A stretch of 41,018 nt of DNA, taken from positions 1-41,018 of the forward strand of contig JAKQQP010000348.1 of NCBI GenBank assembly GCA_029564115.1, read 5' to 3'. Positions 1-41,018 of this stretch are shown here, in pieces; positions within the stretch are counted from its first letter, which is position 1; each line of letters begins with the position of its first letter. Below the pieces are notes generated by a model. It did not search any database, was not told the DNA's origin, and saw nothing but the letters and a program-made list of their open reading frames with translations. A program made the position numbers and the translations under genes. This stretch comes from Candidatus Rifleibacteriota bacterium (GTDB lineage Bacteria > Riflebacteria > Ozemobacteria > Ozemobacterales > Ozemobacteraceae).

Positions 1-430
1 CAAAAGCCAGGAGTGCCGGCATGAAAAAAACGATCACCATCCAGGAGCTTTCTGCTGTTATCAGGATGAATCTGGATCTGAAGATGCTGCCTATAGGCTG
101 TGGGGAAGCCATCAGCACAGTCAGTTCTTCGTTCAGGTAAAGACTCGAGAGCGACGCGATGATGCTGCTGAAAAGAATCATGAAGAACAGGGTCATGAAC
201 AGCATTTCAAGAAGCTTAGAGACGAGCAGGCCGCCGACGATCGGGCCGAACGTTTCTCCGAGCATGGGAGCTCTGCCGACGTAATCTAGAAATCGGTAAA
301 GTCCGTAATAGATAACTGCCGCCAGAATAACAGAGCCGCTGGTCAGAAAATAGACGATTTTACGGTTGCGTGCTGAAAATACGCGTTGAAGTTTTTTTAA
401 GGCAGGTTTGACCAGCTCTGTTGAGTTCAT
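1..430 (-). CDS. ABC-2-type transporter permease, partial
   Basis: Minus-strand reading frame starting with ATG at 430 and running off the left edge with no stop, so only about 143 N-terminal residues are visible. Two strongly hydrophobic segments are seen (about residues 27-45 and 70-95), followed by the sequence YLNEELTVLMASPQPIGSIF, which resembles the cytoplasmic loop of ABC-2 and putative ABC-exporter permeases, where a similar 'L..LPI....IF.S+F' signature occurs. A third hydrophobic stretch begins at the window edge. The ATG immediately follows the TAA of the Nudix gene with no gap, implying translational coupling. The assignment to an ABC exporter permease is inference from topology and this loop; the ATPase partner would lie to the left of the window. 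Confidence 0.6.
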   Translation of the reverse strand, partial: MNSTELVKPALKKLQRVFSARNRKIVYFLTSGSVILAAVIYYGLYRFLDYVGRAPMLGETFGPIVGGLLVSKLLEMLFMTLFFMILFSSIIASLSSLYLNEELTVLMASPQPIGSIFRSRFILITAESSWMVIVFFMPALLAF

Positions 431-1081
431 TTACCAGACCATAGGGTGCCAGTCAGGGCCAGCCGGAACCGGGGTGAAGAACTCGCAGATGCCATCGCGG
501 CATTTCAACAGACCAGCCGATATAGCTCTGGCGATGGCTTTTTTGCCTTCTCCGGGGCCGCAGAGGTTGTCGTGCAGGGTTATTAACTCTCGCTCTGAGG
601 CAAGGTCATGAAAGACGTTCTGGCCAATGATCGTGTGTCGAGCCTGCCAGAGAAGGCTTGCATGAATCTGGGCAATTACCCTCCCATGATCGAATGCCAT
701 TTCGGGAAGTTCAGTGATTGGAAACCAGCCGGCCTCGGCGGCATCGTCGCTTCCTTGTGGCGTGGTTGCAGTGTCTCGTATCAGACAGCCATAGACCATG
801 GTGATTGTTCTGCCGCGTGGGTCACGGCCTGGTTCGCCACAGGTGAACAGAGGCTTGAGAGGAAGGTCGGCGAGGCCTGTTTCCTCGAGCAGCTCTCTGG
901 CTGCACCGGTCAGAGGCGTTTCGTGCATATCAAGAAACCCACCCGGAAGAGCCCAGAGGTTTTTGAACGGTTCGTTGCCTCTTCTTATTAAAAGAATTTC
1001 TGGCTTTTTCAGGGTTGGAACTTTTACGACTGCGGCGTCCAGAGTCACTGATGGTCGAGGGTATTCGTAAGTAAATGTCAT
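431..1081 (-). CDS. Nudix hydrolase
   Basis: 216 residues. A full Nudix box is present at residues 48-70: G48, E54, R62-E63, E66-E67 and G69 match the family consensus G-x5-E-x7-RE-U-x-EE-x-G-U, which binds the metal and cleaves nucleoside diphosphates linked to another moiety. Downstream, the segment DPRGRTITMVYGC resembles the ADP-ribose pyrophosphatase/NrtR-like subgroup rather than MutT, so ADP-ribose or a related NDP-sugar is the more likely substrate (inference). There is no fused winged-helix domain. About 60 residues follow the Nudix fold, an extension of unknown role. It lies 2 bp downstream of the DsbA-like gene and abuts the permease, so the three probably share a transcript. Confidence 0.9.
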   Translation of the reverse strand: MTFTYEYPRPSVTLDAAVVKVPTLKKPEILLIRRGNEPFKNLWALPGGFLDMHETPLTGAARELLEETGLADLPLKPLFTCGEPGRDPRGRTITMVYGCLIRDTATTPQGSDDAAEAGWFPITELPEMAFDHGRVIAQIHASLLWQARHTIIGQNVFHDLASERELITLHDNLCGPGEGKKAIARAISAGLLKCRDGICEFFTPVPAGPDWHPMVW

Positions 1082-1083
1082 GC

Positions 1084-1677
1084 TCAGTCCATGATTGAAC
1101 GCAGGTGCCGTTCCAGTGGAGATTTCTCGATCAGGCCGCAGATTCTGTCATCCTGGCATTCAATAGTCGGGATAGTTCGTATGCGGTGATGGCCCCAGAG
1201 AAGAGTTTGTTCGTTGAAGGCCTTTTCGGTTGCCACATCTTCTATGGCGGCAGAAAAAATTGATGAATCTATGCCATCGGCCTGCAGATGATATTTAAGA
1301 GCTGAGGGAGCCGAAATATCCACGCCGTTTACAAAAAAACCTTTGAAAATGCTGCTGATATAGTCTTCGGCATTATAGGGGCCGTAAAGCTCGATTGCCC
1401 TGGCAGATGTGAGGTCTGATACATACTTTTCAGGTTTGCTCATGGGTATTTCCAGGGCTTTGGCGTCAGCGATCAGGCGCTGCCACCTTTTTTCGCTCCA
1501 GATCTCACGAAAATGAAACTTGCTGTTGCCTGGGGGGTTTAAGCCTATGTTTATTGGCTGAACCGTCAACTTGGCATCTTTCAGGATGGTTTTCATGAGC
1601 TCCCAGGAGATATAGGAATAGGGGCACTGGAAACTGAAATAAAACCGAATATCTGCGTTGTTGAAGGTTATATTCAT
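1084..1677 (-). CDS. DsbA-family oxidoreductase (thioredoxin-fold)
   Basis: 197 residues with no signal peptide, so cytoplasmic. N-terminal beta strand then a CPYS active site (C18-P-Y-S21) in the context FSFQCPYSY, typical of the DsbA/FrnE/2-hydroxychromene-2-carboxylate isomerase group in which the second Cys is replaced by Ser. A helical insertion spans about residues 60-150, and the cis-proline loop appears as RTIPTI near residue 168. The likely role is a GSH- or thiol-dependent transferase/isomerase or a disulfide-handling enzyme; substrate unknown. The ATG at 1677 has no Shine-Dalgarno sequence and sits only 6 nt after a -10 box, which suggests a leaderless message (see promoter entry). 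Confidence 0.8.
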   Translation of the reverse strand: MNITFNNADIRFYFSFQCPYSYISWELMKTILKDAKLTVQPINIGLNPPGNSKFHFREIWSEKRWQRLIADAKALEIPMSKPEKYVSDLTSARAIELYGPYNAEDYISSIFKGFFVNGVDISAPSALKYHLQADGIDSSIFSAAIEDVATEKAFNEQTLLWGHHRIRTIPTIECQDDRICGLIEKSPLERHLRSIMD

Positions 1678-1683
1678 TCGTTC

Positions 1684-1712
1684 AGTATAACAGTTTCAGA
1701 GAAGCTTTTCAA
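1684..1712 (-). promoter_or_regulatory. Sigma70-type promoter for the DsbA-like gene, leaderless
   Basis: On the minus strand a -35 box TTGAAA (1712-1707), a 17-bp spacer and a -10 box TATACT (1689-1684) are visible. The ATG at 1677 begins 7 nt downstream of the last -10 base, exactly where transcription would start, and no ribosome binding site precedes it. The promoter begins just after the stop codon of the amidohydrolase and would make the DsbA-Nudix-permease group separately transcribed. Confidence 0.6.
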
Positions 1713-1718
1713 CGCTGG

Positions 1719-2960
1719 TCAGTCTTCGGCTTCAATATTGAAAAAAGGGAAAACTATTTCATGCCCAAGTTTGTGCCGAATTCTTTCGAGCATCTGAACT
1801 GGCCTGCCATAAAGCAGTCTGGTGACGCCGTTCACTCTGACTTCAGAATATTGGCTGAAGTCAACGGATGAAATTTTGCGAAACTCGTCGTTACCGGTAA
1901 TCATGTTGCCTTTGTGAACCACCATCGAAAAATATTCGGGGCGGTGATTGATGAAACACTCGAAGGGGTCAGAACCATCGACATTTTCAAATACTACGAA
2001 ATCGGCACTTTTGCCATGGGCAATAGATCCCTGATTCTTTTCAATTCCGAAGATTCTGGCTGCAGTAATTGTAGCCATTTCTACAATATCTTTGCCGCTA
2101 AGACGACCGTTCAGACAATTTTGGGAATAATTCAGCGCGGCTTTCATTTCGGCAAGCAGGTTGGTCGCCCCGGTTGTCGAGCTGTCAGTGCCCAGCGCCA
2201 TTGGAATACCCAGGTCAAGAATTCTGGATATGTCGGGTTGATGGTTGAAAATATTTTGAGAAGATGTCGGCAGCCATATCAGCGATGAATTTTTGCTGGC
2301 AATGACCTGCAGATCACCTTCCTGCAAAAACGTGCCGTTTGCCAAAACCGTATTGCGGTCAAGGGCTCCCATTCTGTTGAGGGTTTCGAGCTCTTCGCTG
2401 ATTTCTTTGTCTGTTCCTTCGCCAATGTGGATGATGAAAGGCAGAATGCCCCTGGCCTGGCTGAATTGTTCTGCGATGTTGCGCCCCCATGAGAGTTGGT
2501 GACTCGATACAGAATGGGCAAGGTAAAAATGTTCGAGAAGTGAGGTCAGTTCATGCCTGACAAAAGTCCCTGATACCTCGGCAGGGAAATGATCGACTAC
2601 GGTTGTAACGCCGGAAATGGCATTTTTATACATGCCGATGATGTAAAGATCTGTTACGGAGAGTCTTTGTAGTTGCTTGTATTCGTCGCTGGCTCTGGCG
2701 CTATGGTCCCATTCATACCAGTTTTGTACCGGGAAAGAGCCGAGGCTTGTCCAGCAGGTGTCGATGAGATGATCGTGCGAATTGATCAGACCGGGAAAAA
2801 CGAAACGACCTTCCAGGTCGATTTCACTGTCTACAGGCTTGATTGGCTTTTGGTCAGGGGCCATAACATCGTAGATAACGTCATCTTGAATAAGAAGGCT
2901 CCCTGGCTGTATCGAAAAGTCCGGGTAGAGTATCTGCCCGTTTGTAAACAGTTTGAACAT
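1719..2960 (-). CDS. Amidohydrolase (chlorohydrolase/deaminase-like), altered active site
   Basis: 413 residues, usual length for the ATZ/TRZ-SsnA-guanine deaminase branch of the amidohydrolase superfamily. The N-terminal beta domain leads into FPGLINSHDH with the metal-binding HxH at 62-64; H178-x-x-E181 follows (HIGEGTD), and the final metal Asp is D259 in GTDSS. At the position where the family normally has a His in 'LAHG', this protein reads LANGT, i.e. N208. The substrate could be an aminohydrolase-type nucleobase or similar; the His-to-Asn change may reduce or alter activity. It lies 15 bp downstream of the PocR-domain gene in the same orientation, as part of the ptb-buk neighbourhood. 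Confidence 0.8.
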   Translation of the reverse strand: MFKLFTNGQILYPDFSIQPGSLLIQDDVIYDVMAPDQKPIKPVDSEIDLEGRFVFPGLINSHDHLIDTCWTSLGSFPVQNWYEWDHSARASDEYKQLQRLSVTDLYIIGMYKNAISGVTTVVDHFPAEVSGTFVRHELTSLLEHFYLAHSVSSHQLSWGRNIAEQFSQARGILPFIIHIGEGTDKEISEELETLNRMGALDRNTVLANGTFLQEGDLQVIASKNSSLIWLPTSSQNIFNHQPDISRILDLGIPMALGTDSSTTGATNLLAEMKAALNYSQNCLNGRLSGKDIVEMATITAARIFGIEKNQGSIAHGKSADFVVFENVDGSDPFECFINHRPEYFSMVVHKGNMITGNDEFRKISSVDFSQYSEVRVNGVTRLLYGRPVQMLERIRHKLGHEIVFPFFNIEAED

Positions 2961-2975
2961 CAGTTTTTCTCCCCT

Positions 2976-3587
2976 CTAAAATCTGCCGAATTGCGGGGTA
3001 TCTTTTTTTATTTCTTTGAGGAACAGTTCCCAGCTTTTGTCGGCAAATGCCATACTTACAAAGTGTCGGCCAATTTCTTCCAGATATTGCAGAAACGTGA
3101 TGCGCTGTAGATCAGGCTTTAGGGTTTTTACTCTGGCGAATGAGCGATAGAAATCATCTGTATTTGTCAGCCCCAGAGCGGCAACCGTGTGCCCGAAGAG
3201 CATTTCGACATCGAAGTTTTTATCTTTTTCAAGGGGAAGAACCTGCGAACCAAGAAGAGTGCCGATCATTTCCCCGCGCAGTTCAAGAGGTACGGCAAAG
3301 ATCAAAAAACCTGCGTAGCAGATGTTTACGAAAGGCGTTTTGCGCCGCAATAGCCTGTCTTCAATGTTTTTGTAGGTTTTACGGCAGCGCTGGCGCCCCC
3401 TCTCGGTACCCCGAATGATGCTGCAGGGGCCGAAAAAGTAGTCTGTTTTGCAGACAACCTCGCCACTGGTCGATCGCAAAGATAAAGCCACTCCAAGAAA
3501 TCGCTCCAGCTTCTTGAGCAGTTCGGGAATGTGTCCATGGGCAAAACTCACGGTTGAATTAACATTTCCGGGCTGAATGACCGCCAT
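2976..3587 (-). CDS. Stand-alone PocR-type sensory domain protein
   Basis: 203 residues; no signal peptide or membrane segment. The pattern FGPCSIIRGTERGRQRCRKT, then VNICYAGFLIFAVPLELRGE and IGTLLGSQV, is characteristic of the PocR ligand-binding domain, where conserved cysteines (in C-x-I, RC and C-x-AG contexts) and the Gly-rich strand form a small-molecule or hydrocarbon-binding PAS-like pocket. In known proteins this domain is fused to an HTH, kinase or GGDEF output; here nothing is fused. The start ATG at 3587 is preceded by AAAGGAAAAG. It is 26 bp downstream of ptb, suggesting it senses a metabolite of the same pathway, though how it passes on a signal is unknown. Confidence 0.75.
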   Translation of the reverse strand: MAVIQPGNVNSTVSFAHGHIPELLKKLERFLGVALSLRSTSGEVVCKTDYFFGPCSIIRGTERGRQRCRKTYKNIEDRLLRRKTPFVNICYAGFLIFAVPLELRGEMIGTLLGSQVLPLEKDKNFDVEMLFGHTVAALGLTNTDDFYRSFARVKTLKPDLQRITFLQYLEEIGRHFVSMAFADKSWELFLKEIKKDTPQFGRF

Positions 3588-3613
3588 CCGCTTTTCCTTT
3601 CAAAACACCAGGG

Positions 3614-4543
3614 TTAGACCCCTGTTTGCAGGCCTGCCTGCCCGGCTGTTTTTTGCCAGAGCGCTATTCCGAGCAGGAGAGAGTTGAATTTTGTCGCGTT
3701 GTCATCGGCACGAGAAGTCAAAACCACAGGGCAGCGGGCGCCGTAGAGCAGGCCGCCCATCGGTGCTTTTACATAATACTGCAGAGACTTGTAGAAGGCA
3801 TTGCCTGTATCCAGGCGGGGAACGACGAATATGTCGGCGTCACCCTGTATTTTGCCCTGATATTTTTTTATGGCGGCCGATTCTTGGCTTACGGCAAGAT
3901 CGAAAGAGATCGGGCCTTCAACGATCATGTCTTTTCTTGGGGCGAGAGCTGTGGCAACCTTTTGCGCCAGAGTGGTAGAAGGCATTTTCTCTGAGACTTT
4001 TTCATTGGCCGCCAGCAGAGCAATTTTGGGAACACGTGTTTCAAAGCCTGCAAATGCTTCGCGGGCATTTTCTATTTCTTTTTCGAGGGTTTCTGCGTCA
4101 GGAGCAATGCACATCGCCGCATCCGTAAGAATTTTCAGGCCAGTCCTGTCGGGAAACTGGAAAAAAGTCAGATGTGAAAGAATCGGATTTTTGCGCAGGC
4201 CGGTGTTCGAGTTGAGAACAGCCTTGAGAAGACTGGATGTTGCAACCAGGCCTTTCATCAGAATGTCGCAGCGTCCCTCGCGAACTTCTGCAACCGCTTT
4301 GGCGCAGGCAGTTTTTTCGTCACGCTCGTCAATAATCTTGACGTGTTCATGGGTAGCCACATCACCGTACATCAACCTGATCTGTGCGGGGTCGCCAATG
4401 AGGGTGGCGCTGAGTATACCGGTTTTTACAGCCTGACAGACCGCGTAGGCACAGGCGTCGTCATTCGCAAGAGGAATGGCCACCCGGCATTTGTTTTTTT
4501 TATCGAGAGAGGCAACAAGGCTACTGAAAAAAGTATCTTTCAT
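3614..4543 (-). CDS. ptb: Phosphate butyryltransferase
   Basis: About 309 residues from ATG 4543, which has GGAGAA at suitable distance; a GTG immediately before it is a less likely start. The protein has the phosphate acetyl/butyryl transferase fold: KKNKCRVAIPLANDD near the N-terminus, the central ILMKGLVATSSLLKAVL, the LTDAAMCIAPD motif, and the C-terminal GGLLYGARCPVVLTSRADD shared by Ptb and Pta. It converts butyryl-CoA (or another short acyl-CoA) plus phosphate to the acyl-phosphate. Length and adjacency to butyrate kinase favour Ptb over Pta. The gene follows buk by 24 bp, giving the classical two-step acyl-phosphate route that makes ATP. Confidence 0.92.
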   Translation of the reverse strand: MKDTFFSSLVASLDKKNKCRVAIPLANDDACAYAVCQAVKTGILSATLIGDPAQIRLMYGDVATHEHVKIIDERDEKTACAKAVAEVREGRCDILMKGLVATSSLLKAVLNSNTGLRKNPILSHLTFFQFPDRTGLKILTDAAMCIAPDAETLEKEIENAREAFAGFETRVPKIALLAANEKVSEKMPSTTLAQKVATALAPRKDMIVEGPISFDLAVSQESAAIKKYQGKIQGDADIFVVPRLDTGNAFYKSLQYYVKAPMGGLLYGARCPVVLTSRADDNATKFNSLLLGIALWQKTAGQAGLQTGV

Positions 4544-4567
4544 CACTGTTCTCCGTTAAAAGCAGGC

Positions 4568-5644
4568 TCAGGCCGTATATTCTCTGGCGGTGCTTTCGCC
4601 GCGCAGCACTCGCAGGCCGCCCAGGGCAAGAGCCGAGAGTTCGTCTTCGCCAGGAACGACATGAATCGGAGCGAAACATTTTACATATTCGCTGACCTTG
4701 TCGATCAGAGGTTTGCATCTGGCACCGCCACCAGTCAGAATAATTCTGGTGACTTTGCCCTTCAGCACCGCAACGTATGAACCGATGGTTTTGGCAACCT
4801 GGTAGCACATGGCATTAAAAACTCTGGTGAATTCTTCGTCACCAGCAAGAACTTTATTTTCGATGTCGAGCAGAGAGCTGGTGCCGAGGTAATTAACCAT
4901 ACCGCCCTGACCAACAAGCATTTTGTTGATTTCTTTCTGGGTGTATTTGCCAGAAAAGCAGAGCTTTACCAGTTCGATGGTCGGCAGGCAGCCTGCTCGC
5001 TCAGGCGTGAACGGACCTTCGTCGAGCCCGTTGCTGACATCGATACAGCGGCCTTTTTCGATAGAAGAAACACTTATGCCGCCGCCAAGGTGCGCCACTA
5101 CGAAATTCTCGTTTTCAACTTTCATGCCGAGGCTTTGGCAGGTCTGTCTGACAACTGCCGTCACGTTGAGGGCATGCCAGACGCTGCGTCTCGGCATCTC
5201 TTTGAGGCCTGAATATCTGGCGATATCGTGCATTTCATCAACGATGACCGGATCGACGATAAATGAAGGAATGCCAAATTCTTTGGTGTAGCTGTAAGCA
5301 AGCAAAGCGCCAAGATTGCTGGCGTGTTCACCATACTTCGAAGCTTTGAGGTCGGCGACGATATCTTCATTGACCTTGTACGTGCCGCCCTTGAGTGGTT
5401 TCAAAAGCCCGCCGCGGCCAACAACTGCCGAAAAAGAGGCGGGAGTTAAATTCATTTCCTTGATGAAAGTATCCATTGCCCCACGTCGTAAATCTACCTG
5501 ATCGATTATGTGGGGGTATTGAGCAACGTCTTCAGCAGAATGGTTAATCTTTTTTTCAGCGATCAGCTCTTCGTTTTCAAAAATTGCAAGCTTGGTCGAA
5601 GTAGAACCAGGGTTAACCACGAGGATTCTGTAAATTTCCGACAT
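4568..5644 (-). CDS. buk: Butyrate kinase
   Basis: 358 residues from ATG 5644, chosen because AAGGAA lies upstream and the protein then begins directly with the kinase core; a longer in-frame extension upstream lacks support. ASKHA-fold acetate/butyrate kinase motifs are clear: VNPGSTSTKLAIF near the N-terminus (phosphate 1), VAHLGGGISVS (phosphate 2) and RIILTGGGARCKPL (adenosine region). It transfers the phosphate of butyryl-phosphate to ADP. Together with ptb it forms a substrate-level phosphorylation module for butyrate or branched-chain fatty acid production. It is the first gene of the ptb-PocR-amidohydrolase group in transcription order. Confidence 0.95.
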   Translation of the reverse strand: MSEIYRILVVNPGSTSTKLAIFENEELIAEKKINHSAEDVAQYPHIIDQVDLRRGAMDTFIKEMNLTPASFSAVVGRGGLLKPLKGGTYKVNEDIVADLKASKYGEHASNLGALLAYSYTKEFGIPSFIVDPVIVDEMHDIARYSGLKEMPRRSVWHALNVTAVVRQTCQSLGMKVENENFVVAHLGGGISVSSIEKGRCIDVSNGLDEGPFTPERAGCLPTIELVKLCFSGKYTQKEINKMLVGQGGMVNYLGTSSLLDIENKVLAGDEEFTRVFNAMCYQVAKTIGSYVAVLKGKVTRIILTGGGARCKPLIDKVSEYVKCFAPIHVVPGEDELSALALGGLRVLRGESTAREYTA

Positions 5645-5735
5645 TGGAGTTCCTTTCCAGGGTGTGTGTATGTATTGCCAATGAATGTTAACATCAGTGA
5701 AGGTACCTGTCAACGAAAGTCAAATCTGGCGTGGC

Positions 5736-6395
5736 TCAGATGTTAAAAAAGGCAGCAAAAAACGGGTTGTCTTTTTTCTCGGCATTGATGGTTGTTTCAG
5801 GCCCATGCCCAGGAAATACCAGCCGGTCGTTCAGAGTGAAGATCGTGTTTTTGATGCCTTCGACAAGCTTCCTGCCGTCACCGCCAGGAAAATCAGATCG
5901 CCCGACCGAGCCGGCAAAGAGAGTGTCGCCGGAAAAAACCATGCCGTCAAAAATCAATATCATACCGCCAGGCGTGTGCCCGGAAACCAGCCTTGCAGTG
6001 CCGGAGAGACTGCCGGTCGATAATTGGTCGCCGTCTTCGAGTATCTTGTCCGGTGCGGATACCGAAAGTTCGTCGCCGATATAAAGTGATAGATTCAGGC
6101 CCGGGTCAGGCAGCATCGGTGCGTCTGCGCCAGAAACAGCAACTTTGCTGAAGGGAAAATTCTTTTTGAAAAATTCCACGCCGCTGATGTGGTCGGCGTG
6201 CCCGTGCGTCAGGAAGATTGTCAGTTTTGAGAAGTTCAGCTCTGAAATCCGCCTGGCAACGGTGTCTGAATTGTCGGCCGGGTCGATTAGAATAGCCTCG
6301 GCTGCATTTTTTTCATATACCAGATAGGTATTCACTTCGAGAGGACCAAGAATGTATCTTTCACAGACCAGACTTTCATTGTTAAAAGTGACCAT
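5736..6395 (-). CDS. MBL-fold metallohydrolase (glyoxalase II-like)
   Basis: 219 residues from ATG 6395, preferred over an in-frame GTG at 6404 because GGAAGG then sits 8 nt upstream. Metallo-beta-lactamase fold with the dinuclear metal motif THGHADH (HxHxDH), a following VSGHTPGG His, GDTLFAGSVGRSD and GHGPETT, the pattern of small hydroxyacylglutathione hydrolase-like thioesterases. The specific substrate is not determined; persulfide dioxygenases and lactonases share this architecture. The start lies 14 bp after the hpt stop and its Shine-Dalgarno overlaps that stop, so the two are co-transcribed. Confidence 0.88.
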   Translation of the reverse strand: MVTFNNESLVCERYILGPLEVNTYLVYEKNAAEAILIDPADNSDTVARRISELNFSKLTIFLTHGHADHISGVEFFKKNFPFSKVAVSGADAPMLPDPGLNLSLYIGDELSVSAPDKILEDGDQLSTGSLSGTARLVSGHTPGGMILIFDGMVFSGDTLFAGSVGRSDFPGGDGRKLVEGIKNTIFTLNDRLVFPGHGPETTINAEKKDNPFFAAFFNI

Positions 6396-6409
6396 TGAGC
6401 GCACCTTCC

Positions 6410-6961
6410 TTATCTGTATTCGTCTTTTACCACGCCGATATACGGCAAGTTTCTCAGATAACCACGGAAGTCGAGGCCATAACCTACGACAAACTCGTCT
6501 TCAAGCTTGAAACCGCAATAGTCGACTTTGACGAACTGTTGAAGATTTGAAGGTTTATTGCACAATACGCAGATTTTTATGTCGGCAGGCTGCCTGTCCA
6601 TGAGTATTTTAACTATGTAAGAAAGCGTCAGGCCAGAATCTATGATGTCTTCTACTATGAGAACATGCTTATCCTGTATGCTCTCCGAGAGATCTTTGTC
6701 TATTTTTACTATCCCTGAACTGCGTGTAGAGTCTCCGTAGCTTGAAACGGCCATAAAATCAAGCTTTTGTGGGAGTTCTATATTGCGACAAAGATCAGAG
6801 GTGAACAAAAATGCACCTTTTAAAATACATACCACCACCAGTTCTTTGCCTTTATAGTCACGCGTGATCTCGGCTCCGAGCTCTGCAATTCTTTGTTGGA
6901 TACTATCTGGGTCGATAAGAACCTTTGATATGTGCTTGTCTAATTTTGTTGGGTCAAACAT
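6410..6961 (-). CDS. hpt: Hypoxanthine phosphoribosyltransferase
   Basis: 183 residues, usual length. It salvages hypoxanthine/guanine with PRPP to give IMP/GMP in the cytoplasm. The PRPP-binding signature [14 protein letters not shown] is present around residue 100, with the loop region [17 protein letters not shown] before it and [19 protein letters not shown] at the C-terminus, all diagnostic of type I HPRT. It overlaps the 3' end of the upstream epimerase gene by 8 bp, so it depends on that transcript. Confidence 0.95.
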
Positions 6962-7880
6962 GGCTTTTTGCCCATTCGATGGTCTTTTTCAGACCCTCTT
7001 CGAGGCCAACGACAGGCTCCCAGTTTAGAAGAGATTTTGCACGACTGATGTCGGGTTGTCTTCTTTTGGGGTCATCCTGGGGCAGGGGAGAGCAGATCAT
7101 TTCAGACTTGATACCGGTCAGCTCTATTATTTTTTCGGCGAATTGCCTGATCGTTATTTCTGCCGGGTTGCCCAGATTGATTGGATTCTGGTCTGCCTGT
7201 TCCATTACGCCCATCATACCTCGCACCAGATCAGAGACGTAGCAGAAACTTCTGGTTTGACTGCCGTCGCCAAAAAGGGTCAGATTCTGGCCGCTGAGTA
7301 TCTGCGAAATGAAAGCCGGGACAACCCGCCCGTCATTAAGACGCATGCGCGGGCCATAGGTGTTGAAGATTCTGATGATGCGTGTGTCGACTTTGTGATA
7401 ATCGCGGTATGCAACTACTATCGCTTCTGCAAAACGTTTGGATTCATCATAGCAGCCTCTTGGGCCGACCGGATTGACGTTGCCCCAATAGGTTTCTTTT
7501 TGCGGGTGTATTTCTGGGTCGCCGTACACTTCTGAGGTTGAGGCGAGAAGCAGTCTGGCGTTGTGTGCCTTAGCCATGCCGAGCATATTGTGAGTGCCGA
7601 GAGCACCGACTTTAAGAGTCTGGATTGGCAGTTTCTGGTAGTCTATCGGGCTGGCAGGGGAGGCCAGATGATAGATTCTGTCTATTTTTTCGGCCACATA
7701 CAGAGGCTTTGTTATGTCGTGTTCGATTATACAGAGGCCGTCCCCCTGCAGGTGCTCGAGGTTTTTTCTCGAGCCGGTAATGAAATTGTCGATGACGACA
7801 ACGCGATGACCCTGCTTTAACAGCTCTTCGGTCAGATGCGACCCAATAAAACCAGCACCACCGGTGACCACGATGCGCAT
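6954..7880 (-). CDS. NAD-dependent epimerase/dehydratase, UDP-glucuronate decarboxylase-like
   Basis: 308 residues from ATG 7880, which has GGAGAA upstream and places the Rossmann motif at the start of the protein ([15 protein letters not shown]-x-x-G-x-x-G). Extended short-chain dehydrogenase features follow: STSEVYGDP, the catalytic YDESK (Y-x-x-x-K), [10 protein letters not shown] and [12 protein letters not shown]. This set, with 'HQKE..WGNVNP.GPR.CYDE.KR', matches UDP-xylose synthase/UDP-glucuronate decarboxylases more closely than GalE, so it probably supplies UDP-xylose or a related sugar for envelope glycans. It heads the transcript that contains hpt and the MBL hydrolase. Confidence 0.9.
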
Positions 7881-7948
7881 TATGTTCTCCTGCCAGTAGA
7901 TTGCAGAACAGTTAATCATCAACTCTTTAAAAGGTCAAGGCGAAAATT

Positions 7949-7975
7949 GGAACCTGGCGGTTCGAAGGGGAGTCA
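7949..7975 (+). promoter_or_regulatory. Candidate ECF-sigma (sigma-E-like) promoter for htrA
   Basis: GGAACCT at 7949-7955 resembles the GGAACTT -35 element of envelope-stress ECF sigma factors, and GTCAAA begins 16 bp later at 7972, in the range of their -10 elements. It stands 38 bp upstream of the htrA start; degP is a classic sigma-E target in other Gram-negative bacteria. The -10 match is weak. Confidence 0.35.
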
Positions 7976-8009
7976 AAACTATTAAATTCATTCGGAGGTA
8001 ACAGATACT

Positions 8010-9479
8010 ATGAGAAAAATTTTGTCTCTCCTGCTCGTTTTTGTTTTTTGTCTGACTTTCGTCGGCGTCGAAGCTGTTTCGGCGTCTGACCAGGAGGGTT
8101 TACAGACCGCCTTGAATATGCAGAAGGCTTTTGTGGCTGTCGCTAGAACCTTAAAGCCGAGCGTCGTTAACATCAGGATTGAACGTTCGGCAAAAGGTGG
8201 TATCAACTGGCTTGACTCAGAAGATTTCCCCGAGGGAAGTGCGGAAGAATTTTTCCGGCGCTTTTTCAGAGGCCCCAGAGCTCCTCATGCTCCAGAACAA
8301 AAAATTCAGGGAGCTGGGTCAGGGGTCATAATCAATTCAGACGGCACCATTCTGACGAATAATCATGTAATCAAGGATGCCAGCAAAATTACGGTGAAAT
8401 TGCATGATGAAACCGAATACCCGGCAGAAGTTATCGGCCAGGATCCGCAGACCGACCTCGCAGTTATTCGCATAAAGGCGAAGGAAGCTTTGACGCCGGC
8501 ACAATTTGCCGACTCAGATGAAGTCGAAGTCGGGCAGTGGTGTATAGCTGTAGGCAACCCCCTGGGGCTTGAACAGACGGTCACCGTCGGTGTTGTCAGC
8601 GCCCTGGGAAGAAGCGGCATTGGCGCGACGGCCATCGAAGATTTCATTCAAACTGACGCGAGCATCAACCCTGGCAATTCAGGAGGGCCTCTCGTTGACC
8701 TTAGAGGTAAGGTCATTGGTATCAATACGCTTATTTTTACCGCTCCTGGCTCTGGCATCGGCTTTGCAATCCCGTCAGGAATGGCTTCGCGCATAGCCCG
8801 CCAGATTGCCGATACCGGCAAGGTAGAACGGCCATATCTTGGTATAACTATGCAGGCCGTTACTGAAGAACTTGCAAGTCATTATGGGCTCAAAGACCGT
8901 GATGGCGCTGTGGTTATGCAGATATCAGAAGACAGTCCAGCTTTCAGGGGCGGTCTCAAAGCAATGGATATCATCAGAAGAATCGATGAGAAACCGATGA
9001 AAAATACCAGTGACGTTCAAAAATATATTTTGAGCCAGGAAGTCGGACAGACCGTTAAAATGGGGGTTTTGCGCAATGGCGGCAACGTCGAACTTAAGGT
9101 AAAGCTCGAGCAGATGCCGGAAACGTTTGGTTTGAATCCTGCTGAGGCTGGTAAGATGCCGAAGTCACCATTGGCTTTGCCTGGTTTACCTGGAGAACTC
9201 GGGTTCAGAGTTCAGAAACTGACTGCTGAGCTGGCTAAGACAATGGGTGTCGACCTCAAAGAGGGGCTCGTCGTTGCTGAAGTTAAGTCTGGATCAGCGG
9301 CTGAAAAGGGTGGTTTGCGTGCCGGTGACGTGATCGTTCAGGCGAACGGCCAGGAAATTGCTGATGAAAAAGCGCTTGAGAAAGCTCTCAAAGACGGTGA
9401 AAGCAAAAAAAGTTCAGTAATGCTGGTTAATCGTTCCGGCACTCCTATGTTTCTGGTGATTTCCCACGCTGAAAATTAA
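8010..9479 (+). CDS. DegP/HtrA-family periplasmic serine protease
   Basis: 489 residues. An N-terminal signal peptide (hydrophobic residues about 4-25 with an A-x-A-like site near VSASD) sends it to the periplasm. The trypsin-like domain has the catalytic triad H119 (LTNNHV), D149 (TDLAV) and S224 (GNSGGP). Two PDZ domains follow, about residues 255-370 and 385-485; each contains a typical carboxylate-binding loop region and the 'GG L.AGDVI' turn (GGLKAMDII and GGLRAGDVI). Length and two PDZ domains match the Do/DegP group, a protease-chaperone for misfolded envelope proteins. GGAGG precedes the ATG by about 10 nt. It is transcribed divergently from the epimerase operon and followed by a terminator. 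Confidence 0.95.
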   Translation: MRKILSLLLVFVFCLTFVGVEAVSASDQEGLQTALNMQKAFVAVARTLKPSVVNIRIERSAKGGINWLDSEDFPEGSAEEFFRRFFRGPRAPHAPEQKIQGAGSGVIINSDGTILTNNHVIKDASKITVKLHDETEYPAEVIGQDPQTDLAVIRIKAKEALTPAQFADSDEVEVGQWCIAVGNPLGLEQTVTVGVVSALGRSGIGATAIEDFIQTDASINPGNSGGPLVDLRGKVIGINTLIFTAPGSGIGFAIPSGMASRIARQIADTGKVERPYLGITMQAVTEELASHYGLKDRDGAVVMQISEDSPAFRGGLKAMDIIRRIDEKPMKNTSDVQKYILSQEVGQTVKMGVLRNGGNVELKVKLEQMPETFGLNPAEAGKMPKSPLALPGLPGELGFRVQKLTAELAKTMGVDLKEGLVVAEVKSGSAAEKGGLRAGDVIVQANGQEIADEKALEKALKDGESKKSSVMLVNRSGTPMFLVISHAEN

Positions 9480-9499
9480 GACATAGTTTTAAAATCGTT

Positions 9500-9528
9500 A
9501 AAGAGCCAGCTCGTTCTGGTTCTTTTTT
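9500..9528 (+). terminator. Rho-independent terminator after htrA
   Basis: AAGAGCCAG (9501-9509), a 6-nt loop, then CTGGTTCTT with a continuing T run to 9527. One G-U pair in the stem. It begins about 20 bp after the htrA stop. Confidence 0.85.
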
Positions 9529-9606
9529 CGTTTTCGGGAAATTCACGAATTGTTCAATTTGTGCCGATAGTCAACTTGCACCGAAAACCAGAGGGAGTCA
9601 CTCAAA

Positions 9607-9768
9607 ATGTTCAAAGAACTTACCATCGCTGTCGCTTTAACTGTAATTTTTTCTGTGGGAGTCGGCGTTCTTTTTATCAGAACGCTCGTCGAGATGGTTG
9701 AGTTGTTTTTTAACGGTGAAGTTGATAAAAAAGAACCGGTTTCGGCACGCGGAAAAAACTCTCGTTGA
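9607..9768 (+). CDS. Small single-span membrane protein (53 aa)
   Basis: ATG at 9607, TGA at 9766-9768, with GAGGGAG ten nt upstream. The protein has one hydrophobic segment at about residues 6-26 (ending VGVLFIRTLV), then an acidic/basic polar tail (DKKEP, ending RGKNSR). A good ribosome binding site, a coherent membrane-protein composition, and the position between a terminator and a convergent gene all support it as real. No family is recognised. Its stop is 1 bp from the 3' end of the facing gene. Confidence 0.6.
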   Translation: MFKELTIAVALTVIFSVGVGVLFIRTLVEMVELFFNGEVDKKEPVSARGKNSR

Positions 9769-9769
9769 G

Positions 9770-10381
9770 TCAGTTTTTTAGAGTTCCGTGAATAGAACAG
9801 TGAAAAAGGCGGCGCCCGTCTTTATAGATGATTGAATAGCGCCCGCCTCTCGGGCAGGTCGGGATTTCCTGGAGCGCTCCAATTTTTATCAGCTCGTCAG
9901 AATCGAATTTTGTCATGCGTGACCCGCTTTTTCTGTCATAGTACAGGACAGCGAGAATAAGTGAGCGCATTCTTGCGAAACACTTCAGTCTGAAGTCTTT
10001 CTCGTATTCTTCGACTTGTTTCAGGCTTTCAGTGAAGTCTGTTCTGGCGCGATTGTAATTTTTAAACAAATCGCGATCTTTGCGCGTGTTTATTTTTGTG
10101 GTGTCAGCCGAGCCTATTTTTTGGATCAGATCCAGGTAAGAGGCCTGAAACTGTTGATGTTTTTTCTGAAACTCCAGGCGCTCCAGAAGATTCCTTTTTT
10201 CGTCCGAACCGTCGCCGCTGTCGATTGGTCGTATCTGAGCAGGCGGCTTTGACGGAATATAGGGCTCAGGATTGCGCCTGTTTATCACGAGGGTTATCAG
10301 GTAAGCAAGAAAGGCCAGAGACAGGAAAGCTGTCCCAAGCCAGATCGCGTGCTTAGCTGAAAAAAATACTTTACTTTTCAC
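9770..10381 (-). CDS. Membrane-anchored protein with pilin-like C-terminal Cys motif
   Basis: 203 residues. A single membrane anchor lies at about residues 13-34, followed by a proline-rich stretch (PEPYIPSKPPAQIRP), a charged, probably coiled-coil region (about 60-130), and a compact C-terminus. The end reads IPTCPRGGRYSII, then about ten residues, then FHCSIHG. This 'CPxGGxY...CSxHG' pattern is seen in C-terminal disulfide loops of many small type IV pilin-like and pseudopilin-like proteins, but this protein lacks a prepilin peptidase site at its N-terminus. Function unknown; a link to the pilin operon at 33-37 kb is speculation. Confidence 0.7.
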   Translation of the reverse strand: MKSKVFFSAKHAIWLGTAFLSLAFLAYLITLVINRRNPEPYIPSKPPAQIRPIDSGDGSDEKRNLLERLEFQKKHQQFQASYLDLIQKIGSADTTKINTRKDRDLFKNYNRARTDFTESLKQVEEYEKDFRLKCFARMRSLILAVLYYDRKSGSRMTKFDSDELIKIGALQEIPTCPRGGRYSIIYKDGRRLFHCSIHGTLKN

Positions 10382-10465
10382 GTTTGAGGTTCATATCATA
10401 ATATCTTTAAAAGTGCCTGTCAATTTTAAGGTGAGATGGAAACTTAACTAAAATTGTAAAGTTAT

Positions 10466-10495
10466 TTGTGAAGTTATCTGTTGCTGTGATATAAT
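10466..10495 (+). promoter_or_regulatory. Sigma70-type promoter for the FHA-ATPase/kinase/phosphatase operon
   Basis: -35 TTGTGA at 10466-10471 and a perfect -10 TATAAT at 10490-10495, 18-bp spacer. Predicted transcription start is near 10502, the first base of the tRNA-like leader, giving a 5' leader of only about 27 nt. Confidence 0.7.
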
Positions 10496-10501
10496 CGCGA
10501 C

Positions 10502-10522
10502 GCAGATAGCTCAGTTGGGAGA
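10502..10522 (+). other. tRNA 5'-half-like leader (acceptor/D-arm resemblance)
   Basis: GCAGATAGCTCAGTTGGGAG and the next A match the 5' end of many bacterial tRNAs: acceptor-like GCAGAT, then U8-A9, D-stem GCTC, loop AGTTGGGA and the start of the returning stem. The rest of a tRNA is absent: the returning D-stem is GAGA rather than GAGC and there is no anticodon or T arm. It lies directly under a perfect -10 box, and GGGAG also serves as the Shine-Dalgarno for the ATG at 10529. It may be chance, or a relic or mimic of a tRNA gene. Confidence 0.4.
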
Positions 10523-10528
10523 AAAGAC

Positions 10529-11707
10529 ATGTCGGACGACTCAAAAAAAACCGTCTTTAGAAAAGTGGTTGTGACAGAGGAGTTGAAGAAGAAATTTCTG
10601 GTTGGCAATACGCCACCATTCCTTGGTAAACCATTTGAACTCAACCCCGCACAGGTTTTTACGATAGGGCGTGAAGAAGGCAGAACTCTGCAGTTGCCCA
10701 GTGAGATGGTTTCGAGACTGCATGCCAGTATCGAAATCCAGGATGGGAAATGCGTTCTGACCGATAATGACAGTTCGAACGGCACTTTTTTGAATAACGA
10801 GCAAATCCCTGCAAATAGTGCTTTTACCCTCAACCACCGGGATGTAATCAAATTTGATACTTTTGAATTTATTTACGTCGATACTGCAGTCGGCGATCTC
10901 TGGCAGACTCTCAAGCCTCTTTCCCGGGAAGGCTCCCAGATTGTTTCGTTTTATAGCCCAAAGGGCGGTACAGGTATCAGCACCATTGTCGTCAATCTTG
11001 CCAAAATTCTCGCTGAAAAATCCGATAAAAAGGTTGCGGTTGTCGATCTTGACCTGCGTTTCGGCGATGTCCTGACTTTCCTGGTTGGCAAGCCGGCGAC
11101 CTCGATAATCGAAGTGATAAGAGAACAGGAAATCACTCCGGACAACATTCAAAATTTTATGCAAAAAGGGCCGGGCTTCGACTACCTGCCTGCCCCCAAA
11201 AAGACGGAGCTTGCAGAACTGGTTACAGCTCAGCATGTTAAGGCTATTCTCTGGAGCCTCGAAGCCAAATACGATTTTGTGCTGGTTGACCTCAAGACAG
11301 AGATCGATGATGTAACTATCACTGCCTGGGAGCTTTCCAATCTCATATTCCTGGTCGGGCAGCCTGAAATCGGTCACCTGCTGGCAGCCAGACGCGTTAT
11401 TGAAATCATGAATACGTTCAAGTTCCCAGAGACCAAGTTCAAGGTTATCATGAACAAGGTTGGCCGTGAAGGCACCGTGACAGGTGAAGAAGTGAAGGCC
11501 TTCCTCAAGAAAGAAGTTCTGGTTCTGCCGTATTGCCCTGACGACGCGGTGGTCACTTCAAACGGCGGCAAGCTGCTGCTCTCCGAAAAATCCAGTTCCC
11601 CCTTGACACAGGCAATAATAAATCTGAATAAAACAGTTGTTGGCGAAGAAGTGGTCTCTGAATCCGGCGGTATTTTCTCCAAGCTCAAGTCGATTCTGGG
11701 CTTTTAA
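10529..11707 (+). CDS. FHA-domain MinD/CpaE-like ATPase with degenerate Walker A
   Basis: 392 residues, cytoplasmic. N-terminal tail with a Thr motif KKTVFRK (T8), then an FHA domain at about 43-112: GR (47-48), S62-R63-x-H65 and N84-G85, the residues that bind phosphothreonine. A linker leads to a SIMIBI ATPase at about 138-350 of the MinD/CpaE/TadZ type. Its P-loop reads SPKGGTGIST: the signature lysine K145 is present, but the lysine that normally contacts the phosphates is I150. Other features are VVDLDLRFGD and VLVDLKTEIDD. The C-terminus is a short amphipathic helix, GIFSKLKSILGF, like MinD membrane-targeting tails. It is first in an operon with the kinase (10 bp gap) and phosphatase, so it is a likely kinase substrate and reader. 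Confidence 0.88.
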   Translation: MSDDSKKTVFRKVVVTEELKKKFLVGNTPPFLGKPFELNPAQVFTIGREEGRTLQLPSEMVSRLHASIEIQDGKCVLTDNDSSNGTFLNNEQIPANSAFTLNHRDVIKFDTFEFIYVDTAVGDLWQTLKPLSREGSQIVSFYSPKGGTGISTIVVNLAKILAEKSDKKVAVVDLDLRFGDVLTFLVGKPATSIIEVIREQEITPDNIQNFMQKGPGFDYLPAPKKTELAELVTAQHVKAILWSLEAKYDFVLVDLKTEIDDVTITAWELSNLIFLVGQPEIGHLLAARRVIEIMNTFKFPETKFKVIMNKVGREGTVTGEEVKAFLKKEVLVLPYCPDDAVVTSNGGKLLLSEKSSSPLTQAIINLNKTVVGEEVVSESGGIFSKLKSILGF

Positions 11708-11717
11708 GGTAATCTGA

Positions 11718-13523
11718 TTGGCTGATTATTCTAATAAAAAGGCCGGCAACTACACCATCACCCGAAAGCTTGGCGACGGTGGTTTTGCTACGGTTTATCT
11801 TGCACAGCACACAGTTCTCGAGAAAAAAGCCGCTGTTAAGTTTCTGCTTGAAGACTGGATCGACGATGCTGACGTGGTTGCCCGTTTTTTTGACGAAGCA
11901 CGAACCATGGAGCGATTGCACGATCACCCCAGCATAGTCAAGATTATCGATATTGCGACTTTTGAAAAGTGCAAAGAAGAGGGTTTGCCGCCATACTTCA
12001 TTATGGAATACATCGATGGCCGCTCTCTTGAAGATTTGATAAAGAGCAGTGAAGGTTTTACCCTTGACGACATCGTAAAGATAATGGTTTGCGCCTTGTC
12101 GGCATTGCAGCATTGCCATGACCAGGGTGTTGTCCACCGTGACATAAAGCCCAGCAACTTTATGATCAATTCTTCCGGCGATGTTAAACTTACCGACTTT
12201 GGCATAGCCAAAGCCTGCAAAAATACCAGCAAAACCGGTGAGGGGCTGACTCTTGGTTCTACAGATTACATGTCACCAGAACAGGCTCTCGGCAAACGCG
12301 ATCTTGATTATCGCTCAGATATTTATTCACTGGGAGTGACGTTGTATCAGCTCGTCTGCGATCGATTGCCATTCGTCGGCGACAGCCCGAATGCCATTGC
12401 TCTCAAACACATCCAGGAAAAACCGGTTCCGCCCATAGAGCTCAACGATGCTGTGCCGAAACGGCTGAACGATATAATTCTAAAAGCCATGCAGAAAGAT
12501 CGTGAACACAGGTTCCAGTCCTGTGATGAAATGCTGCAGGCTCTTATTAAACTCAACGAACCTGGTGAAGACGTCGAGCTTGTTTCAGAAGTGAGCGCCA
12601 TAGATTTGACTGCCGCCAGGCCCGAAGCCGATGATGACGCCTTTTCTCAGGATTATGATCATGCAACTGGCTCTACTACCAGAAAGTTTGCGGCTAGACC
12701 CCCGGTAGAGCTTATCAATGCCATAAGAACTGGTTTGATTTTTGTTGGTTTTACCATTTTGTTTTTGCTCGTTTTTAAAGGGTACTATCACTTTACCCAG
12801 GCGCATCTGAAGTTCGAAACATACCCACCAGGGGCTTTCGTGACCTTAAACAAAGACTTGATCGGAAGCAGCCCGGTCGATATTTCTCTGCCTCCGATGG
12901 GGTATTTGATCAGTTTTTCGTTGCCAGGTTTTGCCACGGCTACGTTTTATTACGATGTCGTCGCTCGCCAGCATCTCGATCTGAACATCAAAATGCTCGA
13001 GCTGAGCCCGAAATCGCTTGGGCAGTTTCATGAGCAGATGAATCAGATTGCCGGGCTCTTGCGAAGACTCCCGGAAGAACCGCCCAAAACAAAAAAAGAT
13101 CAGGCAGCTTATGACGAGTTGAAGGCAAAAATTGCCCAGGAATGGGAGGCTCTCTACAAGATATACTCTGAATATGCTGATTATGAAGAATTTCACTCTG
13201 CGTTTTTAAAGTTCTGCACTCAGACTTCAAACCTGAAAAAAGCAGAGGCGTTTTTATCACGCCTGTCGCAAGAGAGACCTTCAGCGATCGTATTCACTTT
13301 TGCCGGCTTACTCAAAAAACAACAGAACGACAGAAAAGAAGCCCTGAGACTTTTCATGGAAGCCTGGACCAAAGATGCCAACAATCGGTTTCTGCTGAAT
13401 ACTCTCGGAGAATTCTTCGTCGAGGATCAAAACCAGGAAAAAGCCAGACAATACTATGAGATGTCATTGTTCTTATACCCTGAACAGAATGAGATCAGAA
13501 AAAGGATTGCCGAACTGAAGTAA
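11718..13523 (+). CDS. Transmembrane Ser/Thr protein kinase with PEGA and TPR-like regions
   Basis: 601 residues from a TTG at 11718 with AAGGT upstream; no ATG is available before the kinase core. The PknB-type kinase domain (about 11-280) is complete: G19-x-G-G-F (Gly-rich loop), K41, HRDIKPSN (catalytic D142), D160-F-G, activation segment ending STDYMSPEQ, and R265 region EHRF. An acidic/Thr-rich juxtamembrane linker (about 285-335) precedes one membrane span (about 337-355). Outside, a PEGA domain (364-427: YPPGAFVTLNKDLIGSSP) is followed by a helical, TPR-like C-terminus (about 440-600). It should phosphorylate cytoplasmic targets such as the neighbouring FHA protein in response to envelope signals. 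The phosphatase gene begins 11 bp later. Confidence 0.93.
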   Translation: MADYSNKKAGNYTITRKLGDGGFATVYLAQHTVLEKKAAVKFLLEDWIDDADVVARFFDEARTMERLHDHPSIVKIIDIATFEKCKEEGLPPYFIMEYIDGRSLEDLIKSSEGFTLDDIVKIMVCALSALQHCHDQGVVHRDIKPSNFMINSSGDVKLTDFGIAKACKNTSKTGEGLTLGSTDYMSPEQALGKRDLDYRSDIYSLGVTLYQLVCDRLPFVGDSPNAIALKHIQEKPVPPIELNDAVPKRLNDIILKAMQKDREHRFQSCDEMLQALIKLNEPGEDVELVSEVSAIDLTAARPEADDDAFSQDYDHATGSTTRKFAARPPVELINAIRTGLIFVGFTILFLLVFKGYYHFTQAHLKFETYPPGAFVTLNKDLIGSSPVDISLPPMGYLISFSLPGFATATFYYDVVARQHLDLNIKMLELSPKSLGQFHEQMNQIAGLLRRLPEEPPKTKKDQAAYDELKAKIAQEWEALYKIYSEYADYEEFHSAFLKFCTQTSNLKKAEAFLSRLSQERPSAIVFTFAGLLKKQQNDRKEALRLFMEAWTKDANNRFLLNTLGEFFVEDQNQEKARQYYEMSLFLYPEQNEIRKRIAELK

Positions 13524-13534
13524 CGGGAGGAAGT

Positions 13535-14296
13535 GTGCGCTACTCTGCATATGGTAAGACGCATGTGGGCAAGGTTCGCGACCACAACGAAGACTCTTTT
13601 TTCGTTTCTGAAAAAGATGGCTTTTTCATTGTCTCCGACGGCATGGGGGGTCTTGCCCAGGGCGAAGTGGCTTCTCAGATTACGCGTGATGCCATCAGCT
13701 CCTTTTTGAGCGAGGAGCACGATCCGTCTGTTCCATATGATAAAATTTTACGAGAAGCTTTCAGCCGCGCTAATCACAAGGTTCGCCGCTTTCTTGAAGA
13801 ACACCCATCACCCAAGGGGATTGGCTGTACATGCGTTGTTCTTGCTTTCAGAGAAAACGATTTTTATATTGCCTATGTGGGCGACAGCAGAATTTATCTG
13901 TTTCGAAACAATGTATTGAAGCAGATCAGCCGCGATCATTCATACGTTGAAGAGCTTTTTCTGCGTGGGTTGATAACCGCCGAAGAAAAGGTCGATCACC
14001 CGTATAAAAATTCAATTACCAGATACATCGGCCTTGCTGATACGGTTGAAGTTGATATTACCTCTGGGCCGGCTGCCAACAACGATATTTTTATTCTTTG
14101 CTCGGATGGCCTGACCGGAGAAGTCGAAGATAAATCGATTGCCGAAACTTTGCAACAGAATCTCGAGCCCGAACAGCTCGTTGAAGGCTTAATGCAAAAA
14201 GCTCTCGACGGCGGTGGCGGTGATAATATTTCTATTATTGCCGTGAAAGTAGAAAAGAAAAAGCCAGGCTTTTTTCGCAAGCTTTTTAACTGGTAG
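13535..14296 (+). CDS. PP2C-family Ser/Thr protein phosphatase
   Basis: 253 residues from a GTG at 13535 with GGGAGG six nt upstream. PPM/PP2C metal-binding motifs are in order: VRDHNEDSFF (residues 14-23), SDGMGG (34-39, metal Asp D35), VGDSRIYLF, SRDHSYVEE, ILCSDGLTGEV and GGGDNISIIAV. It should reverse phosphorylation by the preceding kinase, the usual bacterial kinase/phosphatase pairing. The last residues, KKKPGFFRKLFNW, form a basic, aromatic amphipathic tail not needed for the catalytic fold, similar to the tails of both flanking MinD-like ATPases, and could tether it to the membrane beside its kinase. Confidence 0.95.
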   Translation: MRYSAYGKTHVGKVRDHNEDSFFVSEKDGFFIVSDGMGGLAQGEVASQITRDAISSFLSEEHDPSVPYDKILREAFSRANHKVRRFLEEHPSPKGIGCTCVVLAFRENDFYIAYVGDSRIYLFRNNVLKQISRDHSYVEELFLRGLITAEEKVDHPYKNSITRYIGLADTVEVDITSGPAANNDIFILCSDGLTGEVEDKSIAETLQQNLEPEQLVEGLMQKALDGGGGDNISIIAVKVEKKKPGFFRKLFNW

Positions 14297-14320
14297 CAGT
14301 AATTGAGTTGGTTGCTGGCT

Positions 14321-15535
14321 TCAGATTCCGAGCACTTCTTTTAGAAGTGAGAACATGTTCCAGGTGCCTTTTTCTATTTCTTCGCCGGTGAGGCTGGCGC
14401 ACAGCTTTCTCATGGCTACAAAAATAGCCGTACCGTCGCTGCTTTTCGACAAAACAAACGGCATGCCCTGGTTTACCGAGGGTACCACAATATTGCCTTC
14501 GCTCGGGATAAAATGGCTGACCGCATAACGCAATGACTTTTCAACCTTGGCCGGCTCGAGCCCCATAGATTTGAATGCCCGGTTGAGAACGACTTTAATT
14601 TTTTCCCGCGGAATTTTTGATCGTATCAAAAGATCGAGCAATAGCTTGGTATTTTTTATGAAAGTCAGCTCCATGGTCATGACCAGCATAATCAGGCTGC
14701 TGTTGTCGAAAATGCGCAACTCAAGTTCTGTAAGCTGATTGTGAGTGTCGATAATTATAAAATCGTAATGAGGCTTGAGAACTTCGATGATCTGCTCGAC
14801 GAAATCGGGGGTAATGGTTTCTGCCAGCTCTGGCAAAGGAGGAGACAGAAGAACTTTAAGGCCTGATGAGTGCTGAGTAAGCTGCTTTTCGACTTTCGAC
14901 AGCTTCATTGGCCCGGAACCCTCGAGAAGGTTGTGTATGTTTTTCTCCGGGGTCAGGCCGAGGAGTATGCCCTGATCGCCAAATGCAAGGTTGAGGTCGA
15001 GAAGCACGACTTTCTTCTTCCAGAAGCGGGCCAGCATGGTAGCAACATTCGAAGAAATAACCGACTTGCCGGCGCCACCCTTGACATTGAAAAAAGTGAC
15101 GACCCTGGCCTCCTGCTCTCTGCTCTCACCTTCTTCAAGCAGTTGCGGGGCACGGCGGGCGTAAAGTTCTCTCGCCTCTCTCGCAAAGCCGGGGTAAAGC
15201 CCGATGAGACGCAATACCGTCTCTTTGGGGATAAACATCAGGTGAAATTCCTGATAGCCGATGAGAGTCGACAGGGCACTGGTACCGTTTAGTATTTCGA
15301 CTTCACCGTATATATCGCCCGGGTCAAGATTGAAAAGGGTGGTTTTTCGCTCTCCGGCAGTTTTGATAGCCGATAACTGCCCCTCTACAACTATTATCAG
15401 ATCATCGAATTTTTCTTTTTCGATGATTACTCTGGTACCCGAAGCGTATCTTTGAAAGCGACAGACTTTTTTGAGTCTTTCGTGTTCACGCGTCGGTAAA
15501 GTATTGAGAACCGCAAAAACCTTGAAGTCGATCAT
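14321..15535 (-). CDS. cNMP-fold/MinD-CpaE-like ATPase fusion
   Basis: 404 residues. The N-terminal cyclic-nucleotide-binding fold (about 8-125) has the beta-roll motifs IIVVEGQLSAI and LDPGDIYGEVEIL, but where the phosphate-binding cassette normally has 'PR-x-A' this protein reads GTSALST, so the cAMP/cGMP-contacting Arg is missing. After a short charged linker comes a SIMIBI ATPase (about 145-390) with a complete deviant Walker A, NVKGGAGKS (K152 and K157 both present), VVLLDLNLAFGD and IIIDTHNQ. The C-terminal tail NMFSLLKEVLGI resembles that of the FHA-ATPase at 10529-11707, its paralog. It is convergent with the phosphatase gene (24 bp gap). Probably a signal-responsive positioning ATPase; ligand unknown. 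Confidence 0.88.
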   Translation of the reverse strand: MIDFKVFAVLNTLPTREHERLKKVCRFQRYASGTRVIIEKEKFDDLIIVVEGQLSAIKTAGERKTTLFNLDPGDIYGEVEILNGTSALSTLIGYQEFHLMFIPKETVLRLIGLYPGFAREARELYARRAPQLLEEGESREQEARVVTFFNVKGGAGKSVISSNVATMLARFWKKKVVLLDLNLAFGDQGILLGLTPEKNIHNLLEGSGPMKLSKVEKQLTQHSSGLKVLLSPPLPELAETITPDFVEQIIEVLKPHYDFIIIDTHNQLTELELRIFDNSSLIMLVMTMELTFIKNTKLLLDLLIRSKIPREKIKVVLNRAFKSMGLEPAKVEKSLRYAVSHFIPSEGNIVVPSVNQGMPFVLSKSSDGTAIFVAMRKLCASLTGEEIEKGTWNMFSLLKEVLGI

Positions 15536-15586
15536 TTGTGCTCAAATCCTCGTTTGTACAAAATATTGCGTTTCTATTCAGGGCAA

Positions 15587-15615
15587 ATAATATACACAAA
15601 ATATCTAATTTGCAA
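15587..15615 (-). promoter_or_regulatory. Sigma70-type promoter for the cNMP-ATPase gene
   Basis: Minus strand: -35 TTGCAA (15615-15610), 17-bp spacer, -10 TATTAT (15592-15587). The start codon at 15535 lies about 45 nt beyond the predicted transcription start and is preceded by GAGGAT. Confidence 0.5.
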
Positions 15616-15673
15616 GAAATGTAAACTTTTTATCGGTTTTGAGGTAAAATTGTAATACTCACATAGGGGGAAA

Positions 15674-16900
15674 ATGATGAAGATGCTTCAAAAAATACTG
15701 CCCGTAACCATTGCGCTGGCAGTGCTCAGCGGGTTGCCGGCTTTTGCCAAAACTCCTTTCTCAGAAAATTCGGTGAAGTTGCAGACAGGGGCTTCCGCTT
15801 CTGCAGACAGCAAGGCCAAAGTCACCTCAGCTTCGAAAAAAGAGTCATTTTCAGTAACCGTGTCGCTGGCAGAAGCTCTGAATATTCGCAAGTCACCCTG
15901 GGGGGATATCGTCGGGAACCTCAAAAAAGGTGATAAAGTCACTGTCACCGGCTCCATTGGTGACTGGTATAAAATATCCCACAAAGGCAAAACCGCTTAT
16001 ATTCATTCAGCTTATGTTCTGAAACCCGGCGAAAAGGCCAAGCCTTTTCCGAACGCAGGTTACGTTAACTGTACGGCCTTGAATGTTCGCCGTGTGCCGA
16101 ATGGCGATATTCTCAGTCAGATAAAAAATGGTCAGAGAGTGCAGATACTCGGAGTTGCCGGCGATTGGTACAAAATCAGATGGGGCAACAACGAGGCTTT
16201 TGTGGCCAAACGTTATATTGACAGCGATAAACCAGTTGCAAAGCCCCAGAATCCGTATGATTTTACCGGTTATGTGACTGCCAGCGCCCTCAATGTAAGA
16301 CATGCGCCCTGGGGCACCATCGATACCACCATTGCCAACGGCACAGCCGTCAAAGTTGTCGGAAAACAGGGCGATTGGTACAAGATCAGCTTCAATGGCA
16401 AAACCAGATATGTGCATTCAAGTTATATTTCCAAGACCAAAAGCACTGCCCCGAAGACTTCGACTCCCCCTGTCGCTGCCTCCGGTAATCTGCAAAAACG
16501 CATTGTGGCAGAAGCACGCGCTCTCATTGGCAGCACCGCGTTCAGAACTTCAGATGTCGCCGGTGGTACTCTTGCATGCGCCAAAGTTGTGACCACGGCA
16601 CTCAAGAATGCCGGTGCCCTGAGCAAAGTGCACCTTAATGTGAGATCAACGGTTGCCGACCTCAAATCGAAAGGCTGGAAAGAGGTAAGCGTGCCTCCCT
16701 TCGCTGAAGGCGACGTCATCACCTGGAAAACATACGATTATACCGGTGACGGTGTAAAAGACCCTGATACACACGTGGGTATCATGGTAAAAGAGGGTAA
16801 CAGTTACAAAGCGATGAACAATTCATCTTCGTTGCGAACCCCAAGATTGTCTGATCCCTACTCGGTCGGCCCGATTACACGAGTTCTCAGAAAGGTTTAA
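15674..16900 (+). CDS. Secreted protein with three SH3b repeats and an NlpC/P60-like C-terminal domain
   Basis: 408 residues; AGGGGG precedes the tandem ATGs at 15674/15677. A signal peptide ends near PAFAK (about residue 26). Three bacterial SH3 repeats of about 50 residues follow (roughly 62-115, 125-178, 195-250), each with the L-N-[IV]-R start and GDWYKI core. A linker rich in Thr/Pro leads to a C-terminal domain (about 273-408) with LACAKVV (C302), EGDVITW and DTHVGIMV (H367), the Cys/His arrangement of NlpC/P60-type peptidoglycan endopeptidases. It probably binds and cuts wall peptides in the periplasm. The catalytic assignment is from motif spacing only. Confidence 0.8.
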   Translation: MMKMLQKILPVTIALAVLSGLPAFAKTPFSENSVKLQTGASASADSKAKVTSASKKESFSVTVSLAEALNIRKSPWGDIVGNLKKGDKVTVTGSIGDWYKISHKGKTAYIHSAYVLKPGEKAKPFPNAGYVNCTALNVRRVPNGDILSQIKNGQRVQILGVAGDWYKIRWGNNEAFVAKRYIDSDKPVAKPQNPYDFTGYVTASALNVRHAPWGTIDTTIANGTAVKVVGKQGDWYKISFNGKTRYVHSSYISKTKSTAPKTSTPPVAASGNLQKRIVAEARALIGSTAFRTSDVAGGTLACAKVVTTALKNAGALSKVHLNVRSTVADLKSKGWKEVSVPPFAEGDVITWKTYDYTGDGVKDPDTHVGIMVKEGNSYKAMNNSSSLRTPRLSDPYSVGPITRVLRKV

Positions 16901-16903
16901 AAT

Positions 16904-17887
16904 ATGAATCGCAGTCTGGTCATAGCATGCGTTTTGTTCACAATACTTATTCTCTCGGTTGGGCAGGTCAATGCCAGACCTGATCTGGCCTGGTCAGTCG
17001 CATATGGCAGCGAAAAAAATCAGGTTGCCGTGTTCAACAGCAAAACTGACCCCAAATTTGCAGAAGACGCACCATTCGGACCTATGGCTTTCAGGGTGTT
17101 TGCAGGCAATCTCTGGCTGCTCGATTCTATTGGGGGCAGAGTAATTTGCCTGAACCAAAAAAGCGAATTGCAGAGTGATGTCGTTGTTCCTGAACTCGAA
17201 GGTTTCAAACTGCTTGAAGATTTTGCACTCGTGGCGGGCTCCTCCGGGAAGCCAGAGTCGGTCTGGGTTGCAGCTGCTGCCGATTGCACCATCAGAAAAA
17301 TTTCTCTCGCCACCGGCAAAGAACTCCTGAGAGTCGGTGCTCGTGGCAACGAGGCCGGTAAGTTTCTGCAGATAAATCAGATTGAGGTCGATGCGGGGGG
17401 GCGCTTGTTCGTCGGTGATCTCGGTCGTTCGGTAATTGCTATATTTACCGCCTATGGCGAGCTGATTCGTGAAATATCCTGGCAGCACAGCGGTTTTGCT
17501 CTCGATAAACGCGGCAGGCTGCACTTGCTTGCCTATCGCGATAATGCCGGTTATTTTCACCGCATCTATTCTCCGCGCGGTCAGCTTCTTAAAAGTCTCC
17601 ATCTGGGGCTGGCAGAACTTCAGAATGCCCGCCTGTGGGGTGTTTCCGCTGACGAGGCTATTCTGGTGTCTTTTATTCCCGAGGGTGGCTTCAAGGGCAG
17701 GCTTGATCTGATGTCGATCGCCCCCACAGGAAACATGGAAAAAAAGATTGAGTTCACTCCACCAGGGTCAATGAACAGATTTCTGGTCAACGTCGATCAG
17801 AATATGTTTCTCGCCGAGGCCGATTTTTTCGCTGCCCCTGAAGGCGTGTTTTGTGTAAAAAACATTGAATGGGATGTAAGAAAATGA
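16904..17887 (+). CDS. Secreted NHL/beta-propeller-like protein
   Basis: 327 residues, 3 bp after the SH3b gene and with AGAAAGG as ribosome binding site. A signal peptide (about residues 1-24, ending near VNARP) is clear. The body shows repeated short beta-rich units with 'D..GRLFVGD..R.VI.IFTAYGEL', like NHL blades (for example GNEAGKFLQINQIEVDAGG near residue 150), so a beta-propeller is the likely fold. No catalytic motif is seen. Translationally coupled to the next gene through an ATGA overlap at 17884. Function unknown. Confidence 0.7.
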   Translation: MNRSLVIACVLFTILILSVGQVNARPDLAWSVAYGSEKNQVAVFNSKTDPKFAEDAPFGPMAFRVFAGNLWLLDSIGGRVICLNQKSELQSDVVVPELEGFKLLEDFALVAGSSGKPESVWVAAAADCTIRKISLATGKELLRVGARGNEAGKFLQINQIEVDAGGRLFVGDLGRSVIAIFTAYGELIREISWQHSGFALDKRGRLHLLAYRDNAGYFHRIYSPRGQLLKSLHLGLAELQNARLWGVSADEAILVSFIPEGGFKGRLDLMSIAPTGNMEKKIEFTPPGSMNRFLVNVDQNMFLAEADFFAAPEGVFCVKNIEWDVRK

Positions 17888-18714
17888 AAAAAGCCTGCTT
17901 TTTGATTATTTTGCTTATGACGATTTTTGTGGGAGCCTCGACAGCTTCAGCTCAGCTTGATATTACCAGAGAGCCTCTATTTAGAGTCCCGGACGATCTT
18001 ACTACCGGCCTTCTCGGCATTAGAAGTGCCGAAGACCGTGTTTTTATAGCTAACAGCAATGGTAAATATCTTCGCTTCGACCTCGATACTGGCGAAAGTT
18101 TTTCCGGGAAGACTGGCAGCGAAAAAATCAGCGATTTTGATGTAGTGCTCGGTCAACTGATTTTTATTGATGAAAACGGCAAACTTGGTGGTCATGTTCT
18201 GCCTGTCTGGCCCGACACCCCCTGGGATGCCTGCCGCATCGAGGCTTGCGATCAGGGCTTGCTTCTTTTTGGCGGCGACAAGTCTTTTTTTCTTGCCAGA
18301 AATGCTTCGACTGCGACTGAAATTGATAATGTAAATTTTGTTTTGCCTGTTCCTAACGGTTTTTTCTGGTCTATGGAGATCAGGCCCGCCGGGAACTGGG
18401 GAGCAGACCTCTACGATTGTCTTGGCAACAAGATGAGCGAGATTTATAACTTTGCCCCGGACTTCAAACCTGCCGGTGTTGAAGTCGGTCCGGCCGGCCC
18501 CGAAGGGGAGCTGGTAGTATCAGCCTTCGAAGATGGTGTTCGCAGAATTGCTTTTATCGGCAACAACGGCCGCATGTTCTGGAAAATTGACGGACCCGAA
18601 AAGCTCAGTAAGCGTGACCTTGCCTTCGATAAGCAGGGCGACCTGCTCGTTCTCGAAAAAAATGGTAAAGAGCTTTGGCTGAACCGTTGGAAGATGGCCT
18701 TTCCGGAAGGTTGA
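17884..18714 (+). CDS. Secreted propeller-like protein
   Basis: 276 residues from ATG 17884, whose first bases overlap the previous stop (ATGA); an in-frame codon slightly upstream would add only five residues before the signal peptide. The hydrophobic N-terminus (KKACFLIILLMTIFVG) ends near ASAQ. The mature part has regularly spaced beta-strand/turn units (for example NSNGKYLRFDLDTGESF and DKQGDLLVLEKNGKELW) resembling those of the preceding protein, and may complement it. No conserved enzymatic residues are recognised. Its stop is only 4 bp from the stop of the facing NamZ-like gene. Confidence 0.65.
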   Translation: MKKACFLIILLMTIFVGASTASAQLDITREPLFRVPDDLTTGLLGIRSAEDRVFIANSNGKYLRFDLDTGESFSGKTGSEKISDFDVVLGQLIFIDENGKLGGHVLPVWPDTPWDACRIEACDQGLLLFGGDKSFFLARNASTATEIDNVNFVLPVPNGFFWSMEIRPAGNWGADLYDCLGNKMSEIYNFAPDFKPAGVEVGPAGPEGELVVSAFEDGVRRIAFIGNNGRMFWKIDGPEKLSKRDLAFDKQGDLLVLEKNGKELWLNRWKMAFPEG

Positions 18715-18718
18715 GATT

Positions 18719-19882
18719 TTAGCGGCGCTGGTAGATAAAGAACTCCTGCCGCGCCATGGCGAAGTTTTCCGTGCCTTTACAGGCTTTTTTTAAGATGTCA
18801 GAGGGCTTCTCGTCGGCGAGAAGCCCTTTTCTTATGAGGCTTGTCCCGGCGAGATAGTCAATGAAAGGTTTTTCAAGGCCTGGACGACCCGGAAATGCGA
18901 CCTGGCCAGGATGTGTTTTGATGAGTGCATAAAGTGCGGCGACTCCTGTGTAAACAGCATTGTCTATGCTTCTGGTAAGACTTTTCAGGTTGATACCGCA
19001 GCATTTTTCTCCGGCGCATTTTCCAAAATCGGGTATGAAGCTTGTTGCTTTGACGGTAATGTTGTCTGGCAGTAAGTCTTGCAGGCACCCGGCCCATTCC
19101 TTGCCGTTCACCCATGGCGCACCAAGGTTTCTGAAGGGTTCGTCCGTGCCGCGTCCTTCTGAAAGCTCTGTGCCTTCAAAAAGACAAGTGCCGGGGTAAA
19201 AGGCCGCAGTCATCGTATCAGGCATGCTGGGTGAGGGTTTGAACCACGGAAAATCGAGATCATCGAACAGGCTGGGACAATAATAACCCTGACAAGGGTA
19301 TACTTTCACCTCTGTCTGAATATTAGCGGTTTTTTGCCACCAGAGGGCGAGCTCCCCCGGAGTCAGTCCGTAACGCAGAGCTATGGGAAGATGCCCGACA
19401 AATGAAGACAAATCTTGCTCAAGCATCGGGCCCTCGACGACGACGCCCCCCAGCACATCGGGTCTGTCGAGAACTGCTACCGGCAGACCTGTTTCGCCAG
19501 CTGCGTCAAGAATATTTCGCAGGGTCGAAATGTAAGTGTAGAATCTTACTCCTACATCCTGAATGTCGTAGACGAGCAGATCGATGTCTTGCAGTTGTTC
19601 TGCCGTCGGTTTTTTGCTTTGGCCGTAGAGGCTGACGATATCTACGTTCAGTTCCTGGTGATGCGAGCTTGCTACGTGTTCACCGTCGGGTGCATCTGAA
19701 TCGAAGCCGTGTTCCGGCGTAAAAATTCGTTTGAGCTCAAAACGATTGTCTGCTGCCAACCTTCTCACAAGGTGAACCCCATGACGGTCACGTCCGGTGA
19801 AGTTGGTTACAACGCCGATTCGTAGCCTGTTAGCTGAAAAATTTGTTGCAAAGAAAGTTTCAAGGCCAGGGGAAAAACTCAT
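18719..19882 (-). CDS. DUF1343/NamZ-like exo-beta-N-acetylmuramidase
   Basis: 387 residues from ATG 19882, chosen because it overlaps the folC stop as ATGA; a 40-residue in-frame extension upstream lies wholly inside folC. DUF1343 motifs are clear: GVVTNFTGRD, RIFTPEHGF, LLVYDIQDVGVRFYTYISTL, VLDRPDVLGG, PSPSMPD, CLFEGTELSEGRGTDEPF. Characterised members (NamZ) release terminal MurNAc from peptidoglycan fragments. Family members are often exported, but no signal peptide is seen here, so it may act in cytoplasmic wall recycling. Linked to folC by translational coupling. Confidence 0.88.
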   Translation of the reverse strand: MSFSPGLETFFATNFSANRLRIGVVTNFTGRDRHGVHLVRRLAADNRFELKRIFTPEHGFDSDAPDGEHVASSHHQELNVDIVSLYGQSKKPTAEQLQDIDLLVYDIQDVGVRFYTYISTLRNILDAAGETGLPVAVLDRPDVLGGVVVEGPMLEQDLSSFVGHLPIALRYGLTPGELALWWQKTANIQTEVKVYPCQGYYCPSLFDDLDFPWFKPSPSMPDTMTAAFYPGTCLFEGTELSEGRGTDEPFRNLGAPWVNGKEWAGCLQDLLPDNITVKATSFIPDFGKCAGEKCCGINLKSLTRSIDNAVYTGVAALYALIKTHPGQVAFPGRPGLEKPFIDYLAGTSLIRKGLLADEKPSDILKKACKGTENFAMARQEFFIYQRR

Positions 19883-21153
19883 TTTCTGTCGAGTTCCTTT
19901 ATTGCTTCTGAAATCAGATAGAGAGAGCCAGTAGCCAGCACTGTGCCGCAGTCTGACCGGCATTCTGCGAATGCGGCGGCAAAACTGTCGAACCATTGCC
20001 ATTTTTCGGGCAGAGGAGTCGATTCGAATTCTTGTCTGCTAATGGTTCTTGAACAGGGTGGGGGAACAAAGCAGAGCTTGTGCCCGAACTCTGAAAGTTT
20101 TTGGGCCATCTCTTCAAGGGGCTTGCCTTTGAGGGCGCCAAAAATTACGTTAAGTGGCGGCTTGGGAGGGAAATTTTTGAGATAGGTTACCAGTGACTCG
20201 AGACCTTCGGCGTTGTGAGCTCCGTCAAGCAATACGGGTGGGTTGCCAGGCAGCCATTGAAGTCGACCAGGCCATCTGGCGCTGGCAATCCCTTTCTGAA
20301 CAGCTTCATCCGGGATGTCGAAGCCGTTTTTTCTCATCTGGTTAACGAGTTCAATTGCTATTGCAAGGTTGTCAAGCTGGTGTTCACCCGGCATGGCCAT
20401 GAATAAAGGCTCTTCTGTGTTTGCTAGTTTGATGAGATGACCGTCATGTCGGCTTTCGATGACTTCGAAGTATTGATCGGGGCGAGCAACAACCAGCGGA
20501 CTGTTGAGTTTTTCGCAGGCAGCGGCAAATTCTCCGAGAATTTCAGGGGATTTTTCGCCGGTCACCAGTGGGCGGTTTTTGCGCAGAATGCCAAGTTTTT
20601 CACGGGCAATGGCCAGTTTTCCGGTGCCGAGAAATTCCTGATGGTCTGTGCCGATATTGGTGATGACCGAAACCTCAGGGCTGCAGGCATTGGTCGAATC
20701 GAATCTGCCTCCGAGGCCCACTTCCACTATTGCAAGATCTATTTCTGCTTCGTTGAAACCCCAGAAAGCCAGCGCCGTGACGGTCTCAAAAAAGTTAGCC
20801 GGTCCGATCGAGGCTTCTTTTTCCATTATTTTGTTTACTTCCTGTATTGTCTCAGTGCCTTTGCACCAGAGATTGTCAGGCATGGGTCTACCCTGTATTT
20901 TGATGCGCTCGCGCAGGTCGGTCAGATGAGGCGAAGTGAAGCTGCCTGTTACGTAGTCGGGGCATTGGAGCATTATTGACTCGGTTATGGCTGTGACTGA
21001 GCCTTTGCCGTTTGTGCCGCCGATAAGCACGCAGGCGTAATTGTGGTGGGGACTTTTAAGCTCTTCAAGCAGGAAATGTATACGGTCCAGGCTGTATGGG
21101 CCGGTTCGGGTACCTCTGTCGAGTAACCATCTGGTAGCGTCATTAATTTTCAT
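19879..21153 (-). CDS. folC: Folylpolyglutamate synthase/dihydrofolate synthase
   Basis: 424 residues from ATG 21153, favoured over an ATG nine nt upstream because GGAAG then has proper spacing. The Mur-ligase-like ATPase motifs are visible: the P-loop IGGTNGKGSVTA near residue 45, SFTSPHLTDLRERI, LAIVEVGLGGRFDSTN, VITNIGTDHQEFLG and the C-terminal domain entry LLDGAHNAEG. It adds glutamate to dihydropteroate/folates. Complete, with family-typical length. It is upstream of and overlapping the NamZ-like gene, and divergent from the PBP1A gene. Confidence 0.95.
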   Translation of the reverse strand: MKINDATRWLLDRGTRTGPYSLDRIHFLLEELKSPHHNYACVLIGGTNGKGSVTAITESIMLQCPDYVTGSFTSPHLTDLRERIKIQGRPMPDNLWCKGTETIQEVNKIMEKEASIGPANFFETVTALAFWGFNEAEIDLAIVEVGLGGRFDSTNACSPEVSVITNIGTDHQEFLGTGKLAIAREKLGILRKNRPLVTGEKSPEILGEFAAACEKLNSPLVVARPDQYFEVIESRHDGHLIKLANTEEPLFMAMPGEHQLDNLAIAIELVNQMRKNGFDIPDEAVQKGIASARWPGRLQWLPGNPPVLLDGAHNAEGLESLVTYLKNFPPKPPLNVIFGALKGKPLEEMAQKLSEFGHKLCFVPPPCSRTISRQEFESTPLPEKWQWFDSFAAAFAECRSDCGTVLATGSLYLISEAIKELDRK

Positions 21154-21202
21154 TCTTTGCATCTTCCGTCTGTTGCAGTGATTTCAGGGCATTAACGAGG
21201 CC

Positions 21203-21211
21203 AATATAACA
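21203..21211 (-). promoter_or_regulatory. Extended -10 promoter candidate for folC
   Basis: TGTTATATT read on the minus strand gives a TGN-extended -10 (TATATT at 21208-21203). No convincing -35 is seen. It would start transcription about 45 nt upstream of the folC ATG. Confidence 0.35.
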
Positions 21212-21243
21212 GAAGGGCGGCAACAAAAAAAGAGAAATAGTTT

Positions 21244-21252
21244 TGTTATATT
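21244..21252 (+). promoter_or_regulatory. Extended -10 promoter candidate for the PBP1A gene
   Basis: TGTTATATT on the plus strand, the same 9-mer as the divergent folC element, about 60 nt upstream of the preferred ATG at 21314. No clear -35. Confidence 0.35.
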
Positions 21253-21313
21253 ACTCTTGATCTTGAAAATGCCGATTGGTTTATTGTACTCTGTTGCAAC
21301 AGGATGGTGTGTT

Positions 21314-23782
21314 ATGCTTTTTTTTAATGACGAAGACCCAGAAGAAATCGAAGATCCCGAAGAAAATGACGAAGAGAATGACGAAGAGAACGAGTCCGAG
21401 ACGGTAACTCAGAAAGTTGTCGGCTGGCTGTGGTTCTTTTTTAAACTCGGGTTCGTTTTCAGTGTCATTTCAATAATTATTATTACAGGTGCCGTGATTG
21501 GCATCGTCAAAGGTTTCTCTGAGAAGATTCCAATTATTGCTGATAATTCTTACAGACCCAATTTGACTTCACAGGTCTTTGACTCCAAAGGAAAATTACT
21601 GGCCAAGCTGCATGCCGAAGAGAATCGTATGAGCATTCTCTCAAGCCAGGAAATCCCTGATATAATGAAACACGCGGTCGTTGCAATCGAAGACGAGCGC
21701 TTCTATGAACACTATGGCATAGACCTCGTCGGTATTGCCCGTGCCATGACCAGAAACATTCAGGCCGGGAGAGTGGTGCAGGGGGCCTCTACCCTGACTC
21801 AGCAGCTCGTTAAAAATGCTTTTCTGACAAGCGAAAAGACGTTCAAACGCAAGGCTATCGAGGCGATGATGGCTTTTCAACTCGAGCGCAAATACTCAAA
21901 AGAAGAGATTCTCACCCTCTATCTCAATGAAATCTATTTTGGGCACGGGGCTTACGGTCTTGCTGCCGCCGCCGAAATTTATTTCGGCAAAAACCCAAAA
22001 GAGCTCACCATTGCAGAATGTGCAATTCTTGCCGGGATCCCTAAAAGCCCGGTGGCGTTTTCCCCGTTCAGAAACCCCAAAAACAATGAAAGCCGGCGAG
22101 CTCTTGTTTTGGCCAAAATGGTTGAACTTGGCTTTATAACGCCTGCGCAATACGAGGAAGCCAAAATCGAAAAACCGGTGCTGAATGAATTGAAGGCTCA
22201 AGAAGTAAAGGCACCGTATTTTGTAACATATGTCAGAGATCAGTTGCTCGAAAAATACGGCGCTAATCTCGTCTATTGTGGTGGTCTGAAAGTTTATACC
22301 ACCCTCGATCTCGAATTTCAGGAGTATGCAGAGCAGGCTATGGCTTCGGCGCCCATATTCAAAGAATATCCGATCGAGAAATACCCCGGTTTGAACGGTT
22401 CTCTTGTCTGCCTTGATCCTAAAAATGGTTATATCAAGGCTCTTTATGGCGGTAGAAGCTTTGAACAGTCTCAATTCAACAGGGTTACGCAGGCCTACAG
22501 GCAGCCCGGTTCTTCTTTCAAGCCATTCGTTTATGCCTGTGCCCTTGAAGAGGGCAGTTTGCCCAGCGACATGATTCTTGACGAGTATATTTCCTATACC
22601 AACCCCTGGACAAGAAAAGTCTGGTCGCCAAAGAATTATGACCTTAAATACCATGGCAACGTCACGATGATGAAGGCATTGTGCAAAAGCTTCAATATCC
22701 CGGCTGTGAAATATATAGACAAGTTGACACCGGCCAAAGTTATCAGGTTTACCAAAAGACTGGGGGTAACCTCGTCGATGGAACCCAACCTTTCGCTTGC
22801 TCTTGGTTCGGGGCAGTTCACCCCCCTCGAAATGGCTTCTTCCTATGGCGTGTTCGCCAATGCTGGTATTTATTGCCGTCCGCTTTCGATTCTCAAGGTG
22901 GTTGACCGTGATGGTAACATTCTCGAAGAGAATCTGCCCAAGGCAAAAGAGGTTATGAAAGCTGCCAATGCCGTAATGATCGCCGACATGCTTCGCATTG
23001 CGGTTGAGCGTGGTACCGGCGCCAGAGCACGCATCCCCGGTAAGGTGATCGCCGGAAAAACGGGGACGACCAATGACTATGTAGATGCGTGGTTCAACGG
23101 TTTTACCCCAGACCTGGTGACCATAGTGCAGTTCGGCTTCGATATGCCTAAAACCCTCGGAAAAGGTAAAGCCGGTGGTTCTGTTTGTGGCCCGGTCTGG
23201 AAACAATTTATGGAAAAAGTTCTGAAAAAATATCCCAACAGTGATTTTCCCGTGCCCGATGGCGCGGTGCGCTGCAGGGTGTGCATGACCAGCGGCAAAC
23301 TGGCCTCCAGAGGGTGCCCTGGCAACGAAGTCGTTTTGCAGGTCTTCCCGATAGAGTCGCAGCCTTTGGTTGAATGCCGGCATGGAGCGGCAGCTGTGAC
23401 CGTGGCGGCTTCGAACGGCTATGAAGCTGAAGATACTGATGCGATTGCCGGCGATGCGGGCTTTATGCCTGACCCGGATTTTTTCCAGGGCAGTTATCAG
23501 GCTGGTGCAGCTCAGCCGGTTAAGCGACCAGTCGCCGGAACCTGGATTTCCAGAGATAACCCGAATACAGCTGTTCTACAAAGCCTGAACACTCCGTCTG
23601 TTGCAGCAAGAACCCCAGATGAGGCGTTTCTAGATGACGATCTGGCAAATGCCCCGGCTGTTGAAGAGGACGAACCAGTTCCCGCTGTTCGCCCAGCGCC
23701 ACCCGCCAGGCCCACAGTCCGGGAGCCGGGTGTAGTCATTCCCCCCGCTCCACGCGTTGAATTCCGTGATGATTATAACTGA
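21314..23782 (+). CDS. Class A penicillin-binding protein (PBP1A-type)
   Basis: 822 residues from ATG 21314 (AGGATGG upstream); an in-frame TTG at 21257 would add 19 residues and is less likely because it coincides with the predicted transcript start. A very acidic cytoplasmic head (about 25 Glu/Asp/Asn residues) precedes one membrane anchor. The GT51 glycosyltransferase follows: EDERFYEHYG, QGASTLTQQLVKN, RKAIEAMMAFQLE, LYLNEIYFGHGAYG. The transpeptidase has SSFK (S-x-x-K in QPGSSFKPF), SFN (S-x-N) and KTGT. A family-typical C-terminal Cys motif (C-x-x-C..GKLAS..CP..ECRHG) is present, then a disordered Pro/Ala tail. It polymerises and crosslinks peptidoglycan at the inner membrane. Confidence 0.95.
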   Translation: MLFFNDEDPEEIEDPEENDEENDEENESETVTQKVVGWLWFFFKLGFVFSVISIIIITGAVIGIVKGFSEKIPIIADNSYRPNLTSQVFDSKGKLLAKLHAEENRMSILSSQEIPDIMKHAVVAIEDERFYEHYGIDLVGIARAMTRNIQAGRVVQGASTLTQQLVKNAFLTSEKTFKRKAIEAMMAFQLERKYSKEEILTLYLNEIYFGHGAYGLAAAAEIYFGKNPKELTIAECAILAGIPKSPVAFSPFRNPKNNESRRALVLAKMVELGFITPAQYEEAKIEKPVLNELKAQEVKAPYFVTYVRDQLLEKYGANLVYCGGLKVYTTLDLEFQEYAEQAMASAPIFKEYPIEKYPGLNGSLVCLDPKNGYIKALYGGRSFEQSQFNRVTQAYRQPGSSFKPFVYACALEEGSLPSDMILDEYISYTNPWTRKVWSPKNYDLKYHGNVTMMKALCKSFNIPAVKYIDKLTPAKVIRFTKRLGVTSSMEPNLSLALGSGQFTPLEMASSYGVFANAGIYCRPLSILKVVDRDGNILEENLPKAKEVMKAANAVMIADMLRIAVERGTGARARIPGKVIAGKTGTTNDYVDAWFNGFTPDLVTIVQFGFDMPKTLGKGKAGGSVCGPVWKQFMEKVLKKYPNSDFPVPDGAVRCRVCMTSGKLASRGCPGNEVVLQVFPIESQPLVECRHGAAAVTVAASNGYEAEDTDAIAGDAGFMPDPDFFQGSYQAGAAQPVKRPVAGTWISRDNPNTAVLQSLNTPSVAARTPDEAFLDDDLANAPAVEEDEPVPAVRPAPPARPTVREPGVVIPPAPRVEFRDDYN

Positions 23783-23798
23783 CGGGTAAAGTCGCAGC

Positions 23799-23846
23799 AA
23801 AAAAAGCCGGCATCGAAACCATAAAGGTCGATACCGGCTTTTTTTA
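23799..23846. terminator. Bidirectional terminator between PBP1A and zinc-ribbon genes
   Basis: A run of A, then GCCGGCATCGA (23806-23816) pairing with TCGATACCGGC (23828-23838), one mismatch, then a run of T. Serves the two convergent genes. Confidence 0.85.
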
Positions 23847-23859
23847 TTGCCTTGAGAAA

Positions 23860-24702
23860 TCAGGGATTTTTATTCGCGCGTATTTCGGCGTTGGCAACGA
23901 TGCTTCTGGCCGCATTACATAACTGCTCGATACCGATTGGCTCGGTTATGGCAAATTCATCCTGTTCCTTCGCCAGATCGACGCCTGTCGACTTCAGGGC
24001 ATTGGCCGGAACGCACATGAAATGAAACCTGGGAATGTCTTTGTAAGAGCTTTCCTGGGGAAAATCGCGATAACTGAATTCGAGAAAGTCTGAGAGAAAG
24101 TGAAACAGTATCATGGCACTGCTGCCACGGGTGACTTCTTTTGAACTCGAGAAATTCTGGACAACCCTGACGTAATCAGCGCTGCTGTCTGCCGGAATAC
24201 GTTTTTTATTAAGCCTTGTTGCCAGAGGTTTTAAATGTTTAATCAGCAAATCTACTATCTGGTGCAGATCAGCCGCGCTGGCATGCCTTTGATTGACCCG
24301 AGCCGCACAGACAGTAGCAAGATCATTCTCAAAGTTAACGGCAAAATCTGCTCTGAAGTTAAAGGCGATGGCTGCTGGTCTCTCGTGGTTATATATGTGG
24401 CTGTCAGAGCTTTGCATGCCCATCGAACCGAAGGCAAACACCGAAAGAAGTGTGCCGAAAGCCAGGCCGGTCGAAAATTTTCGCAATCGGGATTTTTGCA
24501 GGTAATTGAAGCGCCGGTTTACAAAGCTTTGCAGTTTTATCGACAATGTCATACCTCGCCCGCAGCCGCCACAAAACCTTGCGCCGGGAAAATTCAGATG
24601 ATTGCAGTCGCTGCATTTTGTGCGCAGCGAATAGCCACAGCTTTTGCAGCTGCCTGCAGCATCCAGTTTTCCAGTTTCACATCTGGGGCAGAAAGAAAAC
24701 AT
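23860..24702 (-). CDS. Zinc-ribbon membrane protein of unknown function
   Basis: 280 residues. Two N-terminal zinc ribbons are seen within the first 50 residues: CPRC...CKSC and CSDC...CGGCG, the double zinc ribbon pattern. A basic linker (residues about 50-75) precedes one membrane span (about 78-94, TGLAFGTLLSVFAFGSMG). The rest (about 100-280) is a soluble region with no recognised family, predicted to be outside the membrane. This topology, cytoplasmic zinc ribbons plus an external domain, suggests a membrane adaptor. It faces PBP1A across a shared terminator and lies downstream of hfq beyond hfq's own terminator. Confidence 0.7.
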   Translation of the reverse strand: MFSFCPRCETGKLDAAGSCKSCGYSLRTKCSDCNHLNFPGARFCGGCGRGMTLSIKLQSFVNRRFNYLQKSRLRKFSTGLAFGTLLSVFAFGSMGMQSSDSHIYNHERPAAIAFNFRADFAVNFENDLATVCAARVNQRHASAADLHQIVDLLIKHLKPLATRLNKKRIPADSSADYVRVVQNFSSSKEVTRGSSAMILFHFLSDFLEFSYRDFPQESSYKDIPRFHFMCVPANALKSTGVDLAKEQDEFAITEPIGIEQLCNAARSIVANAEIRANKNP

Positions 24703-24762
24703 AAAGCCAGCCTCAATAATAGTGTTTTCTTATTTATCGGCAGTATGTCATGTGAATATTGC

Positions 24763-24791
24763 AAAAAAAAAACGCCTTGCGGCGTTTTTTT
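24763..24791. terminator. Terminator downstream of hfq
   Basis: AACGCC (24771-24776), loop TTGC, GGCGTT (24781-24786), flanked by A10 on one side and T7 on the other, so it can work in both directions. On the minus strand it begins about 5 nt after the hfq stop. Confidence 0.85.
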
Positions 24792-24795
24792 GAGT

Positions 24796-25197
24796 TCAGA
24801 CTCTTTTGACCGGGATTTTTTTGGGTGGTGGTGGGTCGTTATCCAGGTCTTCTTCGAAATCGGGGAAGGGACGTCTCACCGCAGGTCTGGGTAAAGGTCT
24901 GCTGTCGCTGTCTTCAGGTCTGTCAGGTCTGCGGAAACCGCCTGGTCTTGCCTGCGGTCTGCTACCCATGCGCCCTGCAGGTGGTCTGAGCGGCGGTAAA
25001 GCAGAGATGTAGATAATCGATGATTTGTAGACTATTTCAACCTTATCTTTGAAAGAAAGGCTTATGGAAAACTGGTCATAAGCTTTCAGCTTACCACGCA
25101 GAACTGTGCCGGTCTCTAGAATTACTTCAACTTTGAGGTGTCTTTTGCGTGCCTGCGATAAGAACTGATTCTGCACTTGTGATTTATACTGAGACAT
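24796..25197 (-). CDS. hfq: Hfq-like RNA chaperone with a proline/arginine-rich tail
   Basis: 133 residues, CAGGAG before the ATG. Residues about 8-70 match the Sm fold of Hfq: Q10-x-FLSQARK (alpha helix), VEVILETGTVLRGKLKAYDQFSISL (Sm1, with the G-x-L-x-G-x-[VL]-x-x-[FY]-D pattern) and VEIVYKSSIIYIS (Sm2). Classical Hfq has YKH here; this one has YKS. The tail from about residue 72 is rich in Pro, Arg, then Asp/Glu (RPPAGRMGSRPQARPG... ending KKIPVKRV), unusual in length and composition. It likely binds small RNAs and mRNAs as a hexamer. Single-gene transcript with its own terminator. Confidence 0.82.
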   Translation of the reverse strand: MSQYKSQVQNQFLSQARKRHLKVEVILETGTVLRGKLKAYDQFSISLSFKDKVEIVYKSSIIYISALPPLRPPAGRMGSRPQARPGGFRRPDRPEDSDSRPLPRPAVRRPFPDFEEDLDNDPPPPKKIPVKRV

Positions 25198-25230
25198 TCG
25201 AATCTCCTGGTCAGGCGTTTAATCTCAACC

Positions 25231-25259
25231 ATCTTACAACCTTCGGTGAGAAAATACAA
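25231..25259 (-). promoter_or_regulatory. Possible promoter for hfq
   Basis: Minus strand: -35 TTGTAT (25259-25254), 17-bp spacer, -10 TAAGAT (25236-25231), each matching 4 of 6 consensus bases, 33 nt before the hfq start. Confidence 0.35.
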
Positions 25260-25267
25260 CCTTGGAT

Positions 25268-25951
25268 TTATTGCATTCCTGCAATTGCCTTTGTTTTTGT
25301 CTGAAGATCCTGGAGAAGCGATTCAATTTTTTTGGCTTCCTGGGCAGAATCTTCGGCAAGTTTCTTCATTTCGGCAGCTACAACCGAAAAGGCGCGGCCG
25401 GCTTCACCAACTCTGGCAGCTTCAATCGAGGCATTCAAAGAAAGCAGGTTACTTTTACGGGCAATTTTGGTGATAACTCTGATTACGTCTTCCATCTGGT
25501 TGGTTGAGGCTTCTAGTTCTTTGAGATGAATGTTGGTCGCGCGTAACCGCTCAGTAGTCAGCTTCAGAATCTGAAAAGAAATTTCAGGGATTTCTGAGAG
25601 GAGACTGCGGAAGTCGTCTTTGGTAATGATCAAAAAAGCGCTTTCTTGAATAGTTTGCACCGAAGCGGAACGGGGCTGTTCGTCGATGATGGCCATGTCA
25701 CCGATAACAGCGCCCTTGCCGAGAGAGACAAGGACAGAGTCGATCCCGGAATTGTTGCGCTTGAGAATGTTTACTTTGCCGCTTTTAACTATATAGAGAG
25801 CATCGCCCTTGTCGCCTTCTTTAAAGACAATGGTTTTAGGCGGAATAAGCTGTTCAATGGTGATTGCCGACAGATCAAGAAGCGCCTTGTCAGAAAGGCT
25901 TCTGAAAAGGGAGACCTGCCTGAGAAATTGTATTTTATCCAGTTCAGACAT
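25268..25951 (-). CDS. Cytosolic cNMP-fold protein fused to a chemoreceptor signalling tip
   Basis: 227 residues, no membrane segment. Residues about 10-130 form a cyclic-nucleotide-binding fold with [20 protein letters not shown] and a near-canonical phosphate cassette, [16 protein letters not shown] (G84-D85 and P93-R94-S95-A96; Asp in place of the usual Glu). A helix (about 125-158) continues into a methyl-accepting chemotaxis hairpin tip: [20 protein letters not shown] and [20 protein letters not shown], the segment that binds CheA and CheW. Only about 70 residues of the hairpin are present, versus well over 200 in ordinary receptors. No chemotaxis genes are nearby. It could feed a cyclic nucleotide signal into chemoreceptor arrays, but this is inference. 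Confidence 0.85.
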
Positions 25952-26005
25952 CTAGGTTACCTGCGTAGAATTCGTGCATTATCGTAACACTGTCAGAAGC
26001 CTGTG

Positions 26006-27106
26006 TCAAACAGGAGGCGACAACGGTGCTGAAGTTGTCTGGCCTGTTACTGCAAAAAAGTCACGACCAGCATCTATGACCTTGTTCGGGTTGCGTTCTG
26101 TGCACAGAGCATGGCGTAATTTCGCCGAGTGTGGGTGATTTTTAAGATAGCCAAACAGATGCACCCTGAACAGAGGAACCGCAGATGGACCGTGTTCCAT
26201 GAGCATATCGACCAGGTGATGCCTGAAGATACGAAATCGCACGGCGTCGGAGGAATAGTCTGTGCAGCCGAGAAGTTCGGCAAAGAGCCAGGGTTTGCCG
26301 ACACAGCCGCGCCCGATCATGAAGCCGTCGCAACCAGTGCGCCGGTATAATTCTTCAAGATGTTGCGGTTCCGAGATGTCACCGTTGGCAAAGAACGGGA
26401 TGTCGCCGCAGATGTCTTTTATGCCCTCGAGATGTTGCCACTGAGCTGTTCCGGTGTAGCCAGCCTGGCGGGTTCTCGCGTGTATGGTGATGGCCTTTGC
26501 GCCAGCGTCAATTACCGTTTTGGTAAATTCTTTGACGTTTATTGTATTTTCTGTCCAGCCAATGCGAAACTTGGCAGTGACAGGAACTTTGACTGCCGCA
26601 GCAACACGTTTGATAATTTCCGCGGCCAGCGGCGGATTTTTCATGAGAGCTGAACCGGCACCCGTCTTTACAACTTTGGCGACGGGGCAGCCCATGTTGA
26701 TGTCGATTATGTCGCAAATCTGCAGTTCATCGATAAATGCGGCCGCTTTTGCCATTGTTTCCGGGTCTGCGCCAAAAAGCTGTACTGCGTAAGGCCTTGC
26801 CTGAGCTTGAAAACGAACCATGTCTATGGTTTGCCGACTTTTAAAGGTGATGGCTTTGGCGCTTGCCAGCTCAGAAACGGTAAAGCCAACCCCAAGGCGT
26901 GAGCAGAGAAGTCTGAATGACCCGTCGGTTACTCCGGCCATGGGTGCCAGCACCAGATTATTGGGAAGCTGGACGTTGCCGATTTTTACGGGTTTGACAA
27001 TGCCGGCAAGTCTGCCGTGTGTCGCGGGTGTGCGCAGACCAGGTTCAAACGGAGTGGCTGGATTTTCCAGCCATGTGAGCTTTGATGGCTTCTCAAAACA
27101 ATGCAT
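26006..27106 (-). CDS. dusB: tRNA-dihydrouridine synthase
   Basis: 366 residues. FMN-dependent reductase of uridines in tRNA D-loops. Motifs of the Dus family: LAPMAGVTDGSFR (about 53-65), the catalytic-Cys loop DINMGCPVAKVVKTGAG (C140), ALMKNP, ITIHARTRQAGY and FANGDI. The ATG at 27106 overlaps the stop of the upstream diguanylate cyclase gene (TGATG). The first about 36 residues are not part of the fold and no Shine-Dalgarno is seen, so an internal start is possible. The DusB subgroup is the best guess; DusA/C are less likely from the motif set. Confidence 0.9.
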   Translation of the reverse strand: MHCFEKPSKLTWLENPATPFEPGLRTPATHGRLAGIVKPVKIGNVQLPNNLVLAPMAGVTDGSFRLLCSRLGVGFTVSELASAKAITFKSRQTIDMVRFQAQARPYAVQLFGADPETMAKAAAFIDELQICDIIDINMGCPVAKVVKTGAGSALMKNPPLAAEIIKRVAAAVKVPVTAKFRIGWTENTINVKEFTKTVIDAGAKAITIHARTRQAGYTGTAQWQHLEGIKDICGDIPFFANGDISEPQHLEELYRRTGCDGFMIGRGCVGKPWLFAELLGCTDYSSDAVRFRIFRHHLVDMLMEHGPSAVPLFRVHLFGYLKNHPHSAKLRHALCTERNPNKVIDAGRDFFAVTGQTTSAPLSPPV

Positions 27107-28905
27107 CAGACTTTGTCGGCAAGACTGTCGTTATAGATGAAAGAACAGTTGCGCCCACGACCTTTGCATTCATACAGCGCCATGTCGGCTTTTTTGATCA
27201 AAACGCTCTTGACGCTCGCGTGATCAGGGAAAGTCGCAATGCCGAGCGAAACTGTGACCTTGAGAGCTTTTTCCTGGCCCGGGAAATCATAGGCTTCGAT
27301 CGTTTTGCGCAGTCGTTCTGCAACAAGATGGGCGCCCTTGGCATCAGTTTCAGGCAGAATAATTGCAAATTCTTCGCCGCCGTAACGTGCCGGTATATCT
27401 ACGGTCTCGCGCACTGTCTGCTTGATGAGCTTGGCAACTTCAATCAGAACTATATCGCCCTGCTGGTGACCATAGGTGTCGTTGAATTTTTTAAAGTGGT
27501 CGATGTCGAAGAGAATGAGGGAGCAGGCAGTGTGATAGCGCTTGGCTCTGACCATTTCCTCTTCGAGGCGGGCCTGAAAGTATCTGTGAATAAAGAGCTT
27601 GGTCAGGCCATCGGTGATGGCGAGTTCATAAAGTCTGGCGTGTTCAACAGCCATGGCCGCCTGTTGCGCAAGGGCTTCGAGCAGTCTCTGATCTTCTTCG
27701 GTGAAGGGTTCCTGGTTGATTTTGTTAACCCCGTTTATTACGCCGGTAACGCGATCTTTAATCTTCAGTGGGACCGAAATAAGGTTAACAATAGATTTTT
27801 CGTATTCACAATTGCTGTCAAAACTCTTGAATAGAGGATCTTTGTGCCCTTCGTTAACTATGATGCTGTTGCCTGTCTTGAGAACCGTGCCGGCAACACC
27901 TTCGCCAGACTTTATTTTGATGGTCGAGCTTGGCTGAATCGCTTCAGCGTTTTCGTTTATGCCAAAGACAATCTTGGTTTCGAGTTCTTCTGCGCCCATA
28001 CCTGATTGCAGCATGATCGAGCAGCGCTCGGCTCTGATGGCTTTGCCGGCCATTTCCAGAATCTGTTTGATCAGTTTGTCAGTATCGCTTTGAAAGTTCA
28101 TGGCCTGGCTGGCCTTGAAAAGCGTCTCGATTTCGAAAATTTTGCGGTCGAGGGCGCGGTTGTTGGCTTCGAGTGCGTCGAGCATTTCATTGAACCGATG
28201 GGCAAGGGTGCCTATTTCGTCTTCTGATGGAGCTTTGATTCGGTAACTGAGGTCGCCGCTTTCGATGGCCTGGGTGCCTTCTATCAGGTTGTCCAGGCCG
28301 CGGGTGATGAATTTGGCGAGGATGATCGAAAGAATTATGCCGGCCAGCAGGCCTATCATCGCAATCAGGATTATGTGCTGTCTGCTGACTGTTTTAGATT
28401 CGGTGAGGCGGTCAAACCCGAAGCGCAATATGACAGTGCCGAATCTCGAAGTGCCAACCTTGATCGGGGCAACGTAATCAACGTAAGTGCCGTCAGAACC
28501 GGGGACTCGGGTCGGTATCTCGATCTCGTCGATGGTGTTGCGCATGCGTTCGCCCACAAACTGCCCGAGTTTGCTCTCTGAATCGCCGCGAAGTCTGTGA
28601 GCAAGATATCGGCCATCGATGTCGAGTATCGAAATTTCGTGAATATCCTGCCCCCCAGCGATAATTCGCTCTGTGTATGGAACAAGCGCATCGTATGACT
28701 GGCTGATGATCGGGTCCTGGCAGGCTATCGCCAGCGTCGAAGACAGAAGCAGCCCTGATTGATCCATGGAACTGGTCAGTAAAGATTCTTCTCGAAATGA
28801 TGTGTTAACCGAGTTCAACAATATGATAAGCCCCACAAGAAGGGCTATACCAAAAATGAACTTCAGTTTTATCGAGAATCGATTTGTTGATTCTGCTCTT
28901 TTCAC
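27106..28905 (-). CDS. Membrane sensor diguanylate cyclase (sensor-HAMP-GAF-GGDEF)
   Basis: 599 residues from a GTG at 28905. Membrane spans at about 13-32 and 177-198 flank a periplasmic sensor region of about 145 residues; a HAMP domain (about 198-252) and a short coiled coil follow, then a GAF domain (about 270-415) and a GGDEF domain (about 428-590) with the active-site loop RYGGEEF. The product would be c-di-GMP. No RxxD inhibitory site is seen before the loop (the segment reads RETVDIPARY), so feedback inhibition is probably absent. It starts 17 bp after a PhnD-type substrate-binding lipoprotein, suggesting that protein delivers a ligand signal to the sensor domain. Confidence 0.93.
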   Translation of the reverse strand: MKRAESTNRFSIKLKFIFGIALLVGLIILLNSVNTSFREESLLTSSMDQSGLLLSSTLAIACQDPIISQSYDALVPYTERIIAGGQDIHEISILDIDGRYLAHRLRGDSESKLGQFVGERMRNTIDEIEIPTRVPGSDGTYVDYVAPIKVGTSRFGTVILRFGFDRLTESKTVSRQHIILIAMIGLLAGIILSIILAKFITRGLDNLIEGTQAIESGDLSYRIKAPSEDEIGTLAHRFNEMLDALEANNRALDRKIFEIETLFKASQAMNFQSDTDKLIKQILEMAGKAIRAERCSIMLQSGMGAEELETKIVFGINENAEAIQPSSTIKIKSGEGVAGTVLKTGNSIIVNEGHKDPLFKSFDSNCEYEKSIVNLISVPLKIKDRVTGVINGVNKINQEPFTEEDQRLLEALAQQAAMAVEHARLYELAITDGLTKLFIHRYFQARLEEEMVRAKRYHTACSLILFDIDHFKKFNDTYGHQQGDIVLIEVAKLIKQTVRETVDIPARYGGEEFAIILPETDAKGAHLVAERLRKTIEAYDFPGQEKALKVTVSLGIATFPDHASVKSVLIKKADMALYECKGRGRNCSFIYNDSLADKV

Positions 28906-28922
28906 AGGGCTTGTCCGGTGGG

Positions 28923-29891
28923 TTAGTTGCTGGTCTTCTGGTGCTTGTCGATCAGGGTCTGAACCTTTTCGATGTAGTCGTAATCTTTGTCGTCGACTGG
29001 TACAAAGCCCTGGACATCGGTGAGTTCTTCAAGAATCTCTTTACCTTCTGGGGTTTTGTTATTCAGATCGAGAAGAGCCTGTTTGATTTTCTCGATGAGA
29101 TCAGGGGGCAGGCTCTTGCGCACGACGATCGGTTCGTTTGAAATGTCCTGAGTAGTTGCTAGAATGGTGAGTTCATCCATTTTGCTCTTGTCGCGCAGGG
29201 TGTTGCGGGCATCGTCATAGCATGCTCCGGCGTCGTATTTCCCGAGAAGAACATTTAAAACCACGGCATCATGCTTGTTGAGAAAGGTGGCTTCTGCAAA
29301 ATCTTTTTCGGGGTTCAGCCCGGCCTCGAGCAACAGAGACTTGGGAAAAATATAGCCGGAAGCAGATTCTTTTTCGACCCAGGCAAATTTTTTGTCTTTC
29401 AGATCTTTGAGACTGCGGATTCCGCCGTCCTGACGGGCGATGATAATGCCGCGATAAGAGGTGGTGCCAAAACGTATGGGTTTCACCAGAAGCTGAATTT
29501 CAGGGTTGTTTCGCGCTTCGACAGAACTCATGGTGGCAAGCCAGGCAATGTCTATTTCGCCTTTTACAAGCAGGTTCATGATCCCGGTGTAGTCTGAGGC
29601 GGTCTGCAGTCTGGTCTGTTTTACACCGAGTTTTTTTGTCAGATATTCAAGAAACTTGTTGTGTTTTTGAACCATAGAAGAAGAATTGGTAAACGGAATT
29701 CTTCCCAATTTTAGAATTGTATTGCTGTATGGCGACGCAGCATCGCCTTCGCGTGGCGTCTGGGCGCTTACCTGCTGGCCGGAAGCCTGTTGCTGACTCT
29801 GCTCAGCCGGTTTTTTCTCGCCACCACAACCAAGCGTCATGGCTGACACCAGTGCAACAAAGATTACAAAACCTGCCAGTTTCTTCCCCAT
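28923..29891 (-). CDS. PhnD-type phosphate/phosphonate-like substrate-binding lipoprotein
   Basis: 322 residues; GGGAG precedes the ATG. The signal peptide ends in a lipobox-like MTLGC (C22), then a Gln/Ala-rich linker. The periplasmic binding-protein fold of the PhnD/SsuA class is visible: KLGRIPFTNSSSMVQKHNKF, EYLTKKLGVKQTRLQT, DIAWLATMSSV, SYRGIIIARQDGGI, KFAWVEKESASGYIFPK, GKYDAGACYDD and a C-terminal 'IKQALLDLNN'. No ABC permease or ATPase is adjacent; instead a sensor diguanylate cyclase follows, so it likely serves as a ligand receptor rather than for uptake. Ligand unknown. Confidence 0.85.
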   Translation of the reverse strand: MGKKLAGFVIFVALVSAMTLGCGGEKKPAEQSQQQASGQQVSAQTPREGDAASPYSNTILKLGRIPFTNSSSMVQKHNKFLEYLTKKLGVKQTRLQTASDYTGIMNLLVKGEIDIAWLATMSSVEARNNPEIQLLVKPIRFGTTSYRGIIIARQDGGIRSLKDLKDKKFAWVEKESASGYIFPKSLLLEAGLNPEKDFAEATFLNKHDAVVLNVLLGKYDAGACYDDARNTLRDKSKMDELTILATTQDISNEPIVVRKSLPPDLIEKIKQALLDLNNKTPEGKEILEELTDVQGFVPVDDKDYDYIEKVQTLIDKHQKTSN

Positions 29892-29959
29892 CAGTTGTTT
29901 TCTCCCGTCATAGAACTATTCGTTTATGTATACCATAAAATAAATTTCATTAGCCACAA

Positions 29960-31324
29960 TTATTGTTTTGTAATTGGCAAATTAACATTAAATTCGATCA
30001 GGTATTGAGAAGCTTTGCTGGTAATTTCGAGTCTGGTGAAGTCTTCGAGAAACTTCAGATTAGATATCGGCGGAATACCCTTGTCGCGAAGAAGCGGCGA
30101 CTGCAGCAGTTTTTGCAGTTGCAGGTTGAAGTCGGCGAATTTGATCTGCCAGAAGCGCTTAAGGTCATGGATCGGTGTTTTTTCTTCTTTGCTTTTAACG
30201 CCCTGTATGTGGGCCATTTCACGCAGGAGGTTATCCTTGCCGGTCGCAATTACCAGAAAATTGTCTGTCAGACCGGCAAAGACTGCCACTTGTGGAAACA
30301 TAAAATAGCTCAGCCTGACAAATGGTAACTTGCCATCGTCGGTGGTCTGGGCAAATATTCCGGTCTGCATGCACAGGGTTTTCAGCTTGTCGAGGTTGTT
30401 GCGTAGCTTGTCAATTTCAGGCACGGGGGCCGCAAATCTTATATCTGGCAACCCGCCTTCACCGGTAGGTTCAAGATTTACATATAAAACGCTTTCTCTG
30501 GCTGTGTTGGCAAGTATGTCTTTTTCAAAATCAAGACCGGCTGAGGCTACCATTTGAATGATTGTCGCAGACTGCGGTATGGCGGCGATTTCTTTCATTG
30601 CATCTGCTGCGTTTTCGATCGGATGAGTCTGGGCAAAGATCATCAATGCATTATCATTGATGAAGTTTCCGATGGAGATATTATGCTCATTCTTTGTATT
30701 GCCCAGGTTGCCTGCTTTCGAGACAATGTTGAATTTCGCATGAAAACCATTTTGAGAAAATACCCCGGCACCGATCAAAAAATCGGATGCTTCAAGAATT
30801 GGCATCAGCTGATTTTCCATACGGTAAATTTGTTGCGGCTTCAGTTTGCTGGCGGCATCAGGCTGTTGAATGATTTTGCCGAGAACGTTCTTGAGACCCT
30901 GGCTGTCGCACACAATTTTGATCACGATAGACTCCGAGGCCGGGAAGCATTCGTTTATAATCTTGTTGAGATCATTCGTGTGCCTACTGAGCAGATCGTC
31001 TGTAAATTTTCGCTGCTGCTCACTCAGCAAAGAAAACGGCACTGGTTTAAGAAAATTTGGTGAACCCAAGGCAGAGGCATCGAAGACAGACGCAGCTTTG
31101 AACACGCTGTTGCTGACGGGCCAGTCTTTGTTTATCGCTCTGCCAAATCTTCGCAGAGATTCGATCGGGTAGTTGCCTGGCTCAGAAAGAAACCCGTTGT
31201 GCCGCTGCAGCTCAAAGCCCATTACTACTGGCTTGTCAGATGCACGAACTTTATCTGCTGCGAAAATAAAAGAAAACAATAAGCCCAGCAGTAGGCATAC
31301 GCCTTTGATGTATCCTTTGCTCAT
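29960..31324 (-). CDS. Secreted protein of unknown function (DUF3352-like architecture)
   Basis: 454 residues with an N-terminal signal peptide (about 1-28, ending near KVRAS) and CAGGAG upstream of the ATG. The body has alternating beta-strand and helix segments and phrases such as FLIGAGVFSQNGFHAKFNIV and ESVLYVNLEPTGEGG, which recall DUF3352-type proteins, but no conserved motif makes this certain. It is the first gene of a run that continues with the PhnD lipoprotein after 68 bp. Secreted, no lipobox. Confidence 0.6.
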   Translation of the reverse strand: MSKGYIKGVCLLLGLLFSFIFAADKVRASDKPVVMGFELQRHNGFLSEPGNYPIESLRRFGRAINKDWPVSNSVFKAASVFDASALGSPNFLKPVPFSLLSEQQRKFTDDLLSRHTNDLNKIINECFPASESIVIKIVCDSQGLKNVLGKIIQQPDAASKLKPQQIYRMENQLMPILEASDFLIGAGVFSQNGFHAKFNIVSKAGNLGNTKNEHNISIGNFINDNALMIFAQTHPIENAADAMKEIAAIPQSATIIQMVASAGLDFEKDILANTARESVLYVNLEPTGEGGLPDIRFAAPVPEIDKLRNNLDKLKTLCMQTGIFAQTTDDGKLPFVRLSYFMFPQVAVFAGLTDNFLVIATGKDNLLREMAHIQGVKSKEEKTPIHDLKRFWQIKFADFNLQLQKLLQSPLLRDKGIPPISNLKFLEDFTRLEITSKASQYLIEFNVNLPITKQ

Positions 31325-31360
31325 TCTTTTTCTCCTGTAGACAAACTGTTGCTGTTCTTG

Positions 31361-31389
31361 ATTTTAACACTACAGCCTCATGTTCTCAA
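31361..31389 (-). promoter_or_regulatory. Sigma70-type promoter for the secreted-protein gene
   Basis: Minus strand: -35 TTGAGA (31389-31384), 17-bp spacer, -10 TAAAAT (31366-31361), 37 nt before the start at 31324. It lies 15 bp from the first palindromic hairpin of the putative cassette. Confidence 0.55.
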
Positions 31390-31403
31390 CCGTTGTAATT
31401 TGA

Positions 31404-31430
31404 CCGAAAAATAGCGTTGCTATTTTTCGG
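31404..31430. repeat. Palindromic hairpin, left end of putative cassette
   Basis: Perfect 12-bp stem CCGAAAAATAGC / GCTATTTTTCGG with loop GTT. A second copy in inverted orientation lies at 33281-33304 and shares 23 of 24 bases. No T tail, so it is not a standard terminator. Confidence 0.85.
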
Positions 31431-31629
31431 ACTCGTGATAATGATTTTCAGCAATACTAAAATCATTAAAATTGAATTATATTAAGAGTGCAAAAAGTGC
31501 ATCGACGAGGAAAATTAGACCGTTTACGAGTCTTGTTTGCGCAGACCCCGCGGCTGTCAGCACTTTTCAGTCACGACAGACATCAGGCAGTGACTCAATC
31601 TGTTCACACACGTAAGGAGATTTTCTGCA
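31431..31629. other. Intergenic region with second hairpin; left part of putative cassette
   Basis: Together with 31325-31430 this forms a roughly 300-bp gap without a gene. Besides the promoter and hairpin already listed it has an AT-rich stretch with a perfect 10-bp hairpin (31439-31468), a short direct repeat of AGTGC around 31487-31500, and AAGGAG at about 31613-31618 serving the methyltransferase. No open reading frame is convincing. Confidence 0.5.
31439..31468. repeat. Perfect inverted repeat next to the left cassette end
   Basis: TAATGATTTT (31439-31448), loop of 10 nt, AAAATCATTA (31459-31468). Placed 8 bp after the first hairpin; may act together with it. Confidence 0.8.
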
Positions 31630-32382
31630 TTGGATATTCCACGGATCTTCAACATCACTGAAAGTGCTCACCGCATCCATAATCCGTTTACACCCGAAAA
31701 GCTCGCCACGCTCGGCGCGGCGTTGCGTCTGGAAGCTGGAACCCGAGTGCTCGACCTCGGTAGCGGTTCTGGGGAGATGCTGTGTACCTGGGCACGCGAT
31801 TACGGAGTCGTCGGCATCGGCGTCGACATGAGCCAGTTGTTCACCGAGCACGCAAAACTTCGCGCTGAAGAACTCGGCGTCGCCGATCAGGTCAAGTTTA
31901 TTCATGGCGATGCTGCGGGCTACGTCTCTGACGAGAAGGTTGGTGTGGCTGCCTGTGTTGGCGCCACATGGATCGGCGGCGGAGTCTCCGGCACCATCGA
32001 GCTTCTGGGGCGGAGCCTTGGTCCTGGAGGGATCATCCTCGTTGGCGAGCCCTACTGGCGGCAACTACCACCAACGGAAGATGTTGCCAGAGGATGTCTT
32101 GCCAGGTCTATCTCCGACTTTCTTCTGCTTCCGGAGCTTCTTGCGTCTTTCGGCCATCTCGGCTACGATGTCGTGGAAATGGTCTTGGCAGACCAGGACG
32201 GCTGGGACAGGTACGAAGCCGCTAAGTGGCTTACCATGCGCCGATGGCTTGAGGAAAATCCCGCCGATGAGTTGGCAGAGGAAATCCGTGCCAAGCTGAA
32301 CACAGAGCCTGAGCGCCACGCAACCTGCACGCGCGAGTATTTGGGCTGGGGCGTGTTTGCGCTCATGCCGCGACTCAGCTGA
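31630..32382 (+). CDS. SAM-dependent methyltransferase, likely acquired
   Basis: 250 residues from a TTG at 31630 (AAGGAG about 11 nt upstream). Class I methyltransferase: motif I VLDLGSGSGEM near residue 40, VGIGVDMSQ (motif II acidic residue), FIHGDAAGY and LGPGGIILVGEP. The N-terminus MDIPRIFNITESAHRIHNPF belongs to a widespread small-molecule or quinone/lipid methyltransferase group found in scattered genomes; the substrate is unknown. Base composition is noticeably more GC-rich (CTCGGCGCGGCG and similar) than the neighbouring genes, and it sits within inverted palindromic repeats, so horizontal transfer is likely. Confidence 0.85.
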   Translation: MDIPRIFNITESAHRIHNPFTPEKLATLGAALRLEAGTRVLDLGSGSGEMLCTWARDYGVVGIGVDMSQLFTEHAKLRAEELGVADQVKFIHGDAAGYVSDEKVGVAACVGATWIGGGVSGTIELLGRSLGPGGIILVGEPYWRQLPPTEDVARGCLARSISDFLLLPELLASFGHLGYDVVEMVLADQDGWDRYEAAKWLTMRRWLEENPADELAEEIRAKLNTEPERHATCTREYLGWGVFALMPRLS

Positions 32383-32464
32383 AGTTGGCCTGCTGGTCTG
32401 GTTGCGCTGGTTATGAGCCAGAAAACTTTGTGCCACGGCATTCTGCCGATGTTGGATAGAATAA

Positions 32465-33178
32465 ATGGAAAAGAATAAAGGACATTGGGGCGACGAAACT
32501 TATCACATCCTGACGATTGCGATGTGTGTGGCCCTCTATGCATTTCTGTGGGCCTATGGTTTCTGGCTCATACCTGCGTTCGAGTATTTTGATAAAGCTG
32601 GAATGCTTGACCAATCAGCCATCTTTCACTCCCTTTCAAGAAATGACCAATCCATATTGTTTTATCGCCTGGTTTCAATGATTCTATCAATTCCGGTTTG
32701 CTTGATATGTCTTTACTTTTCCGATCGCACAAGTGATAAAACCAGAGGAAAAACTCCTGGTCCTTATGGCTTCATCATGAGGATCTTCGTCCTGAATGCA
32801 ACGCTTTCAATTGCCTACAATTGGGCATTCCTGGATGGATTCCCATCTAATTCATATATTTCAAATTTCAACTTTGTGACAACTTATCTGGTCTTTTTTT
32901 GCATTACTGGCCCAATAATAGAAGAGCTCACCTTTCGTGTTTCTCTCTTTTCGTTAATTCGAAGAAGAAGTTCTTTTTGGGTCGCTAATATTACATCTTC
33001 TGTTGTTTTTGGTGTCATCCACATAGGAAATGGCCAATATTTCGTCTTGGTTTCGACTCTTTGGGCGATTTTCTGGGGCTATTCCTATGAGAAGACCCAA
33101 CGTCCCTTTTTTCCAATTGCTTTACATGCTGCAAACAACTTCGTTACCTCAATCTTCTTCATTTTTGCAAAACACTGA
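32465..33178 (+). CDS. CPBP-family intramembrane metalloprotease
   Basis: 237 residues with about six hydrophobic segments. The conserved CPBP/ABI motifs are present: motif 1 EELTFR (E-E-x-x-x-R) at about residue 157, and motif 2 VFGVIHIG (F-x-x-x-H) at about 185; a later 'ALHAANN' fits the third His/Asn motif. Family members are intramembrane glutamic/CAAX-type proteases, often linked to bacteriocin immunity or membrane protein processing. Its base composition is AT-rich, unlike both the adjacent methyltransferase and host genes, which suggests separate origins. It lies 82 bp after the methyltransferase and within the same palindrome-bounded segment. Confidence 0.85.
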   Translation: MEKNKGHWGDETYHILTIAMCVALYAFLWAYGFWLIPAFEYFDKAGMLDQSAIFHSLSRNDQSILFYRLVSMILSIPVCLICLYFSDRTSDKTRGKTPGPYGFIMRIFVLNATLSIAYNWAFLDGFPSNSYISNFNFVTTYLVFFCITGPIIEELTFRVSLFSLIRRRSSFWVANITSSVVFGVIHIGNGQYFVLVSTLWAIFWGYSYEKTQRPFFPIALHAANNFVTSIFFIFAKH

Positions 33179-33280
33179 GTCAACCCAGGAGCCTTGTGGT
33201 TTTTTACGATGCAGGAACTTTACGAAACTCCTGGCATCGAACCACCCAAATCGTTACAACAGCACCGAAAATTTAGAATA

Positions 33281-33304
33281 GAAAATAGCAACGCTATTTT
33301 TCGG
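33281..33304. repeat. Palindromic hairpin, right end of putative cassette (inverted copy)
   Basis: GAAAATAGC-AAC-GCTATTTTTCGG. The reverse complement equals the first 24 bases of the left element with one difference. A further CCGAAAAT at about 33265-33272 could pair alternatively with the right arm. Confidence 0.8.
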
Positions 33305-33318
33305 GAAAAACATGCTGA

Positions 33319-35874
33319 TTGAATAACGTGTTGATGGATGTTATGCTGTTTTGCTGGATGAAATTTGTCGTTAATGGTCCAGCTTTCTTTGATGAAGGGG
33401 CCGGCACCATTGTTTGCCGGGTTCGAAGAGGTACAAATTTGCAAAACAGATCTGACAGAAACTGTTTTTTGTCACCGAGAAGAGGTTTTATCCTCTACAT
33501 CGTGGTGACAGTATTGTTTGCTCTTTCAATACTGGCCTTTGCTCTGAACAGTTTTAAACAGGGTACGGTTACACAGTTGGCCCGCAATGTAGATCAGAAC
33601 CGACTTGCCTTGTTGGCTCAGTCTGCTAATGCCGAAGTTGTCGCCATGATAAGAAGTCAGGTCAACAATGACCGCAGCAGTCGCATTTTTTCCAAATTCC
33701 GCGAGATATTTCCAGGCTGGGAGCCATCTTCCAGTCTTAATTCTGATATAGTTCTCTTTTCTGACTTTGAGCCGCAGCAGACTCTGAAAATGGCTCAAAG
33801 CGCCGGGTATCCGCTTAAAATAAAGAGCCGAGCAGTGTTGCGTATTTATCGAAGTTGTGAATACAGCTCAGTTTCTGCATACAATGGTTATCTGGATCTT
33901 TATTCGCAGGCCTTCCGGGAAGGGCAAAAAGAAAACCTCATTGAAGCCCATGAAAGACGTGATGTGCGTCTGGTCGATCTGCGTCATAACCTTGATAAAT
34001 ACGCTCTTTTTGTTAAAAACTATTCACCTGACTACAATAACTCCGTCAGAAGAATAATTGTCGAAGGCATTGTTCCCGATGGGCCCAATATGTCGCGGGT
34101 TTATCTGGGTAACGCCAACTACCCGGACTGCCTCGACCCACAAAAAAATATCTGGCTCGACCTCTGCTATAACGAACACAGAAATGCTCCCGGCTTTGAA
34201 AAATTGTTCAATTTTTCCGGGCTGCAGAAGTTTCCCGATGGAAGTGGTACAACGAGTCTTTTTTCTCTTGCCTCAGTTCCCTTCGTGTCACTGAAAGATT
34301 CAGAAGGAAACCCACTGCACGAGAGCCGGATTTCAGATTTCTTCCATGTCCAGGCGGTTAAAAAAGTTTATGAAAAGTTCGTGAACGATGCTGCTGACGG
34401 CTGCTTTGGTCCCGGCAAAACAGAACCCCATGCAGTCGGTGCCGCTCTCAAAGAAAAATGTAAACGCGCCATGCCTCATTCGAACGACAAGGCCGCTGCT
34501 TACCAGATTTGCGCCGATTATGTCGCAAGTTCGAATGGCACAGACTATTCTGGCTGTTCAGGCTTTCAAAAAATTCTGCAGACCTGTATGGCTGAATGGA
34601 AACTTTGTTACGGCTATCTCGATGCTGCAAACATCTGGCAGGTAACCTCCGTTGCCCGTCCAGCTTTACCAGATGCCTGGAACTGGGCCACTGCACTCGC
34701 CTACAAAGGTCTGACAGAACTGAACAATCAAAACGACAAGAAGGGGCCCTATTTTTATAGTTACCTGAATAAAGAGCCAGATAAAGCAGGCGACCCGGCT
34801 GGAAAAATCTACAACCCTGAGAGACTGCGCGTTGGCAAAATGCTGAAATTATTCGGCGAGGACGATAATACTCCTGTACTTGTCGAGGGGCCGGTTTTTT
34901 TAAGATTTTTCAAAATCGCCTTTCTCGACTCGTTCGAAAAAAATATTGTCTTTTTTGACCAGGAAAAATCAGTGATCCCGGAGCCTGTTCCAATATTGTT
35001 CAACAGGCCTCCGATGACACCTGTGACGTTCCAGAACAGACTCCTGCAGAATGAGTTCTCGCCTTCAAGCTTTTTCAGCGACAGGTTCATGATGAGTCGG
35101 GCAATCGACAACGTTTCTGTTAACGCCCTTCTTGGCGATACCGTCGAAACTTACGATGGCGAGGGCAAATTGGTTTCCATCAATCCAATGACGGCTGCCG
35201 CCCCGACTTTCCCTTATCCGCGCCAGAGGCCATCGGCCTCACCTGTATCTGCGACCTCGTTTGGTCGCCTTATCGATTTCAGAACCGTGAGTTACAATTT
35301 TGCTTCCCCGAAAGAATTTCTCCAGGAACGCACGGCCATGGTCGGTGCTGATAAGACGCTGTTTCTCGACGGAATGATGTACATCGAGTCTGGCGACCTC
35401 GATCTCTCTGATGTCACCAGATTTCACGGTCGGGGAATGATCTATCTTGGCCGTGGCAATTGCAGAATTGGCAGTCTTGGCAGAGCACGCAGTCCCGATA
35501 CCGGTGATTCCCTCAGAATTTATCTGCGGCAGGGTGATTACCTGCTGAAACAAGCCGAAAATACGACAATCGAAGCTTCGCTGGCAGCGTTTTACAATCC
35601 GCCTGGCTCGAGTGACCCGACCAATCAGGGCAGCCTTATTTTTAACGGTCAGAAGAATGTGGTCATTATTGGCAATTTGCTCGTAGACTATCTCTACACC
35701 CAGGATAAAAGTGATAATGGCATCGCTTCGGGTGGCACCCTGCTCATCAGACACGACCCATATATTTATGAGCCGGCAATGGAAAACGATTTCGGAAAGC
35801 TGGACCCTTATCATATCAGTATTGGCACAGTCAAAACTTCTTTCTCTCTAAATTCAGGAGGTAAAACCTTCTAA
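33319..35874 (+). CDS. Large GspK/PilX-like minor pseudopilin
   Basis: Up to 851 residues; start uncertain. No candidate start (TTG 33319, ATG 33334, ATG 33358, TTG 33469) has a convincing ribosome binding site. A prepilin-like N-terminus begins at SPRRG|FILYIVVTVLF (cleavage expected after G56 of the longest form), with a hydrophobic helix continuing into an amphipathic helix (about 57-115). This resembles GspK/PilX minor pilins, but those are usually about 200-350 residues; here a C-terminal region of over 700 residues follows, with beta-rich stretches (for example FHGRGMIYLGRGNC) and two Cys-containing areas. It probably caps or initiates a pilus-like fibre. The stop is TAATG-coupled to the next gene. 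Confidence 0.75.
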   Translation: MNNVLMDVMLFCWMKFVVNGPAFFDEGAGTIVCRVRRGTNLQNRSDRNCFLSPRRGFILYIVVTVLFALSILAFALNSFKQGTVTQLARNVDQNRLALLAQSANAEVVAMIRSQVNNDRSSRIFSKFREIFPGWEPSSSLNSDIVLFSDFEPQQTLKMAQSAGYPLKIKSRAVLRIYRSCEYSSVSAYNGYLDLYSQAFREGQKENLIEAHERRDVRLVDLRHNLDKYALFVKNYSPDYNNSVRRIIVEGIVPDGPNMSRVYLGNANYPDCLDPQKNIWLDLCYNEHRNAPGFEKLFNFSGLQKFPDGSGTTSLFSLASVPFVSLKDSEGNPLHESRISDFFHVQAVKKVYEKFVNDAADGCFGPGKTEPHAVGAALKEKCKRAMPHSNDKAAAYQICADYVASSNGTDYSGCSGFQKILQTCMAEWKLCYGYLDAANIWQVTSVARPALPDAWNWATALAYKGLTELNNQNDKKGPYFYSYLNKEPDKAGDPAGKIYNPERLRVGKMLKLFGEDDNTPVLVEGPVFLRFFKIAFLDSFEKNIVFFDQEKSVIPEPVPILFNRPPMTPVTFQNRLLQNEFSPSSFFSDRFMMSRAIDNVSVNALLGDTVETYDGEGKLVSINPMTAAAPTFPYPRQRPSASPVSATSFGRLIDFRTVSYNFASPKEFLQERTAMVGADKTLFLDGMMYIESGDLDLSDVTRFHGRGMIYLGRGNCRIGSLGRARSPDTGDSLRIYLRQGDYLLKQAENTTIEASLAAFYNPPGSSDPTNQGSLIFNGQKNVVIIGNLLVDYLYTQDKSDNGIASGGTLLIRHDPYIYEPAMENDFGKLDPYHISIGTVKTSFSLNSGGKTF

Positions 35875-36173
35875 TGGACAGAGCACGCTGGTTGATAGTT
35901 TTTTCAGTAATCATATCCATGACGGTTTCCCTCGCGCTGCTGAAAAAATATTCGGGGTCGAATGTTTCGACAACGGGTGGTCAGCAGGTCGCGCTGTCGC
36001 ACCTGGATCTGCCGGCTCTGCCTGCAATTGACGACAAACCCATCAAAAAAAGGGCGGTTTCCGGCAGAATATCTTTTCCAAAGCCCCCGGCGCATATTTT
36101 TGCAGTGAATTCTTCAGCCGACAACGGGGCTGAGCAGAAAGCATTCAGTGACAAAGGTAAAATCAGCGAATGA
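35874..36173 (+). CDS. Small membrane-anchored protein in pseudopilin operon
   Basis: 99 residues; the ATG shares one base with the previous stop (TAATG) and its own TGA overlaps the next ATG (ATGA). One N-terminal hydrophobic segment (about 6-24), then a Pro/Lys/Ser-rich periplasmic stretch without recognisable domain. The tight coupling on both sides suggests a role in the same pilus-like complex, for example as an assembly or alignment component comparable to small PilP/GspC-type proteins, but no homology is recognised. Confidence 0.6.
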   Translation: MDRARWLIVFSVIISMTVSLALLKKYSGSNVSTTGGQQVALSHLDLPALPAIDDKPIKKRAVSGRISFPKPPAHIFAVNSSADNGAEQKAFSDKGKISE

Positions 36174-36733
36174 AACTGAAAATCGAAAAAAAACGACTCG
36201 GAATGGGTTTTGTCGAAATTATGATTGCTGTGCTGGTTGTTACAGGCTGCGCTATCCCGGTTATTTATATGCTGACTTCATCGAGAACCGAAACTTCCAA
36301 GGCGATAAACTACCTTAGAGCAATGGAACTGGCTAACGAAGTGATCGAATGGGCGACTGCCGCAGAGTTTTCGCAGGTAGATGCCGGTTCTCTTTCTGCT
36401 TTTTGTGGCTCAATCTCAGAAATACACGGGAGCGATCTGCAGACAGTCGGGGTTGCGACGGCCGAACCTGACCATCAAACCTGGAAGTCGGATGGGCTGA
36501 TGGCGAATAACATGAAATATTCCGAACAGTACAATACCGGCTTTTTTTATCGTGAAGTCGAGGTCGAGAATGTTGACGATTCGTATCTGCAGGCGGATCT
36601 TTTGAAAAAACTCAAAGTGAGGGTTAAGTGGAGCGAGGGCGAGCGCCCGGCTAACCTGAACATTTCAGACAACAGAACCCGGCAGGTTGAATTGTCTGTT
36701 CTGATTTTGAATGAAAAGAATCTTAGCTTATGA
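36170..36733 (+). CDS. PilV-like minor prepilin
   Basis: 187 residues. A type IV prepilin leader of 12 residues ends in GMG|FVEIMIAVLVV: processing after Gly with F+1 and E+4 (FVEI), the typical prepilin peptidase site. The long N-terminal helix (about 13-60) carries AINYLRAMELANEVIEWA, as in PilV/GspI-like pilins. A globular C-terminal region follows, with no obvious disulfide. Start codon overlaps the previous stop (ATGA at 36170) and its stop overlaps the next start, so the operon is translated as a coupled unit. Confidence 0.85.
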   Translation: MKLKIEKKRLGMGFVEIMIAVLVVTGCAIPVIYMLTSSRTETSKAINYLRAMELANEVIEWATAAEFSQVDAGSLSAFCGSISEIHGSDLQTVGVATAEPDHQTWKSDGLMANNMKYSEQYNTGFFYREVEVENVDDSYLQADLLKKLKVRVKWSEGERPANLNISDNRTRQVELSVLILNEKNLSL

Positions 36734-37446
36734 ACAAAAGCACTAAATTGTTTTCGTTTCGTCATGTTGAGTCCTGGCGTGACCGCCGGGCGTTCACTTT
36801 TGTCGAAATGAGCATAAGCGTAGGCATTGCTCTTGTGGTTTTTTTGATGATCTACAGATTTCTGTCGAATACGAGGCATCATTTCATGTTTGGCACCGTT
36901 AACCTGCAGAACCTGCAGGAAGCCCGTCAGGCCTTGAATCATCTGCGCCGCGATTTTTCCTGTGCCTGCCCGCGAATAGAAGACCCGGAAACGTCTGGCT
37001 ACGTCGCTCTGCAGAAGGTGCGCAAGCAGGTTTTTGTCACTTCGTCATGGCCCTCAGATACAGAAGGTGACCTGATCCAGATCTATCCACATGGGCTGAT
37101 GTTTCATAAGTTTGCCTTTGGCTCGCCCGATGAGAAGCCGAGGGTCGAGCAGGTCAGTTACGAGTTTGATTCAGCGGCCAGAGTCCTTGTCAGGCGGTCA
37201 CAGGGTGACAGAATACAAAAGTTCAGTGGCTTTGAAGACGTCGAGTTTCGACTTTACACTCATCAGCTGAATCCCAGGGTGCCTTTGCTCTGGGTAAGGT
37301 TTAAAGTGCATGAGGGCGAAAATATTTATGGAAGTGAAAATATCGGCAAGGCTCTGGAGCTTACCACCACTATTGGCAGTCATTTTATAACCAGCTCGGT
37401 TAACAACGCTCATTGGCGCTATGAGACCGGGCATAAAAAAATGTAG
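36730..37446 (+). CDS. PilW/GspJ-like prepilin
   Basis: 238 residues. After a 19-residue basic leader the motif RRA|FTFVEMSISVGIAL is present: cleavage before F, with E+5 (FTFVE), as in type IV pilins; the -1 residue is Ala rather than Gly, a tolerated but weaker site. The following region, with LQNLQEARQALNHLRRDF, is typical of the PilW/GspJ family. A globular beta-rich C-terminus follows. The ATG overlaps the previous stop (ATGA). Confidence 0.85.
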   Translation: MNKSTKLFSFRHVESWRDRRAFTFVEMSISVGIALVVFLMIYRFLSNTRHHFMFGTVNLQNLQEARQALNHLRRDFSCACPRIEDPETSGYVALQKVRKQVFVTSSWPSDTEGDLIQIYPHGLMFHKFAFGSPDEKPRVEQVSYEFDSAARVLVRRSQGDRIQKFSGFEDVEFRLYTHQLNPRVPLLWVRFKVHEGENIYGSENIGKALELTTTIGSHFITSSVNNAHWRYETGHKKM

Positions 37447-37512
37447 AATACATGCAACAAAATTTGTTTTCGAGTCGTATGATTTGCAGAAAGTAATCAG
37501 CAGGAGGAGTTT

Positions 37513-38349
37513 ATGAAAAGGTTAAATTCGATTATGGCGGCCCTTTTATGTTTTGTGCTGGTTTTCAACCCGGTAATTTTTGAATCGGTCATCTGGGCCC
37601 AGGAAAAACCCGAAGAAATGAAGACCTCTGAAGAAACTGCCGGCTCTGCGGCAGCTCAAACAGACGATGCTTATCAACAGCTTCTCAAAACCAAAGAGGG
37701 CAAAACCAAATGGTATATGAAAAGCAGCGTCAAAAGAGATATTCGTGAAGCGAATACGAATATACGCGATGCCCGTACCCAGGTCGGCGACGTCAAAGGC
37801 AGCGTCAGTGATGTCAAAGGCGAAATAAAAGGCATTGGCGATACCATCAAAGGCGATGACAATACTTTCGACAAGATGACAAAAGTGGCGGCAGGCGTGC
37901 AAAAGGCGCTGATCAAAACCGGCCAGATGTTGCAGAAGATTGGTCAGATGCTCAAAACAGTCGGGCAGGCTCTCCAGGCAGTGGGAAAAGTCCTCTCGGG
38001 AATTCCCTGGACTGCAGCGATTGGTCAGGCCCTTGAAAGAGTTGGCGCCGTTCTCGTTCAGGTCGGCACAGTGCTCGATAATGTCGGCAAGGTAATCGAA
38101 AATATCGGTCAGACCGCTGCAGGCTCTGACCTGAATTTTGGCGACATGCTCAGCAGTATTTCTCAGGCAGCTAAAGACGGCTGGAAACAGGGAGCCAAAG
38201 ATGCTGAAGCCTACAGTCAGAAACTCGATGATGAAGCAGCAGCTGCCGATACATCGAAAGACATGGGTGGAGCCTCTGAAGCCGGCGCTTCTGGTGATGA
38301 GGGTAGTGAAGTAAAAGATGTGTCTCAGGAAGGCGTTTCCGACATCTGA
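37513..38349 (+). CDS. Secreted glycine-heptad amphipathic helical protein
   Basis: 278 residues, with AGGAGG before the ATG at 37513. Signal peptide about 1-30 (ending near VIWAQ). A polar Glu-rich segment follows, then a Lys/Asp-rich region with VGDVKGSVSDVKGEIKG repeats, and a core of eight heptads of the form G-x-[MAV]-[LI]-x-x-[IV], interrupted by a Pro-Trp step (encoded about 37920-38120). An acidic Ala/Ser/Gly-rich tail closes the protein. No family recognised; the pattern suggests a long glycine-zipper helix or membrane-active oligomer. It lies 66 bp after the prepilin operon and ends before a terminator. Confidence 0.7.
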   Translation: MKRLNSIMAALLCFVLVFNPVIFESVIWAQEKPEEMKTSEETAGSAAAQTDDAYQQLLKTKEGKTKWYMKSSVKRDIREANTNIRDARTQVGDVKGSVSDVKGEIKGIGDTIKGDDNTFDKMTKVAAGVQKALIKTGQMLQKIGQMLKTVGQALQAVGKVLSGIPWTAAIGQALERVGAVLVQVGTVLDNVGKVIENIGQTAAGSDLNFGDMLSSISQAAKDGWKQGAKDAEAYSQKLDDEAAAADTSKDMGGASEAGASGDEGSEVKDVSQEGVSDI

Positions 38350-38372
38350 GACAAGGTTTGTTGTGAGACAGG

Positions 38373-38407
38373 GCGGGGTAGGCTGTTAGAGCCGACCCCG
38401 CTTTTTC
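38373..38407 (+). terminator. Rho-independent terminator after the heptad protein
   Basis: GCGGGGTAGGC (38373-38383) pairs with GCCGACCCCGC (38391-38401), one mismatch, followed by T5. About 24 bp after the stop at 38349. Confidence 0.85.
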
Positions 38408-38455
38408 GTTAACAAAAGCATGCTTTTTTCCGATCAGGTGGGCGAGGAGAAAAAC

Positions 38456-38995
38456 ATGCTGAAAAAAATACTGGCGTCTGTTGCAGCCTTGTCACTGTTT
38501 GTGGCGTTTCTGCCGAACTCTTACGGCGGAGATCCCGGCATAACCGGTTCAATAGTTAAAGATCGCGAACGATACTACCACCGCCTCAAGGATATGAGGG
38601 CCAAAGACCCTGATAACGCCGAATTAAGCTATCGCATTGCCAATCTTTATTACAGTATGCAGATGGAAGACGAAGCCATTAAGGAATACCGCAGAACATT
38701 GCGGGTTAACCCTGAGCATCATTACGCAAAATGGTTTTTGAGCAAAGTTCTTGCGAGTAAAGGCTACTTTGAAGAATCCTTCTGGCTCGTGCGTGAACTG
38801 ATAAGCAGATTCAAAAACAATGCAGAGCTTTATGCCTCAGCTGGCGAAATACTGGTCAAAATGGATCAGGCCGATGCCGCAAGAGAATATTTCAATCGCT
38901 ATGACGAACTGAAATATGGCGAAAAAGACGGCTCACAGCCGCTTAAGACTCTTTCTCAACCAGCCGCTGGCAACTGGAAAAAACTTTTTTACTGA
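38456..38995 (+). CDS. Secreted TPR protein
   Basis: 179 residues from ATG 38456, selected because GAGGAG is just upstream and the signal peptide (KKILASVAALSLFVAF, ending near SYGG) then starts at residue 2; a 12-residue extension is in frame but unsupported. TPR-like helix pairs follow: DNAELSYRIANLYYSMQMED, then EAIKEYRRTLRVNPEHHYAK and NAELYASAGEILVKMDQAD, giving about three repeats. No catalytic features. Probably a periplasmic scaffold; the pilin and heptad genes upstream suggest, but do not prove, a shared pathway. Confidence 0.8.
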   Translation: MLKKILASVAALSLFVAFLPNSYGGDPGITGSIVKDRERYYHRLKDMRAKDPDNAELSYRIANLYYSMQMEDEAIKEYRRTLRVNPEHHYAKWFLSKVLASKGYFEESFWLVRELISRFKNNAELYASAGEILVKMDQADAAREYFNRYDELKYGEKDGSQPLKTLSQPAAGNWKKLFY

Positions 38996-39016
38996 AGACT
39001 GCGCCGCTTTTGGCAG

Positions 39017-39514
39017 TCAGTATTGTCCTTTGCCATTTCTGAGAAGCTCTATTTTCAGGTTGCTTTCAGCTGTCAGCTCAATTTTAAGCGATTCACTCGA
39101 AAACTTTTCGAGATATCGGTTCAATACCAGGTCTGAGCCAAAGTTCTTGTAAACAGACGTCAGCAGTTCGCTGGCAGCGGCTTTTCGTTGCCGAGCCAGG
39201 TTTTGCTCGATAGCGAGTTCAATATCCGCTTTGCGATTTTTCAGATCGGCAAACACTTTTTTCAGGTCTTCGATAATCAGTTTTTCATTGGCTATTGCCG
39301 CTTGCAAAACGGCAATATGATCTTCATCGTTCCCCTTTGCAGTGGTGGCTGCCAGCGAAAGTTTTTGTTCAAGACCGGCAAGATCGGCAATAGCTTCAGC
39401 CGTTTTTATTTTAAGTTCTTCCATGGCGCTATCGATTTGCTGTAGGAGCTTTTTTAGCTGTTTTTCGATGGCAGGCTTTCTACGAAAGATTGCCAATAAA
39501 TCTGCCAGGCTCAT
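39017..39514 (-). CDS. Coiled-coil protein
   Basis: 165 residues from ATG 39514 (AGGAG eight nt upstream; overlaps the preceding stop as ATGA). Almost entirely helical, with heptad-like Leu/Ile/Ala spacing over about residues 15-130 (for example KPAIEKQLKKLLQQIDSAM and EDLKKVFADLKNRKADIEL). No signal peptide or membrane span. The final third contains SVYKNFGSDLVLNRYLEKF. No family is recognised. Translationally coupled to the Cys-cluster gene, so a functional partnership is likely. Confidence 0.65.
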   Translation of the reverse strand: MSLADLLAIFRRKPAIEKQLKKLLQQIDSAMEELKIKTAEAIADLAGLEQKLSLAATTAKGNDEDHIAVLQAAIANEKLIIEDLKKVFADLKNRKADIELAIEQNLARQRKAAASELLTSVYKNFGSDLVLNRYLEKFSSESLKIELTAESNLKIELLRNGKGQY

Positions 39515-40089
39515 GACCGGTCTCCTTTTTGGCATTTTTTTTCAAGCTCGTAGGCTTCTTTGATCTGCCTGACCAGATCATTACCAAAAATACTGGCAAG
39601 CAGCGATGAGAAGCTCAGCAATAGGGGCTGCGGGTCTGGTTTTGACCTGCAAAAATCGGGAATATGGCAGTTGACAAGCCATTGATCACCAGAGCGCTTG
39701 ATAATCAACGGAAAAAGCGAACACCATACGGGTTTTAACTCCAGCAGCGGAATATTGTTGTCGAGTGAATAGCGATGCAGAGAGCAAAGAATGATACCGT
39801 TTTCATCTGTGAAGGAAAGGGGGCATGGCGTGTTTTCCGCTATTTCCACAATGTGTAGATTGCCTTTATAGCGCTCGCTGATTCCGGCTTTGAGTAATTG
39901 ATAGTTTTGTCGCGTTAAAAGATGGGCGACGTTGTCGAGATTATCCGCGATTATTTTCTGTTCCTCTTCGCTTATGGGCGCTCCGAGGTCACCATATTTG
40001 CAACAGCAGCCGAGACATTTTTCGAGGTCGCAGTCAAAGCGCATTTGCCAGACCTCATCAGAAATCAGAACATTACCAAATTCTTGCAC
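39511..40089 (-). CDS. Cys-cluster protein of the YkgJ/DUF3109 type
   Basis: 192 residues, cytoplasmic. The N-terminal cluster FDCDLEKCLGCCCKYGDLGAP, followed by NTPCPLSF, GIILCSLHRY, KPVWCSLFPL and DFCRSK, fits the Cys-rich zinc/iron-chelating family typified by YkgJ and especially DUF3109, in which 'CCC..GD.GAP' is conserved. The likely role is metal or Fe-S binding; biological function of the family is not established. It is coupled to the coiled-coil gene and divergent from the HEAT-repeat gene. Confidence 0.75.
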   Translation of the reverse strand: MQEFGNVLISDEVWQMRFDCDLEKCLGCCCKYGDLGAPISEEEQKIIADNLDNVAHLLTRQNYQLLKAGISERYKGNLHIVEIAENTPCPLSFTDENGIILCSLHRYSLDNNIPLLELKPVWCSLFPLIIKRSGDQWLVNCHIPDFCRSKPDPQPLLLSFSSLLASIFGNDLVRQIKEAYELEKKCQKGDRS

Positions 40090-40162
40090 GATTGAACCAC
40101 CGATTAAAAAAAAGTAGAGTAAACGTTAAATAATTATACTATGAAGTCGATAAATTGCAGCG

Positions 40163-41018
40163 ATGACAAACCTAGATTATGCTCTTATTGGTGTAGTTGT
40201 TGTTCTGCTTGCTTTTGTGGTGCTTCGAATCCGAAACAGCCGCAACCGCAGTGCAGAAGAAATCGCCACGCCCGGTGTCAAGGCTCCGAAAACCATAGAT
40301 GAACAGTCTGATCATCTCAAGACCGCCGAACAGAGAACTGACGAGACCTCTGCCGCAGAAGAACCGGTAAACCGCGAAAAAACTCGCAGAAAAAAAGTTG
40401 CTGGCTCTGCCAATTCAGATAATTTTGCAGCAGAGACCGAAGCTGATACCAGTGCCGATGCTGGTGCTGATGACGATCAGGAAGTAGACGTCGGTGAAAT
40501 ATCCGATCCTGTCTCACTGATAAAGACTTTTTCTGCCCCGGTTAAGAAACGTATTGCAGCTATTCGTGAAGCCGGAGACAAAAAAATGGTCGAAGCAGTG
40601 CCAGCCCTGATAGAAGCTCTTTATGAGCCAGACCAGAATGTCTCCATAGCCGCTACCGAAAGTCTTGGTATGATCGGGGATACGCGTGCCATCGAACCTC
40701 TGCTGGAAATTTCCCGGCGCAGCGATGTTGCACTTATGAAGGCGGTCACTGCTGACGGCGAAAAAAACCTCAGATCCGACAGCAGTGAAACGGCAACCGA
40801 AGAAAATATCGATGCCAGTCCCTACAAGTTCAAAGAAATGGTTGTCTTCAAAATCGATCAGCTTCCCGTCGAATATTTCCAGCCTGATGGCTCGCCATTA
40901 CCTAGAAAAGAACTGGTCATTCGGGGTCTTAAAGATAATAGTCAGCAGATGCGCCAGATGGCCGCAAAGGCCGCCATCGGACTGGACAGCGATGAAATAG
41001 TCGAACCGTTGATCGATG
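40163..41018 (+). CDS. Membrane-anchored HEAT-repeat protein, partial
   Basis: Open from ATG 40163 to the right edge with no stop (285 codons seen). N-terminal membrane span (about 6-22, YALIGVVVVLLAFVVL) followed by a low-complexity Glu/Ala/Asp/Ser-rich linker (about 30-115) and then helical repeats of the PBS-lyase/HEAT type from about 125: VEAVPALIEALYEPD, NVSIAATESLGMIG and RAIEPLLEISRRS, with further 'RQMAAKAAIGL' at the edge. Such proteins act as scaffolds; partner unknown. No clear ribosome binding site is seen. Confidence 0.75.
   Translation, partial: MTNLDYALIGVVVVLLAFVVLRIRNSRNRSAEEIATPGVKAPKTIDEQSDHLKTAEQRTDETSAAEEPVNREKTRRKKVAGSANSDNFAAETEADTSADAGADDDQEVDVGEISDPVSLIKTFSAPVKKRIAAIREAGDKKMVEAVPALIEALYEPDQNVSIAATESLGMIGDTRAIEPLLEISRRSDVALMKAVTADGEKNLRSDSSETATEENIDASPYKFKEMVVFKIDQLPVEYFQPDGSPLPRKELVIRGLKDNSQQMRQMAAKAAIGLDSDEIVEPLID

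Follow-up and report, generated by a model that had tools for sequence, protein, structure and literature searches.

A conserved gene module for proposed threonine phosphorylation with MinD/CpaE-like ATPases in Candidatus Riflebacteria and its possible link to peptidoglycan synthesis

The four genes at positions 10529-15535 of the window (the whole stretch of 41,018 nucleotides that was analysed) are interpreted as a phylum-specific module of threonine phosphorylation at the membrane surface that would be built around MinD/CpaE-like ATPases and would most likely control where or when peptidoglycan is made. This tentative interpretation, drawn from predicted protein features, is given a probability of about 0.4. 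The part that is stably kept is an operon of three genes plus its usual neighbour, the gene of a second ATPase that carries a cyclic-nucleotide-binding (cNMP) fold. The features that are new here, as read from the sequences, are the loss of the P-loop lysine, the missing arginine of the cNMP fold, the shared C-terminal tails, the non-sister relation of the two ATPases and the absence of CpaF nearby. No description of this four-gene module was among the open-licence papers listed, judged by titles and abstract openings, which agrees with the sequence-only reading that the arrangement is not known as a described system.

Layout and conservation of the four genes

The plus-strand trio encodes FHA-MinD, a transmembrane Ser/Thr kinase and a PP2C phosphatase. 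FHA-MinD (10529-11707, 392 aa) consists of an FHA domain (residues about 22-118), a MinD/CpaE-like ATPase fold (137-371) and a predicted amphipathic C-terminal tail (GGIFSKLKSILGF), with Ile150 at the site of the P-loop lysine. The kinase (11718-13523, 601 aa, TTG start) consists of a PknB-like kinase domain (residues 12-274), a juxtamembrane linker, one transmembrane stretch assigned by eye (about 340-360) and a PEGA and TPR region that would lie outside the membrane. The Stp1-type PP2C (13535-14296, 253 aa) ends in an extension that resembles a MinD tail (KKKPGFFRKLFNW). The minus-strand cNMP-MinD (14321-15535, 404 aa) has the N-terminal cyclic-nucleotide-binding fold, a MinD/CpaE-like ATPase with an intact KGGAGKS and a C-terminal tail (WNMFSLLKEVLGI). 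Within the trio the genes are 10 and 11 bp apart. The convergent cNMP-MinD is separated from the trio by 24 bp, in which a terminator was searched for and not found. A promoter-like site (10466-10495, plus strand, TTGTGA-18-TATAAT) that is a consensus match only is located 5' of the trio. The open reading frames and the Pfam domains above their cut-offs bear out the earlier annotation of the four genes, and the closest relatives are Candidatus Riflebacteria.

Fifteen genomes were recovered by way of cNMP-MinD, and all of them keep the order FHA-MinD, kinase, PP2C, with the trio complete in 13 and split by contig ends in two. The convergent cNMP-MinD adjoins the trio in 13 of the 15 and is unlinked in the two most divergent ones (loci L014/L025 and L015/L026). 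Three further genomes have FHA-MinD followed by a kinase. In one of them, the divergent L045, this adjacent kinase is itself divergent, and the half kilobase that is left of the contig after it shows no PP2C. In the phylum, 18 of 39 genomes have FHA-MinD. A full match to cNMP-MinD (E < 1e-200) is present in 15 of these 18 and in none of the other 21 (Fisher p 3e-8, kinship uncorrected). The three of the 18 in which cNMP-MinD was not found carry FHA-MinD on contigs that are 4.5 to 5.1 kb long. Weaker matches (1e-60 to 1e-65), mostly to the ATPase only, are present in five of the 21 genomes without FHA-MinD. At locus L013 all four genes stand together and every other tested flank gene, including any cell-wall neighbour, is missing from the examined stretch.

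The linked module of phospho-signalling and MinD/CpaE-like ATPases proposed earlier is thus conserved among relatives. The sequence-only reading had named unlinked genes in relatives as the mark of a chance neighbourhood, and this was found in part: cNMP-MinD stands apart in two of 15 genomes, and in L045 no PP2C was seen between the kinase and the contig end half a kilobase on. The conservation across species makes a chance neighbourhood very unlikely, and that explanation was rejected.

Features of the encoded proteins

The FHA-MinD alignment comprises 82 rows (84 matches, P0121-P0204, minus three shorter than 330 aa, plus P0213). The Pfam matches to FHA (59.6 bits) and AAA_31 (45.6 bits) are both above their cut-offs. 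The residues G47, R48, S62, H65, N84 and G85 are present in at least 81 of the 82 orthologues. We take GR, S..H and NG to be the phosphothreonine-binding residue set of FHA domains; the residues of FHA-MinD fit phosphothreonine reading, and binding is predicted. The P-loop lysine is present in none of the 82 orthologues, all of which have Ile, Leu or Val at that site, and the signature lysine is present in all 82. FHA-MinD fusions outside the phylum were looked for by non-exhaustive searches with exact 5-residue word seeds, one of which scored 7997 candidates.

We withdrew the view of FHA-MinD as a plain dead ATPase and state only that the P-loop lysine is lost, because CpaE/TadZ relatives with lysine loss are described as ATP-binding or active. 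The available text of PMC8513845 gives KGGVGSS as the P-loop of Liberibacter CpaE, and that of PMC10482377 states that E. rectale TadZ retains ATPase activity without both lysines. By analogy, the lost lysine need not mean that ATPase activity is absent in FHA-MinD. The K16A mutant of B. subtilis MinD is described in the accessible part of PMC13246001 as monomeric, unable to bind ATP and slow to leave the membrane, and it may serve as a laboratory precedent for the state that is proposed here for FHA-MinD.

The alignment of cNMP-MinD keeps every match (P0001-P0083, 83 rows). Its Pfam matches to cNMP_binding (42.0 bits) and AAA_31 (40.1 bits) are above the cut-offs. Walker A is intact, with the P-loop lysine in all 82 scorable rows. 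At the usual site of the arginine, set by eye, 82 of the 83 orthologues have Leu. This arginine is presumably the residue that holds the cyclic phosphate, and its replacement makes classical cAMP or cGMP binding doubtful. The fold behind the second input that had been proposed earlier is therefore present, but the input itself is weakened.

The two ATPases belong to one superfamily, which is the part of the earlier term "paralogous ATPase" that stands; they are probably not sister paralogues. In the tree of 47 rows, FHA-MinD clusters with degenerate cNMP-MinDs of the phylum other than that of the block (support 96/92), a join with five such proteins that the tree program flagged as a meeting of long branches. 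The block's own cNMP-MinD is placed with REC-type proteins and outside CpaEs (88/90). A lineage-specific duplication as the origin of both ATPases is unsupported by this tree.

The kinase matches Pkinase (178.5 bits), PEGA (28.5, cut-off 20.8) and TPR_19 (27.2, cut-off 25), and the motifs HRDxKPxN and DFG are present in all 16 rows. Its best sequence match in the PDB is PknB. It scores below the cut-off of the PASTA-kinase model NF033483 (326.7 vs 450 bits) and carries PEGA and TPR instead of PASTA repeats. A short linker motif, D[LI][ST], is conserved in all 16 rows; it is not proposed as a docking motif or FHA ligand because its last residue is Ser in nine rows and Thr in seven. PP2C is above the cut-offs of Pfam (63.1 bits) and of the NCBIfam Stp1 model NF033484 (237.3 vs 230).

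Short MinD-like C-terminal tails are shared by both ATPases and by 12 of the 16 PP2Cs, which end in FFxKxxxW; the likeness of the ATPase tails to the MinD type is our assumption. The sequence and conservation of the ATPase tails fit an amphipathic helix, and membrane targeting is predicted. Among 33 window genes tested, only these two tails reach both a moment and a hydrophobicity of at least 0.60, with p = 0.038 and 0.029 in shuffle tests. For the PP2C tail, the same test gave no excess over shuffled versions of itself (p 0.157), and all three tails are exceeded in moment by three further proteins of the window.

Neighbouring genes and comparison with known systems

Cell-wall genes are frequent neighbours of the block. 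A protein with three SH3_3 domains and, by eye, a signal-peptide-like start (15674-16900, plus strand) is encoded divergently from cNMP-MinD and is adjacent in 12 of 15 loci. It is followed by a NamZ exo-muramidase (18719-20002, minus), a Mur-ligase-like protein (19879-21162, minus) and a class A PBP (21257-23782, plus). The PBP is within the examined stretch in nine of 15 loci, two of which (L014 and L015) have the trio elsewhere, and is absent from it in four full-length loci (L006, L009, L010 and L013). Plain regional synteny may account for the closeness of cell-wall genes to the block.

It is rather unlikely that the block consists of two separate modules, with the trio as one system and cNMP-MinD acting apart from it, together with the PBP and SH3 genes. 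The two unlinked pairs of loci and the non-sister ATPases favour such a split, as does the convergent orientation, by which the trio and cNMP-MinD are not one operon; the adjacency seen in 13 of 15 species, L013 among them, and the co-occurrence of the two ATPases argue against it. Also unlikely is a role of the module in the placement or timing of a type IV or Tad pilus-like machine, with both ATPases acting like CpaE/TadZ and recruiting the pilus base when phosphorylation permits. The ATPase domains are CpaE/TadZ/MinD-like, a likeness judged partly from 120 listed of 255 proteins, and, according to the available text of PMC13170226, Caulobacter CpaE belongs to the MinD family, has an amphipathic helix at its C-terminus and, in the model given, forms dimers that surround the pilus motor. 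The block ATPases share with CpaE/TadZ an N-terminal regulatory domain, a deviant Walker A ATPase and the predicted helix, and P-loop lysine loss occurs in that family too (the Liberibacter case above), but they carry an FHA domain or a cNMP fold and no REC domain. A CpaF homologue (phmmer, E up to 1e-3) was found at none of 17 block loci and nowhere in the window, whereas all five examined REC-type CpaEs of the phylum adjoin one, and the block was rejected as a direct Tad component on this ground. The T2SSE motif scan gave 0 of 17 block loci, against four of five controls with a looser pattern. T2SSE matches (15 to 32 per genome in 15 genomes) and pilin-signal matches (81 to 137 per genome in nine genomes) are plentiful, both counts being at least these in richer genomes. 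Two prepilin-like genes stand directly upstream of cNMP-MinD at L013 and single ones at L009, L025 and L026; the regex scan for prepilin signals missed one visible case at L009 and was not used for counting. However, pilin signals occur once per 44 to 78 kb, a density high enough for a few to be expected close to a block. The pilus-like target suggested earlier is not supported by gene context.

A T6SS switch of the PpkA, PppA and Fha type is barely credible. Both systems encode a transmembrane Ser/Thr kinase, a PP2C and an FHA reader together, the PP2C matches the PppA structure 6jkv, and PMC12607579 reports that PpkA works together with Fha when the T6SS of Acidovorax citrulli is assembled and positioned. 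Unlike that system, the FHA domain here is fused to a MinD/CpaE-like ATPase and the kinase has PEGA and TPR. The sheath gene VipB is present in none of the 18 relatives (E. coli was the sole match among 14 control genomes), which rules the switch out for all 18. Very unlikely, too, is a replacement of MinCDE, in which the two ATPases would determine where a lineage that has no MinCD divides. The block ATPases have the MinD fold and MinD-like tails but also an extra sensor domain each, and FHA-MinD is without the P-loop lysine; they score 63.7 and 63.0 bits against the cut-off of 212.9 of the MinD equivalog TIGR01968. Neither this equivalog (controls 5/14) nor MinC_C (controls 6/14) is above cut-off in any of the 18 relatives, with weak partial sub-cut-off MinC_C matches in G012 and G013. 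Yet 16 of the 18 genomes have another MinD-like protein (312-402 aa, 117 to 136 bits) that is nearer MinD than the block ATPases, and no known division gene is among the conserved neighbours tested. Many bacteria without MinCD are also without any such module. The mycobacterial cell-wall control by PknB, PstP and FHA proteins (FhaA, MviN), as far as the consulted sources describe it, is similar in its PknB-matching kinase, Stp1/PstP-type PP2C, FHA reader and cell-wall neighbours, and it differs in that the block is without PASTA, has a MinD-like ATPase as FHA reader and belongs to another phylum.

Proposed mechanism

In the preferred reading, a module directed at peptidoglycan, the kinase would sense the state of the envelope and phosphorylate its own threonines or those of membrane partners. 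The tail of FHA-MinD would keep this protein at the membrane, where it would dock on the phosphothreonine. Because FHA-MinD is without the P-loop lysine, its membrane and partner state may be set mainly by phosphate binding and not by a normal ATP cycle. PP2C, held by a similar tail, would remove the mark at the same surface. The ATP-cycling member would be cNMP-MinD, gated by its cNMP-fold domain. The most likely output would be the site or timing of peptidoglycan synthesis via neighbours such as the class A PBP. The earlier proposal that phosphorylation and a second input control where or when an envelope machine is assembled thus survives in its conserved phospho-signalling and ATPase module; its pilus-like target is not supported by gene context, and its cNMP input is weakened.

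If correct, this reading would mean that eukaryotic-type kinase signalling is linked directly to a surface organiser of the MinD type via a fused phosphothreonine reader. It would also provide, in a little-studied phylum, a testable case of envelope signals that are turned into spatial control where MinCDE is absent, as well as one of a MinD relative that has given up the P-loop lysine and retained the signature lysine. A mixed MinD pair is decidedly unlikely: FHA-MinD without ATP would give its signature lysine in trans to ATP-bound cNMP-MinD, and threonine phosphorylation read by the FHA domain would time closure at the membrane and direct envelope growth. Such a pair would be a phosphorylation-gated hetero-MinD system and would belong to a set of sensor-fused MinD ATPases (REC, FHA and several cNMP clades), in a lineage for which searches did not find MinCD.

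The gene divergent from FHA-MinD (9770-10381, minus strand), another frequent neighbour, encodes an envelope protein to which no function is assigned. By eye it is anchored by a transmembrane stretch or a lipobox, and it has a conserved C-terminal CPxGG..YS....CSxHG.

Gene order and taxonomic distribution of the block

The trio consists of FHA-MinD (10529-11707), the kinase (11718-13523, TTG start) and PP2C (13535-14296), in that order on the + strand with intergenic gaps of 10 and 11 bp. The fourth gene, cNMP-MinD (14321-15535), is convergent with the trio and lies 24 bp from the end of PP2C. The sequence-only reading had placed all four genes correctly, and the domains it assigned are supported by Pfam and NCBIfam. 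The predicted structures are also consistent with the domain assignments of both ATPases. The AlphaFold model of FHA-MinD (mean pLDDT 80.2) combines an N-terminal domain rich in beta structure with a MinD fold, and its nearest solved fold by structure comparison is the ParA-family ATPase 3ea0, with MinD next. The model of cNMP-MinD (mean pLDDT 72.5, below 50 for residues 308-359 and the tail) matches cyclic-nucleotide domains, with 3ea0 and FleN ranked lower. A cNMP-binding domain is also found elsewhere in the window (25268-25951, - strand), where a 227-aa protein joins it to a portion of an MCP (chemotaxis) signalling domain.

Fifteen true loci (L001-L015) were identified by searching species genomes with the cNMP-MinD alignment; L016 was rejected as unrelated. 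The complete order of FHA-MinD, kinase and PP2C is found in 13 of the 15 (L002, L003, L005-L013, and L025 and L026, which lie elsewhere in the genomes of L014 and L015). L001 and L004 have the kinase and PP2C at the locus; their FHA-MinD lies on a separate contig, at its end (L049 and L048, respectively), where it adjoins the same outer neighbours. Three further genomes carry FHA-MinD followed by a kinase gene, on 4.5- to 5.1-kb contigs (L045-L047). L047 continues into PP2C and L046 stops close to the kinase; the kinase of L045 is divergent, and no PP2C was found in the half kilobase after it. The linkage of all four genes proposed earlier holds in part, since cNMP-MinD is convergent with PP2C in 13/15 loci and unlinked in L014 and L015. 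L013 has all four genes together, and the SH3 protein, NHL genes, NamZ, Mur ligase, PBP, DegP and the 9770-10381 protein were not found within 10 kb of them; the association therefore exceeds inherited regional order.

The tallies above rest on loci recovered by way of cNMP-MinD, which is not so for a search of 39 genomes of the phylum of one locus. In that search FHA-MinD was found in 18 (E 1.3e-150 or better). cNMP-MinD was found in 15 (E <1e-200), all among those 18. The next matches are at the level of paralogues (about 1e-52 for FHA-MinD and 1e-65 for cNMP-MinD). Among the matches listed, full orthologues with a named organism belong to Candidatus Riflebacteria, Rifleibacteriota or Ozemobacteraceae, and a few are labelled merely 'bacterium' or 'uncultured bacterium'; below them the score falls sharply to REC-type CpaE proteins. 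The genome records of L001 and L003 are named Erysipelotrichia and Methylomirabilis, yet bear the Riflebacteria block (cNMP-MinD identity 78% and 72%, respectively), and are probably mislabelled MAGs.

Residues, tails and phylogeny of the ATPases

The aligned orthologues comprise 82 FHA-MinDs and 83 cNMP-MinDs. FHA-MinD keeps the signature lysine K145 in 82/82, and the site of its P-loop lysine is occupied by Ile (52), Leu (27) or Val (3), never by Lys. The FHA residues G47, R48, S62, H65, N84 and G85 are each kept in at least 81 of the 82. cNMP-MinD keeps the signature lysine in 83/83 and the P-loop lysine in 82/83, the remaining row being a gap. CRP-type domains feature a phosphate-binding arginine. 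At the corresponding position of cNMP-MinD, located by eye relative to the GE motif, 82 rows have Leu and one has Cys. The active-site motifs of the kinase are kept in all 16 rows.

Precedents come from three papers: Liberibacter CpaE reads KGGVGSS, thus lacking the P-loop lysine (PMC8513845); TadZ is said to function without either lysine (PMC10482377); and B. subtilis MinD K16A loses ATP binding and dimers and persists as a membrane-bound monomer with slow release (PMC13246001). Given these precedents and its own P-loop lysine loss, FHA-MinD may act either as a membrane adaptor blind to ATP or as a non-standard binder in the manner of TadZ. The Tad CpaE of the phylum reads KGGVGRT, with arginine for the P-loop lysine, in four of five loci examined (L028, L031, L034 and L038) and retains KGGVGKT in L041.

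Among the 12 commonest ends of each ATPase, the most frequent are GGIFSKLKSILGF (FHA-MinD) and WNMFSLLKEVFGL (cNMP-MinD), each with near variants; P0203 and P0204 have a longer end. PP2C ends in FFxKxxxW in 12 of 16 rows compared (e.g. KKKPGFFRKLFNW), has a related stretch followed by an acidic extension in L006, L008 and L009, and has no clear tail of this kind in L010. These ATPase and PP2C tails resemble the membrane tail of MinD. Only the two ATPases among 33 window genes tested combine a helical moment of at least 0.60 with a mean hydrophobicity of at least 0.60 (p 0.038 and 0.029 against shuffles); three other proteins have larger moments and lower hydrophobicity. The tail of PP2C does not exceed its own shuffles (p 0.157), so its support comes from conservation and resemblance.

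The ATPase-domain tree (47 rows) exhibits one clade each for FHA-MinD, block cNMP-MinD and REC-type CpaE (100/100). FHA-MinD groups with five degenerate cNMP-MinDs (96/92), a grouping subject to the program's long-branch warning, and a further cNMP-MinD clade lies immediately outside them (86/85). Block cNMP-MinD groups with REC-type and outside CpaEs (88/90). The MinD-like ATPases of the phylum are thus an expanded set bearing various sensor domains. The tree does not support fresh duplication as the source of the block ATPases, which look like distant relatives brought together. Further cNMP-MinDs (L027, L029, L030, L032, L033, L035-L037, L039, L040 and L042-L044) fall in two other clades of this tree; that of L027 adjoins YtfJ-like and DAGK genes (Pfam), and those of L030 and L044 have a similar YtfJ-like neighbour by eye.

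Proposed mechanism and candidate target

Onto the observed parts, order, conservation and residue states of the block, family knowledge would place the following roles. The PknB-like kinase would signal from its PEGA/TPR side, FHA-MinD would read phosphothreonine, PP2C would remove the mark, and cNMP-MinD would be the ATP-cycling member. Contact between FHA-MinD and cNMP-MinD is speculative, as is the identity of the target. Conceptually, the block comes closest to the T6SS PpkA-PppA-Fha pathway (PMC12607579) and to mycobacterial growth control by PknB/FhaA. It would be a kinase-phosphatase-FHA module of a known kind, set apart by a MinD/CpaE-like ATPase as its reader. Among the open-licence papers listed, judged by titles and the beginnings of abstracts, none was found to describe the arrangement; nothing was listed for 'Rifleibacterium' or for a CpaE with an FHA domain and the Tad pilus.

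The sequence-only reading had proposed that phosphorylation and a second input control the place or timing of envelope-machine assembly, with pili as the example. A CpaF homologue is present in 5/5 REC-type loci and absent from the window, all 17 block loci and all 13 other cNMP-MinD loci. A T2SSE motif scan found no match in the 17 block loci (control with a looser pattern, 4/5). The SH3 protein adjoins cNMP-MinD in 12/15 loci. Nine of the 15 have a class A PBP within the examined stretch, a count for which L001 and L005 are shortened by contig ends; it was not found in the examined stretch of L006, L009, L010 and L013. L014 and L015, with the trio elsewhere, have a PBP and a 9770-10381-type protein near cNMP-MinD in changed order. 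Across 18 genomes, MinC gave no match over cut-off (two weak partial matches lie below it), no protein passes the MinD model, and T6SS VipB has no match. On this evidence, envelope growth is preferred over pili with modest confidence.

The phylum is rich in pilins: each of 9 genomes gave at least 81 to 137 matches to the N_methyl pilin signal, and T2SSE matches number at least 15 to 32 per genome (15 genomes, G001-G015). In the two divergent genomes, L014 and L015, the neighbours of cNMP-MinD are a 952-aa protein, assigned in L014 to the clostripain family, and an LPG_synthase_C protein. The 9770-10381 protein (- strand) has no Pfam match. It has an N-terminal TM, which by eye resembles a lipobox in L011, L012, L014 and L015. 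Its conserved end, CPxGG..YS....CSxHG, resembles pilin-like proteins.
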